Origin: Sphaerosporella brunnea
Lineage: Eukaryota > Ascomycota > Pezizomycetes > Pezizales > Pyronemataceae
DNA length: 64,000 nt
Direction: 5' to 3'
NCBI GenBank assembly: GCA_008704415.1
Contig: VXIS01000044.1
Span: forward strand, 153,825-217,824
Positions 1-64,000 of this stretch are shown piece after piece. The notes under the pieces were generated by a model that ran no database searches, was not told where the DNA came from, and was given only the letters and a program-made list of their open reading frames with translations. The translations under genes and the position numbers were made by a program. Numbering within the stretch: position 1 is the first letter of the stretch; each line of letters starts with the position of its first letter.

Positions 1-1833
1 GCCCTTGGCGATAGCAAGCTGGTGTGTTTCGGCGGCATGTCGCCGACGAATCCGGGCGGCGCAGAGGAGAAGACGCCAGCGCCGGGCGGTGGAGGGGCAG
101 GTCCAGATCAGAACGAGGTCCAGGTCATGAGCGATATTCACGTGTTTGATATCCCGACGTGTACCTGGACTTTCATCCCCACGCCGAATCCGCCGGAAGG
201 ACGCTACGCGCATTGCGCTACCATCCTGCCAAGCACCGCAGTGTATACGGCGACCGGTGGAATGGCGGCGTCAGTTCAGAGTGGAGAGCGATTGGATGGG
301 TTTGGAGGAACGGAAATGGTGGTCGTTGGTGGCCAGGACTCGGCAAATCATTACATTGAGGAGGTCAATGTTTTCAATCTCCGCTCGTTGATGTGGACGA
401 GTAAGAGCCCGTTGGATCGGTCTTGCGGGGCGTATAGGAGTGTTGTCGCCCCATTGGGTCATCGCTTGTCGGTGCAGCAGATTGGGATGGGAGCAGATGC
501 GCCCGCCGGGGAGGACACGCCTGCCAATGCATCCAATAGTATCACTCCACAAAAGGACCCCGGGGCTATGCTCATCTACTCCAACTACAACTTTTTGGAT
601 GTTCGGCTGGAGCTACAGCTTCGGCTTCCGGACGGAACATTGACGGAGAAGACAATGAACGGAGTGCATTCCCCGCCGGGTCTTAGGTTCCCTAACGGCG
701 GTATCTTGGATAACCACTTCGTGGTCTCAGGTACATACCTCACCTCCAGCAAACAAGAGTATGCGCTGTGGGCTCTGGACCTACGGACACTGATCTGGTC
801 CCGCATCGATGCGGGGCAGGTATTCGCGCAAGGCTCCTGGAACCGGGGTGTCCTCTGGAACCGCCGAAGTTCCTTCCTCATTCTCGGCAATAAGGGGAGG
901 TCCCTAGTAGAAGACTACAATCACCGCCGCATCAACTTCACCAACCTCTGCAAAGTCGACCTAGAAGCGTTTGGTTTGTACGAGAACTGGCGACACAACT
1001 CTCACTCAGCGGTGCAACGAACCTTTTCCCGGCCTGCTGAAGACTTTGGGCGGATGTTCATGAACATGCCCGAACTCGCAGACATGGAATTTATCTGCAT
1101 GGAAGGCGAAACTATACCCGTAAACTCACGAATGATATCGAAACGTTGGGGACCATACTTCGTCGAGTTGCTAAACTCGACAAAACATGAGCCTGATCCT
1201 ATGCACCGCGCCATCTCGACGGCTACCATCACCCCGCAATCTTTCTCTGCTATTGCCGCTGCCGGGCCCCCGACTACCGCGCAATATAACCCCCTCGATC
1301 GCCCAAGATCTCTATACTTCCCACACTGCCACTCCGTCGTCCTGGCGCTCACCGAATTCTTGTACACCGGCTCCCTTCCGCCGCCCGGGGACCCGGGCGT
1401 CATCGCGCCAATCCTATGCTCCCTCCTCCAGATCGCACGGCCTTACCGTGTAGAAGGACTACTAGAAGCAGTGGTAGAGCGTATCCACCAGCAACTCGAC
1501 GGCAAGAACGCAGCAGCGGTTTTCAACGCCGCGGCTACGGCGGCCGGAAGCGGATCTGGCATCGAAGCGGTGTACCTAGACCACAAACACCCCGACGAAG
1601 ACGACATCAACGGCGGTGCAGATGACGGCGAGTTGCCGCCGCTGCCCGGACAGAAGGAGGATGAGGAGTGGTGGGAGAGTGTTAATATCATTGGGTTGCA
1701 AAAGAGGGGCCTGAGGGGCTTGATGGAGGGCAGGCGGATGAGGGAGCGTGGGAAGAGTCTTGGTGGACGAGCGGGTGAGGGCGGAAGTAGTACTACTACT
1801 ACTACGTTTGGAGGACTCCCACAGCAGGGATAG
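1..1833 (+). CDS. ral2: Ral2-like kelch/BTB protein (5' partial)
   Basis: The reading frame is open from base 1 to a TAG at 1831-1833, so the true start lies left of the window and at least 610 residues are present. The N-terminal half has kelch/galactose-oxidase-type blades: repeated tryptophan-containing turns such as CTWTFIPTPNPPEGRYAH, then LMWTSKSPL and LIWSRIDAG. The middle (about residues 350-480) resembles a BTB fold (MADMEFI-type segment and the helix SVVLALTEFLYTGSLPP). The tail is acidic, then basic and glycine-rich. This order matches fission yeast Ral2, an upstream activator of Ras1 in mating and morphology. Kelch and BTB assignments come from visible motifs; the Ral2 orthology is inferred from architecture and could instead be a generic kelch-BTB protein. 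Confidence 0.65.
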   Translation, partial: ALGDSKLVCFGGMSPTNPGGAEEKTPAPGGGGAGPDQNEVQVMSDIHVFDIPTCTWTFIPTPNPPEGRYAHCATILPSTAVYTATGGMAASVQSGERLDGFGGTEMVVVGGQDSANHYIEEVNVFNLRSLMWTSKSPLDRSCGAYRSVVAPLGHRLSVQQIGMGADAPAGEDTPANASNSITPQKDPGAMLIYSNYNFLDVRLELQLRLPDGTLTEKTMNGVHSPPGLRFPNGGILDNHFVVSGTYLTSSKQEYALWALDLRTLIWSRIDAGQVFAQGSWNRGVLWNRRSSFLILGNKGRSLVEDYNHRRINFTNLCKVDLEAFGLYENWRHNSHSAVQRTFSRPAEDFGRMFMNMPELADMEFICMEGETIPVNSRMISKRWGPYFVELLNSTKHEPDPMHRAISTATITPQSFSAIAAAGPPTTAQYNPLDRPRSLYFPHCHSVVLALTEFLYTGSLPPPGDPGVIAPILCSLLQIARPYRVEGLLEAVVERIHQQLDGKNAAAVFNAAATAAGSGSGIEAVYLDHKHPDEDDINGGADDGELPPLPGQKEDEEWWESVNIIGLQKRGLRGLMEGRRMRERGKSLGGRAGEGGSSTTTTTFGGLPQQG

Positions 1834-2200
1834 TGAGTTGCGTAGCGGAAGTCTGTGTAGTTTGTGGTGTGGTTTTTTTTTTTTTTTTTCATCCGCTTTA
1901 TTTTGCGTAAATTATTGAGCTTTTGGTTTTTGCAGTTTTTGTCCATCTACTCTATTTGTTCGGGATGCGGGACGATATATCACGGCGGGGGTTGAGATAC
2001 TTAAGTACTTACTTTTTGTGTTGTATGTCAAATAGGAGATGAAGATAAACGTGTGGAGGAGAAGAAGCAATTTGAGGAACTTCTAGACACGTACCATCAC
2101 TCGCATCTATAGTAAATCCTCAGCATACCATACCAAAACAAACAACAGCGCGGTATCATTACTAACATGCCAAACATCAATGCCAACACGACTCACTACG
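1834..2200. other. 3' intergenic region between convergent genes
   Basis: About 370 bases separate the stop codons of the kelch gene (+) and the hydrolase gene (-). It holds a long T tract (about 1873-1889) and AT-rich sequence consistent with 3' UTRs. No gene is seen. Confidence 0.6.
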
Positions 2201-3181
2201 CTAACCCTCCCCCTCCAACCACGCGCCCAGCCGCTCCTCGACAACACCCAACGCCTTCTCCCCCCAAAAATGCGTAGCCCCTGCCACCTCCACGCCCTCA
2301 AACACAAACTCGCAGCTTCGCATCTTCTCCGCCCACCGCCGGTACTTCCGCACTCCAGTAAACACATCGTCGTCTCCCCACGCCACAAAAACTTTCTTCG
2401 CCGCACCCGCACCCGCCTCTGCTGCGGAAACGGGATCAAGCACACTCCTGCCACCGCCACCCAACAGCAGCAGCGACGACACCGGCGGCAGCGGCGGGGA
2501 GACCAGAAGATAGCTCAACCGCACGGCGACCTCCTCCCAGCGCCGCAGCTCCTGCAGCTGCGCCTCCGCCGGCGGCGGCGGCGGCAGCTGCGGGGATCGC
2601 ACGCCAGAGTAACTAGTGCGCGCCGCGGCCACGGAATGCACGTCGCCCCAGCAGCGGGCGCTTTTGATGCCGGCGGCGAGGGCAGTGGCGTACGCGGGCG
2701 TCGGCGGGGAGCGCAGCGTCTCCAGCAGGTATTGCGCGTGCACACTTGACGCCGCGGCGATCAGCGCGCCGTACGAGTATCCCGCTGCCAGGAGGTGCGC
2801 TTCCTCCTGCTGCTGTTGCTCCCCCTCCCCCGACGAGCCGGCGAGGGAAACAAGAAATGCTAGCGCCCACGCCGCGACAGCCGCATAATCTTTGCGCTCG
2901 GCGCTGCCCGTCCAGCTGGTGTGGCCGCGCGAATGCCCGACTCCGCGGAAGTTGAAGAGGACCACGATGTAGCCGCGGCGCAACAGGATCGCTGCGAGGC
3001 GCTGCACTACCGCGTCGTTGAGGCTGCCGCCGAGCGGGCCGTACGGGTGTGCTATCACTGCTGCTTTCCGGCTGGTAGTGGGAACCGGCGAGGGAACGAG
3101 AAGAAGCGTTTCGAGCGGTGTTGAGTCGTGCAGTGACGGTATGAAGAGGTTTAAGGCTGTTGATGGCGGCCGGTGGTGCAT
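2201..3181 (-). CDS. alpha/beta-hydrolase family protein
   Basis: A single-exon frame of 326 residues from ATG 3181 to TAG 2201. It has an alpha/beta-hydrolase core: the strand/oxyanion segment AVIAHPYGPLGGS, the FNFRGVGHSRG turn, the nucleophile elbow GYSYGA (Ser about 136), a late acidic segment WGDDDVFTG and the histidine segment GATHFWGEK, so a complete Ser-Asp-His triad is visible. Substrate cannot be read from sequence; related fungal proteins are annotated as prolyl-oligopeptidase-like or generic hydrolases. The frame can be extended 60 codons to ATG 3361, but that extension looks like translated 5' UTR, and the start chosen leads directly into the first conserved strand. The insert after the elbow is proline- and alanine-rich. 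Confidence 0.75.
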   Translation of the reverse strand: MHHRPPSTALNLFIPSLHDSTPLETLLLVPSPVPTTSRKAAVIAHPYGPLGGSLNDAVVQRLAAILLRRGYIVVLFNFRGVGHSRGHTSWTGSAERKDYAAVAAWALAFLVSLAGSSGEGEQQQQEEAHLLAAGYSYGALIAAASSVHAQYLLETLRSPPTPAYATALAAGIKSARCWGDVHSVAAARTSYSGVRSPQLPPPPPAEAQLQELRRWEEVAVRLSYLLVSPPLPPVSSLLLLGGGGRSVLDPVSAAEAGAGAAKKVFVAWGDDDVFTGVRKYRRWAEKMRSCEFVFEGVEVAGATHFWGEKALGVVEERLGAWLEGEG

Positions 3182-3658
3182 ATCGTGCGCGGTGCTGGCT
3201 GCCCTCAGAGGGCAGCGTCGCCTTGGGATGTGAGTTAGATACATGTAGCATGTCTCGTACGAGCCTAGGGTTAGGGCTGGAAGCAAGCATGTGAAAGCGA
3301 CGGCCACGCTGCGTTTGGACATCAATTCATGGTCTTGTCCACTATCTACCACATTCCCCATAAGCAGACAAAAAAGACGTACAACGTGTTAAACAATATC
3401 CCTTGCGAACCCGCTAAACCTACAAAAAGAGAATAAAATAGAGCACAACTCAAAGCCGTATGCGCCCCTCAGTAAGCCCTAGGAATTTATACAAGAAATC
3501 GAAAAACAGAACGCCAGTACAGGTACCCGCTAAAAATATAAGTAAAGCAGAAATTGTACCCTTCACCTCTCCTTATGACATTTGGTGAGATTCGCGGAAG
3601 GTGTTGAGAGACGCGCACCACCGAATAAAGTACCAAGCTTTGTGAGCTCACGCCTAGC

Positions 3659-6240
3659 CTATTCCGGCCTCCAGCTTCTAACCAGAGGACTCCCAACTTT
3701 GGGCGCAAACTGCATGCTCTTTCGCTTGGCTATGCGGATTCTCTCGAGGATGACTGGGTTCGTCGTCGAGTAATCGCATCTAGGGGTCTCCGGATCCTGA
3801 CTAGGGTACGATTTCGTAGGAGTCTTGGGCTCAACGGTCTTGGGTGGCGACTTCTTCCCCCGAGGAGGCGACTTGTGACCCGTGAGCTGAGCGACCAGTT
3901 CCTCCGTCCGCTGCGGATCCATAGACTTGCGACGCTATACAACCGTTAAACTCCAATCTTTCAACAAGGCGACACCGCATAACATACCTTGTTTCCTCCG
4001 CGGGGGGTAGCATCCAAGTCAATGGCATACGCGCTCTCATCTAGCCATTCGTCGCGCCGAGCACACTGAATCACCCACATCAGTGCCACGCAGGAAACCA
4101 GTGCACCAGCAGCCTTGACTTTCGCCAGGGTTCTAGGAGAGCCGTCCTTGAACACGACATGGGTGATGCCAACTTTCCCAGGGGTAGCAGAATCGGGGTT
4201 CCAGTTCCACTGCTTGAGGACCTTGGCTCCCATGCATCTAAGCATCTTCGAAAAGGTTTCGCAACAGTCGCCACCGTCGTTGGTGTACGCGTCAACATAG
4301 ACAACTGCTCCCGCCAGCACTGAGCTAGGATTTTCCTCAGTGCCCCGCCGCCTGTGCTGGGCCTCCGATGCGAGAGTAACATGATGATAGGGGGAAATGC
4401 CTGGGCCGAAAACATCGTCGTCATCCGAATGAAACTTCACGGGTACCTTCATCTCCGGTGCTGGCACTTCGGAGTAGCCAACGACCACATCCCTGTTGTC
4501 CTCGTTCAGGAGCACGGGATCAACAGGAACATCGTCCCAAGTGTGAAGCGTCTTTGCAGGATTGCTGATTGAAGGAGCAATTTCCTGTCCGAAACCACGA
4601 CTGGCATCCTCGGATGCCTGCTCTATCTTGCTCGGGCTGGTCACGACTTGCTGGGGTGGAACATTTTCAGAATCGCAGTCCATTTCATCGTCTTCATCAA
4701 AGCCAAAAAGGCCGAAGCTACTGCCACCCTCGCTTGGACTGCGATGCTTGTTGGCTGGCGTGGATGCCGGTGCCTTGGGTGTTGGGCTAGTTTGGGCTGG
4801 AGACTCGTCATCATCCATAGAAAGATCCCCATCCCGATCAATCTTTGATTTGGCTTCCTGGAGCTCAACCGATGTAGGGCGCTTCCGAGAGTCTATTAGA
4901 GACTTGATGAATTCGTTCGAGCTCAAGGAAGGCGAAGACGAAGGGGCAGTAGAGTCGTGGAAAATAGCATCCTTCATGCTATAATCTGCGCTTTTAGGGG
5001 GATTTGCCTCAGCCTCTTCCCTCTTTTGTTTAATAGAAGCCAAAAGATCCCTGAATGCCTTCGGGGGATTGCTAATCTTGATGGTTTTTCCCTTGGTAGC
5101 TTCCTCGGGAATGTCCTTGACTGGGCCTTTCTTCGAGGCAGCCTTCTTTTCCAGAATTGGGATGGATCCAAAAACATCACCACGGTTGTCAGCGGCGACT
5201 CGAATGACAGTATCCGAGAAAGGATCATCATATGCATCCATAGAGTACTTGAGCGAAGATCCTTTCGTCAGGGGTTTCGAAGTGGGCGTGCTCAGAGCTG
5301 GCTTTCCGGGTCTTCGAGCCGGCGAAGAAAGGGCGCTGGGCTTCGAAGGGGATGTCTGCGACAGTGTGGATTCCGCCATCTTGTTTGGAGACTGAGGGAA
5401 CCTCCTCGCCGGTGTACCAAATATACCTGAAGGCCTTGCAGCAATATCCTTCGCGCCGAGCAAAAGATCTGCTCCATCAATAGCGTTCCTCTTCGTGGGA
5501 CTCGGAAGTGGTCGCCTTGGCTTCTCAGCCAATCGGGGGGATGTAGGCCACAAAAGCTCATCCTCCATATCCTCTTCTTCAACTGTGTACACTCTCTTGG
5601 GCCTTTGAGCTTTCATCGGAGACAGATTAGGGAGAGCAGGAACCGGTTCCGCGTAAATACCCGTAGTCGGCTGTTGGATTTTCGTCCTCGGGATTCGCTT
5701 GGGCTTCACTGAGAGGGCACCCATCGATGTCGACATGAGGACATCCGTTTCCTCGTCCTCATGGTCCGGCTTCGGTTCCGACGGTCCGGCCGATGGCGAT
5801 GCGTTCTCCTTATCCGCCGTCTTCGTTCCGGGGCTTGGAGCGAAAGTGACCTTCTTGTGGGTCAACGTTTTCGCGACTATAGTTTTAGCATGACAGCGCG
5901 GCTCATAGGGTGAGAATCTCATGTTACCAGTGCGTCCCGAGCGCCTGGGAGCAGCTGATAATCCGGCATTAGCAGCGGTACTCCTGGTCCTCGTGGTGGT
6001 CTTCTTGGGTGCTGCTGCCGCGGCTGGAAGTTTTGCGGGAACGAGTACCGTCCGGGTAGTGGTCTGAGCAGGCTCCGAACGAGAGTTGTTCGCCAAGGAC
6101 GCCTCCGTGAGCGCTTTACGCCTCGTACTCGCAGCCGTGCTCCTAGTTGTTCGAATCGGGCCTATAGACGTTTTGACAGCCAATTCTCCAGCTTGGGAGC
6201 GAGAACGCGTGAGGTATCGTCTCGGCGGGTGTTCCGCCAT
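3659..6240 (-). CDS. BRCT-domain nuclear protein, two exons
   Basis: Exon 1 is 6240-3988, exon 2 is 3934-3659, and the intron 3987-3935 (53 nt) runs GTATGT to TAG with a TTTAAC branch site, phase 0. The product is 842 residues. The first 600 are low-complexity, rich in Ser/Pro/Lys with many SP/TP sites and basic patches, as expected for a nuclear, kinase-regulated protein. A BRCT domain lies at about residues 645-745 (VVYVDAYTN start, GITHVVFKDG strand, LMWVIQCARRDEWLDE end with the conserved Trp). Exon 2 adds a basic tail containing KSMDP and KRKSMQFAPK. BRCT domains bind phosphopeptides in DNA-damage or mitotic proteins; the specific role is unknown, and microcephalin-like is only a possibility. 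ATG 6240 was chosen because residues upstream of it look like 5' UTR. Confidence 0.75.
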
Positions 6241-6652
6241 TGTGGAGGGAACTGAACCGTTGCGAGCAAAAAAATTGTTTGAGTCTTGGGGAGCTTTCAG
6301 CGGTGGGAAAAAAGAAATAGACTGGACTGGATCGCGAGAAGAGAAACAGGGAGGGAGAAGATGACCGGGGGAGATGCGAATTGTTGTCTTGTAAACAAGC
6401 GAGGCGCCGCGTGTTGCCCTGACAACTGTCAATGCGAAGGGATGGCTTGGCATCTGCCGCAAGCGATTGACTTTCTCGGTTGGGGCTGGAAGAGCCGAGG
6501 GGTTAGGGTTGCGGCTGGTGCGGGTGCTGGATTAGGCTTAGTAGTTTATTTTGAGCCGCAGTCACCAGTTATGTCATCGCGGGGTTCCCGCTGTCTAACC
6601 TTGCCACGTCATGATCCACATTCCTTCAACTCCCGCTCAAGCTTCTCAGAGC
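6241..6652. promoter_or_regulatory. shared divergent promoter (BRCT gene / nudC)
   Basis: About 410 bases lie between the start codons of the BRCT gene (-) and nudC (+). This must hold both promoters; no individual element could be named with confidence. Confidence 0.5.
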
Positions 6653-7330
6653 ATGTCCGATACCAACCAGCCCGACCCCGCCGCCGAAAAGGCTGCCCGC
6701 GAAAAGGAAGCCGCTGAGCAAGCTGCCCTCCCTTACACCTGGAGGCAGACCATCGCCGATGTCGACCTCTCCGTGCCCGTTCCTCCCGGAACCCGTGGAC
6801 GGGATCTCGACGTTGTCATCGGTTCCAAAAAGCTCAAAGTGGGTCTGAAGGGTAAAGATCCTATCATGGAGGTCCGTTTTCTTCTAGCACATGATTCATA
6901 CCTCCTCAAAGACTCAACTCAAATAAATCCGCCAGGGTGACCTTCCCAAGAACGTCCGTGCCGACGAGTGCACCTGGTCCCTCGAAGACCAGAAGTCAGT
7001 CGAGATCCACCTCGAGAAAGTCAATCAAATGGAATGGTGGGCCCACGTCTTGACGCACCACCCCAAGATCGACACGTCCAAGATCAACCCAGAGAACTCG
7101 AAGCTGAGCGATTTGGACGGCGAGACCAGGGCTATGGTTGAGAAGATGATGTGGGATCAGAGGCAGAAGGAGATGGGAAAGCCCACAAGCGACGAGCAGA
7201 AGAAGATGGACCTTCTGAAGAAGTTCCAAGACCAGCATCCCGGTGAGTCGTCAACTTAGCAGTTGAGAAGTGCGGATATGGTTGCTGACATTGTGTAGAG
7301 ATGGACTTTTCCAACGCAAAGATTGGTTAA
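6653..7330 (+). CDS. nudC: nuclear movement protein NudC
   Basis: Three exons: 6653-6871, 6936-7242 and 7299-7330. Introns are 6872-6935 (GTCCGT...CAG) and 7243-7298 (GTGAGT...TAG). The product is 185 residues, the usual length for fungal NudC. A short charged N-terminus is followed by the p23/CS fold: [32 protein letters not shown] across the first junction, then [17 protein letters not shown] and WWAHVL. The C-terminus ends in the family signature DFSNAKIG. NudC is an Hsp90-type co-chaperone needed for dynein/LIS1-dependent nuclear migration in the cytoplasm. An in-frame ATG 42 bases upstream (6611) could add 14 residues; the downstream start fits homologue length better. The gene is divergent from the BRCT gene. 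Confidence 0.92.
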
Positions 7331-8301
7331 ATGATTTTATATCTTTAGCAACCAAATCTAAGCTTGATCTTTTTAGAGTACATTCCACAGTTTTCTGTGC
7401 ATGCTTCACTTTATGTCGCTCGTTCTATCAGTTCCAAGGTTCGATTGGGACATCTCAACCACTACAACCCCAAACAACTCCCAGGATCACAACTCTGCCG
7501 CCAAAATTTCTAGAGAAAAGACAGGGGTGGAGGCTATTAGTAAGAGGGGGAGCGGCCAAAGGCAAACTAAACCTGGGGGGAGCGGCCAAACCAGAGGTAA
7601 CGAATGAGTCCCTATGATATAACCCCCCCCCTCAATGAAACCGGACAAAAGTATCGCTGTCCCATCTCCATGAAATAGAGTCATTAGATCAGTAGGAACT
7701 GATCATCCTTGCGTAAATATACTAGGCTGCCATACTCTTTTGCCGCGTTTTACAGCAAGTAGAAGCGTATGAAAATCTACGGCTACACAGTTAATGGACC
7801 AGATTCTTCAGCGCACACCGCTTGAATTTGCACCAAAGGCACAAACACAGATTCCATTTGCATACAATCAATAAAAACCCAAAACCGCGATCCATCAAGT
7901 CATACAGCTTCCCAACAGATTACAACAATTTCCTTTCCCCCATTTGCACACAGTCCCATCCCATTCCAAGACCCAAGAACAAAGGAAAAGGAAAGCAAAA
8001 CCCAAAAGGACATAATCCGACATAAGAGAGGTAGTTCCCATTTCCGGGAACGAAAAGAAAAAAAAAAAAAAAACCCCCAACAAAAACCGGAGCAAAAGCC
8101 AAAAGCCACGACATAAACGACAAGAGAAAAAAAACAAACCCCAAAAATAAAAATAAAAAAGGATCCCATCGAGAACCCACGATACACGCTTATGCAAACA
8201 GACAAGCATAAGCTGTAAAATCGTTGCATCGTGTCATCCAATCGTGAAAATAACCCAAGAGAATAAGCGGAAAGAAATCCATCAAAACCGTGAAATCGCC
8301 A
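7331..8301. other. intergenic / 3' UTR region between nudC and the coiled-coil gene
   Basis: Convergent 3' ends. The sequence is A-rich on the + strand (poly-A tracts near 8056-8073 and 8126-8135), with a direct repeat of GGGGGAGCGGCCAAA at about 7548 and 7577. Short frames here have no coding character; no gene is supported. Confidence 0.6.
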
Positions 8302-11300
8302 TCAAGTCAGCATGCTCGTAGCAACGCTTCCCTCAAAACCCTCATCATCCTCTTCCACATCGACACCGATACCCGAATCACCATAGAGGCCAAGTCTCCT
8401 CTTCTTAGTCCTGAACGCTCCTGAGGCGAACCGACTCTTGTTGCTGACAGGACTCAGCGGCCGCTTGGGGTACTCGACCTCTTGCGAGGACGAAGCGCTA
8501 ACGTCAGAGTGTACCCGCTTCTTACTCTCCCGCAACTTGAGCTCACGCATATACTGTCCCTTGTGGTCCCCTATACGGCTGTAAAACCGTTCTGCCTCCT
8601 GTTGAACCCGCTCGAACGCTTCCATACCCTTTTCACGCTCGGTCTCGAGGTCCTGTTCGAGTTCATGCTTTTCCTTCTCGAGATGCACGACCTGAAGCTC
8701 GAGTTTGCGCTTGTCGTTTTCGTGAACGGTGATTTCAACTCTGAGCTGTTCGATCTGCTGCTTTTTCTCGTCCACCAACTTGCGGAGAGCAGCATTATCG
8801 GCCTCAAGTTCAGACTTCGTGCGAGCCAACTCGTTCTCCGATACCTCAAGATAAGCCTGGACTTGCTCTTTCTGAGAACGTAGAGAAGCGATGTTTCTGT
8901 TGACTTCCTCGACGTAGAGTTGATGTTCAGATTCTTCGAGTTTGAGACTCTCTTCAAGCTCAGCCTCCTTCTCTTCAGCATCGTCAAGCCAGTTTTTATA
9001 GTCGGAAACCTCTCGCTCAAGTCCGCCGATGCGTTCTTCGTGATGCTGGATTATTTGCTCGAGACGGATCTTTTCCTTGCCCGCATTGAAGAGTGCGTTT
9101 TGAAGCTCACGTTCGAGGTCTTGAATCCTAGCCTCCATGATCTTCTTTTGGGATGCGTTGTGACGTTTGAGCTCCTCAATTTCAATGGCTAGACCCTCGA
9201 TCTCTGCAATGCGTTCCCCGAGCTGGGCATCGAGCTTCTTCGCTAATGCGTTCGCCTCGGCAAGCTTAGTCTCGTATTCGTGGACAAGGGCTTCCTTCTC
9301 CTCCTGCGCATTTTCAAGGTCGACCTCAAGTGCAGCGATTTCAGTGTCCTTGCGGGCCTCCGTCTCGCGAAGTTCCTGCTCAAGATCCGCAATTTTACCA
9401 TCCGCTTTGCTGATCCGTATTGTCAACTCGTCAACCTCGATCTTTTGAGAGCTCTTGAGCTGCGCGATCCGCTCGTGAAGTTCCTGGACCTGGTCTTTCG
9501 AACCGGCCACGACGCCCTCCAGTGAGCTGATCTGGGAAGCATGTTCTTCAATGGTGGTCGCAAGTTGAGATTCAAGGTGGTTCTTGCCGAGAACAGCTTC
9601 GGCCAACTTGTTCTCGACTCCAGCAACAGCAACCATTTTCTCATGATGAGCCTTTTGGAGTTCCTCTCGATGAGAGGCGGCTTGCTCCTCGAGGCGCTGA
9701 CGAAGCTCCTCTTCCGCAGACTTTCGCACGTTGATTTCTTGCTCCAATTCATCAATCTGCATGCGATCCTCCTGAGCAGCGGCATTGAGTTCCGCGATCT
9801 GCTGCGCCGCATCGGAAAGTCGTTCACGAGTAGCGTCACCGTCAGCTTTAACATCGATGAGCTCTTTGTCGACACTAGATTTCTGGACCTCCATATCCTC
9901 CAGTCGGGCTTCGAGGTTCCGGATAGTGGCGTTCTTGTCATTGATGTCCTCTTCAAGTTCTTGCAACTTGTCCTCGAGACTGTTGATTTGCTTGGCAACG
10001 GCGAGAACGTACTTTTCGACAAACGCTGGAAGATCCTCCTTTTTGACCGATTCCCCATTGACGTAGGTAGCGATATCGTCCAAGAATCCGTCCAGATCCA
10101 CGGCGTGTCTCCGTTCGGCATCGAGATCGGATTGGAGAGCTGTGGCATTGTCCTTTGCAATGAGCAACTTAGCATCAAGTTCCGAGATGAGAGCACCGAG
10201 AACTTGAAGCGCATGGTCATTACTTCCCGTCCAGGCGAAGTCTTCCAGGTTGTGGTTGGCAAAATGAGAGTCTTGGAGCTGACGGCGTCGGTTATAGAGA
10301 TTTTCGATCCGTTTTCGTACGTCCTTGAAGCGATCGGTCAACTTTTCGATCGCCTCCTCCGGAGTGATTCTTCCATCGCCATCTTGAGCGAGGATGCGGA
10401 TCTTGTCCTCCAACTGGCGCCTGAGGCCCTCACTCTCCTCGGCATGGTTTTTGGCCATGACCAGTTCGGTGAGCACCTCATCAACGGCCATATCCAGCGG
10501 CTGGGATCCATCAATATATTGTTGGATCTTTTGTACGATGATGGACTGCTCGTCTTCGACGGTTTTTGCCTGCCGGACATGACTTTCGATCTTCTCACGG
10601 AGAATAGTCAACTCTTGGAGATATTTTGTGTTGGCGGAGGTCGAGTCGCGTAGAGATTCCTCGAGAGACGCGGCTTTATCTTCCAGGCCCTTGATGGTCT
10701 CCCTGAGCGAAGTGTTGTCTTTTTGCGCAATTTCAATCACCTGTTCCAAGTTGGCAACTCGGGATTTGTAATCATCAATTTCCTGGCGCATCAAGGATTT
10801 TTCTGCCTGAAGGGCTTCAATCTCGTCTTCCAAAGATACGATGCTCTCTTTGAGATCTGCACTCTGTTCATCCAAGTCCGCCTTCTCCCCCTGCACAACT
10901 CGGATGGCCTTTTTAGACGCCTCCACCTCGGCGTGCAGCTCTGCAATCTGGCGCTCCATACTTTCCTTTTCAAGAGCAGCCGCAGCCGCAGCCTGCTGGA
11001 ACATCTCGATCTGCGCGTTGGACTCGGCAAGCTTTGCGCTTAGAGACTCCTTGTCGCCGGTTGCGGTCTTGAGATCAGCCTTTAGCTCCGCGATCCTGAT
11101 TTCCAGTTGTCCGATATCTCGCTCGAGACTGTCCTTATCTGCGTTCGAAATGTCCGCCGCCTTCTCTAATGTGCTGATCCGAGTTTGCAGACCGGTAATC
11201 GCCTTCTCGAACTCTTGTTTTGTCTTATCGGCTGCTTCAGCGGCTGCCCGCAATTCTGAGATAGCTGCTTCCTGATAAGCGATTTTAGCTCTTAATTCCT

Positions 11301-14137
11301 TGGTCGCCTCGTCCGATACGTCCGATGCGGCTTGAAGGTCAGCAATGACAGCTTCTAACTGGCTTTTGTCCGACTGCAAGCGTTCGTTGGCGTTTTTCAG
11401 AGCGTCGTTGATCTCATCTAAACCTAAAATCTTCTTGTCTTTGACATCGAGAGTCGTCTCCAACTGGTCAATGTCAACCTCTAATTTGGAGTTTTCCAAC
11501 TTGAGGTCTTCAATTTGATCCTCTCGATCCTCAAGATCGGCTCGAAGTTTTCCTCTCTCAACTTCCAAAGTCTCGATTTCCTCGTCCTTTTCATCGAGCT
11601 GTTCCTTGGCGAGTCGAAGCTCATCCTTGAGGTTGTTGACTTGCGAATCGAAGTCAGAGACACGGACGGTAAGTCCACGCAATTGTTCACTCAAGTCCTC
11701 AATCGCCCGGTCCTTGTCAGCCACCTTCTCTTGCCATGCGACGTTCTCGTGCCGCAGGCGCTCGATTTCTCCCGTCAGCGCCTGTATTTGCTGGCGGGAG
11801 CTGGATAATTCCCCTTCGAGTTCCTGCTCCAGCTCGCCTTCTTCTCCTAGTCTCTTTTCCAATTTCCCGATATGTTGACGCAGGTCCTCGATAAGTGCAT
11901 CTGCATCTGCTTTGTCCTTGGTGCCCACCTCCACGGAGTGCTCAAGGCCCTTGATTGCGGCCTTGCACTCTGCAAGGGCGACTTCAAGCTCCCTCTTTTC
12001 GTGAACAACAGTGGAATGCATAGATTTCAGCTCGTCAACCTCGGCAGCAAGCTCATCAACTTTGAATTCCATCTCCTCCTTCTCCTCGTCAATGAACTCG
12101 TCGGTCTGGACTGCACCGGAGAAGACGTTTTCCAGCCGCACACCCTCCAGTTCTTCCAGCTGCGTGATCCTGGCGGCGAGACGTTCGCTGAGAGCACGGA
12201 GTTTGTCGTTCTCGTCTTGGAATGCATTGGCCTGCCGTCGAAGATCTTCAGAGTTGGCGAGATCTGTTTCGGCTTCCTCCTCAAGGTCGTGAATCTTGCG
12301 ACTAAGGGTCTCCAAGGCTGACTGCAACTTCTCGTTATCCGCCTGCAGATCTGCGATCCGTGGGTCAGGTTGGGACTCCTCCTCCTCTTCTTCTTCTTCA
12401 ATATCCATAAGTTCGCCGCCGACGGACGAAGCATCGTAACCAGTGCCGGTGGCAATGGACCGAACAGACATTCCCTCGTTGAAGACGGATCCTTCCACAA
12501 CAGTCTCGATTTCGACTTCTTCCTCGACCATCGTAGTCTCGTCGAATGCGACTCTTCTCGGAGGGGGACTCCGGAGCTCTTCGAGTTGGCTGTAAAGACC
12601 GCGGTTTTCTTCCACCAGAATCTGCTCCTCCGCATCATGGAATTCTTGGAACTCTTCGGCTTCTTCCTGCCATCTCCGAGCCTCCTCGGTCCGCCGCTTG
12701 ATGTCCTCTCGAAGGGAGGCAATTTGTTCCTCGAGGTCGCGGATTTGCAGATCGCGGTTAGTGAGTGGCGTGGTTACGCCGCCGTTACTGCTGGGCTGCC
12801 TCGAAAGGCGGGCGGGTGTTGTTGCTAGAGCTGGAGAAATTCGGGCCTCCGGTTCGGGAGTATGCGCGGGAGTGTCATCAGCGTGATCGACCCCCATATC
12901 CATGCTGTCATCGTAATCCATTCCGAATCCCACGCCCATGTCAACATCTGCATGTTCAGAGTCTTCCCGCACCGCATCCAGGTGTTCCGTTTCAGGCGCG
13001 TTCTTGGCGTCCAACAACGCCTGTTCCAAATCCTGAAGTCGTCGCTGAGAACTGGAAAGCTCAGCCCTCAATTTCATGAGTTCCTCGCGTTGCTTGCGGC
13101 GAGCAGCACTCTCTTCTGCCTGGATATTGTTCATTTCCTCGCTTAAAGCATTGCGGCGCAGCGCCCGGATGGTTCGCCGGGACAATGCCTGCTTGAGAGG
13201 GAAGAACTGGACTTCTCTGGACACCCCCGAGGGCATCGACATTGACGTGGGTGTTCGCGCGGGTGCAGGCGCAGGTACAACAGCCAACGTATGACGACGT
13301 TTTGACGGCTTGCTCCGTTTGCGATGAGATGCCGGAGTGGCATTCTGCGAGGAGCTGCGAGGAGCTGCACCCCCAAAGCTTCGTCTTCGAGAAGCGGAGG
13401 CCACAACGTGTGGTCCTGGATCGGACTGTCGCGACTTCTTTCGGTGCGACTTGGGCGGCGGGGTGCCCTGGACGACTATTGTTTCCGGCAGTGAAGCCCC
13501 GTGCTGCTGCTGCTCCTCCTCCTCCTCCTCCTCCTCCCGTAGATCCCGTTGCTGTGATTGGGGCGCAGGCAGGCTGAACCGTGTGCTCTTCCTCCTAACT
13601 CTGGCAGAAGCGGTTGGTGTGCGCACAGGTGTAGCTGCCGGAGCCGAACCCACTTCGTCGTTGTTAGCAGTTGAGCTTTTCAGCATCTTCGCGACAGCGA
13701 CGAAGGTTTTAATGTCGTGATTCGATGTGGCAACGTTGAGCTCGGATTTTTCCTCCGCCACGATTCGCCGTAAGGTGGGTGATGGAGTATACGTGTTGTC
13801 GCGAACGTTCTTGAGTAACCACCCGTCCGACGTAAGCTCATTGAGGGTCTGAAGCTTAAAGTTAGGAACCGAAGTGTAAGCAATTTTCACGTGCGGCGAC
13901 TTACCAGGTGTGCTCGCTTCTTCCACGTTCCAGGGATGACGATGTCATTTTCCTCGCATACCGCTTCAAAGGCCGATTCTAGATACGCACCGTTAGCCGT
14001 TCGATGCAATGGCAAAGGGGGGGCGGGGACAATGGCGTACCTATCGCCGAGAGCGGTATTGGTTGCGAAGGGTTTCTCGGGGAGAAGTTTGAGTCAATGG
14101 CGGCGAGCACCCGAACTTTGTACGGGTATGCAGGCAT
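8302..14137 (-). CDS. giant coiled-coil protein (1905 aa), three exons
   Basis: Exon 1 is 14137-14041, exon 2 is 13978-13905 and exon 3 is 13848-8302. Introns are 62 nt (GTACGC, CTAAC branch, TAG) and 56 nt (GTAAGT, CTAAC branch, CAG); phases 1 and 0 match exactly. The first two exons give a compact N-terminal domain (MPAYPYKVRVLAAID start; CEENDIVIPGTWKKRAHL across exon 2) that runs smoothly into TLNELTSDGWLL of exon 3. Residues about 100-290 are low complexity with poly-Glu and basic/SP stretches; about 295-1820 is near-continuous heptad coiled coil, rich in Glu, Lys, Leu, Ala and Gln. The tail has basic NLS-like segments (YPKRP, TKKRRLG) and an acidic end. It resembles SMC/TPR/spindle-pole scaffold proteins in composition only; I do not recognise an orthologue. 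Confidence 0.8.
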
Positions 14138-15170
14138 GGTAGATTTGGGTATTGGGTCGCGTTGTTGCGCGTATTATGGTGCGTGTTATGGTGCAGTGCT
14201 GAATATGGTGGGAGGTAAATAGTAGCGGCGGTTTGGTATGATGGATATGAAAGGTGAAGACGGAGGCGTTTTTTTAAAGGCGGGAGGTGGGCAATCCAGT
14301 TTCGCAAAACAAATGACGTCGAAGCCTGGTTCGCAGGTCCAGCCAGTAAACAACTTCTCACGCTCAGTCGCCACTCATACACACACACACACACACACAC
14401 GGCGTGAGATTTGAGTTTCGACGCGGGTGGTGTCGAGTGGGGACCCTCGCCTCGCCACCGCGCGCGCGGGAACTTTTAGCGGATCGCTTGCAGGTGCGGT
14501 CGGTAAGAGGGTGCGCGGCGATGATGGAGAGGTTTCAAAAGTGGACAAAACGGTGGATGGAGAATGGGATCGAGAAGAAGAAGAAGGGGGGTGAGAGAGG
14601 GAGGGGTACTGTTGTTGTTGTCGTTGTTCTTTTCTTCCAGTTGTTCTCGGAAAAAAACAACAGCAGCAGGGAACCCGCAAGCCTTGCTGGATTTGGCGCT
14701 GGCCCGAGCGCTGCTGCTGCCCTGCTGCCAATGGAATTCCACACTTCCTATGACTCCGCCAGTGACAGTTTTGCGGTGCGTGTATGGATGATTCACATAC
14801 CTACCATGTATTTCATACGGTAACTAACTGCCTGGCTTCCGTGATGCAGCGAGAGAGACAGAGCCAACGCAGCAGCGCAGCAGCGCAGCGCAGAGCAGGA
14901 AGCGAATAATTGCAGCGATTAATGATCTACATGCATGTATTGGCATGCTTCACACCAATCGTCTGTTTGTTTGTTTTTGTTTGTTGTCGACAAACAATTC
15001 ATCGCCAAGCTCTGCCCTGCCACGAGATGCAATTCTTCTTCTGGAGATACTATGAATATTCCTCGCAACGCGTGCAAAATAAAATGACCCCATTGGCAAG
15101 CGTTGCTGGGTGCTACCTAGGTAGTTGTATTACAGATGGCGGGGTTCTCTCGAACAAAAGGGGGGGTATA
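14138..15170. other. intergenic region with microsatellites
   Basis: Upstream region of the coiled-coil gene. It contains an (AC)n microsatellite at about 14378-14400, GAA-rich and GTT-rich tracts near 14570-14640, and a CAGCG-type imperfect repeat at about 14860-14895. Several short frames on both strands follow these repeats and show no protein-like character. No gene is supported. Confidence 0.6.
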
Positions 15171-15263
15171 CCGTATTATCTCGGTACTAAGGCCATGTGG
15201 CAAAGTCACTGCGCTCTGTGGAGAAGTCACTTAGCCACATTGCCTATGGCCGGGATAATACGG
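15171..15263. mobile_element. 93-bp MITE-like palindrome, TA target duplication
   Basis: Begins CCGTATTATCTCGG and ends CCGGGATAATACGG, with 13 of 14 arm bases paired, and TA dinucleotides immediately outside both ends (15169-15170 and 15264-15265). The interior is also partly self-complementary (GTGGCAAAGTCACT versus AGTCACTTAGCCAC). No coding capacity. This is the hallmark of a non-autonomous Tc1/mariner-type element; its ends start CCGTAT like the outer element at 15708. Confidence 0.8.
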
Positions 15264-16367
15264 TATCAGTGCGACAGCAGCACTACCGCATATTTTGAAT
15301 TTTGAAATCTACATGATTGCCAAATTAGGACCGCATTATTTGGACTTTTTGAGTGAAACAATGCGCATTTATTTCACTTTTGCAATACGCAATGAGCATC
15401 ATCAACCTCATCGTCGCCCACATCAAGGCGGCACAACGCGCAAAGCCCAAAACTGCGGGAACCTCTGTAAACGATTGTGTTGATCAAAGTAACACCCAAC
15501 TCTGACACTCTCGTGACTGTAAGAGTGAGAATCGCAGCGTTATGAAACGTAAAAAACGACTTCGTGGTATTTGCAGTTCTTAAGCCAAACACTACATATT
15601 CTCATCTCGAGGAGGGGTTCCAGCGTGCGGTCGTTCAAAATACAGTAGTCAACCCCAGGCGAGGTATTTGGGGACAATAGTGGCCGTTTCGAATGCAGAG
15701 TGCGGTACCGTATAATCTCATATATAAGGTACACCCCCATTTTGGGAATAGCGCTGTTTTTAGCTGCGCTTAACCGCAAGCAGGCTAGCGCGGCTTGGCG
15801 CTGCAACGTCGCTCCACCACTTCACAAGAGCGGGGAGAATGAATTTCAGCACCTATTGTGATCTACACATATTTCCCAACAATGACCTCGATACCATCTG
15901 TTGTGTCCAATTCTGCCTGTGCAATTCCCAAAGAATTCCTCTTTTCCTTTAAGTTTTCAACTGCCTCAGCACCTCTTGAAGATAAACTACAACGGGGTTC
16001 AGCTCAACGTCCGAAGCCCAAACGGAAACCAGGTCCTCGGAAGAAGCCAATTTCTGCTGTGCCACCAAAGAAATTTGCTCCTCCACGAGTTTCACCTTCC
16101 CGCCAGCGTCAATCCTTCACCACTGCCTTTAAACTGGGAGTTCTTACATGGTGAGAGCATGGTACAGTTCAAACTCCACGTGGGAGCACTCGAGCTCCCA
16201 CTCGAAACGACGTTGCAATACGTTATGGCCTGAAACAGGTGGCCTCGCATCCAGTCCCCTGGTGCCGACCGCTGGCGTGACCCAGGAATCGCTGCTACGG
16301 CGTACAACCGGTGATACGCTAGTCTAGCGCGTGAATCCCAAAACGTACTGTAAATGTTGGTGAGAGG

Positions 16368-16399
16368 GCCTGGAGACTTCCACCTCACCAAAATCGATT
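16368..16399 (+). repeat. left subterminal inverted repeat of the inner element
   Basis: Starts GCCTGGAGACTTCCACC and ends CAAAATCGAT; the inverse copy is at 26089-26119. It lies about 128 bp from the left terminus and 13 bp before the DUF6589 start codon, so it is either a transposase-binding site, a promoter/5' UTR element, or both. Confidence 0.85.
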
Positions 16400-16411
16400 C
16401 TTCCCGACAAC

Positions 16412-19210
16412 ATGCCTACTACCCGTGGAATCGCTTCGTGCATCACCGGCCAGTCAGAACAGAGTAATCCCGTTCAACCCGGGACGCCGATCGAGGAATC
16501 CCGACATCACTCCCGGGGAGCTCAACCTGGCCCGCCAGGGCTTACACCTCTGCTATATCTCGATTCTGAAGCTCGTAGAATGGGATTCTCCTCACTTGCA
16601 CAGGCCGTACTACACCAGGTTTCGGAGTCCTCAGACCTCGATCACTCTGCGCTCAAGGATTATACCGCACTCTTGACGACAATCGTTGCGCAGAAGAAGT
16701 TCAACGCGACCATAGCAAGCTACAACAAACGATTCATGCGGGGTGTCACCCAGCTGCTTACGGACCACAGCATGAAGGAGTTAGATGTCCTCGTCGCAAA
16801 GCCTGAATCCCGATTCAATATGAAGCGTTTCACACCAGAGCATATCGAAAGCTTCAATCCCACCCTACTCCAGAGTGCCCACCAGCGATATACACCGACG
16901 TTGCACGCGATACTTCATGGTATCCTGCACAAAGACAATTCCCGACCGGCCCAAGATGATTCCCGCCGTAAACAGCGTCCCTATGATCGGGATTTGGTCG
17001 CCACCGCGGCCATCTGCATGCTATCATATGCCCGACACAGGGAATCCAACGGTCTGCAGGTGCTTACACATTTGGGCAATCAATCGATTTCAATGTGCTG
17101 ACATCGGCAGGCTCTCGTGGGATATTTTCTATTCGCAAGCAATACTTCCAAGAGGACAATCGAAGTCTTGCATAGGTTTGGTCTGTCCGTCTCCTACGAG
17201 ACGATTCTCAAAGCACTCCGGCACAATGCGGAAGCCTCACGAGACCAATTGCGCCGGGTAGTCAAAGAAGGCCGATTCATGATATCATTCGACAACATGA
17301 ACTTCTATCGAAATGTGCGCGATCAGAGAGCCCACAATCGGAGTCATCAAGTTAATTACACAGCCGGGTTCATCTGCGTCATGGATTGCGATTGTGGGTC
17401 CGGACCAGACTGCGAGTGCGGGGCATTGCCGGAGCGAAGTATCGATCACAAGGCGGCGAGTTTGCTCAGCTTCAAGGATTTCGATATCGATTCCGACGCC
17501 CAGATGTATCTCCATAACGCGGCCGATTATCTGTTCGGTACCGTGCTCAAGCGCCATTTTGCAAGCGCAATGAGCAAGCAGAAAGACCCGGAAACCCGTG
17601 GGCCCCGCTACTCAGTGCCGGATCCCCCTTTGGCCCATATCCGCGTCAAACAGGATCGGGCCCGGATACTGACATTCCAGACGCTGGATATGGATGAAGC
17701 GTCTATATCCGGGACAATCGATATCTTAAAGGCGCTCGTGCAGGAGCTCGGGATCGATTGTGAAGATGTGCTAGACCGCAAGATCATGCTCCATGGGGAT
17801 TACTTAACTGTGCGCAACGTAACTCGCGCTATGTTTCGGAGATCGGTTGAACCTGAACCTCTTATGCGATTCGGCTGGGTAGAGCCGATTGCTGGGTTGT
17901 TTCATCTTCAGATGAACGTGCTGAAGTTGATATTTGGGGTTTTTGAAGGAGAAGCGGCGGATCCAGGCTCTCTCAAACGATTCAGCACTATCCTTCGCAG
18001 AAAGGGTGTTAGCAAGGATATCAAGGATTTCCACGCATGTGACGATTTCTTCAGAATGGTCCTCGAAGCCTATATCCTGGCATACTATCAGCATTATGCG
18101 GGGCTGGCATATGCCAATCAGCTGAATGCTCACCTCGAAACGAGCGATTGGCCCGCCCAAATCGCACTGGCGGTGCGCGCTGGGATTGATCCTTTCATGG
18201 TATCGCGGGTGCGTTCGGTGGCCCGCGAGTCAATCGATGCTGCCGTAGGGGTCCGCATGGAGGAGGAGCGTGCGAAATGGGAGGTGCTTAAGGCGCAGCG
18301 GCGATTACAGCGTCAAAACGGACAATCGCTTGCAAATTTGCCCCGCAAGGATTGGAAGAACATCCAATCGAGGTTAACCGCGGATTTGGGTGCGGGGATA
18401 AGAGACATTGTCAAAGAGAACGCCATGTTATTCCTTAATTGTGGTCTCATCTATCTCGACTTCCACGACGCATGTCGGGGAGGATTCAGTGGGCGCGTAG
18501 AGAGGTGCGTCAAGATGTTCGCAATCCTATTTGCGGGTGGGAAGCACGGCAATTACGCCGGTGAATGTATCCATCTTGTGGCGTGTTTAGCCCGTATGTG
18601 GAAACCGGAATTCAAACAAGCTTGGCTGGACTACTGCCTGATCAACCCGAACTCCAGGCCTGACATATACTGCGCAATCGATAGGCACGGCGAAACAGTC
18701 ATTCGAGAGAACAAGGACAAGGTGCGGCCGTCAGCCAATGCTAAGGATGATCGATTTTTGAGAGAGGTGGTGGCACGCAATGTTGGATCACTCCGGGCAA
18801 GCAAGCATGTAATGGCCGAATGCACCGGGGCAACGGACTATCGAAATCGACATACGGAAGTGTCACGGACTGAGGATATCAGCTTGATCCGCAAAAAACT
18901 GGTTGAAGCCCATGTCTTTACACACGTACCAGGGCGCGGATCTGATTCCCACCCCGCAGGCCGATTGAAGGAATATGAAGATATCATCGGAAGCGGGTAC
19001 TGTGCGATGGCCAGTGGGATTCCGATTAGTAAGTATCTGGCAAGGGCACGGTTTACATGGGATTCAGAATTGCCTCAAGAAGACGATGCGGATCTGGTTG
19101 AGGAAGCTGAATTGGATGACGGTGAACCCGGTTGTGGCGTGTATTCAACTGGGCAGAGGTTGGATGAGCCCGGGTTCAATGAAATCGATGACAGTGAGGA
19201 CGAACTGTAG
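16412..19210 (+). CDS. DUF6589-type protein, putative transposase of the inner element
   Basis: Exon 1 is 16412-17059, the intron 17060-17110 (51 nt, GTGCTT, CTGAC branch, CAG, phase 0), exon 2 is 17111-19210; 915 residues. Exon 1 ends in SYARHRESNGLQ and exon 2 starts ALVGYFLFASNTSKR, giving the uninterrupted family core (VLHRFGLSVSYETIL, FISFDNMNF-like strand, a Cys cluster CDCGSGPDCECG at about residues 310-325, LHGDYLTVRN and GWVEPIAGLFHLQMN). A C-terminal half with GGKHGNYAGEC and an acidic tail follow. I recognise this as the fungal DUF6589 family, which has no established function. HGD and nearby acids suggest an RNase H-like nuclease fold, but this is inference. It is convergent with the RecQ gene, stops only 23 bp apart. 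Confidence 0.75.
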
Positions 19211-19233
19211 AAGAAGCAAGAATCATATTGTAG

Positions 19234-21669
19234 CTAGCGGTCGAATCGTGGAGGTTTATACGGGATGAACTCGTAGGCAATCGGGCCGGCGGGCGTCCGA
19301 GGGGGAAATGAATGATGCCGGAAAGGCCAATTTGCACCCTCGTCGATCCATTGGACAACATTGAAGGTGCGGGGCATCGAGGCCGATTGCATTGTCCCGG
19401 GCGTAGAATGGATTGTCCCGGGGGTAGAATGCATTGTCCCGGGCAGGGATCGCATTGTCCCGGGGGTAGGATGCATTGTCCCGGGCGTAGAATGGATTGT
19501 CCCGGGCGTAGAATGCATTGTCCCGAGCGCAGAATGCATTGTCCCGGGCAGGGATCGCATTGTCCCGGGCGTAGAATGGATTGTCCCGGGGGTAGAATGC
19601 ATTGTCCAGGGGGTAGAATGCATTGTCCCGGGCGTAGAATGGATTGTCCCGGGGGTAGGATGCGTTGTCCCGGGCAGGGATCGCATTGTGCCGGGCAGGG
19701 ATCTTTCACTCCCGTGTTGATTGGCGGTCTGGAGCAAAGCCTGACGGATACACTCCAGTAATTCCAGAGCCTTCGGCCCAATGGCGGAATTGGGTATCGA
19801 AACTTTGGGAAGAACGGCCTGCAGATCGTCGACGCTGTGGAGTGCCATACAATTGGCGATTATCAGTTCTCTTTGAGAGGCCGGGAGAATCAGATGATAC
19901 GTTTCCGGCCAATGTTGCTTCAACCAAGAGTCGATTGTTTGTCGAACTGCTGTAATTGCGGCCTGGCCAGGTTTTCGAACTGCAGGGCCGCGAGGTAAAG
20001 TCGATAGCCCCGGGGCAATCGACTCAATGCACCTGACGCTCAGTGAGGCCGATACGCCATTGAGAACACAATTTTGAGCGTCGTCAGGATCCAGAAGGTA
20101 AAGCATATTGTCACAGCAGCCCGGGGCACGATTTTGGGATTCATACGCTGCTGAATCGCCAAAAGTGGCAAGCGCGGCGCGGCATCGACAACCAAGAGTA
20201 TTGACATAGAAGAGCAACCCGGGGTCCAAACGCGCACAGGCCGTGTCGGTTTTACCACGCTCGGAAGGATTCTTGTCTTTGTAGAATGAGCTAATCATGT
20301 CCCTCACCCTGTTGCGACTCACGGTGTCCCCGGGAATCACTTTCTGAATGTAGTCTTGATACTGTTCGGGACACTTGGGGCCATTCGCGAGGAAGAACCG
20401 TGAGTCCGCAAAGACGATTGAGATTGCCGCAATTCGGGTATCACGCCCGGCACGGCCTAATTGCTGCCATAGTGCAGCCATGGTAACCAACTCGCTGAGT
20501 TTCCACTGCACTATGATCTTAACATCCGGGACATGGAGTCCCATTCCCGCGGCATCGGTGCAAATCAGGATTCTGGTAGACCCGTCCCGGAAGGCGTTCA
20601 TGAATCGATCGCGAGTAGCTGCTTCAAGGTTCGAAGAGTAAGGTCTGATGACTGATTCTGCGCGTTCAGCCCAAAAGTGCTTGGCTCGGGCTGCAAGCCA
20701 AAGGTAGATCTTGTGGGCCTCATCTATGTTGTCGACAAAAACCATTGCTTTGTGGATTGACCATATCGGCCCCTGACGGGATAGCAGGAAATCGAGCTTA
20801 GAGTAGTCAATCGATTGCTTAGTGGGAAGCTTAGAGACAATGTGCATGATATTCGGCCGGTCAATGCTGAGTCTGTACAGACGGGTCCTTCCAGGCCTCA
20901 GCTGAAGCGATTGGCTGACAAAGGCCAGAACATTAGGCATAAGAGTTGCCGAGAGCGCAATGATCGGGATCGTCGGGAAATGAGCTCTCAACGCCCCGAT
21001 ATTGAGGTAATCCTACGTGCTATTAGCAGCCCGTACTCAGCGAGTCAGTGTAGCCATGATTCACCTTCCGGAATTCCCTCCAGCCCCAGACGAGGTGCGA
21101 TTCGTCGACAGCAACTGCCTTCAAACGCGTGCAAAACTGATTGCTTCTGCCTCGTATGGTTTTCAGCCAGAAATAAGACCCGTCGCGTAACAAAACTTCG
21201 GGTGAAGCCAGGACCAAATCGAATGCACCACTGTCAACTTGATTCCAGAGGGCAGGGTTAACCATGAGGTTTTCTCGAGTCAGCTCAGCGACTCTGAAGC
21301 CTTGATCGATCACCCACTGGGCCTATTCTCTCATCCTCCAAGTCAGCTCTAGAATCCCAAACGCTGCGGGGTACAAACCTGATCGCGGATCAACGCCAGT
21401 GTAGGTGAAACCACCAATACAATCGCTTTCTCGGAGACCGCGAGAATCGCCTGATAAACCAGACTTTTCCCGGAGCCTGTCCCAGCAATCACAATGACAT
21501 CGTCGCCCCGAATGCAATCCGCTGTGGCACACGCCTGCCATGACTTCGGAGCAAATCCAAATCTCTGCTGTATCTTATCCGCGAGTCGCCTCGGTGCCGG
21601 TGCACCTGAAGGATCGACTTCAGTCCAGGGCTGTCTCCCGGCTGTTTGGTGGATAGCCCGCTGAGTCAT
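19234..21669 (-). CDS. RecQ-family DNA helicase with heptapeptide-repeat tail
   Basis: Exons 21669-21379, 21322-21065 and 21012-19234; introns of 56 nt (GTTTGT, CTGAC, TAG) and 52 nt (GTGAAT, CTAAT, TAG), both phase 0; 775 residues. Superfamily 2 motifs in order: Walker A GTGSGKSLVYQ, Ia SPTLALIRDQ, DEAH variant VAVDESH, III ALSATL, V CTDAAGMGLHVPD and VI QQLGRAGRD. A Cys-rich segment (CRCRAAL, GCCDNML) may be the RecQ zinc-binding region. Residues about 615-720 are 15 copies of a 7-residue repeat of the STPGTMH type. RecQ proteins unwind recombination and replication intermediates. Its position within the element suggests a role in its excision, copying or end processing (inference). No HRDC domain is seen. 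Confidence 0.88.
19391..19705. repeat. 21-bp tandem array inside the RecQ coding sequence (15 units)
   Basis: Fifteen in-frame 21-bp units, each starting ATTGTCCCGGG on the + strand with a variable end (CGTAGAATG, GGTAGAATG, CAGGGATCGC). On the coding strand they read as heptapeptides such as STPGTMH and SLPGTMR. The same ATTGTCCCGGG core fills the intergenic array at 21750-22470. Confidence 0.92.
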
Positions 21670-21749
21670 GTCCTCCGTGATCGTGATGAGTATCGAATCG
21701 TTGGTTGCTCAGGGAGGCCCGGATCGCATCAACGCGTTGCGGGTTGAAT

Positions 21750-22470
21750 TGTCATTGTCCCGGGGGTTGCAGTCGATAGTCCCGGGTTAAAGCACATTGT
21801 CCCGCGACCTCAGGGGCCAATCATTTTTGACGCGACGGGACAAAGCACATTGTCCCGGGAGTTGCAGTCGATAGTCCCGCAGCGCTAAGGGGACAAAGCA
21901 CATAGTCCCGGGGGTTGCAGTCGATAGTCCCGGGTTAAAGCACATTGTTCCGCGACCTCAGGGGCCAATCATTTTTGACGCGACGGGACAAAGCACATTG
22001 TCCCGGGGGTTGCAGTCGATAGTCCCGGGTTAAAGCACATTGTCCCGCGACCTCAGGGGCCAATCATTTTTGACGCGACGGGACAAAGCACATTGTCCCG
22101 GGAGTTGCAGTCGATAGTCCCGCAGCGCTAAGGGGACAAAGCACATAGTCCCGGGGGTTGCAGTCGATAGTCCCGGGTTAAAGCACATTGTTCCGCGACC
22201 TCAGGGGCCAATCATTTTTGACGCGACGGGACAAAGCACATTGTCCCGGGGGTTGCAGTCGATAGTCCCGGGTTAAAGCACATTGTCCCGCGACCTCAGG
22301 GGCCAATCATTTTTGACGCGACGGGACAAAGCACATTGTCCCGGGAGTTGCAGTCGATAGTCCCGCAGCGCTAAGGGGACAAAGCACATAGTCCCGGGGG
22401 TTGCAGTCGATAGTCCCGGGTTAAAGCACATTGTCCCGGGACAATCAACTTTGACCCGAGGGGGTATTGG
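21750..22470. repeat. higher-order tandem array upstream of the RecQ gene (243-bp period)
   Basis: The marker TTGCAGTCGATAG recurs at 21767, 21862, 21915, 22010, 22105, 22158, 22253, 22348 and 22401, giving spacings 95, 53, 95, 95, 53, 95, 95, 53. So two 95-bp units and one 53-bp unit make a 243-bp higher-order repeat, copied almost exactly. Each unit contains CATTGTCCCG, CATAGTCCCGGG or GATAGTCCCGGG motifs and, in the long unit, CCAATCATTTTTGACGCGAC. It lies between the RecQ start and the 3' end of the small Pro/Ala-rich gene. Confidence 0.92.
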
Positions 22471-22569
22471 ATATTGTCCCGCAGTGCGTGTCAACGGCGA
22501 TTCTCTTTGTCATTCGCAAACCTCATGCAAGAACCAACAATTCGATACAAAATTCGATTAACCACGAAA

Positions 22570-23240
22570 CTAATAACCTCTATGGGGCCTCGGCAGCCCC
22601 AACATCACCAGGTAATCGTTCCTGATCTTTTGTATCGGGGTATTGGCTCCCCAATCGAAACCATAGAAGGACCCCCAAGGGGTCCACCGCCCAAGATCGT
22701 TCGAATCAAACGCCGACTTTCTAAATGGAGCGCTTGCGTGGGCGTCCCCCGACTCCTCGTTGACTATCTTCAGATAGCCATACCTAGGAGCATGGTCCGG
22801 GGCGGACGCCTCGTATCGTGCCCGATTGATTGCCCGGACCTGGACGTTGTATCGTCTGTACTCTGGGTCAGCAATCGTATAGTATATCAAAATCGATTGC
22901 TTGCTAACCTATTGCTTGCTATGACCTGCATTGCTGAAGGTGGATCGGACTGCATGAGGGCATGCAGTTGTTGGGGAGTCCATTTCCGCAGAAGGACTGT
23001 TGGTCTTTGCAGAAAGACGGCGTGTGAGACCGAAGCTTTTGGAGTTGCCTTAGCACCTCCTGCAGGAGCCTTTGGAGCGATTGGTGGTGCCTGAGCAGGA
23101 GGTGCTGGAGCGATTGGTGGTGCCTGAGCACCCCCAGCAGGAGGTGCTGGAGCCATTGGTGGTGCCTGAGCACTTCCGGGAGGAGCATTTGGAGCGTTTT
23201 TTGGTGTGTTAGCACTTCCAGCAGGAGCTTTAGGAGCCAT
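22570..23240 (-). CDS. small Pro/Ala-rich protein of the inner element
   Basis: Exons 23240-22909 and 22855-22570; the intron 22908-22856 (53 nt, GTTAGC, CTGAC branch, CAG) joins phase 2 to phase 1 exactly; 205 residues. The first 65 residues are a degenerate repeat of the APPIAPAPPA type; the rest is a compact domain with VFLQRPTVLLRKWTPQQLHALM, SNRRYNVQVRAINRARYE, PRYGYLKIVNEE and a C-terminal aromatic-rich part (GRWTPWGSFYGFDWG). I do not recognise a family. The position between the array and the 825-residue gene, all on the same strand as RecQ, implies it belongs to the element. Confidence 0.7.
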
Positions 23241-23450
23241 GGTGTATGTGTGTATGAATCGAATCCAACCTGTGGATCGCCATCTTTAAAGGGCGTTATT
23301 GACAGCCCATCTCGAAGGTGAATTGACTATAACAAGGAAACCCAACCTGACGCCTAAAACCGATAAACCCAACCTGAAGCCTGAAACCGATACCGCACCA
23401 ACAAAGAAACCGATCCCTTCCCGATCCTTCTATGAGCAATCCCCCCCTTA

Positions 23451-25983
23451 CTACGAGGACTCCTTAACATCTGGGGATTGCTGTTGCGGGGAATCGTCTC
23501 GCCCACTAACAAACCTCGATATGCCCCGCTCTATGTTGATTCCCGTGTCGGCCGGCGCACCCTTTTCTGCCTCCATGGACGACATAATGGCCTGCTCCTC
23601 GTCGATATCGTCGCTGAGCGCAGGGGGTCCAACGTCGCAATACCCTTGAGGTTGCCTGGAATCGCCAAGGTGAGGCAACTGCACCTCATCCTCTTCCTCC
23701 GCGTCAGAATTGGGCAGGTGCCTATCGTCGTCGGAGTAAACATCAGATGGCCCACCCATGATCGAAGCCATGCTGACCGGCGGGGAATCGATTCGAACAG
23801 GTGTCGATCGATCTACCCGCGAGCTAGTGAGGGACGCAGGCGTTGAGTCTGCCGTGGAATCGAAACTGGAGTAGGCCCGCTGACCTACTGACGGTGTCGC
23901 GCTACGTTTTGACCATGCCCCGAAGGATGGCGATCTCGTAGTCTCCGGAACCCATTGCGGCTGCTGAGGCTGCGACCGCCTCTGATGCTGCTGATCCCGC
24001 TGATGCTGCTCCCGCTGCTGAACCTGCGGCGGTTGCATGTGGGGCTCCCAGCCGCTGCGGTGCAGCGGTGGGGGCGGAATCGACTTTCCCGCCTGCGGAT
24101 GACCCTGGGAGACATTACGGGCGACACCCCGCCTATCAGCGATTGGCGCAGGGAACTGGGCACCCGCCGCCGCATCCCGAACAGGAGTTGGAATCGCATC
24201 CAGCGGGGGGAGTGTCGGCGGTGAAATCTGCGGCATGAATCGATTCCCGCGTTGGGCTGACCATCCAGCCATTGGGGCAGGGAATTGGGCTCCCGCCGCC
24301 GCATCCCGAACGGGATTTGGAATCGCATCCAGAGGGGGGAGTGTCGGCGGTGAATTCTGGGGGATGAATCGATTCCCGCCGCGTTGTGCGGACCATCCCC
24401 GAGGGACTCTGTGCTCTGGACCAGTTTTTGCTCTCAAATCGGCGATCGCTTTGCTGTTGCGGGCCGTGTCACGATAGGACTGCTCCAGTGTCTGGCGCTG
24501 AATGCGCCATTGCTCATAGTCCCTCGTTGCCTTTTCACGGATGGCAACCAGTTCATTCCGACGGGCCATCGAAAGGATCATCTGGCTGTCTATCCGGGCC
24601 AATTCCATAGCTATGTAATCGTCCCATAGCTGCGCCTTCTTCCAGATCGGTGCCTTCGCAAAAGCAACGGCGAAATCAGTCACGAACTGATCTGAATCAG
24701 TCGGGATGAAATCGCCTTTTGGCGTAAACACGCCGTCATCGGGATTGTAGAACTCCGTTGGCAAATCGAAGCCGCTGAGCGGAGGAGCACCACCTCGGGT
24801 GCTTTCAGTCTCATAAATAGCCCTGAAAGCTTCCCGCTGTTCGGCAACAGTCTCCTCTGCTTGTCCCCGCGCAGAACCAATTGCCTCCCGTGGAAATGGC
24901 AGAGCCCCGGCCAAATCCGCTTTCGATTTCAAGACGTTGTCGAAATCGAATTTTGGCGGGGGAGCGCTGTGGGCCTCCTGCCGGGCAGCCTTGAGCGATT
25001 CTAGTGGCGGCAGCGGCTGCAGCGGACGACCCGCCGTAGGAACGATTCTGGGTGTCGCCTTGAGGGCCTCGGCATGCGGCGACATAATCCTACGCAGATC
25101 GAAAATTCGCTGCTCACGGCCAATCTCTTTCTTGCCGGTCCGAGCATGGTGAGCAATGATATGGGAGCGGACCAGCTCCAGGGCGATTCGCGTGAGCTCC
25201 GCATACCACATCTCGCCCCTATCCTCACTGCTGAACCACCGGACCTGGCCATCTGCGGCCATGGGCACTCTCAAACCACGCAGGCATAGGAGCCAGAAAT
25301 CGGTGCATTGGGTCAGACCCCACTGCAAACCCGATTTTCCGTTCCACAACAACAAATCGTCGGGCTTTGCGGGGTTTGGAGGCACGCGGGAATCTCTCGA
25401 TTTGCGCCGGCTACACAGCGAATCAATTAGCTATCACCAGAAAAACGATTGCCGCGGCCACTCACACAGCGCTTGTACGGGCTTCTATCCAATCCTTTCC
25501 GGAGTCAGTCGCGATCCAGCTTTCTGCATACGCGCGCACACGCTCCAAGAAAAAGCCTTGGAACGTGTGAAAGCTGTCCTCGAAACGCTCGGACAGCTTC
25601 TGTGCAGTTTCTGAGGAATCGCTTTCGGCGAACGCGGGTAAGGTTCGCCGAAAAAGCTCCGCACGCTCGTCGGGATTGAAATCCCGCGAGGCCGTGAACA
25701 GCTGCGCCCAGAAGTAATCCAGGCCGACTGCATAATCGTCTGCGGAGACGGCGTGGCTCAGAATGGCCGCGGAATCGGGATTGACGTATGCCTCGTAGCA
25801 GGCGTCCGACGAGGCACAGGGATCAATCGAATTGATGCCGTCACGACCGGCACGCCCTTTACGAGGGGAGACCAATTTGGATTGACCCCGAGGGACCGTT
25901 CGTGCCTTCTTTGTGGCTTGTTGCCGTGCATCAGGAGTGGGCGAATCGCCCGTGCGCTTTGGGACTGCAGGTCGAGAAGTCAT
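23451..25983 (-). CDS. 825-residue accessory protein of the inner element
   Basis: Exons 25983-25466 and 25410-23451; the intron 25465-25411 (55 nt, GTGAGT, CTAAT branch, TAG) links phase 2 to phase 1 exactly. The N-terminus is basic (TKKARTVPRGQSK, SPRKGRAGRDG), then an acidic helical domain (DDYAVGLDYFWAQLF, DERAELFRRTLPAF). Exon 2 opens with a Trp-rich conserved-looking block (LLLWNGKSGLQWGLTQ, DFWLLCLRGLRVP, WYAELTRIALELV). Residues about 500-600 contain two near-identical segments (SPPTLPPLDAIP ... AAAGAQFPAP). The C-terminus is Gln/Ser/Pro-rich and acidic. No known family recognised; a DNA-binding or structural partner of the DUF6589 protein is only a guess. It reads inward from the right end, mirroring the DUF6589 gene on the left. 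Confidence 0.75.
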
Positions 25984-26088
25984 TGGTCTGGACGGGGATT
26001 TGTTGGGGGGTACACGGAAAATGCTCGGAATTGGTATGGGAATCGATTCTGAGAGAGCGAGAGGAGAATTTCGACGAGCTGGAGGAGT

Positions 26089-26119
26089 ATCGATTTTGGT
26101 GAGGTGGAAGTCTCCAGGC
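26089..26119 (-). repeat. right subterminal inverted repeat of the inner element
   Basis: Inverse copy of 16368-16399, essentially identical over 31 bases. It lies about 184 bp from the right terminus and about 105 bp upstream of the start codon of the 825-residue protein, so each outer gene has one copy in front of it. Confidence 0.85.
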
Positions 26120-26129
26120 TCTCCTACGA

Positions 26130-26303
26130 GTTTGAAGTTTGTATAGATCCAGAATGGTTAGCGTGGAGCTAGTCGCTGCTACGCAGTGATCGCGTAGAAT
26201 TAAGACCGGCTGCACCCCAGCAGTACTAACGCCTCTACGCTGTCAGGGCGAATAATCAAGCCCGGCCACACCCCGGAGTACTAGGAGCCTGGAAACGAGG
26301 CCA
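26130..26303. repeat. imperfect direct repeats at the right end of the inner element
   Basis: Two imperfect copies of a block containing AAGACCGGCTGCACCCCAG and AAGCCCGGCCACACCCCGG respectively, each followed by AGTACTA, lie at about 26200-26232 and 26257-26289. TCGCTGCTACG at about 26173 also occurs in direct orientation at about 16289 near the left end. Such subterminal repeats often bind transposases. Confidence 0.6.
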
Positions 26304-26601
26304 TGAAACAGGTACACTACGTCAATCGATGGAGACAGGTTAGGAAACTATTTAGTGCGGTGCATTGAAACTATTTGTTAGTTTTGAGCTAACCTTTTAT
26401 TGAAGAATGAGTCAACATTACTCCTTTTGAAGCCTACTCAACGAACATACCGACCCTGCCGAGGCCGGTGGCCTTTACTTGAAGAAGCTTTACTCAAAGC
26501 TTTCGCTGCTCGGCGTGAAGAAGGAAAGATTGTCCGGAGAAGATGGTTCGAACGTTCAAGTAAAGCGCTATTCCCTACAGTCTATCCGGAAAGCACCCAT
26601 G

Positions 26602-27413
26602 TGTAACGAGGCTCTGTCTACCAGAGTGTCGTGGAATTGAACTCAGGACCTTAAGAAACTAAATCCTAAACAATAGAATTTTAAGGGCTATTCTGTCGGG
26701 TGGACACTAATGGTTCTTATTGCTGAAGATAAAGGGGTTCTCTCGGCGGAAGCAATCCTACTTATAGTAGAACGCCGCTCCAGAGACTACCGTCTCCCTG
26801 AGTAATACTCAGCCTTTACTCCTTGCTGGCTTTCCGACAGTCTCTACGACTGCGGGCGTCAGGCGCGCACAGAGATCGCCCCACCTTCCTATGACTCACT
26901 CTTTGATTCCAAATCATGAGTCATAGACATGGGTCGCACCCGGATACCCCGCTCTGTAAGCGTTGTATTCTCGTGTTGCAGGAAGATGCTCAGCCCTATT
27001 GGCTCCATCTCCCGATCTTCTGCGTCGCATGCCCTACGCAACAACCACACTTACTATGGAGGTTCTAGGCCGAGTGATTCTTCCCTTTTTCGGCTCTACG
27101 CCTTCCGGTTGATCACTCCTGACCCCTCCGATCGTCAGGCTAGTTCCTGGAACAGGCAGGTCAACGAAGATATCTCGGAAGAGCTCTAACAACAGCCTAT
27201 ACTATAGTTATCTCCGAACCGGATGCTCTTCCCAGGTAGCGTCCCACCTGAGGCACCCGATCTCCGAGTTCTTCTATAGCGTCACTCAAGCTAGCTACTA
27301 TGATCCGGAGCCACCCGGCTATCACGTGCCCTCGAGGCGATCACTATGCAGACTCTATTCTATTTCCCTAGCTGACTACTTAGAGCACATGTCACGTGAC
27401 CATACCCGTGACA
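26602..27413. mobile_element. solo LTR (812 bp) inside the outer transposase gene
   Basis: Starts TGTAACGAGG and ends CCCGTGACA, the TG...CA ends of a retrotransposon LTR. The 5-mer CCATG flanks it exactly (26597-26601 and 27414-27418). Deleting it plus one CCATG restores the transposase frame (PESTHV continuing into FNMSQGW). No internal retrotransposon genes are present, so this is a recombination-derived solo LTR. Short frames within it are not genes. Confidence 0.88.
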
Positions 27414-28559
27414 CCATGTTTTCAACATGTCTCAAGGCTGGTTCGCCAAGTTTTTATCCAGAAACGAAATTGCAATTCGCATTGTCACCAACAAAGCACA
27501 GCAACCGCCTAAAGAGTATTGCGATATGATTATCAACTTTCTCTGTTTCAACCGGAGAAATTCCCAATTGCGTGATGGTGCAGAAGATACACTACGAGGG
27601 GTGATTACAGCGGTGGGCCGGTTTTTACTCTCGCACATTCTCAACATGGATCAAACACCACTTCCTTGGGAGTATCTAACTGGACGAACTTACGATTTCA
27701 AAGGCAATAAAACCATCTGGATTCGAAGTAAAAGGTTCGGTTGGGATAAACGTCAGGCAACAATACAACTTACAATTTTTGCTGATGGCGTCGCACGAGT
27801 TAAGCCTCTTCTGATTTTTCGTGGGGCAGAAGAAAACAAAAAAGCACCTCGAAAGCAGGAGGAAGCCCAATACGATCCTCGGGTGGTTGTTAAATTCAAC
27901 CCTAAAGGTTACGCTAATGGTTCAATTATTCTTTTTTGGCTGCAAGAAATGCTGCTACCTGTCCTTGGTGATCGCCACACACAGCCGGCGCTTCTAGTAA
28001 TGGATCTTCTCAAGTCCCACAAGACTGACACCGTTAAAGCCTTTCTGCGAGAGCAGAACATTACACTCTCGCTTGTTCCAGCTGACTGCACTGGTCTCGT
28101 GCAACCCCTTGATGTTTCTGTAAACCGGCCTTTCAAAGATATCCTCAAACAGACCATTGATGACGAGCTGGACCAGCTGGAGTCTGCAGATGTTCCAATT
28201 GTTAAGGAGAGTGAAGTTGGAAAAATGCGGGTGATGATGACGCGCTGTGTGGGAAAAGCTTGGGAAGAGTTCTGCGCAACCCGACAGGAGGTCATTGTAC
28301 GGAGCTTTCGAAGTCTAGGCCTATCACTTCCTATTGACGGAAGCTGTGATGACGAGCTATCGGTAAAAGGGTTTGGATCTAGAGGTACTGCGGTCTGGCA
28401 TTAAAGAGTGGAGGACGCGAGGATGCGCAGTGCAGGATGAGTTTTCGGATACAAGTGATTCTCAAGGCGAGGATCTTGCCTCAGCTGATGGCAGGTCTAA
28501 ATTTTGACAGCAGCGATGAAAGCGGCACAGAATCTTCCCTAGGCATCCCGGACATCAAC

Positions 28560-29210
28560 TTGATTGCGGGCGGCGCCCTCCCTCACGGCAGCGACTCACT
28601 CACGGGCGGGCGACTCATCCATGGGCAGCGGCTCACTCACGGGCGGCGATTTGCTCACAGGCGGCGATTTACCCACGGGCGGCGATTTACCCACGGGTGG
28701 CGACTTGACTGGCTCGGCGGAAGGTCCAGCAGCACCGGTGAGAGGAAGTAGAAGAGGGCGGCCAAGAGGGCGGCCAAGAGGGCGGCCAAGAGGCCGTGCT
28801 GGCAAGCAGGCAATAGGTAGCTCTTGATGCTCTTTCACTCCTAGTCTTTCCCTAACGTCTGAACGCTTGAAAAAAACTCCAGTCACGGATGACGACTCGC
28901 TCACAGGCAGCGACTCACTCACGGGTGGCGACTCACTCACGGGCGGCGACTCACTCACGGGCGGCGACTCACTCACAGGTAGCGACTCACTCACGGGCGG
29001 CGACTCACTCACGGGCGGCGATTTGCCCACGGGGGTGGCGACTTGACTGGCTCGGCAGAAGGTCCAGCAGCGCCGGTGAGGGGAAATAGAAGAGGGCGGC
29101 CAAGAGGGCGGCCAAGAGGCCGTGCTGGCAAGCAGACAATAGGTAGCTCTTGATGCTTTTTCACTCCTAGGTCTTTCCTAACGCCTGAACGCTTGAAAAA
29201 GCTCCGATCA
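28560..29210. repeat. duplicated minisatellite tail of the outer transposon, with AT-hook coding
   Basis: Two stretches of an 18-bp unit (type CACTCACGGGCGGCGACT) at about 28590-28700 and 28888-29036, each followed by a near-identical block of about 170 bases (28735-28880 and 29077-29208). The block encodes an AT-hook-like RGRPRGRPRGR run in one frame. The duplication is about 345 bp apart. The 18-bp units read as GGDSLTG-type peptides, suggesting the C-terminal tail of the ancestral transposase was repetitive and then duplicated. Frames are broken, so no intact gene is called. Confidence 0.7.
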
Positions 29211-29793
29211 CGGATAATGACTCGACTGGCTCGGCGCAACCTCCGGAATTCATCAGATGAAGTGACAGGCTTGTAGGAGTCAAGCGAAATTATGTAGTGC
29301 AGGACCTCTTTCCTGCTTTGAGTGACACTGAGTATGATGAAGATGATGGGGTTTGGTTTTGTTTTAAGGACGAAGATTGAAGCGCGCGCAACGCTGTTTT
29401 TTGGCCGGCACCCCAATCTGATATTGGACTAGTTCAAAATAGGTTAGTGCGGTTTGTGAAACCGCGCTAGTCCCAAAATGGGGGTGTACCTTATATATGA
29501 GATTATACGGTATTGCAATTGATGCGGCATTTTATATTGAATAAGAATTTATATTCGATTTGTCAGAATGCCGTAGCACCGCGTAATTTAGATTAATCAG
29601 GTAGCCCTATCACTGGGCTTTTTGTTACATATTACCTCTATCCAGAATCATGTTCATACGGATCCACCAACCCACCCGCCACATCACCCGCCACATCACC
29701 CGCCATATCTATTCAGACCCACCAGACGACCAAACCCACGACCAAACCCACGACCAAACCCACGACATCAATCAAAAAACTGCCGCAGCCGCA
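29211..29793. other. right end of outer transposon and 5' region of the F-box gene
   Basis: 29211-29470 is non-coding transposon sequence, 29471-29510 the right TIR. Beyond it, 29660-29770 has short tandem repeats (CATCACCCGCCA and CGACCAAACCCA, about three copies each) in the probable 5' UTR of the F-box gene. Confidence 0.6.
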
Positions 29794-31199
29794 ATGGACA
29801 ATGCCAACGACGACGACGACCATTCTCACCTCCAACAATTATCCGTACCTTCTCCAATCCCACAGGAACGAACCCTTCTCTCGCTCCCCAACGGTTAGTT
29901 TTGCTGCCCTCCACTGGAGACCTCAACACCTGACTTTCGCCAGAACTGTTGATCCAAACCCTGCAATTCCTCCCCGGTCATGACTTAGCACTCATATCGC
30001 GTGTCAACCGCCGTCTACACAACCTCACCTCCCTCCCCAAATTATGGAGCTCACTTCTTTTCTCCCTCCGCATCGCCACTCCCAGCCCGTATGAGAGCTT
30101 CAAGTCTCTGTACGGGAGCCTGCATCCGCATCTCTGGCTGGCTCCGCGGCTTTGGCATTCGGACCGACGTTTCAGCGGCCTGGTAGTCGCCACACGCTAC
30201 AATCCATCGACCGGTGATATCGCGATCCACCAATTGCTAGCACCACCATGCTCATCGAGAATAAACACCTGGTCGCACGATCCATCCGTTCTGGTCTCGA
30301 CCTTCACTCTGACCGTCAAGCTATGGGCCGAGCCACTGTTAACTCTCTCCCCATTTGGACGACCGGATCCAGACACAGGCGAGCTGACCTACCCCTCCAA
30401 CCTGTCCGCCGTATCCACAACCCTGCTACGAGCCGTGCCCATTCCCCTACACACTCAAAATCCGAACATGGCCCTATGGCCTCCATCTACTCTTCCCGCT
30501 GCAGAGCGCGCCAGGAATGTCAGCATCTCCGCCTTCAAGAGCAAAGGCCATCAACCCACATCCCTCTCGGAGGCATGTGTCGACATCTTCCGCCTCCGAA
30601 AGCAGCTACGCTACCACCCTACGCACGAGATGTCACAAGTTGAGACCTTTTCCGCTCTGCAAGAGGAGTGGTACACCCCAGCCCTTCCACCCCACTGAAA
30701 GGTGTGTGGGTCGGCGATTACCACCTCCACGGCATCGAGATGGTCCTATTCCTTCAGACCGCACCACATAAACTCGAGGCCGTAAAGTTGACGGGCGATA
30801 TCAACGTCCCGCGCGGTGAATACACCTTCGTGGTCGATGACCTGTCGCAAGTCCTAAGGATTGCCGATGAGCCCGAATGGCCGGGCGCAAAAATCATCAA
30901 AGCTCGTGGCCAAATTGCAGATCAGCAATTTGCGGATCGTAAGTCCTCCTCCTCGATCCAGATGCTCATGCCCCTCCCTCCAATCACTAAACAAACTTTG
31001 GGAAACAGCCCACTTCATAGACTGCGAATTCATCTGGATCAGCAACGACGAGGCCGCGTTCCACTGGATCTTCCCCGGCCCCATCGCAGACCAGCGCATC
31101 AGCAAGTTCTTCAGAATCGACGTCGACTGCTTCCTCTTCGGCGAAGGACTCCAGAAGGTTACCGACGACACCGATGATGAGACTACTGATGATGTTTAG
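29794..31199 (+). CDS. F-box protein, three exons, one frameshift
   Basis: Exons 29794-29893, 29944-30938 and 31009-31199; introns 50 nt (GTTAGT...CAG) and 70 nt (GTAAGT...CAG). The junction LPN-ELLIQTLQFL restores a canonical F-box (ISRVNRRLHNL, LWSSL) at about residues 30-75. The second half carries the conserved fungal segment KGVWVGDYHLHGIEMVLFLQ and ends FRIDVDCFLFGEGL. Between WYTP and PLKGVW, at about 30678-30690 in a C-rich run, the frame shifts by one base; one extra C would restore it. F-box proteins recruit substrates to SCF ubiquitin ligases through Skp1; the substrate is unknown. Either a consensus error or a recent lesion explains the shift. An upstream in-frame ATG at 29650 lies in repeats and was not chosen. 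Confidence 0.75.
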
Positions 31200-31790
31200 A
31201 CGAGACCACTCATGATGTGTAACTGTAACTACTGTAATAGTAATATATCACAATATATCACTCGATATGATACTTTTCTTGTCTATTCTCTCCTCCCCAC
31301 CTGCATTTATACACAACGGGTCGGCTAGAAATCTCATTCGCTGCTGCATCCCGTATAGTAAGTAAAAATAAAAGGAAAATGCTTATACTACATGCACACC
31401 CAAAATATGTTCTCACTCACTCACCAAAAATGGTTCGAAAGAAACATTCCCATCGGATGATGAACCGCGCACAGGATACCAAAAAATGAGCGAGAAAGCA
31501 CGCACGCAGAGCAAAGTAACACACAATTGCCTCCCCTCCCGGTTGCACTATTGCAGAAAAAAAAAAAATTGCCGACAAAAAAAGCAGCAAAGAGAGGATC
31601 ACCAGAAGCAAAGGAAAAAAAAAAGTGTAATGGTTTAAAAACATCGGCGTTAAAAAGCGGGTATATGCCTTGGGCTGGGCACCCCGAGTATGAATCCTCC
31701 GACTGGGACAGGACAAGAAAAGCAGATGAAAACAAACAAAAGAAGCAACCGAAACGCACCCGCATCCAAAGATCAAGATACCGCCCAATC
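31200..31790. other. intergenic region between convergent F-box and AP180 genes
   Basis: About 590 bases with A-rich tracts (31560-31568, 31615-31624). Frames on the minus strand here are hydrophobic by base composition only; no gene is supported. Confidence 0.55.
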
Positions 31791-34001
31791 CTATTGCCAC
31801 GCGCCGTTGGTGGGAGGTGTTTCAGTGGTAGTGTTAGATCTTGGGAACACCGGTACAGTTTCCAGAGTCTCCAGCCCACCCATCGTGCCCGTCTGCCCCG
31901 AAAAGTTCCCTTGCATTTGAGCCTGCATCTGCGCTTGCTGCTGTTGCAACATCATGCTCGCCCTGAAAGGATTTGTGCCGCCAGGAACTGACAGTGCGGA
32001 TCCGCCGGTGGGCTGTGGCGAGATACCGGAGCTGCGCGCGAAGGGGTTGGTGCCGCTGCCAGCTGTCGTGGCGGATCGTCCCACCATGTTATTCTGTGTA
32101 GGCGATGCGGCGGTGAGAATTGTTGGCGGCGTTTGCGTTGTGCGTGCGAAGGGGTTGGTCGATTTTGATTGTTTGTTGCTGCTGCTGCTGCTGAGGTAAT
32201 GACGGAGTAGAGGTGCCAAACCCTCCGGTGGAGTTTGCCATCAGCATCGACTGGCGGAATGGATTGTGGCCTGTCTGTGATGGGACCTGTAGGCCCGCTG
32301 CTACTGCTGGTGGTGGTGGTGGTGGCGGTGGTGGTGGTGGCTGTTGTTGATGCTGTTGCTGCACAAACTGCTGGGGTATAGCAGGAAGCTCGGGGATAAT
32401 GTGTTGCTGGTCCTGCGGTGTGTAGCCGCCAAACCAGTTCCGGTGAAATGCGACTGCACCGGTTGAGCTGGGAGTTCGCTTACTGGTTGCTGAGGGAAAG
32501 GATTATTGTTCTGTTGGTAGCCCATCGGGAAACCGCCTGTTTGGTTGGGCAACAGCTGGTGTTGGGACATCATTTGCTGCTGCGGCGGTACTCCGTACAT
32601 CTGCTGCCCATAGGGATTTGCCATCATCTGCGGCGGCGCAATCCCAGTCATTTGAGATGCCATTTGTTGCTGCTGTACTGGTTGGTTTGCAAACATTGGG
32701 GTTTGCTCCGTCTCTATGCTCTCGAAAAAGTCGATGAGATCTGGTGCAATCTTTGGGGGCTCTTTTGGTGCTGCTGATGCAGTTGGCGTAGGTCCCATTT
32801 GTGCAGGTGCTGTCTTTGCGCCGCCAGGTTGCGGGGGCTTCGCCGCTCCTCCGTTATCCTTCGCCTCCTTCTGAGCCAAATACTGTCTCCTGTTTACATC
32901 GAAATCAGGATCGTTCAAGTATTCTTCCAGGGACGAGGTCAAGCTAGTCGGCGCATGCTTTATATTGGGGATTTGCAACCGTGTCGATGTCTCTACTCTG
33001 CGCGCCGCTTGGAGAAAATCCACCACATCTGCCGTTTGTTCGGTGAAGACCTTGTATATTCTGAGGGCCCGCTCGGCATCGTAACGTGACATTTCGAAGT
33101 AGTGTTCTGTGAGAGATGATTAGTCCTGCATTCACAATTGTACGCACAGGTGGGCTGGCTGACCAAGAACATTGATAACGCCCTCATTGACGACATGGAA
33201 AAGCTCCAAAAGGTCCGACACCAGCAACCTGAATGCAAGTAGCGTAATTTCATTGTCCGCCTCGTCGTCCAGGAACTGCCAGCACACCGATCAGCAACAA
33301 CCTTTTGGGTAGTCCAGACCTGTATAAAATCGTGGCTTACGTTGCACTTAAGCAATGCCTTTATTTGCAACTGGACACACTCGACCTCCCGCAACAACCC
33401 TTTCTCGACGCTCAGCTTTCGTAGACGGCCTTGGCCATCCCGAACAAAATCCGTTCGTACATCGCCGTATGTCCTCGCGCGCTCAGTCAAGTAATTAGAG
33501 TAGTTGCGTATGTTTCGTCCTTGTATCTGTGCTGCGACGAGGTTAGCCGGGCCCTCGGAGCTGCGCCTGAATGCCACTACGAACCGTCCGAATAGTGCGA
33601 CAAAGTTATCAGCCGTGGGTTTCGCCGGAGATACGCAATGTGACATCTCGCTCCCCCTCACGCATCATGTAATGAACGACAATCAAAGCTTAAAGACAGT
33701 CTAGACGACATCAGCACTGCCGACAAAAGACCAACTGAGCCATGATAGCCTACAGTCCATGAATTATCTCTCAGCCTATTGTTGATGGCTCTGAACACCT
33801 CCGCAATCCCCGCCTCACCCGCATGCGTCGCGATAAGAATGTGCTCGACATATTTGGCCTTCGGTGCTGCGAGCTTGTGTTTGGTAGCCCCCTACTCCGC
33901 AGTTAGCATTCCCTTCTCTGTCCCCTGATGCGACTTCCAACTGAGGTGAAGTTGGTTTTGCGACAACTGACCTTCACCGACTTCTCGAATGAACTCGCCA
34001 T
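31791..34001 (-). pseudogene. AP180/ANTH clathrin adaptor with several frameshifts
   Basis: Exons by homology: 34001-33972, 33891-33754, 33700-33585, 33531-33341, 33275-33164 and 33106-31791. The ANTH domain is clear: MASSFEKSVK-GATKHKLAAPK, KYVEHILIATHAGEAG, QGRNIRNYSNYLTERAR, LLAFRLLVSDLL, HYFEMSRYDAERAL. The tail has the clathrin/EH-binding features of the family (NWFGGYTPQ, several NPF motifs, Gln- and Pro-rich). However, the frame is broken at least four times: twice in exon 3 (near 33690 and 33622), near 32445, and in a CAG run near 32180. The protein normally links PIP2 membranes to clathrin in endocytosis. Either it is a decaying gene or the consensus is locally wrong; loss of a G or C in a short run would explain most breaks. 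Confidence 0.75.
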
Positions 34002-36173
34002 GGATCCTCTTGCGGAAGCCTCGACGTCCCTCCTCCGGCGGCCCAGGTAGTATTCTCTTCCCAGTGCGCTGGGCAGGTCGCGAATGACTTTGCCGAAGCG
34101 CGCAGCAGGACTTCCTCTCTCGCGGTACGTCACTGTCTCTTGTTTTGGCGGTGCTTTCGGTTGCGAGCCGTGTCTCTTGCACTTTATCTCTCTCTCTCCT
34201 TGACGGTAGGTAGCTGTTGTGGGTCAGTCGCTCGCTGGGGGTTCCGGGAGTTCCGAGCGCGCTATTGTCGCGACTTTCGGTGATGGGGTGGCTTGCACTA
34301 ATGCAGCAGCGAGGGTGGGGATGAGGATATATCTATTCGTCGAGATCGCGATCGCAGATTCAAACGACAGACGCTGCTGTCAGTTGGAGAAAACGAAGTG
34401 TTTATTGCACTTGAGGTGGGGGGGGGTGCCGGCCCAGGCGCAGAGTGATGTGGCAAGTTTCACGAAAACAACGGCGATCAGGGAAACGAAAGTGGTTCTG
34501 CAGGTGGGGAGGAGAAAAACGGTCGGACGCGTGGATGGTGTTCTCTGTGCCACCACCACCTCGAGATCTCCCGTGTAGCTGCCTGCCCGTCCGCGGTGAT
34601 CGTCGTTTGATATTCTGATGAAGAAGAGACCAGGCAGGAACCTCCGGAATATAATAATCATCTGGTCCAGGAAGGTAGGTTGTGTTTACTGTGATTAGCA
34701 AAGTGGTTCCCATGCTTCTAACCCAAAATCATCCTTCCATTCGTCTTATTCAGAACAGACCTTCGGCTTGTATCGCGGACTGATACGGTTTATAAGGTCG
34801 CCGGTTTAATAAAGAGTTTGCGATTTCAATATAAATTCTAAATTTTATACTCGGAATCCTCGGTTGCCATCGTCGATTTAGAATTTAAGATGAAATCGCG
34901 AACTCTCAAATATGTCGTTTGCAAATTTCCACTCCAAACAAAGACAGCGAGTGATACATTGTGAGGTGAGAGACAACCCGGAGAATGGGGTCTTGAAATG
35001 TGTGGTGGAAGTACCTTCCACCCCTGGCGAGAATTCGAAGACAATGGAAAAATTCAAGATGAGAAGATAAATGGTTAGCTCGGAGCATTACTAGTGATAT
35101 CTGATGACTTGGATCACTGTGAATGTGGGCATGTAGGTCGAAAATGTAGCAGTCCTACAACATCGTACCAGCATGAAGGCCGATATGATAGCGTAGTTGG
35201 TCGGCGTACCGACAACTCCGGGCAAGACAAATACCACAGTCTCAGGTGTTCATCCGTTGCCCTTACTCTGCCATGGTGATCAGAGAACGATCATACCAAA
35301 CCTTGCTGTATCGCAGACATATACTGAGCCAAAGGATCTCTCGCCTAGGACTCCACCTTGTGTGCGATTGAATGAATGAATGCCGAAGGCGCGAATTCAG
35401 AGGAAAGAGACCACAAGATATCACAGAGGAAAAGACAAGTCGCATATGGAAAAACAAAAAAAAAGACTTGATTCAAACTACAAAGGAACAAAAACAGGAT
35501 CATGAAAACAGCGAAAATGAGAGATAAATCCTTCCAGTTTGGGTCAGAGATGCCATAAAGCGCCTGGAAAGGTAACAAGGTATGTTGTGCCCAAACGCCT
35601 ATATCACCATCCACCAACCACCAACGAAGCAAAGACCCTTGAGCCAGCCCGCCGAAGCGGAGGAGAGTACAGATGCACGAGGGCGGGGGGATCTAATCAT
35701 AGACTGCACGCTAGGCTTTCATCATCTGTGAATGTTATTAGCATTGAAATTGGAGGTTTGTGAAATGTGGGAGCATACTTGTAAAACTTGGAAGGATGAG
35801 GAAAAAAAAGGGAGAACGATGGCACGTTGGGCTTTTATGAGACCTTTTGGCCTTGGCCGGCCAAAATTCCACGTGACTTTGGCTACGCCTGCCGTTCCCA
35901 GAAATGCACTTTCACCATAAACTAAGCGGCCACGGAGTGATGTACAAAGGACGTGCAGTGAGAAAAGTGCTGCTGCTCATTTAACTATTCTTCCACGAGT
36001 TGTCCTCTAGCTGCCAGTGGTGATTAGATACAATTTCTGGCGAGTGATCGCGAACGCAAGTTTAGCACTCCAAACTTCTTTTGCTTGGCGGACACTCTAA
36101 CGAAGTAGGTTGAGAACTCAGACACGTCGCCCCACCCCCTCCTCGCCCACACGAGACGAAGCTCCCAAACGCC
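34002..36173. promoter_or_regulatory. 2.2-kb divergent intergenic region (AP180 / mt-AspRS)
   Basis: Holds both promoters, a 94-bp palindromic element (34813-34906), and otherwise nothing recognisable. Short frames on either strand show no protein-like character. Confidence 0.5.
34813..34906. mobile_element. 94-bp palindromic element (possible MITE)
   Basis: Arms 34813-34842 (starts AGAGTTTGCGATTTCA) and 34877-34906 (ends TGAAATCGCGAACTCT) pair at about 26 of 30 positions around a 34-base loop. No clear target duplication. It may be a MITE remnant or a transcribed hairpin. Confidence 0.55.
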
Positions 36174-38793
36174 ATGTCGACGGTTTCGCGCATATGCCCT
36201 CGCTGTCGAATACGAATCTTGAATCATGGCTCCCTTTCACCCGCCTCTGCTTTGCGGTCTCGTCGTCCCGGTCAGCGCAGCCTGATGTCGGCAGGCCGTC
36301 AGCCATTGGGATTCCAGTCGCGAAAATTCTCTGAAAAATCTTCAGACACTCCCGACAAAGCGACAAATGCTCCCGAAGACGATAGACAATCCAAAGAAGA
36401 GGAGTATCCGCTGGCGGATCCAGTGAGAGTTAAATTGAACGCATCTAGGTTGGACTTGGACAAGCCGGAGTGGCGACGACCCAAGCGTCTCACCACCACA
36501 GACGTCCAGAGGTTTTTGGCAAAGGTGAAGAAGGTGGAATCAAAGGATGCATCTGATGTGTTTACCTTTTCCATAAAGGATGCTTCGAAGGTCGATAAGA
36601 CCTACGAAATGCTGCTCGCTCCGCTCCCAGGCCACGCCAGTGGGCGACGGTTGCCAGGACGAGCACCGGTCCGAGAGCCAATAGATCCTTCTGAGCTTCC
36701 CCCAGTTCTGAGGGAGGCACAATCGAAGTGTGACTTTGCCCTCTACGTATTCGCAGTTGTGGAAGGACTCTAATGTGTGCAGTCAAGTTTCCACGAGCCA
36801 CGCATACAGTTGGCGAAATATCTGATCGCCATGAAAACCTCGACGTAACTATCCACGGATTCATCAAATCCGTCCGCAAATCCAATCGAAAAACAACCTT
36901 CTTGATGCTCTATGACTTCCTATCCGGTCCCGAGAACGCGATTCAACTTGTTTCTACGATCGAAGACGATTGCACCGAGGAAGAAAAGGCGGCGCATACT
37001 GCGCTGCTTAAACTTCCCCCCTTTGTGCCGGTGGCTATCCAAGGCGTGGTTGTCGCTCCGAACCTGCCGCCAGCACCCGAAGGCTTGGGCGAGAAGGACT
37101 GGAAGGGGTCAAAGCCAGAAAATAAGCCAGAGATTCGGCTGAAGTCGTTGAAGCAACTCAACTCGGTATCACCCTTGACTTACACCCCGGAAACGATCTT
37201 CCCCCCAGAAAAGAGGCACCTTCAGTTGCGCACTTATGAGCCGCTTAGACGTGCCTTGCGCATGAGAGATGATGTGAGTGCTAGAGCCCGGTATTTCCTG
37301 CGTAGGAATGGGTTCATGGAGGTCGAAACGCCTTTGCTCTTCAAGTCCACTCCTGAAGGAGCGAGGGAATTTCTCGTCCCCACTCGCAGCAAAGAGAATG
37401 GTGGTGGGATGTGCTACGCTCTCCCTCAGTCGCCCCAGCAATACAAACAGATTCTCATGGCCAGTGGTGTGGCGCGGTACTTCCAGTTCGCCAAATGTTT
37501 TAGGGACGAGGACTTGCGTGCGGACAGGCAGCCCGAATTTACGCAGCTCGACTTGGAAATGTCGTTTGCCCGACAAACAGATGTCGTAGACGTCATCCAG
37601 CGACTTATTCGAGAGCTGTTCTTAGGCGTCTTGGAAGTCGACGTCCCTTATAACTTCAACAAGATGACCTACTACGAAGCGATGAGGTCATACGGCATTG
37701 ATAAACCCGACCTGCGCTTTGCAAAGCTGAAGGTTTGTTCTGTTGAAAGCTAGGTGCACTTTCATTTGCTGATGACAGCAGATTCATCGTGTCCCCTACC
37801 GGCATACTCGAAAGGGTATTCAGATGGTCGACACTTTCTACATACGCAAGGGACGTCAATCGCCAGAGGTAATGAAGAAACTTCAACAGGAATTTCTGGC
37901 GGAGCACCAGTGCGAAGGGCCTGATGCATTTATGTCTTACATAGCCGGCGAAGATACAGCCAACGGCGTACCAGAGCATGGTTTATCAGCGCAAGAAGTC
38001 GAGAATATAAATGATCACCTAGAATTATACGATGGTGACATGGTTATCATGGTGAATTACAAGCCTGGGAGGCTGTCGGTAAGTTGAATGCCTTCTCTTG
38101 TGCGTGCTGCATGCTGACATGTGGTAGGGTGGGAGCACAAGGCTCGGAAGACTGCGGCAGGCTTTGATAAACAAGGCCGTTGAAGCCGGCGTTTTGGACG
38201 TACCGAAGGTCTTCGCGTTTACTTGGATAGTCGATTTTCCTCTGTTCTCTCCTGTCGACGAGTCTGAACCCGGCCAGAGTGGCACCGCTGGCCTTGCTTC
38301 GACTCATCATCCGTTCACAGCTCCCCATGAAGACGACATCGACCTGCTTTTTACCGAGCCCCACAGGGTCCGGGCGGAACACTATGATATCGTAGTTAAC
38401 GGTATTGAATTGGGTGGCGGTTCAAGGAGAATACACGATCCGGACCTGCAGCGGTATATCCTGGAAGAAGTCATCAAGGTACATCCGGACAAACTCCACC
38501 AGTTCGACCATCTTCTTGAGGTTTTGGCGAGCGGATGTCCCCCACATGCGGGAATTGCGCTTGGCTTCGATCGGTTGCTTGCAGTTATGATGGGGACGGA
38601 CAGTGTGAAGGACGTCATTGCGTTCCCGAAAAACTCAAAAGGTGTTGACCCCTTGGTTAAGTCGCCGAGCTTGGCGAGCAACGAAGCTTTGAAGACGTAC
38701 TGGTTGCAGAAGATTCCTTCGCACGAAACGGCAGCTGAGACGGCTTCGGAGACGGCAGCTGAGACGGCTTCGGAAACGGCTACAAAGGAATAG
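36174..38793 (+). CDS. MSD1: mitochondrial aspartyl-tRNA synthetase
   Basis: Exons 36174-36729, 36783-37732, 37782-38078 and 38128-38793; 822 residues (823 if exon 3 starts at 37779). The first intron uses an uncommon GTGACT donor but has a CTAAT branch and CAG end, and joins SKF-KFPRATHTVGE in frame. The N-terminus is Arg/Ser-rich with no early acids (matrix targeting), then about 150 residues of unclear linker before the OB-fold anticodon domain. Class II catalytic motifs are visible: EGAREFLVPTR, motif 2 in FRDEDLRADRQPEFTQLD, and motif 3 GIALGFDRLLA. This is the bacterial-type AspRS charging mitochondrial tRNA-Asp. The tail ends in a short ETAAETAS repeat. Confidence 0.92.
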
Positions 38794-38984
38794 ATGTGGG
38801 CTATCTGGGATCAATGGTTGTTTTCTTGCTTAGATGTATAACATTTGCTTGTTTGTTCTAGAGATGAGGATGCTGAAGTACAGCCGGGGTAAATCATGAC
38901 ATGCCTCGGGTCAATCGCGTGAACTCGGAGCTATTTCTTTCGTCTGACGCTCTCTCCTTCTTTATTCGCTCTATGTACATTGCA

Positions 38985-39734
38985 ATGGCTTTGGATCAAC
39001 TGCAAACACTCTCAAGCTACACTGCTTGCGACATCTCCGATGCCCTCTTAAAGCTCAAAGTTCCGCACGCCGGCTTCCTAGCCGACATTGGTGGGGCAAC
39101 ACACCACGGGAACCAGCATCTTCTCCGCTGACAAACGTCCGACTTCGCAGAGCTTCAACACAGCCCATCGTCACCGAGCACGTCACCGCTCATAGCACCC
39201 GCCACCACGGTCCTCTTCGCGCGGAAAACCGAGGCGGCGCCAGCAGTAGCAGCAGCATCGAACCTTCCCGCCGACAGCCACTTTGCAGATGTAGTCAGCG
39301 CGGGGGGCACGATAGCAGTGCTCTCGTCGCCGGCGGGCACGCGCAGCGCAGCGATGGGCGGGCTCGTGGCGCAGCGCATGGCGAAGCGCGGGGTGGTCGG
39401 CGCCGTCGTCGGCGGGCGCGTGCGCGACGTGACCGAGATGCCGGCGCGCTGGGAGGTCTGGGCGGCCGGCGTGAGCACTGTTGGCGCCGGCGCCGAGACC
39501 AGGGCCGTCGCCGTTGACGTGCCCGTCGAGGTCGCCGGCGTCACCGTCTGCGCCGGCGACATCGTGTTTGCGGATGCGAAAGCTAGAGGCGTCGTCGTTA
39601 TCCCGCGCAGCAAGCTGGAGGAGGTGCTGCGTCTCTTGCCGCTGGCTGTTGAGATGGATAGACTTGTTGCGCTGGACTTGGAAGCCGGCGAGGGTCTCGC
39701 TGCCGCGTTTAAGAAGCGTAGGGGGAAGTTGTAG
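38985..39734 (+). CDS. RraA-like family protein (aldolase/RraA fold)
   Basis: Exons 38985-39090 and 39151-39734; the intron (60 nt, GTGGGG, CTGAC branch, CAG) joins phase 1; 229 residues. N-terminus SSYTACDISDALLKLKVP is the family start. GTIAVLSSP, MGGLVAQRMAKRGVVGAVVGGRVRDVTEM and ADAKARGVVVIP form the RraA core, with the G-x(n)-R-D active-site segment of HMG/CHA aldolases present. Bacterial relatives inhibit RNase E or act as 4-hydroxy-4-methyl-2-oxoglutarate aldolases; the fungal role is unknown. The coding region is markedly GC-rich compared with its flanks. An ATG at 38973 could add four residues. Confidence 0.85.
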
Positions 39735-40211
39735 TTTTTTTGTCCAGAGATCTTCCATAATTCACAAAGTGTCACTCGACACATGCTATCGGATGGGCTG
39801 CGCACGGATCTAAATGGCTGGATCCATGTCGACTTTACTTCATAGGATCATTTCTATAGTAAATCGTCTCATCTGAACTCTTTACAAACAAAAATGGCTG
39901 GATCCGTCGAGATCTGGGTCTGTAACGCTCACGCGAACTGGGCGCACCTATATGCGGGACTCGTGGTATAGATTATATTAAACCGCTCTTGCATCTTTGT
40001 GTATGGTCGATATGTTGAACTCCCCAAATCCGATGCCCATGACAAAAAAGAAAAAGCCGCACAACTATGATAATCTATAATAGGTAGAGTAGAAGCAAGT
40101 GCGCTGAAAATCAAGCCGTCTATAGTGATGCCATCCATCAATACAAAATCATAAAAAATAAACCCGCATCCCAATCCAAACACCTATCTATGCGCCGTTC
40201 CGTTGGTAGAC
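39735..40211. other. intergenic region between convergent genes
   Basis: AT-rich 3' sequence. Contains a short direct repeat AAATGGCTGGATCC at about 39812 and 39891. No gene. Confidence 0.55.
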
Positions 40212-40933
40212 TTATTCAAGCCTGGGTAATGTTTTTCGTTCCTCGCCCTTGATCACTGTAGTAATAACTAGTCAGCTGGTTTGCTCGCAGATAAACGGAG
40301 GAGTAGTAGGAGCGGAGAAAGCCATACATCGATTGTAGAGAACCCAACTGGTGACAATTGCGATCGGCAGTGCAACAATTGCAGTCCGAACTCTGGATTC
40401 GGAATTAGTTTCTGACCATCTTTTCTCAAACAGAGCAACACTCACTTCCTTTCGGCGCTCTTGTATTTCGCCGGCAGCTCCTGTGGACTAAGCGGCGTGG
40501 GAATGCCGCGATTCGCAAATGGTGCGCGCTGCTGCTTCTGCGCTGGCGACAACGACGGTGACGGCGGCGGCGCCTGCGTAGACTTTCCGCGCCGCGACTG
40601 AATCATGAATCGCGGGGTGAGAGGTGGAGCGCGGAATGGCGGTAGAGCTGCCTCGGGAGCTGGTGCAGGTGACGGCGGCGATGGCATCGTGTATGTTGAA
40701 CTGAGGCGCGACTGGAACATGGAGGTGAACGACGGGCTGTTTCGGCTGCGCGACTCGATCATAAATGATGGGGTCTTGGGCGGCGGACGGAATGGTAGCA
40801 GCGAGGCTGTTGACGGCGCTCGAGGCTGAGGCGGTTTTCCTGGCCTTCTGTTGCAAACGGAGGGCGGGAGGGTTGTGGAAGTGGTTGTTGCTACGGCGGC
40901 GGGCGTGGTGTCAGGCGCAGTGGCAGCAGACAT
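40212..40933 (-). CDS. small single-pass membrane protein, conserved C-terminus
   Basis: Exons 40933-40446, 40392-40328 and 40255-40212; introns 53 nt (GTGAGT...CAG) and 72 nt (GTATGG, CTGAC branch, CAG), phases 2 and 1, both exact; 198 residues. Exon 1 is a Pro/Ser-rich region with two copies of a motif around LPFRPPPKTPSFMIESR and LPPFRAPPLTPRFMIQSR. The small exons 2 and 3 encode TAIVALPIAIVTSWVLYNR, a clear transmembrane helix, and the charged end GEERKTLPRLE. The helix plus GEE-KTLPR tail recurs in short fungal membrane proteins of unknown function as far as I recall. Exons 2 and 3 are too small to be noticed as ORFs. Confidence 0.75.
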
Positions 40934-41848
40934 TTTTTTTTGGCGTTGACTACTAGTTATCGTGGTTAGGGGCAGTTCGGTCGAGGAACAGGACACTTTG
41001 ATTTTGATGTGAAGAATGAAAGGAGAATCAGGAACGAGAGAAAGGAGAAGAAAAATAAGAAGAAGAAAAAGGAATTCTTGTTTCTGTGTATGGATGGATG
41101 GATGAGTCTGCACCGCTCCTCTGCTCAATCTCGTCGCAGCACCCAGATTTTGATTGACAGATTAACTGCTCCAGTGCCTATCAATCGGTCTACCTAGTCA
41201 ATTCCAGGTTGCTGCTGCCAATCAATCAATCAATCAGCATCGACATCTCCCAACACACTCGCTCTCGAGCATATCCCGTTGGCGCAGCACGGTAGGGAAG
41301 GGCATTGGGAACCGTGCCCCCTGCTGCGCCTTCCCAAACCTGCGCGCAACCCGGAAGAGTCCTCTAGAGTGAAGCAACTCCATGCTTATCATAGCCACAT
41401 TCTATCATCTCCATGCCCATCGCAGGTAGGCACTTGCCTATCGTCATGTACCCATGTAAGCGCTGCATGGTGAGGTTTCATTCGTAGCGAGCGAGGATGA
41501 AGCTCGACGATCACAGGGAGTGTAGCTTGGGAGGCTTTCGGCCGATGCTTCTCCCCGGCGAAGTTGGACTACCGAAGGCGTACCGGTCGAACCGCGTCGG
41601 AGAGGAGAATATTGCTCGTTCACCGTGTCGGCGGCCTCGTGCGCAAGGGAGTGAGCGAGAAGCTGGAAGGATGTAAAACTGACGTCTGTTCTGAAGTGCC
41701 CCGAATTGAACGTTTTGTCTCCTGAGCTAGGTGCTCTCCTTCCAGATCTGTTATTATGTTATGTACATGCAAAAAAAACATGAGAAATCATTCCATCATC
41801 CTATGCTTGTGCTTCTATCACCTCATTACTATATTACAATCAAGCCTC
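40934..41848. other. intergenic region
   Basis: About 900 bases: upstream of the small membrane protein gene and 3' of RIC8. It contains AAG-rich sequence (about 41040-41075) and ATCA repeats (41221-41236). No gene is supported. Confidence 0.5.
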
Positions 41849-43756
41849 CTAATCATCCAATTCTTGGAATCGTCCCTCTTCAACCGCCTGCTCCACCGGG
41901 TTCTTGACTTTCACGACACCCGTCTTCTTCAACCTACTCCTCGGCCGCAGATTAGCCCACGCTCTGCTTACCAGCCTCCTCGTGAAACGATAGAACAACG
42001 GGATGGGGGTGTTTCCATGCCTTTCAAAAAGCACAAACAACCGCTCCGCTTCGCGCTCCTTCTCTTCCTCCGTCTTCCCCTCGAATGGGTCTGCCGCCGC
42101 TTGCTCCGATTCTAACGTCTGTCCCGTGATCGGGTTTATGGGCTTCGAAGCCGAGGAAGCGGCCGCATCCGCTTGGAACGTCTCCGTGGGGATGGGAATG
42201 TTGTGTGAGACCAAGAACCCCGAGGCGTAGCCGTAACCCACGTTAAGGATAAACTCCTGCACGTTGGAGTTCGAAAGTTCGAAGAGGAGGTAAGAGACAC
42301 TCTCACGCGTGTTCGGGCTCGAGGCCGAGTTGGATTGCTGTAGTAGCCTTGCCGCAAGAGAGGTTCCTTTGCCCAATGGCTGATTCCGTTCCCTTGGTAA
42401 AGCAATATAAGCACTACCTTCCGCCACCCACCTTCCAACACCAGATAGACAACTCACTCTTCGGATGGCAACAGCTGCTTTTTGAGATAGGATTTGACTT
42501 CTTCCTCCGGAGTCTGGACGATCCTCCGCAACAGCGTGATCAACGGTGCCCCGTTTTCGTCCCAACTTGTTGAAGCCGGAAATCCCAGATTGGCGTCGAT
42601 CGACTTATCCAGGATCTCCACCAACCTTCTTACATTGCACAGCGGGTCTGATGGCGGGAAAGCGTCGTCTTTGGAAGCGGACAAATCCATGTTGATCAGG
42701 GCATTGATCACGAATGTGATCGGCGGTTGCAGTGGGAAAGGGGGTAATTCACGGCCGCGCAGTATAGCGAGCAGGTGTGGTACAGATCTGAGCGTCTACA
42801 TCAGCATAAAAGCGCCCAAGTCTCGCCGTAGATACCGACTTTATGAAGAGATCCTCCCGATCCTTTACGAAGTGTGACAAATTGAATACAAGCTTCAGCG
42901 TTTCGGAGAGAGCCATTTCATCCATGGCGGACGGTGATCGGGCTTTCTCGTCGCCACTATAAGTTTTTGCATGTCGTGCCAGAGCCTTGAATCGCCGATG
43001 TCAGCCAGGCAAAGAGCAGATGCATGTAAATCAGACGGCTTTACCTCGTCAATGCTCTGCTCGAGTTTTTGCTCACTCAGCAGGGACTCTAGGTCCACGG
43101 TTGTGCCATAGGTGATCAGCAACATCAACCGTGCCAACAAGAATTCATCGTCCACTGATGCGTTCTGTAAATGGATGTGAGCAATGTGTTCTGGGGTGTG
43201 GCAAACGACGTGAGAGACAAACTGCGAACTTCGCGGCAGCTTTCACTGGGAACCCAAGGTCGACAAAAATTTGTCGAGTCCTCGGGACCAGCAAGAGTGC
43301 ATTGGCAAGACATCTCAAAGCCTCTCTGGCAGCTGGACAATCTGACCCATCCACAAACCCGTGCTCCCCTATTGTCTCGATACCCTACACGCCGTGAGCA
43401 AGGCTCTCTACGCCACAAAGAACCGGAGCGCAAATACCTCTTTGGAGAATATCGGATCGCATTGTTTCGGGTCCCGGCCGTACACCTTCAGCTTTTCTAG
43501 CGTGGCGGCTCTCTCTGTACACAACCGGTGTAAGCTTTATGCTTTCACAACAAGGCCACTTCCTCACAAATGCTCACCGGACGAGGAAAGGTTCTTTTCG
43601 TCCAAGTCGGTGCGCAGAACATCTAGCAGGCGCTGAACGTGCTGTAGCTTGTCTGGATGGTTGGTCGTCAACCGCTGTCCGCAGGAATTGGGGGGAATGG
43701 CAGCGCAGACTCTCGCCGGGCACCGAGCGTGCGGCTGGAGGTAGCGGAGAGCTCAT
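41849..43756 (-). CDS. RIC8: Ric8/synembryn, guanine nucleotide exchange factor for G-alpha
   Basis: Eight exons by splice logic: 43756-43724 (uncertain), 43674-43578, 43514-43438, 43384-43223, 43164-43045, 42985-42840, 42787-42458 and 42392-41849; 502 residues, all phases consistent. Recognisable armadillo-like segments: LEKLKVYGRDPKQCDPIFSK, AREALRCLANALLLVPRTRQ, DDEFLLARLMLLITYGTTVDL, LKLVFNLSHFVKDREDLF, TPEEEVKSYLKKQLLPSE and SPNTRESVSYLLFELSN. The C-terminus VKNPVEQAVEEGRFQEL is the family end. Ric8 is a cytosolic exchange factor and chaperone for heterotrimeric G-alpha subunits, controlling growth and asexual development in fungi. Exon 1 depends on a poor GTGCCC donor; a slip in the six-C run near 43690-43695 is the alternative. 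Confidence 0.85.
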
Positions 43757-45448
43757 AGCCTCGAAAAGCGCTATGCAGGCGATCGGAGGCTGTATGCCGA
43801 AATGGGTGTTGAGAAGTGTTTGATTGGGGCGTAGAGTGGGCGCGCGAGGGAGAGCAAGCAGGTTGGACTGTCGCGCTCGATGTTGAGGTGGTTTCTATCT
43901 AATCCGCACAGTCGCTGGCTGTCTGTTCATGTCTTCTCTTTTGTTTTTGTTCTGATGGGACCGAAGAAGGATTGATATATGTATCGATATTGAGAATTTG
44001 GAAGTGTGGGTCTTGAAATCAAACGTCGCAGGGGTGGGGGGGGGACGTGGAGTTTCGGGGAGCACGGTCATCGATGTGGGAACCGCAGCTTATCCAACTA
44101 GCGCTGGGCTTCTCGTGATATATCGATGATGCCGTCACAGGCCATCGTTATTACTTCCTATTGTGATACGCACAGGCAGTAAATGTATGATATATACGGC
44201 AACCGTTGCGGAAACGTCTATGAAGGATGTATGAACTAGGTACACCTCCTAGCACATACATACATACAGATGCTGCGGGGTGAACCGTTTTTCCGGGTGG
44301 CCAGGCACGGCCACGGCAAGAAAGGGTCGGGGATGGCGGCTCGCGAGGAAATTAAAGGGAAGGTTAGATACATCACGACATTGGACATGGACCAGGTTGG
44401 TGGAGAGAAGGAAGTTCAAGGAACGGCCGCCGGGCACAGCTATACAGTCCGCCGCCGTGCTATGTCCGAAGCCAAGTCGCCGGCCTGCACGCTGGGCTCT
44501 CCGAAGCCTTCGAAGTTCGAATCCTTTCCCTTGCTTTCCGACCACGGCTGGCTGCATCTGGCATGGAGCATCGTTGGATAGAATCACCACACCGATGATG
44601 GCCTGTTTGTAAGCGTCGAGTGCTGCCGTATGATTGGCTGTCGAGCTTTGAAGTTTGAACCCAGTGTGGCACGTGCTCGAGTTCGCTGAACTCGGAATGG
44701 CGTAAGTTGGACGCACTCTTGTTGTAGTCAAGACCGCGCTCAATGTTGGAGAATGCCTTCTACTCTAGAGAGCTATATTTCCTCCAACGATCGGGACTCG
44801 ATCATATGTAGCGAACTGCTGGGCAATGCTGAAGATACCTAGCTGGCCGGTTCCTCTATGTAAGTACTTGTGGGTACATACCTCCTAGAGTACTCTACTC
44901 TAGAGTAGTTACTGCACAGTATTCCACCGCCGGGAAGCTCGCAAAGGAACTACGGTCAGGTGGGTAAGTAGAAAAAGTTCATGTGCGCGTCCTGCCACAG
45001 AGCTACCTACATCTTGTAGGAATCGATGTCAGCAGCCGTTCGCTCGTCGCGTGTCTTGGTGGAAACGCGTGTGGAGATCGCGCCAAGTCCAAACCCCCAT
45101 TTGGTGTTTTACGCGGTTTGCTACGTGACAGCGAACCCGCCAAATTCGAGTTGGCGTTCAGGCACCTGTTCACCACTGTTCCCCTTCCGCCTTGCCTTCC
45201 CTTTCCACAATTTTCTCCTTCTCGATCTCTCCCACGTCCAAAACTACCGTCACCACTATACCACGCTTTGTTCGTATCTGATCCACTTCCATCCCCTATA
45301 CCCTCCTATTTTGGCTTTTATTTTTCCGTGTATATTCTTTTTCTGGCTCGTTTTCTGCCGACTTTTGGCGCCTTTTCCCGTTTACCCTTCGATGCTCACT
45401 TTTGAAGCGCGCTGCCACATCTAAAAACCAACAGCTCTCTCGTTCGCT
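43757..45448. promoter_or_regulatory. 1.7-kb divergent region (RIC8 / RIF1)
   Basis: Both promoters must be here. Includes a G run near 44035-44044, clustered TACTCTAGAGTA-type palindromes at about 44760-44910, and a pyrimidine-rich stretch just before the RIF1 ATG (45180-45440). No gene is supported. Confidence 0.5.
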
Positions 45449-48400
45449 ATGCTCTCCGACGGCGACGATCCTTTTACTACAGGACCGGCGGATCAACGAG
45501 CGTTCGAGAAAGCAACGATACGACCACCTACGCCGCCGCGAGAAGCACCGCGCGCGAAGAAGGTGCTGGGCCAGGGTCTTGCTGTCCACAGCGGCAATCT
45601 ACAATTGGTTTCTTCACCTGTTTCGTCACGCGACCCTTCACCGCCTACATCGTCAGCCGAATCTGCCTCCGAAAAACCCAAGAAGCGGGTCGGATGGTCT
45701 GGGTGGACTACCTATCACAAATCGGACACGCCTGTCACGCCGTCGAATCAACGAGTGCGACCCTCCGCTTCGACGGACCCCAAATCCTTGAAATCAATTC
45801 TGAAGCAGACTTCCGCCAGTCCTTACCTTGGCTCGCCTACTCTAGGTGTCGATCAACCATTCATCGCCAACACTCACTCCTCTTTCACCACTATGTTGGA
45901 ATCGGCCATGCAGGCGTTGGCTTCCACCGAGCGCAGCAAGAAGCTGGACACATACATTGCGTTTTGTAATATTCTGCGGGCATATGATGACATTCCTGAT
46001 TGGAACTCCATGGAAAAGAAAATGCCGGCGCTGTGCGGCTACCTGAAGCGTGATCTCGTTGCAAAGATGGAGGAAGGAGGAAGCCCAGACAGCCAACTGA
46101 CCCAACAAGCGACCAAATTATTGACCATAATATGTTGGTATGAGCGTCTTGTAGGAACCATTGACGACCAGACCGCTTCCTTTTTCATTCAGCATGCTAC
46201 GCAGAAAATCGAAGACCCGCAGACGTCGAAGGCCTCTGTCATACTATATCTACACTTTTTAGCACAGCAAAAGTTCGCGGCCCCCAAGACGATGACTACG
46301 GAGAAATGCAACCGGATCATCACCGCCTTAGAATCATTAGACGAACGAGTGACGGGCAAATCCATCACCAAAGAGCGGATCGAAATCTACAGCAAGCTAC
46401 TGTCGCAATCGCGGTTGACAATGGTTGCGCGGGCTTCGGACTGGATGCGCAATGCATTCGGAGGCCTCTTGAATCACATCAAGGAAGTACGACTCCGCTC
46501 TCTGATGTTCCTGCGGGAGGCGGCCATGGTTATGGGCAAAGAAAAGGCCATTGCGCGCACCATAAGCGCTATCTTCAACCAAGACAATGAGGGGAAACGA
46601 ATCTTTGAATCTATAAGGACTCGGCTGGATCACTTTGTCAAGAAGGAACATGAAGGGCAATATGTATCGCAACTATGGGCTGTGTTGCTCTTGCTCACAC
46701 AATCTGTGGGGGATAAATGGGACTTTTTCACCCCATGGTTGCGAATAATCGAGACATGCTTCAATGTCTCGGAACCAGAGGTCAAGGTAGAAGCGCAGCT
46801 TGCGTGGTCCAGGCTCATTTACATCTCTAACATCGGACCAAACACTCAGCGCAAGCTTCTGGAACTGATGTGCAAGCCGGTAGAGCAGTATTTGGATCCG
46901 CGAAATGCAAGTCTGAACACCAGGAAGCCTCGCAAAGCAGCGCTTTCCAACGTGTGTGTATATCTGTACTATGGAATGCGGCCAAATGCGCATCCCAAAC
47001 AATTGTCCGAGATATGGGATGTGGTGGTCGTGGGATTGATTCAAAACCTGGTGTTGGCTGGCAGTGAGGCGAATGACGGATGTAACATTCTATGCTCCCT
47101 CTTTGACGGTTCTACATCCAAGCGATGGAGCGAGGACCGTCTTTTGACCGGCCATCCATTCATGAGGACAGATGAAATTCCTCGACTGGATCCAAAATGG
47201 GTACGGTCAAACTGTGATAAAGTTCTCGGAACAGTCGAAGTAGCTCTCAGACGAGCAAGTTGGGAGCAGCGCGACAACGCTCCCGGAGCCCGTGTTCTGT
47301 GGAAAAGGTTCACACAGACTCTTGCAGATGCGGGCAGCAAGGAGATCAAGATCACGCCAGAACTGATGGAAGCCGTTTCCCATCTCTTCAACATGTTCCA
47401 GCGTATTTGGAGCAACCGCTTGGAGAGCTCGCAAACTATGACCTTTATCGAGAAGTTCACATTTTTGGTCGAAGAAGCCCTCGAGTCTCTGGGAACATTA
47501 TGCTTCACGGAAAAACAGTTGGCCGTCGACGAAACATCGAAATTTTTCCCAGCATCTACGCCCACCCACAAATACTCGTCTGATAGCAATAACAAATTCC
47601 GATATCCGCCGCTTCTGCATTTGTTTCGTCTATTGTTGGAACCGCCACCTGGTGTTTCTGTCGATGAGCAGTACTTCAACTGTGCGAGACGGATCCTTGA
47701 CAAATGTTGCTCCTCCCAGGACTCGAGACGGAAGAAGCTTCATATACTGGCTTCTTGTGAGGCCCTCTTGCCAAGAAGAGGTGTCAGTGCAGTACACATT
47801 GGTTTGTGGGACATTTTGGCGGAGTTAACGCGCAGTTCGTTGCCGGGACCGACGAGGGAAAAGTCTCTAGTCAGCCCTTCGCCTGTGGGCAATGAATTTA
47901 AAGACGCGGTCTCTATTTTGAAGGGAGCTACTCTACAACATGTGGCAGGATGGGAGTCTCTCTGCGAGGACCTCATAACAATCATCCAAAATGAATTAAG
48001 CGAAGCTCAGGTCTCGAACAACGTCATTGCCCCTCTGGCAGAATCTCTTCGATATTCAAACCTTGACTCCAATCTGTAAGAACTGTGCTTCATTGAAGCA
48101 ATTCTTCTCGCTGACTCGCTCCTCCGTAGTGGCTTGAGTCTGCGTCGAGCTGTAATATTAGTCCAGAAGGCCAACCACGGAAAGAAAAATACCATCGAGG
48201 GCATGTTCAGGGGGCATCTCGGACTCGGTTCCGATCGGAAGCCCATAAACTCTGAGTAATTGCCGCTCAGCCAGGATTTTGTGGGGTGCTAACTGTTGCA
48301 GCTCGTTCGAGCATTTATATGCACTGATCAGCACGTTACTTTTGAAGTCATATGAAACTCCAGACCAGGATTCTCTAGCTTTAGGTGCCGATTTGTGCAG

Positions 48401-50900
48401 GGCCTCCATTGATTTCATCTCTCGTGCACCTTCCGGGTCAAGCATCCCATTGAAGCAAATGCAAGAGGGTCTTGGTCTGTGGACAAAAGATCCCTCTCAC
48501 CTGCTCTCACAAAAGGTTTGTCTATCTACCTGCAACCGCTTTTCGGCGAGAGCTCACAAACTGCAGAATGGGTTCAGTGCCTCCGCTACCACAAAACTGT
48601 GGGAAAGGATTCTCCAGGTGGTCCGTTCACTGCCTCAGCATGACAGCGAATTGTTGTTGAACTTTAACGTGCTGTTATCGAGCGGATTCGAGAGCTGGCG
48701 CAAAGGAACAGTTAATGCCACCATCAAGCTTTGGAACGACACTTTTGGGAAGCAGCGCACGCTCAATTACCCGAGTAGATTGCGAACTGCCCTAGCTAAG
48801 CTAAAAACCGTGGCTGATATATCTTTGCCTGACTTTCCAGAGGAAAATTTGGTAGGCAAACATGTTTTTATCCCACCATGGCTACTAACTATTGTGGTAG
48901 CAGGGCATCTTCACACCTCCTGTATTCGCCGAATCCCAGGAAGGAGAACCAAGTCAGTCTGTGGATGATATTCCATGGTCAAGTCCCACCCCTGCCCGCC
49001 AGCTGTTCCCAGAATCGAAGTCAAGGGCGTCAACTCCGGCGGCGATGGTTAAAGAAACACCGTACGGCCGTGCAAGAAAGACCTTTACGCCGAGAAGCCA
49101 TGTACTTACTTCAACTCCGACGAGGTCCAAACCTCTCAAGCCAAAGCACATGGACTCGCAGCTCAATTTTGTGGCTGTTGGGGGCGCGCCCGGGCTTGAA
49201 GCACAGGATTCTCAACTCATGACCGAACATCAGAAGGAAGTCAGGGAAGAGCAAGCCCGGGCCGCAGAAATGTTTCCTGAATTGACAGCTGGCGCAAGCC
49301 GTAAACCGAAGAAGAAAATGAAGTTGGCTACCGGATCCCCTTCCCCCCAACGGCAAGCATCCATAGGCGCCTCTCACTCACCAGAACCGGAAGAGGCCGC
49401 AGGAGCGGCTGAGCCTTTGGTGTCGTTTATTGCGGAGTCACAGCTTGATCCCGATCCTCAACCATGTGTGACCCCAAGAACTTCCAATCAAGCTTGTAAA
49501 GGGGCGCAGCAGAGCGCAATAGCGGAGCACCCTGGACTGACCGATGTTGATTCGGACAACGATGTGAACATGACGGCTTGTGACAACTACTCCCAAAAAC
49601 GCCACCCACGAGCTGAAGCATTGTCATTTAATCTCTCTTCCGACAGCCCTTCAGGCGATGACAATTTTGTGGATGCCCAAGATGCTTTCCCCAACAAAGA
49701 AACAACTGGGCCTGCGCGGTCGTCCTCGGCTCCGGAGCAGAGGCTGTCAGATGATTATGAGGTATCACCGTCAAAGGATATCGCAGAAATCGCGGTTGCA
49801 ATTTCACCGGTCAAGAACGGCGAAGAATATGCGCCCGTTGATGACTCCGAGTCAGTGCCCGATGGGCCCGATGCACAAATTATTGCAGAGGTACGTTCAG
49901 CCGCCGGTACGCCGCCAATAAGAACGAACAGGAAGCGCTCCAAAAAACGAAAGAGAGAGACACCCGTACCGCAAGGTTCTGTAGCGTCGCCTAAAATGCT
50001 CGATACCATTGTGATCGCAGCAGAGCCCAACTGTCAATCTCCATTTCCCAGGCTGAACACAGCTGGCGAATCAGAGCGTCCCTTGAAGAGAGCAAGAGCC
50101 AAAGCTATCGATGTCACTCCGGTGAGAATCTCAGCACGAAAGAATAAAGGTATCAAGGCTACACCACATGGTTATTTTGCAGCTGGCGGGAGCGACTTCG
50201 ACGGAATGAGTGGTAAGACTGATCCAATTCTTTTTGATCTGGGGGGGCATACTAAACATGACTCAAAGGAGAGGCATCTGCGGCTTCTACGCCCACTCGC
50301 ACTCGTACTCGGGACCCTGCGTCATCGAAGAGAGCAAGGACGTCTCGAGAGAAGACGCCCAGGAAGCGCTCGGAGAACGTGAAGACATCATTCGTCGAGG
50401 AAACCCAGACCGACAGTTACTCTTCGATCTCTGACTCCAAATCTCCGTCCAGAATTGTCGCCACGCCGAGGAAAGGCCGGCAACACAAGGAATTATATAC
50501 TGATGACGTTGACGCCGACGAGCTTCAAATCCAGAGCCCCAAGCACAGCATCTCCGAAATTGATTCCGCCGAGAGCGCTAGCCTGAAGTATGATGTGGCA
50601 AGGCGAAGCAAACGACGCGCGACATCATCGTTGGCGACTACGAATACTGTTTTGTCGCCTTATGAGAGGGACCAAGTGGGGCGTAGCGCCGACGACGGAG
50701 CGGTCAAAAACGAGCACGGTCAGCCGGCACAGCCGGCCGAGACGATCTCACCAGCAAACATTGCAATGGATGCCCTGAGAAAAGCTCTTGACATGGTTCA
50801 CAGCGCAGACATGACTGTATCTGAGATCGCCTCGATTGAAGACGAAGTGTTTGAAGCCTTTAGCAAGTTGAGGGACAAGAAGAAGAAGGCGAGGCGCTGA
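45449..50900 (+). CDS. RIF1: telomere/replication-timing regulator Rif1
   Basis: Exons 45449-48075, 48130-48255, 48302-48851, 48904-50212 and 50269-50900; all introns 46-56 nt with CTGAC/CTAAC-type branch sites and consistent phases; 1747 residues. The Rif1 N-terminal HEAT-repeat domain begins around residue 145 and runs past 900 (YIAFCNILRAYDDIPDW, VEAQLAWSRLIY, LQHVAGWESLCEDLI). Two PP1-docking motifs precede it: RVGW at 80-83 (RVxF/W type) and SILK at 116-119. The C-terminal third is disordered with SP/TP sites, KRSKKRKRE and SKRARTSREKTPRKR basic patches. Rif1 brings PP1 to origins to oppose DDK and acts at telomeres. It is divergent from RIC8. Confidence 0.9.
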
Positions 50901-52082
50901 CTTCGTTGTAAGATATGCAGTAGCTCTGGGGAACGATGATAGAGATGATACCTGGTATTGTTGTATAGAGCCGATTTCTTGCATAGGTGGTTCTGCGTTG
51001 GAAAGGGATTTGGGGGGCTTCAGTTCATTTCTCCGTGGCTGTTTTCATGGTTAAACTTTATGAGGAAGACGAGAATCTGCACTGCATTCTAAGTAGGAGT
51101 CTACATGATGAGCGGTCGGCACAGCAATACCTCACTTTGCCAGCAGCCGGGCCTGAGGTGTGACTAAATTGTGATGTACTATGTTGCTGCTAAAAAGCTT
51201 TGTTGACATGCTGCGATTGGCGGCAAGGCGGGATGGTGGGCAGGAGAGGATGGGCGGACATCGATATGTGCGCCTCGCCGCTGGTACATACTCCACCAGG
51301 AATTCCATCGCCATAGCATGGTAGTCCGTTCGCTCCGATCTACATCCCCTACTCGTCAAATGCAATACTTTTGATTTTGACGAGTAGATGGGGTCGGTCG
51401 GAGGTGCTGGAAATCCGAGATATCAAGAGCTCGAAGCGTGAGGCTTTGGAGCGAACGAGGGCTGCTGCTGCGTCTTAGTTTCTTGCTAGAAACCGTCCTC
51501 ATCAAACCGCCCTCTTGAAACCGTTCTCTTGCGCCGCAGAGGTCTTTATTTGCTGGGAACGCCTGCGTTCACCTACGCGGCTACGCCTCTGGCTTCGGTG
51601 TGGCGCTCGCTCGCTTAAGGCAGCCCCAATAAAGTCCCTTGACTTTTGGAGCCGGACTTTAATTTACAGTCTACACCACAACCACTCGTTGATAAATCAA
51701 TATGGTCCAGACACCCATCGATTTGCCCGGCCTGCACCCCACAAAAAAAAGGGACTCAAGCTTAAGCGAGCACGAAAAACACTACGTTTCTGTGTTTATC
51801 TCAACAACCACACAATAGATTAAAGCCGGAAGACCTGCAATCGATTGTTGAGAACCAAATATCCCTTGGGCGTTGTCGACCAAGCACTTTTTTTCCACCT
51901 CCGAAATTTTGATGGGGTCAATTTTAGGCTTGGCACCGTCTGGAGTACTTTTGCTGCACAACCCTCGCTATTGGAGAGTAACCCCTACATTCCACTGGTT
52001 TATGATTCTTAATATCTTATCGTTATCACCTTGTGTACTCAGCCAAAACCTGCCTCCGAGATTGTTGTCACTGCCGAAAACC
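50901..52082. other. intergenic region upstream of the Rrn9-like gene
   Basis: About 1.2 kb. Contains the short palindrome at 51349-51387 and otherwise no recognisable feature. The frame upstream of 52083 is open and hydrophobic but looks like UTR. Confidence 0.5.
51349..51387. repeat. 12-bp arm palindrome with 15-base loop
   Basis: CTACTCGTCAAA (51349-51360) and TTTGACGAGTAG (51376-51387) are perfect inverses. Could form a hairpin or be a protein-binding site or a tiny MITE remnant. Confidence 0.6.
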
Positions 52083-53597
52083 ATGTCTTCCCCACACCAT
52101 TCAATATTCAGCCATTCAAATACCTTCGAATACTCGGACACTGCGTCCGAGTATCTTCCCGGAGCACAACCTGTTTCGCGTTCTTCAACTCCAGCATCCG
52201 TGGAAGAAGTCTACCGCACAGCATCTGAATCCCCCTCACTCCCACCACTCGTGGAACACTCAGACGACGATCCAGATTTTGGGGATCCTTCCCAAACACC
52301 CGCAAGCTCGTTCGGCGGCGGTGGCAGCAGTCGGTATGGCGGGGACGACGAGAATATGAGGCGGCGCTGGGGCGACGCGGAAGAGACGGAGACAACGACC
52401 ATATCCTATCACCGGCTGCTCACCGGAATGGATTGGGATTCGCATCAGAACCTAGGGACGCACCTAATGAATGCGCATCTACTCAAAAAATTGTATCCCA
52501 AGGGCGATCCGGACAAGAAGATCAGAACGAAGCCTAAGCCTGTGGTCAAGGCTAGGAAACGACGACACGTCGACGCCGATGAAGAGAGCGACATCGACGA
52601 TGAGGCAGACTCGATTCCCCTTGCCGAGCGCCGATTTATCACGAATCAGTGGACGGCTTGGCCGTTGAGCTCAGAGCACGTGCCCCGACAAAATGAACAT
52701 GATCCAAGATACAGGAGAGCGCGTCCACGTGAAGCGGTTCCGGACGAGCAGTCATTGCCCAGCCAGATGCTAGAAGAGGTGCTGACGGCAACCGCGTTGA
52801 GGCGGGCTAAGGAAAGGATACGTGAGGAGGGAAAGCCAGAATTGAAGCCTACAGTTGATGATGACGAAGCGCAGAAATTCTTGAGGCCTGTCGTACGAAA
52901 TATCATCTCGAAATTGGATACGTTGCTGGTGGGATTGCACAAGGAACGCGAGCACTATGTCAAGAACCTAATACCCAGCTCAGCCCGTGGGGATGCGAAG
53001 CGCAAATGGGATCAATTGAAGTCTGAAGCGAAGACACAAGAGGGCGGTGGACAGCCGCCAACGACGCCACCGCGCACAGCGCTGTCTCCGACTCCGGCAG
53101 ATACAGAAGAAGATCTAGACTCGGAGGATAGTGAAGAGGGCGGAAACAATAAGAAGCGGAAACGAAAGGCCGCAAACCCGGGGGAGTACGAAAAGTATCT
53201 GCGGAATCGACGATACAGGGTGAGATTGCGGGATTGGAGTCAAGTCGTGGGAATGGCCGCTATCAAAGGGTGGGAACAAGGACCGCTGGAAAGGACGGCG
53301 GCGAAATGCGCGGAATTGTTTGCCCAGGATATGAAGTTCCGCACGTTAGGAACGAAGTCAAAGCGCGGAACTGAATGGACTGCGAAAGGTGGACTGTCCG
53401 AGGATAGCGCTGCACGCGATGGGGGTAGTTTCTTAGAGGAAGTTTGCGTTAGCTGGGGCCACCAGAAGAGTAAAATTTCGGCGAAGAAGGACAGCAGGCG
53501 ACTGCGCAAACAGACGAAGGGAGATACTGACAGTGTTGTTGAGACTGGCGACGGGGCAAGCCCAAGCCCAAGCTCGGAGGTGAATGGCGGCGCTTGA
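52083..53597 (+). CDS. Rrn9-domain RNA polymerase I initiation factor (probable)
   Basis: Single exon, 504 residues from ATG 52083. An acidic Ser-rich N-terminus is followed by YHRLLTGMDWDSHQNLGTHL and LLKKLYP, then the hallmark-like ITNQWTAWPLSSEHVPR at about residue 185, a conserved helical block (QMLEEVLTATALRRAKERI), an acidic/basic linker with KKRKRKAA, and a C-terminal block VRLRDWSQVVGMAAIKGW with AKCAELFAQDM. The Trp-rich WPL...VP segment matches what I know of the Rrn9 domain, part of the upstream activating factor for rDNA transcription in yeast. Domain identification is from memory of the pattern and moderately certain. The longer frame from 51873 adds a hydrophobic stretch that does not suit a nuclear protein. 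Confidence 0.65.
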   Translation: MSSPHHSIFSHSNTFEYSDTASEYLPGAQPVSRSSTPASVEEVYRTASESPSLPPLVEHSDDDPDFGDPSQTPASSFGGGGSSRYGGDDENMRRRWGDAEETETTTISYHRLLTGMDWDSHQNLGTHLMNAHLLKKLYPKGDPDKKIRTKPKPVVKARKRRHVDADEESDIDDEADSIPLAERRFITNQWTAWPLSSEHVPRQNEHDPRYRRARPREAVPDEQSLPSQMLEEVLTATALRRAKERIREEGKPELKPTVDDDEAQKFLRPVVRNIISKLDTLLVGLHKEREHYVKNLIPSSARGDAKRKWDQLKSEAKTQEGGGQPPTTPPRTALSPTPADTEEDLDSEDSEEGGNNKKRKRKAANPGEYEKYLRNRRYRVRLRDWSQVVGMAAIKGWEQGPLERTAAKCAELFAQDMKFRTLGTKSKRGTEWTAKGGLSEDSAARDGGSFLEEVCVSWGHQKSKISAKKDSRRLRKQTKGDTDSVVETGDGASPSPSSEVNGGA

Positions 53598-53983
53598 AGT
53601 TAGGCGTATGGTGGGATCTGGCTGTTAATTATGCCGAACGGGCGCTGCTTCATCTGCATTGTATAATCATCGCGAGTTGATTGAAACTACCTATACTTTA
53701 TTCAGTTGTAGGCTGCCGCGCAAGTCAACCAACCACACGAGCCTCGATTCCTTCCTGACTCCACCGTCCTTAACTTTCTCGCCAACCCCCCTGCCCCCAC
53801 CAACCTTCTCGACCCCCAAACCTGCCCGTACCGAAAACACTTGCCCATGGGACTCCGACCAGAGCGTCTGGCTAAAAAGCGAGCAGGCTCCTGACCCGAT
53901 CCTCTTGCAGCGACAACCAGCGAAACCCTGCTTCGCTTACCGACAAGCTCGCCACCAACTCACTGCTCTCGAATAAACGAAAC

Positions 53984-56900
53984 ATGGCTGAGGCCTCCGC
54001 CGCCTCCTCATCCCGACTTCCCGCAACGGCCCACAGCTCCTCATCGGCTGCCCACAACCAGTCCCTTTCCGTGCAGCCGTCATCGCATCGCACGGTGCCA
54101 AATCCCAGCTCGATGCCCCCTGGCCCTGTGACCCGCGCACGACGACAAGCGGCGGGTGGATTTCTCCTCGACAATGCCAGCGGCAGCAGAAAGAACTCGC
54201 TCGACTGCTCCGAGAGGGATTCCAGTCTTCGTCAGCCCAGCATGGCGGGAACAGATGCGGAGGGCAAGACGACGACCGACACCGATCCCGCGGCGATGGT
54301 GGAACTTGTTCTTTCGGAGGCCCAGAAGCGAAAACGAGAGGCATCCTCGGCTCTTCGGCAGCAGCAGAATCATAGAAACACGTTGCCGGTCCCGGGAACA
54401 TCTACTTCTGGCTCTCATCGGGAGCCCGGCGGCTGGGGTAGAGCAACTTCCCCGACACGGTCTTTCCTGATTCCGGGCAGATCGGCATCAAGTGCCGGCG
54501 TCTCGACGAAGCGTTGCATGCCCTCACCGCCACCACAACAACCCGCCACTCCCGGAAGACCGAGCTTTCCAACACCAGTACTATCGTCACTGCAATTTGG
54601 CACCGCGGACTCTGACAGCAAAAGGCGGTGGAGTTTGGGGCGCGACCAGCTGCGGGAATTGCAGCGGGAATACAAATTCTCAGAGGCGACGCTACAGCGT
54701 ACACTGAAGGCAAAGCAAGCGCTGGAACTTTCCGCCATTTTCAAGAAGTTACTTGAAATTGAAGAAGAGCGGGTCGAGAAATTGACGGTATTAGAGGGTC
54801 CGGGGAACTCAGCAGATAAGAAAACCTACGAATACAACCCCCTCCGAGTCATTAGGAATCGCAAGATCAGGAGCCGTAAAAAGATCCAACTAGATGTGTC
54901 ACCCTGGGAAGATCCAGGAACGGTCGAACAATGGGTGGAGGATGCAGCTGTTTCTGGTTATTCTCCCTCAGGCATAGAGGCCGGTAGCTTACCCCGCCCA
55001 CCACCTGGAGTGGGAAGGAAGTTGAAGAGACCGAAAATGGATTGGATCATTGAGCCTCAAGAAATGTTTGCGGACTACTACTGGATGCGTTCTGAAGACT
55101 GCAAGCGTGAGGGCCGAAGGAGCATCAAGAGTATAGAGAGCTTGGGGAAGCAGCGTGCGTCTTTAGAGGTGCCAGACACAGACTTCGGATACCGACCCAG
55201 TGACGATGATGTTTCTGGGAGAGTGAGCACCGAGTCCCCACGTAAAAGAAGGACGATAGTCGGAACAAAGGACTATCACCAATTTTTCAAACAAGGGCAC
55301 GATGGTTTTGAGAGTGCCGGAACGTCTTCAGACGGTGGCGGAGATAGTAATTCCGAATATCTCAACTACTCCTCCGATACCGATGAACCTAATCGGCATA
55401 AACCTGACGACTCACGCCACCGCCGTCGTCGAAACAAACTGGAGCGAATGATCAGGGGTCGAAGCCATGACAAAAAGAAAAGCAAGAAGCTCAAACAGCA
55501 TCAGCTCGAGTTGGAAGAAAGACGACGGAAACGGGAAGCGGAGGATAACGAATGGATTCTGTCAGAAACGGATGAGAAACATCCAGTTCCGGTTGCCAAC
55601 AATCAGCCTGAGTATAGACAAAGCATGGATATCGACGAAGAGTACGAATCGGCACCGCCAGGGTGGGATCCGAGTAAACGGGCCGGTAGAACCGTGATGG
55701 GGGTTTCCACCGCCTTTGGCAGTGGAAGTAGAAGTAGTCTCGAACGATATCCAACTCCTCCGGGTTTAGGTATCTCTGGGAGTGTTGCAGACAGGTCAGA
55801 CTTCGTGGTACCCAGCATTGCAATTTCGCTCAGCCCCCCTAGAATGCGATCGGAAGAACCCGACGCGAAGGACGACGATAGAAGGGATAATAGGGCCAGC
55901 CCGACCAAAAAGCTCCTGTCGGGGATGCGCAGGGAGACCGGCAGTAAAGAGAAGGAGTCCGTCGAGGATAGCGGTCGCGAATCACTGGACATAGAACGCT
56001 GTTATCGGAGGCCAACCGATAAGGAGAAGAGTTCCAAAGTTGGCAAGGTTAGGTCTCGTGTCGACAAGCTTCGCAATGAAGTATCGCGAGTCGAAGAGCT
56101 GTTACTTTGGAAGCGGGGTGATGGGGCGATGGCGTCTCCGACGGCGTCGAGCTTCACCGCTAGTGACGACGAAGACAGGAATAATCCGACCAAAGAAGGA
56201 ACTTCGGAGCTGGAGGACCATGAGCTATCCAAGCGCGCATCTGCCGCAGAAGTGCCGATGTCCAAAAAGCCCAAACTGCTGAGACACTCAAGTACCTACT
56301 ATACCAGCCATCGTGATCGCTTCTTCCGGAGAAGCTTTGACAGCGATCGCGAGGCCTCTCCTGAGCAGCGCGGACGTAAACTCTGGGAGTCCTCATTCAT
56401 TCCATCCACCACTCGTGAGCGATCACCCGCGAGAAATGTCAAATTCGACTCATTCCGCCGCAAAGCAGAGGACCATTTGGCGCTTACTCGACTCAGGGCA
56501 TTCGAACCGCCGCACCAGCAGTATATTGATGCTCCAGAGGAACCTCTCAAGCAATCTTCCCTCCAATTGTCATTGCAAGCATCGTCATTCACCGCTTCCA
56601 ATCGCGACATTCACCGCGCTCGCACTTCCCTTATTGCTTCTGGTATCCTGATTCGCCGCATCAACGCCTCTGCCCCTCCGGTTTTCAACCCCCGCCTCAG
56701 AGCAATCAATACAAAAGGCAACCGCATCGATGCACTTCTGCAAAACTACAGCAAAAAACAGGATGACTTCAACCATGTCACTGCCCCTCGTTATCATGGT
56801 CAAATCAACCGTGTGAACAAGAGCGTTGCTCATACACTCACGCCGATGGTGCGAAGTATCGCTGATGAGGCGGATGGTCTTAGTGCCCGAGTAACCAATG

Positions 56901-57127
56901 AGCTCGCGCTCAACGTCAAAAAGCTACAGGACGAGATATTCACGTTAGCCCGGCGTCGCAAAGGACGAGGTAAGATGCGGCTAGTCCGGAAGGTGTTATG
57001 GGGGAGCCTTGAGTGGATAGTAGTGGTGCTTATGTGGGTGGTTTGGAGTGTTTTCCTAGTCTTTAGAATTGTTAGAGGAATTGTGGGGTGCGCCGTGAAG
57101 ATTGTGAGATGGGTGCTTTGGTTGTAG
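53984..57127 (+). CDS. Mtc4-like protein with C-terminal membrane anchor
   Basis: Single exon, 1047 residues. The first 215 residues are low complexity. Around residue 284 is a conserved motif block, YNPLRVIRNRKIRSRKK then PWEDPGTVEQWVEDA and RPKMDWIIEPQEMFADYYW, which I associate with the fungal Mtc4 (maintenance of telomere capping 4) family. The middle is charged, with many SP sites and basic KKKSKKLKQ runs. The C-terminal 250 residues are helical (HRARTSLIASGILIRRI, DALLQNYSKKQDDF) and the last 40 form one or two hydrophobic helices (WIVVVLMWVVWSVFLVFRI) ending in basic residues: a tail anchor. A role at a membrane is therefore likely; the family name is tentative. Confidence 0.6.
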   Translation: MAEASAASSSRLPATAHSSSSAAHNQSLSVQPSSHRTVPNPSSMPPGPVTRARRQAAGGFLLDNASGSRKNSLDCSERDSSLRQPSMAGTDAEGKTTTDTDPAAMVELVLSEAQKRKREASSALRQQQNHRNTLPVPGTSTSGSHREPGGWGRATSPTRSFLIPGRSASSAGVSTKRCMPSPPPQQPATPGRPSFPTPVLSSLQFGTADSDSKRRWSLGRDQLRELQREYKFSEATLQRTLKAKQALELSAIFKKLLEIEEERVEKLTVLEGPGNSADKKTYEYNPLRVIRNRKIRSRKKIQLDVSPWEDPGTVEQWVEDAAVSGYSPSGIEAGSLPRPPPGVGRKLKRPKMDWIIEPQEMFADYYWMRSEDCKREGRRSIKSIESLGKQRASLEVPDTDFGYRPSDDDVSGRVSTESPRKRRTIVGTKDYHQFFKQGHDGFESAGTSSDGGGDSNSEYLNYSSDTDEPNRHKPDDSRHRRRRNKLERMIRGRSHDKKKSKKLKQHQLELEERRRKREAEDNEWILSETDEKHPVPVANNQPEYRQSMDIDEEYESAPPGWDPSKRAGRTVMGVSTAFGSGSRSSLERYPTPPGLGISGSVADRSDFVVPSIAISLSPPRMRSEEPDAKDDDRRDNRASPTKKLLSGMRRETGSKEKESVEDSGRESLDIERCYRRPTDKEKSSKVGKVRSRVDKLRNEVSRVEELLLWKRGDGAMASPTASSFTASDDEDRNNPTKEGTSELEDHELSKRASAAEVPMSKKPKLLRHSSTYYTSHRDRFFRRSFDSDREASPEQRGRKLWESSFIPSTTRERSPARNVKFDSFRRKAEDHLALTRLRAFEPPHQQYIDAPEEPLKQSSLQLSLQASSFTASNRDIHRARTSLIASGILIRRINASAPPVFNPRLRAINTKGNRIDALLQNYSKKQDDFNHVTAPRYHGQINRVNKSVAHTLTPMVRSIADEADGLSARVTNELALNVKKLQDEIFTLARRRKGRGKMRLVRKVLWGSLEWIVVVLMWVVWSVFLVFRIVRGIVGCAVKIVRWVLWL

Positions 57128-58060
57128 GCAAAGTGTGGGCTTTGATTAGCGCATTGGGATTTGTACCATTTTTTTACTTTTGGATGGCGAGCGGCGCATT
57201 TGTTGTTTTTGTCTTTGCAAACTTCTGGGCTGAAGTATGCAGTATGTTTTTTAATACCTAATATCATGGAAAGATAGAAGCGGGAAATCATAATTTGGCT
57301 AATCACAATTTTGCTGTGGGGCTTTCGCTCAAAAAGATAAAAAACACGCACGCATTATCACTCGATCTATCTTAACCATGCTACCCAACGTGATGGTCCT
57401 CCCGACAATGGATAACTCGGCCCACGCACGATGCGGATCTCTGGACCATCTTTCGCTGTGCTCACTAAGTATATATGATTTCTATGGCACCGCAGCTCGC
57501 TACCGAAGGAACGGACGGTTCGGAACCCAAGGCTACGCGCAAACAATGTGGGAGATGCATGATGCAGGTCCACAATATAAATATATGCAAAGTGATCTAT
57601 ATACTACGTATACAAACGTTGGTTGCGTGTTGTATACTGGGTTTTTCCAAAGATTTACCGTCGGGACGCATGCTTGCTTCCCGTGGTAGTTTCCTGGTCG
57701 ATGTCACCCGGTTGCGGAAGTTAGTGTCCATGAAGTAGGTATGTACCCACCTGTTGGTTTCCATCGTGTTGGTGGCCATTTGGGGACAATACCGGATCTG
57801 CTCGCTAATAAGGAGGTGCCGGAACCAGAGGCGGGAGCTAATGGCTCGGTGGCACAGTCACTTAGCCACTCCTGTGGTTCCAGCAGCGAGGAGATCCGGT
57901 AATCAGACGTCTTAATATACGAGTACCTACTTCTTTTTACATTAACACCATGTCTTCCACTCACCATCATATCGGTTATATACAGATCCGTGAAAAATAG
58001 GAAAATGTAAATGTGCTCGCCAGAAAATACTGCACTGTACTCTTTGAGCCTACATGGCTA
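57128..58060. other. intergenic region between convergent Mtc4-like and MFS genes
   Basis: About 930 bases with a MITE-like element (57792-57899). No gene is supported. Confidence 0.55.
57792..57899. mobile_element. 108-bp MITE-like element, TA target duplication
   Basis: Begins CCGGATCTGCTCGCT and ends AGCGAGGAGATCCGG, with TA on both sides (57790-57791 and 57900-57901). It contains AGTCACTTAGCCAC (57856-57869), identical to the interior of the 15171 element (15225-15238), so the two are related despite different end sequences. Confidence 0.75.
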
Positions 58061-59902
58061 CTATTCGCCCATGATCTCCTTCGCAAACTTACTTCTCCTC
58101 CGCACCTTATCTCCATACAACACCAGTACCCACGGAACAATACTGAGGACTGCACCGACACCACCCAGGAAGCTGCTGGCGCCTTGGAACGTCATACGGT
58201 CATACATAGCAGTGGTGACCAGCGGGAAGAATCCGGCCAGCATGTTGCGGCAGAAACTCTGCGCCGCCAGCGCCGAGCTGGCGTATTTGTGGTATGTGTC
58301 AGCAAAGTAGTTAAAGACGGCAAGATAGATGGAGTAGATGCCGATTGTTGCGACCCCGACGGCACAGGTGGGCAATATCCAATGCTGCGACGGGAACGAC
58401 GTCCAGCCGAACCAGAACATGCCGATGGGAAGGAATGAGCCGAGCGTGCACGATGCGTAGAGCCTGGTTTCGGGTCCTGAAGCGGCGGGTAAAAAATGGT
58501 GCGCGAAGCGCTCCACCAGCGTGTTGAGTGCGAGGGCCAGAACCGTGCCAACACACATCGAGGTGAATACAGCTCCTGTTTGGGCTGTATCAAAGTGGTG
58601 GGAGGCCTGGAAGACAAGCGGAACACCTTGGAGAAACCTATACAAGATCGTATTTATTAGTGTCCGAAGATAACGAGGCAGGAAGCGGGTGAAACAAAAA
58701 CATACAGATACAAAATTCCCCAGCTGAAAGCCACCCACAAACTGAAGAAGAAGACAACTGGCTCTGTGAAGAGAAGGTAAAATGGGCGGGTCAAAGAGAC
58801 CCGCACCATGTCCTTGAGGCTTCCCCGCTCTTCTTCGGCACGCACTTTCCAGCGCACTCGTTGCGCACCAGTCTCCTTGTCCAGGAACGAGGAGTCCTCC
58901 GTTTCATCAAGGTATTTGTTGAGTGCCCTCATTCGCCGGATAAGAAGAACGCTGCCTCGGGTCTCCTTGAGCAGAACAACGGCTACCAACAATAGCAAAC
59001 CATTAGTGATTGCCTGCGTCCAGTGGATCCATCTCCAGTTGAGGTGTTGTGCAATGAACCCGCTGACAAGAGGCCCCGCTCCAGTTCCGAACAGCGCCAC
59101 GGTTGAAAAGCATGCCATTGGAAAGCCACGAGATTCCGCGTGGTATATGTCTGCGATTACGCCGCCGCAAAGAGTAGAAAAGGTACTTCCACCTACTCCA
59201 AGCAACGCACGTGAAACCAACATTCCGGCATAACTGCTTGTGCCCGCACAACCAACCATGGCCACTTGGAAGCCGCAAGTTAGCAGCCTTCACAACGCAT
59301 AAAAAGGAGATAATGATATATTCAACTGACCAGTGAAAAGTAAATAGGATGCTAAAAACACATTGCGCCGACCATTCACCTATTCAAGTCAGTGCTGCGA
59401 TGTGTCCCACGTGCAATGAACAACTGACCTCCGAGATGGGGGCAAGGAACATAGGCGCAATCGCGAAGCCTGTGGTATAAGTGGTTACACCTACAAGCAG
59501 AGGCACTTTGCCAATCCCCCATTCCAGCTCCATCTGCTTCATACCGCTAGTATATGCACCTGCAGTATAGGCAGCCATGAATGTCGACCAGCAAGCGAGT
59601 ACCAACACAATATTCTTGCGAGTGCTCTCCCAAGTGAATGGGTCCACAACACTGGTAACCGAGGGAGGCAGTTCAGAAGAATTGCTGTACAGTTCTTCGA
59701 TCGGGGTATTCCATTCGAGGTATCTATACTCCACTTGGTCTTTGACTCCCAGGCCATTGTTCTCGAGAGTCCTATTGGTATTGTCGTGATGCCGGCTTGA
59801 CACATAGTTCTTGTGATGTTGAATGGTTTTGGGGTTGTGTGTGGCTGCATACTCCTGCTCCTCATCATACATGATTTGGGCATCACCAGCTGCGAGCGCC
59901 AT
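58061..59902 (-). CDS. MFS transporter, DHA1 drug:H+ antiporter type
   Basis: Exons 59902-59429, 59379-59331 (49 nt), 59264-58706 and 58637-58061; 552 residues with exact phases. The N-terminal cytosolic tail has about 95 residues, then twelve predicted helices beginning NIVLVLACWSTFMAAYTAG. Family marks: NGRRNVFLASYLLF (the loop 2-3 region), SRALLGVGGSTFSTLCGGVIAD (the D-R-L/G stretch after helix 4), GAGPLVSGFIAQHLNWRWIHW (antiporter motif C region), and a long central loop with KETRG. These fit fungal polyamine/drug antiporters at the plasma membrane; substrate is unknown. Exon 2 would be missed by simple ORF scanning. Confidence 0.88.
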
Positions 59903-60875
59903 TTCTGTTCTTCGTACTGGTAGACGGTTAGAAAGATAGATGATGAAAGGTAGATGGATTGCCTGCTATTTGAAACTTGGAGTGCATAGGTGGGCTTACA
60001 GTGATGGTTGGTTGTATTGTTGACGAGGCACTTCTGACTCTCGCTTGCACAAAGTCTATTAAGACAGGCCAGGCCTTATGCTTAAATACCCCACAAAATA
60101 TCCTTTTCCCGGATAGCTCGGTAACTACCAAGCAACAGACGCAGATAAGTTTTCATGCCTCTTTGCTCAACGGGGTTTGGAGGTGGAGGTGGAAGGCAAA
60201 GCCGGCGAGCACCATGCATGTAGATAGATATCACTGGGCTTGCCTAAAGCGGATCACCGCGATGAATCCCTGGTATCCGACGGTTTGTTACCACTGGAGA
60301 CACCAGCAGGGGATGGGTCGATATCCATTGGTCGAAATGACCAAAAAGTGGGTCCCAAGGCTTTTAGGCTGCCATCTACCTTGTGATATGCGTCTTGGGT
60401 GCGCTCATCTGGTTGAACATTCATACACCAAGGAAAGTGCCGACTTCGCCCAGAACGCAGAGCATCATTGACTTTTATACGCTTGAAGGCGGACCCAGTT
60501 AATCCAGGGAAGTGTACGGTACCGGCAACCAAAGTATGAAGCATCGGCGAAAGCGTGGTACCGGTGCGGAGACAATATCTAAGCTCATGCATGTGCATGG
60601 TAATTCAGGCTGACCTACTCAGTAGGTTGTAATGGGCCAGTCATACATACTTCAGAAAGGATGAAGATATCCACCTTGGGGGTCCGATGTCTAGGATTCC
60701 ATACCCGAGCACGCCATGCTAGGATGAAAGCAACGGGTGCGGCGGGAGTTCGCAGTGACTTGAAGAGCTTGCAGCCATCCAGTGTCAACACGGAAGGTGA
60801 TGTGAAAAGTACTTAGTACGTCGTGAGTAGGATTAGGGTTGCACGGCGGGCCGCTTCTCTGACGTCCTGTGAAGA

Positions 60876-61068
60876 CCGTAAAAACTCGGATATAAGAGAC
60901 CCCCAGATTTGGTTAGCGGCACAGAATTGCCTTGAAAAGAATTTAATGTCTCCAAAAGGAAGTCAGTAAAACAAAAGCCCTCCTTGGTAAGCTTAAAAAT
61001 TTCTTCTAGAAGGCAATTCTTTACCGCTAACCAAATCTGGGGGGTCTCTTATATCCGAGTCTTTACGG
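60876..61068. mobile_element. 193-bp MITE with 45-bp inverted repeats
   Basis: Ends CCGTAAAAACTCGGATATAA and, inverted, CCGTAAAGACTCGGATATAA; arms match for about 45 bases, including CCAGATTTGGTTAGCGG. Flank is GA on the left and TA on the right, so the duplication may have mutated. Interior AT-rich, non-coding. Confidence 0.85.
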
Positions 61069-61355
61069 TACCCCAACGTGAGAAAACGACAGACCAAAGA
61101 CCTCAATCCCGCAACAAAAATTTGAGAGCAATCAAACTGGCAAGCGACACAGTGTGCTAGTAAAAACATCTCTCCAGAATTTTTATGGCAAAATTATAAA
61201 ACAATCCATAACCACCCTCACTTCTAACAGACTAAGAATCCCTAACCCAAATCCCACTTTTCCCCCTCACAGCGATTTTGCTCGAACTTTTGTTTTTGAC
61301 TGGGCATATTAGCCGGCCAGCCATCCATCGGCCACAAGAGGCTGCGCGCTGTATA

Positions 61356-61528
61356 CAGTCGACTCTCCCTATAAGAATATTTTATATAAGAGTAATCTCC
61401 TATAAGAATACGGGTGACCGCTCCCGGCCGAGTTTGTATGGGACAAGCCACTCTCTCTATAAGAATTTCCACTTTATAAGAATACGCCCCAGCGGTCCCG
61501 ACCGTATTCTTGTAGAGAGAGTCGACTG
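61356..61528. mobile_element. 173-bp MITE, CAGTCGACTCTC ends
   Basis: Starts CAGTCGACTCTC and ends GAGAGAGTCGACTG, with TA duplications on both sides (61354-61355 and 61529-61530). Contains four CTATAAGAATA/TTATAAGAATA units. CAGT-GACTCTC ends are typical of pogo/Tigger-derived MITEs. About 90 percent identical over its body to the copy at 62901-63072. Confidence 0.88.
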
Positions 61529-61860
61529 TATACATTGTGCTTACATAATCCACACACTCTTTCTCCTTTCCCTTCGCTTCCCTTCATGCTCCAACCTGTG
61601 GTTTGCCCTGGGCACAGCGTCGAACCGGCGGCTGCCTCAGCCTCGGTGCTGCGCTGCTCCTCCCAGTCTCCGGAGAGCTACTGGGATCCGGAGCCCCTGT
61701 TGAGGGAGGTAGGGGGGGGGGAAACCGAGCCGGTTTTTTGTTCAAGTACTAACATAGTATACTAAAATAGTATGTATCAGCATTCCCTTTGAGAGGCAAC
61801 ATGAAAAATCCTGGCACGAGTGTGAACTGTCTTCCAATTACCGACCTCCATTAAATGATA

Positions 61861-62826
61861 TCAATCCAGATCCATCTGACTTGTGTATGCCATCGTCTGT
61901 CTCTCCCGCTTCTTGTTCTGTGCTTGGAACCATTTGGCCTCGAACCCGTTGCCCCTATCAACGCCATCCCACTTGTGCCCCGGCCTAATACCGAATCTGT
62001 TCGGCGGCACAGCTCCTTGATAGAGTGGCTGGCCTGTTTTACTCACACCGGCCTTCTTCTTGGTCAAGAATGCAGCCGCGGGATCGTCCCACCGTTCCTG
62101 CTCCTTCAACTCCTCGTTCAATTCCTTATCATCCGCATACCTAGCGAGCGTCATATACTTTGCGTCTTCGAGCTGCTTCGCTCTCTCGGCGGACTGTAGC
62201 TTCTGCACATCACCCTTTCGCAGCTCAATCTCTTTCCGCTTCTTATCTTCCTCCTCCTGCAGCTTCTTCCTAGCCTCCGCCCGCTGCATCGCAATGTTAA
62301 TGATGCGTCCAGACGCATCACGGTAGATAGTTTCCTGGCCCTTTCCGCTCTCTGCCGGATCCGCAGCCTCAAACCGCCTCCGCTCCTCCGCCTGCGCCTT
62401 CGCAATCTGCGCCGCGACTTGCTCCGCCGTTTGCAGACCCGCATGCGCGCCGGAGCTCATCTTGATAACTGACGAGTCGTCCGCGATGGTCAGGGCATCA
62501 TCCACGGGGTTTCCATCGGTGTTGGCGGCAATGATAGCATCAGCGGCCGCCGCCGCTTCAGCGTCGTCGGCAGACATCGTTTTCCAATTCGAAGTATTAG
62601 TTTTTTTGAACGCCTTTGTGACGCCGGCGACCGTGGGCGCGTCTTCGTCTTCCGAGTTGTTGCCACCGCGAGAGTTCTCCCAGCCCGCCGCGTCGTCGTC
62701 GGCAATTATCACGCCGGATGCGGCCGCGTCTTTGTCTTTTCTCTTGCGCTTTTTGGTAGACTTCTTTTTGGGAGCGTCGGCGGTGAGGTAGTTTTTTGCG
62801 AGGTATTCAGCGAGGGAGGAGGACAT
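61861..62826 (-). CDS. CWC26: pre-mRNA-splicing factor Bud13/CWC26
   Basis: Single exon, 321 residues. N-terminus SLAEYLAKNYL with a following basic KKKSTKKRKRKDKD is the family start; the middle is acidic and Ala-rich; the C-terminal half has the Bud13 core: QETIYRDASGRIIN, a charged helix, and GAVPPNRFGIRPGHKWDGVDRGNGFE followed by KWFQAQN. Bud13 is part of the RES (retention and splicing) complex with Snu17 and Pml1, acting in the spliceosome; the C-terminal segment is what binds Snu17. Starts 278 bp from the divergent derlin gene. Confidence 0.95.
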   Translation of the reverse strand: MSSSLAEYLAKNYLTADAPKKKSTKKRKRKDKDAAASGVIIADDDAAGWENSRGGNNSEDEDAPTVAGVTKAFKKTNTSNWKTMSADDAEAAAAADAIIAANTDGNPVDDALTIADDSSVIKMSSGAHAGLQTAEQVAAQIAKAQAEERRRFEAADPAESGKGQETIYRDASGRIINIAMQRAEARKKLQEEEDKKRKEIELRKGDVQKLQSAERAKQLEDAKYMTLARYADDKELNEELKEQERWDDPAAAFLTKKKAGVSKTGQPLYQGAVPPNRFGIRPGHKWDGVDRGNGFEAKWFQAQNKKRERQTMAYTSQMDLD

Positions 62827-62900
62827 TGTGGTGGTTTAGGTTGGTGGGATGCAGGGAAGTCGCGAACAAACAAATGGAAGCTTCCCGTAACCTAGTGTGT

Positions 62901-63072
62901 GGCTGGGCACCACCTATAAGAATATGGTATATAAGACTAGTCTCCCTATAAGAATACGGGTCACCGGTCCCGACCGAGTTTGTATGGGACAAGCCACTCT
63001 CTCTATAAGAATTTTCACTTTATAAGAATACGCCCCAGCGGTCCCGACCGTATTCATAGAGAGAGTCGACTG
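62901..63072. mobile_element. second copy of the CAGTCGACTCTC MITE, left end eroded
   Basis: Same body as 61356-61528 with an intact right end (GAGAGAGTCGACTG, ending 63072) but an eroded left end. It occupies most of the 278-bp gap between the BUD13 and derlin start codons. Confidence 0.8.
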
Positions 63073-63104
63073 CATTTTCTTAGCTAGCTGCGTGCACCCT
63101 CACC

Positions 63105-64000
63105 ATGGCCGACGTCGGGCGATGCACCGCCAGTGGCACGGTGAGTCCCATCACCAGCTCTGCTCCAGCATCTACTAACAGGACAACCTACAGAACCTTC
63201 GCCGGCACCATCCTTCCGATCTCCTTCAGCAGCTTTTTCTTGGGCCTTGTGAACCTCATGTACTTCATCTACATCCCCCAGATGGTGTGGAATCCCACGC
63301 GACTCCAGCTCTGGCGGCTGGTAACGTCGTTTCTACTGAGAAGTCCCAAGCTGGTTGGTTCTTCCTTCCTTTCCTAATTGTCGTATCACTAACATCCAAA
63401 ACCCAGGGCGTACTAATGGACCCCTTCCGTGTGTTCCTGCTACCTCCCATTCCCTCCTTCCACTACCCCTGCAGTCTTTAAATACGCCTCTGACTGCGAG
63501 CGCGTGCGCAAGGGCGACTTCATAGTCTTCCTCCTCTTTGTCGGCAGCATAATCGTCCTCCTCAACACCTTAATCAGGGGCATGACGTTCTGCTCGCCCC
63601 TCCCTAGCATACTACTGGGCCACCTTTGAATCGCCCCTCCACCCGCGTCACTTCTTCATCGCCACATTCCCCGTAAAATTTCTGCCGTGGATCATGCTGC
63701 TCATGACGCTTGTGCAGGGCGGGAATGTGTTTCTAGACCTCACAGCATAGTTGCCGCGCACGCGTACCTGTTTTTGACTGAGATCTGGCCGAGGTTTGGG
63801 GGGCGGTAGGGATCTGCTGCGCCCGTTGGGCGATACCGTGGAGGGGTGGTTCGAGGGGTATGAGAGGGCTGCTAGGCCGCAGCAGCCGCAGAGGGTTCAG
63901 GCTCAAGCAGGTGTTAGGGTTGGTGGTGCCGAAGGCGCGACCGGGAAGCTCGCTTTTTGGACAGAGGTCACAGTGTGGGCTCATAGAGGCCAGGGACATC
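63105..64000 (+). pseudogene. derlin (Der1-like) gene, broken in several frames, 3' partial
   Basis: Derlin segments appear in order but in different frames: LVNLMYFIYIPQMVW and LWRLVTSFLL (63240-63340), KYASDCERVRKGDFIVFLLF (63480-63540), HFFIATFPVKFLPWIMLLMTL (63645-63715), IVAAHAYLFLTEIWPRFGG (63750-63805), then an open tail to the window edge. An intron with CACTAAC branch and CAG end lies at about 63354-63405. At least three frameshifts (near 63450, 63590-63610 and 63745) and one at 63807 are needed. Derlins form the ER retrotranslocation channel in ERAD. The gene may be a pseudogene or the sequence locally unreliable; the N-terminus also does not match the family. Confidence 0.7.

Follow-up and report, generated by a model that had tools for sequence, protein, structure and literature searches.

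The window analysed here, a 64,000-nucleotide stretch of the Sphaerosporella brunnea genome, contains a 10-kb segment of four genes between short direct repeats. What kind of mobile element is this, and which of its proteins is likely to move it? A sequence-only reading had suggested a possibly new class of DNA transposon. We examined the ends of the segment, its insertion site, its copies and relatives in the same genome, and its genes. The element and its boundary features are as follows.

16231..16239, unstranded: left 9-bp target-site duplication, TGAAACAGG, read in the sequence
16240..26303, unstranded: whole element, 10064 bp, here named an AcademH-type DNA transposon; delimited by shared ends and paralogous empty sites
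16240..16247, plus strand: left terminal inverted repeat, 8 bp, TGGCCTCG, followed by 3 bases and CCAG; read in the sequence
16364..16401, plus strand: subterminal inverted repeat, 38 nt, 95% complementary to 26086-26123
26086..26123, minus strand: partner of the subterminal inverted repeat
26296..26303, minus strand: right terminal inverted repeat, 8 bp, CGAGGCCA; read in the sequence
26304..26312, unstranded: right 9-bp target-site duplication, TGAAACAGG, read in the sequence

The TGGCCTCG/CGAGGCCA ends and the exact TGAAACAGG duplications reported earlier are present in the sequence at these positions. Measured from the respective ends of the element, the left subterminal repeat is 124 bp in and its partner at the right 180 bp in; the former precedes the DUF6589 start codon by 10 bp, and the latter precedes that of the outermost minus-strand gene by approximately 100 bp. 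The interrupted host repeat is a transposase remnant, with a DDE_1 domain (Pfam) in its downstream part and stop codons elsewhere in our reading; we take it to be of the pogo/Tigger type. With the element excised and one TGAAACAGG retained, this remnant reads continuously through ...RYGLKQVHYVNRWRQ... in one frame, as the sequence-only reading had claimed, and intact paralogues occur in the same genome. Five paralogous places of the host repeat align across the insertion site (contigs C512, 94%; C281, 88%; C495, 75%; C66, 75%; and C425, 74%), and the two that were read through it, C512 and C281, each carry a single ...CTGAAACAGGTAC... with no element. A perfect 9-bp duplication combined with an 8-bp terminal inverted repeat arose by chance in 40 of 1000 Markov-resampled right flanks of the window element, so the window site alone is not overwhelming; it is the other copies and the empty sites that settle the boundaries. 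Together these confirm a mobile element with proven boundaries in S. brunnea.

The genome of this ectomycorrhizal fungus (50.6 Mb in 640 contigs, with the window on contig C379) was searched for copies using the left 471 and right 613 bases of the element, an approach that yields lower bounds. At least six left ends (C379, C79, C1, C618, C469 and C539) share the same first base, and at least four right ends (C379, C79, C310 and C323) share the same last base; C618, C469 and C539 are represented by left ends only. The second full-length copy, on C79, spans 9957 bp with GGAAGAACC on either side. The sequence CATGTAGAC precedes the left end on C1 and follows the right end on C323, where just 147 bp of element adjoin other sequence, so that the two are probably halves of one insertion. 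Two further contigs look like duplicate or allelic versions of the window insertion and were accordingly left out of the count of separate insertions: the right end on C310 carries the window's own flank (99.77% identity over 10016 columns), and C631, which has this flank as well, breaks off after 12 bp of the element. Boundaries were the same throughout, with neither differing ends nor a missing duplication among the other copies, and all three insertions with both ends readable, counting the inferred C1/C323 pair, have different 9-bp duplications (TGAAACAGG, GGAAGAACC and CATGTAGAC). Five other copies, compared with the window copy over their left 2.7-3.1 kb, have identities of 99.3-99.8%, and transitions account for 51 of the 59 substitutions among the left-end copies. 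The C79 copy retains all four genes with the helicase reading interrupted, the C1 copy has one TGA within its PF20231 match, and all four gene models of the window copy are uninterrupted. The element looks recently active.

The genes of the element, all predicted spliced models with GT...AG introns, and two tandem arrays are located as follows.

16412..19210, plus strand (exons 16412-17059, 17111-19210): DUF6589 gene, 915 aa, probable transposase; Pfam PF20231, spliced model
19234..21669, minus strand (exons 21669-21379, 21322-21065, 21012-19234): RecQ-type helicase gene, 775 aa; Pfam, model
19388..19696, unstranded: 21-bp minisatellite within the helicase coding region, core ATTGTCCCGGG
21753..22442, unstranded: array with a 243-bp period, core ATTGTCCCGGG, upstream of the helicase start codon
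22570..23240, minus strand: small Pro/Ala-rich protein, 205 aa, one 53-bp intron; model
23451..25983, minus strand: 825-aa protein, one 55-bp intron; model

This gene set agrees with the cargo described previously, namely a DUF6589 protein, a RecQ helicase and two further proteins. The DUF6589 gene has one 51-bp intron and matches PF20231 with an E value of 4.2e-66; its product differs at 2 of 915 residues from P0001 (hypothetical protein FN846DRAFT_886795, S. brunnea). The helicase gene has introns of 56 and 52 bp, and its open pieces match the Pfam domains DEAD and Helicase_C. With residues 1-490 as the query, its best solved relative is RecQ5 (E 5.2e-27) and its best NCBIfam model is recQ_fam (E 1.4e-40), at 139.5 bits, below the curated cut-off of 219.8 bits. 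The two open pieces of the 205-aa protein gave no Pfam match at E up to 0.1. For the 825-aa protein, 7998 scored candidates included three homologues, from S. brunnea, from Pyronema omphalodes (573 aa, 54% identity over 59%) and one JGI protein. The two arrays with the ATTGTCCCGGG core flank the catalytic part of the helicase. In the 64-kb window the motif AT[TA]GTCCCGGG has 27 plus-strand matches, all of them inside these arrays, with one minus-strand match at the edge of the second array, and the motif is absent from both strands of the stretches examined at four divergent loci (C579, C430, C467 and C24).

These loci emerged from a genome search with PF20231, which gave 14 matches: six from the window family and eight pieces at the divergent loci. 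A window-like helicase adjoins DUF6589 at three of the four (C430, C579 and C467), and none matching the window's was found in the 20 kb examined around C24. The C579 element (97384-109832, 12449 bp) has an exact 9-bp duplication, AGCGGTTGG, and TCCTCTCG/CGAGAGGA ends, a combination as perfect as this arising by chance in 3 of 1000 resampled flanks. Its TCCTCTCG end is followed by 4 bases and CCAG, resembling the left end of the window element. No second occurrence of the left end was found in the genome; the right end matches six other contigs, five of which (C124, C400, C423, C169 and C450) come within 3 bp of that end, with the match on C112 falling short of it. A scan for duplications plus ends, with at most one mismatch in each, found six pairs at C579 (3, 3 and 1 in shuffles) and seven in the window (4, 5 and 2); only perfect pairs were counted, one at each. 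The same scan gave one imperfect 10-bp pair at C430, where the contig stops inside the fourth gene, and no pair at C467, where the contig stops soon after the helicase. The four ends of both families fit T..YCTCG, three or four bases and CCAG, a pattern made after seeing them; in its loose form (T..YCTCG/CCAG) it has three further matches in the window, by chance.

C579 and C430 have a common gene order, consisting of DUF6589, a gene that we call gene X, the helicase and a fourth gene. Between the two loci gene X is 25% identical (E 1e-39) and the fourth-gene product is 66% identical over 394 aa. At E up to 0.01 neither gene has a match in the window DNA. The 825-aa protein does not resemble gene X (hhalign probability 0.1) and reaches a best E of 0.076 against all open reading frames of the three related loci, and no counterpart of the 205-aa protein was found at the four divergent loci. 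The expectation that the four genes travel together elsewhere is borne out by the C79 copy, interrupted helicase included, but at the divergent loci DUF6589 and the helicase were the only genes found to be shared.

Several observations bear on the function of DUF6589. Two structure models were obtained, the second replacing the first (pLDDT 60.7), and Hermes was the top match for both. The domain model was closest to Hermes (hAT) and ISCth4 (IS256-type), with moderate scores; the likeness lies in a predicted RNase H-like core into which a helical segment is inserted ahead of the last catalytic residue. In one comparison of the second model glucokinase ranked level with the transposases, a tie that we read as probably reflecting an RNase H-like core in common. 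Invariant acidic residues of DUF6589 are laid out in a manner resembling a DDE triad, for which D277, D446 and E701 are the candidates. Homologue searches, in which the 7991 candidates sharing most words were scored, returned 10 and 14 proteins; all those bearing an organism name are fungal, and one of the 10 weakly matches a bacterial transposase model (DDE_Tnp_ISAZ013, E 0.16). On the strength of the RNase H-like model, the acidic-residue layout and the recurrent pairing with a RecQ-type helicase, DUF6589 is probably the element's transposase, in keeping with the earlier proposal of a transposase or essential mobility protein.

Kojima is said to have described AcademH in 2020, reportedly in Mob DNA 11:15, as a lineage of helicase-encoding DNA transposons in animals and fungi. 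According to two other papers, AcademH elements encode a helicase and have duplications of 9 or 10 bp, the length being related to the helicase (PMC10045372), and Basidiomycota, Ascomycota and Mucoromycota harbour them in low copy numbers (PMC10799480). A 2019 account of fungal Academ reports that 81% (1,568/1,938) of copies have protein domains that can be recognised, PF00270 and recQ_fam among them, and that the copies are often annotated as host genes (PMC6416283). The window element likewise encodes a RecQ-type helicase (21669-19234) beside a candidate transposase, with 9-bp duplications at the three two-ended insertions and at C579, and with a fungal, specifically ascomycete, host; like the fungal Academ copies, it contains DEAD/DEAH helicase (PF00270) and recQ_fam domains. 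Since helicase type, duplication length and host group agree with AcademH, we named the element AcademH-type, a kinship judged from published descriptions rather than from transposase sequences. Beside these two genes the window element carries those for the 205-aa and 825-aa proteins, a possible difference from published AcademH elements. With AcademH already in print, the new class of DNA transposon proposed earlier is not supported, and we rejected a new superfamily as the main reading; the statement that no standard superfamily has this gene set came from a list that left out Academ. The explanation that we favour, with a probability of roughly 0.82, is a recently moved DNA transposon of the AcademH lineage, with DUF6589 as its probable transposase.

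An alternative is that DUF6589-RecQ elements form their own DDE superfamily, unrelated to Academ, and share the helicase and 9-bp duplications with it by coincidence. Pfam gives DUF6589 as a domain of unknown function, a full-text search of the literature did not find it by name, and the AcademH likeness is drawn from descriptions and not from an Academ reference sequence, all of which would suit such a superfamily. It nevertheless appears rather unlikely, given the match to AcademH and fungal Academ in print on three counts: the type of helicase, the length of the duplications and an occurrence in fungi that includes Ascomycota. We consider it very unlikely that DUF6589 is cargo of an element moved in trans by another transposase: the window element and C579 have DUF6589 and the helicase in common, with equal duplication lengths and similar ends, and the predicted fold and residue layout of DUF6589 also argue against this.

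Among other superfamilies, MULE elements often make 9-bp duplications, hAT elements make 8-bp ones and Kolobok elements target TTAA. A MULE or hAT element with a captured helicase could accommodate the 9-bp duplications in the first case and the likeness of the DUF6589 model to Hermes and ISCth4 in the second. However, no MULE or hAT Pfam domain was listed for the window pieces at E up to 0.1 or for any of the 10 DUF6589 homologues at E up to 1, no sequence match to hAT or IS256-type enzymes was listed for DUF6589, and the duplications are not of hAT length, which makes this reading highly improbable. KolobokH, which combines a RecQ helicase and a DDE transposase in fungi (PMC9587614), was rejected on its duplication and is scarcely credible here, as TGAAACAGG, GGAAGAACC and CATGTAGAC are 9 bp and none is TTAA, and the window helicase is a separate gene on the opposite strand.

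For the AcademH-type element, we infer the following cut-and-paste route. DUF6589 would act as a DDE transposase whose RNase H fold contains an all-helical insertion, as in the hAT and IS256-type enzymes. The protein would bind the 8-bp ends, and probably also the inverted subterminal repeats, cut the element out and insert it at a 9-bp staggered cut, repair of which by the host would leave the 9-bp duplication. A probable task of the RecQ-type helicase is to assist in opening or processing the ends or the gap, and the 205-aa and 825-aa proteins may be accessory.

The fourth gene at C579 and C430 is of separate interest. The top solved relative of its product is a Coprinopsis TET dioxygenase, a weak match (E 0.012 with the sequence alone) that was no better with a two-sequence profile (E 0.091); in the alignment an HxD motif and a downstream H are in register, and no Pfam dioxygenase model matched at E up to 1. 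We take the SpBr code in the family name Helitron-1_SpBr to stand for S. brunnea. That family is named in PMC12730594, which counts 11 TET-carrying transposon lineages in fungi, Academ not among them, and whose main text does not contain the word Academ. We did not find a TET-like gene in an AcademH-type element in print, Academ and JBP co-occurring only with JBP in reference lists, so that a TET/JBP-like gene at these two loci is possibly new to this element type.

A broader reading, which we offer tentatively and regard as possible rather than probable, is that DUF6589 serves as transposase to a broad group of helicase-dependent DNA transposons. In Pezizales the members of this group would have a transposase-RecQ core with interchangeable accessory genes, and some of them (C579 and C430) would include a TET/JBP-like dioxygenase, possibly for the removal of silencing marks. 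In its boldest form this group would be a superfamily separate from Academ; in its milder form it would be AcademH, adding a twelfth to the 11 TET-carrying fungal lineages in print.

If the favoured reading is correct, Pfam DUF6589 would acquire a function, as the DDE transposase of AcademH-type elements, and host genes annotated as 'DUF6589 domain-containing' would be transposon genes. The near-identical copies, two of them full length, and the paralogous empty sites make the need of the element for its own RecQ-type helicase testable. It has been proposed that fungal transposons carry dioxygenases to escape methylation (PMC12730594), and the TET-like gene at the sister loci, if confirmed, would tie the DUF6589-RecQ group to that proposal. 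What these data add is a function that DUF6589 probably has and another element type in which TET-like dioxygenases may reside.

The element lies within a degraded transposase repeat carrying a DDE_1 domain, which we take to be of the pogo/Tigger type and which has at least five paralogues in the S. brunnea genome. The right flank of the insertion recurs on another contig of this genome, C310, with 99.77% identity over 10 kb (C310 28500-42920 versus window 24401-35540). C310 also holds the same insertion, but its element portion begins only at element position 8162, preceded by other sequence; relative to the window, this contig could be allelic, duplicated or chimeric. A truncated right end was also found on C323, and this is probably the partner of the left end of another copy located on C1.

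Window 15843-16239 and 26304-28404: host transposase repeat, interrupted by the insertion
C323:228946-229092: truncated right end, 147 bp of the element only, before other sequence
Window 19388-19696 and 21753-22442: two minisatellites, one on each side of the helicase catalytic region

Both minisatellites share the core ATTGTCCCGGG in identical orientation, and one of them is translated as a repeated seven-residue stretch close to the helicase C-terminus.

The divergent DUF6589-RecQ loci on C579 (stretches L044 and L045) and C430 (stretch L043) each contain two further genes.

L045:1-1512, ending in L044, minus strand: gene X of C579, between DUF6589 and helicase
L043:67-1536, minus strand: gene X of C430, between DUF6589 and helicase
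L045:5717-7477, minus strand: TET-like gene of C579, near the right end
L043:5704-6885, minus strand: TET-like gene of C430, near the right end

The gene X products are 25% identical between the two loci, and a Pfam search with them returned no matches above the cut-off. The right-end gene product exhibits weak similarity to a fungal TET dioxygenase (E 0.012; 0.091 using a profile), in which the HxD and downstream H of the dioxygenase fall in register. Among loci with copies of the C579 right end, the one on C169 includes TET-like gene sequence across 32 residues only; this sequence is also present at those on C124 and C400.
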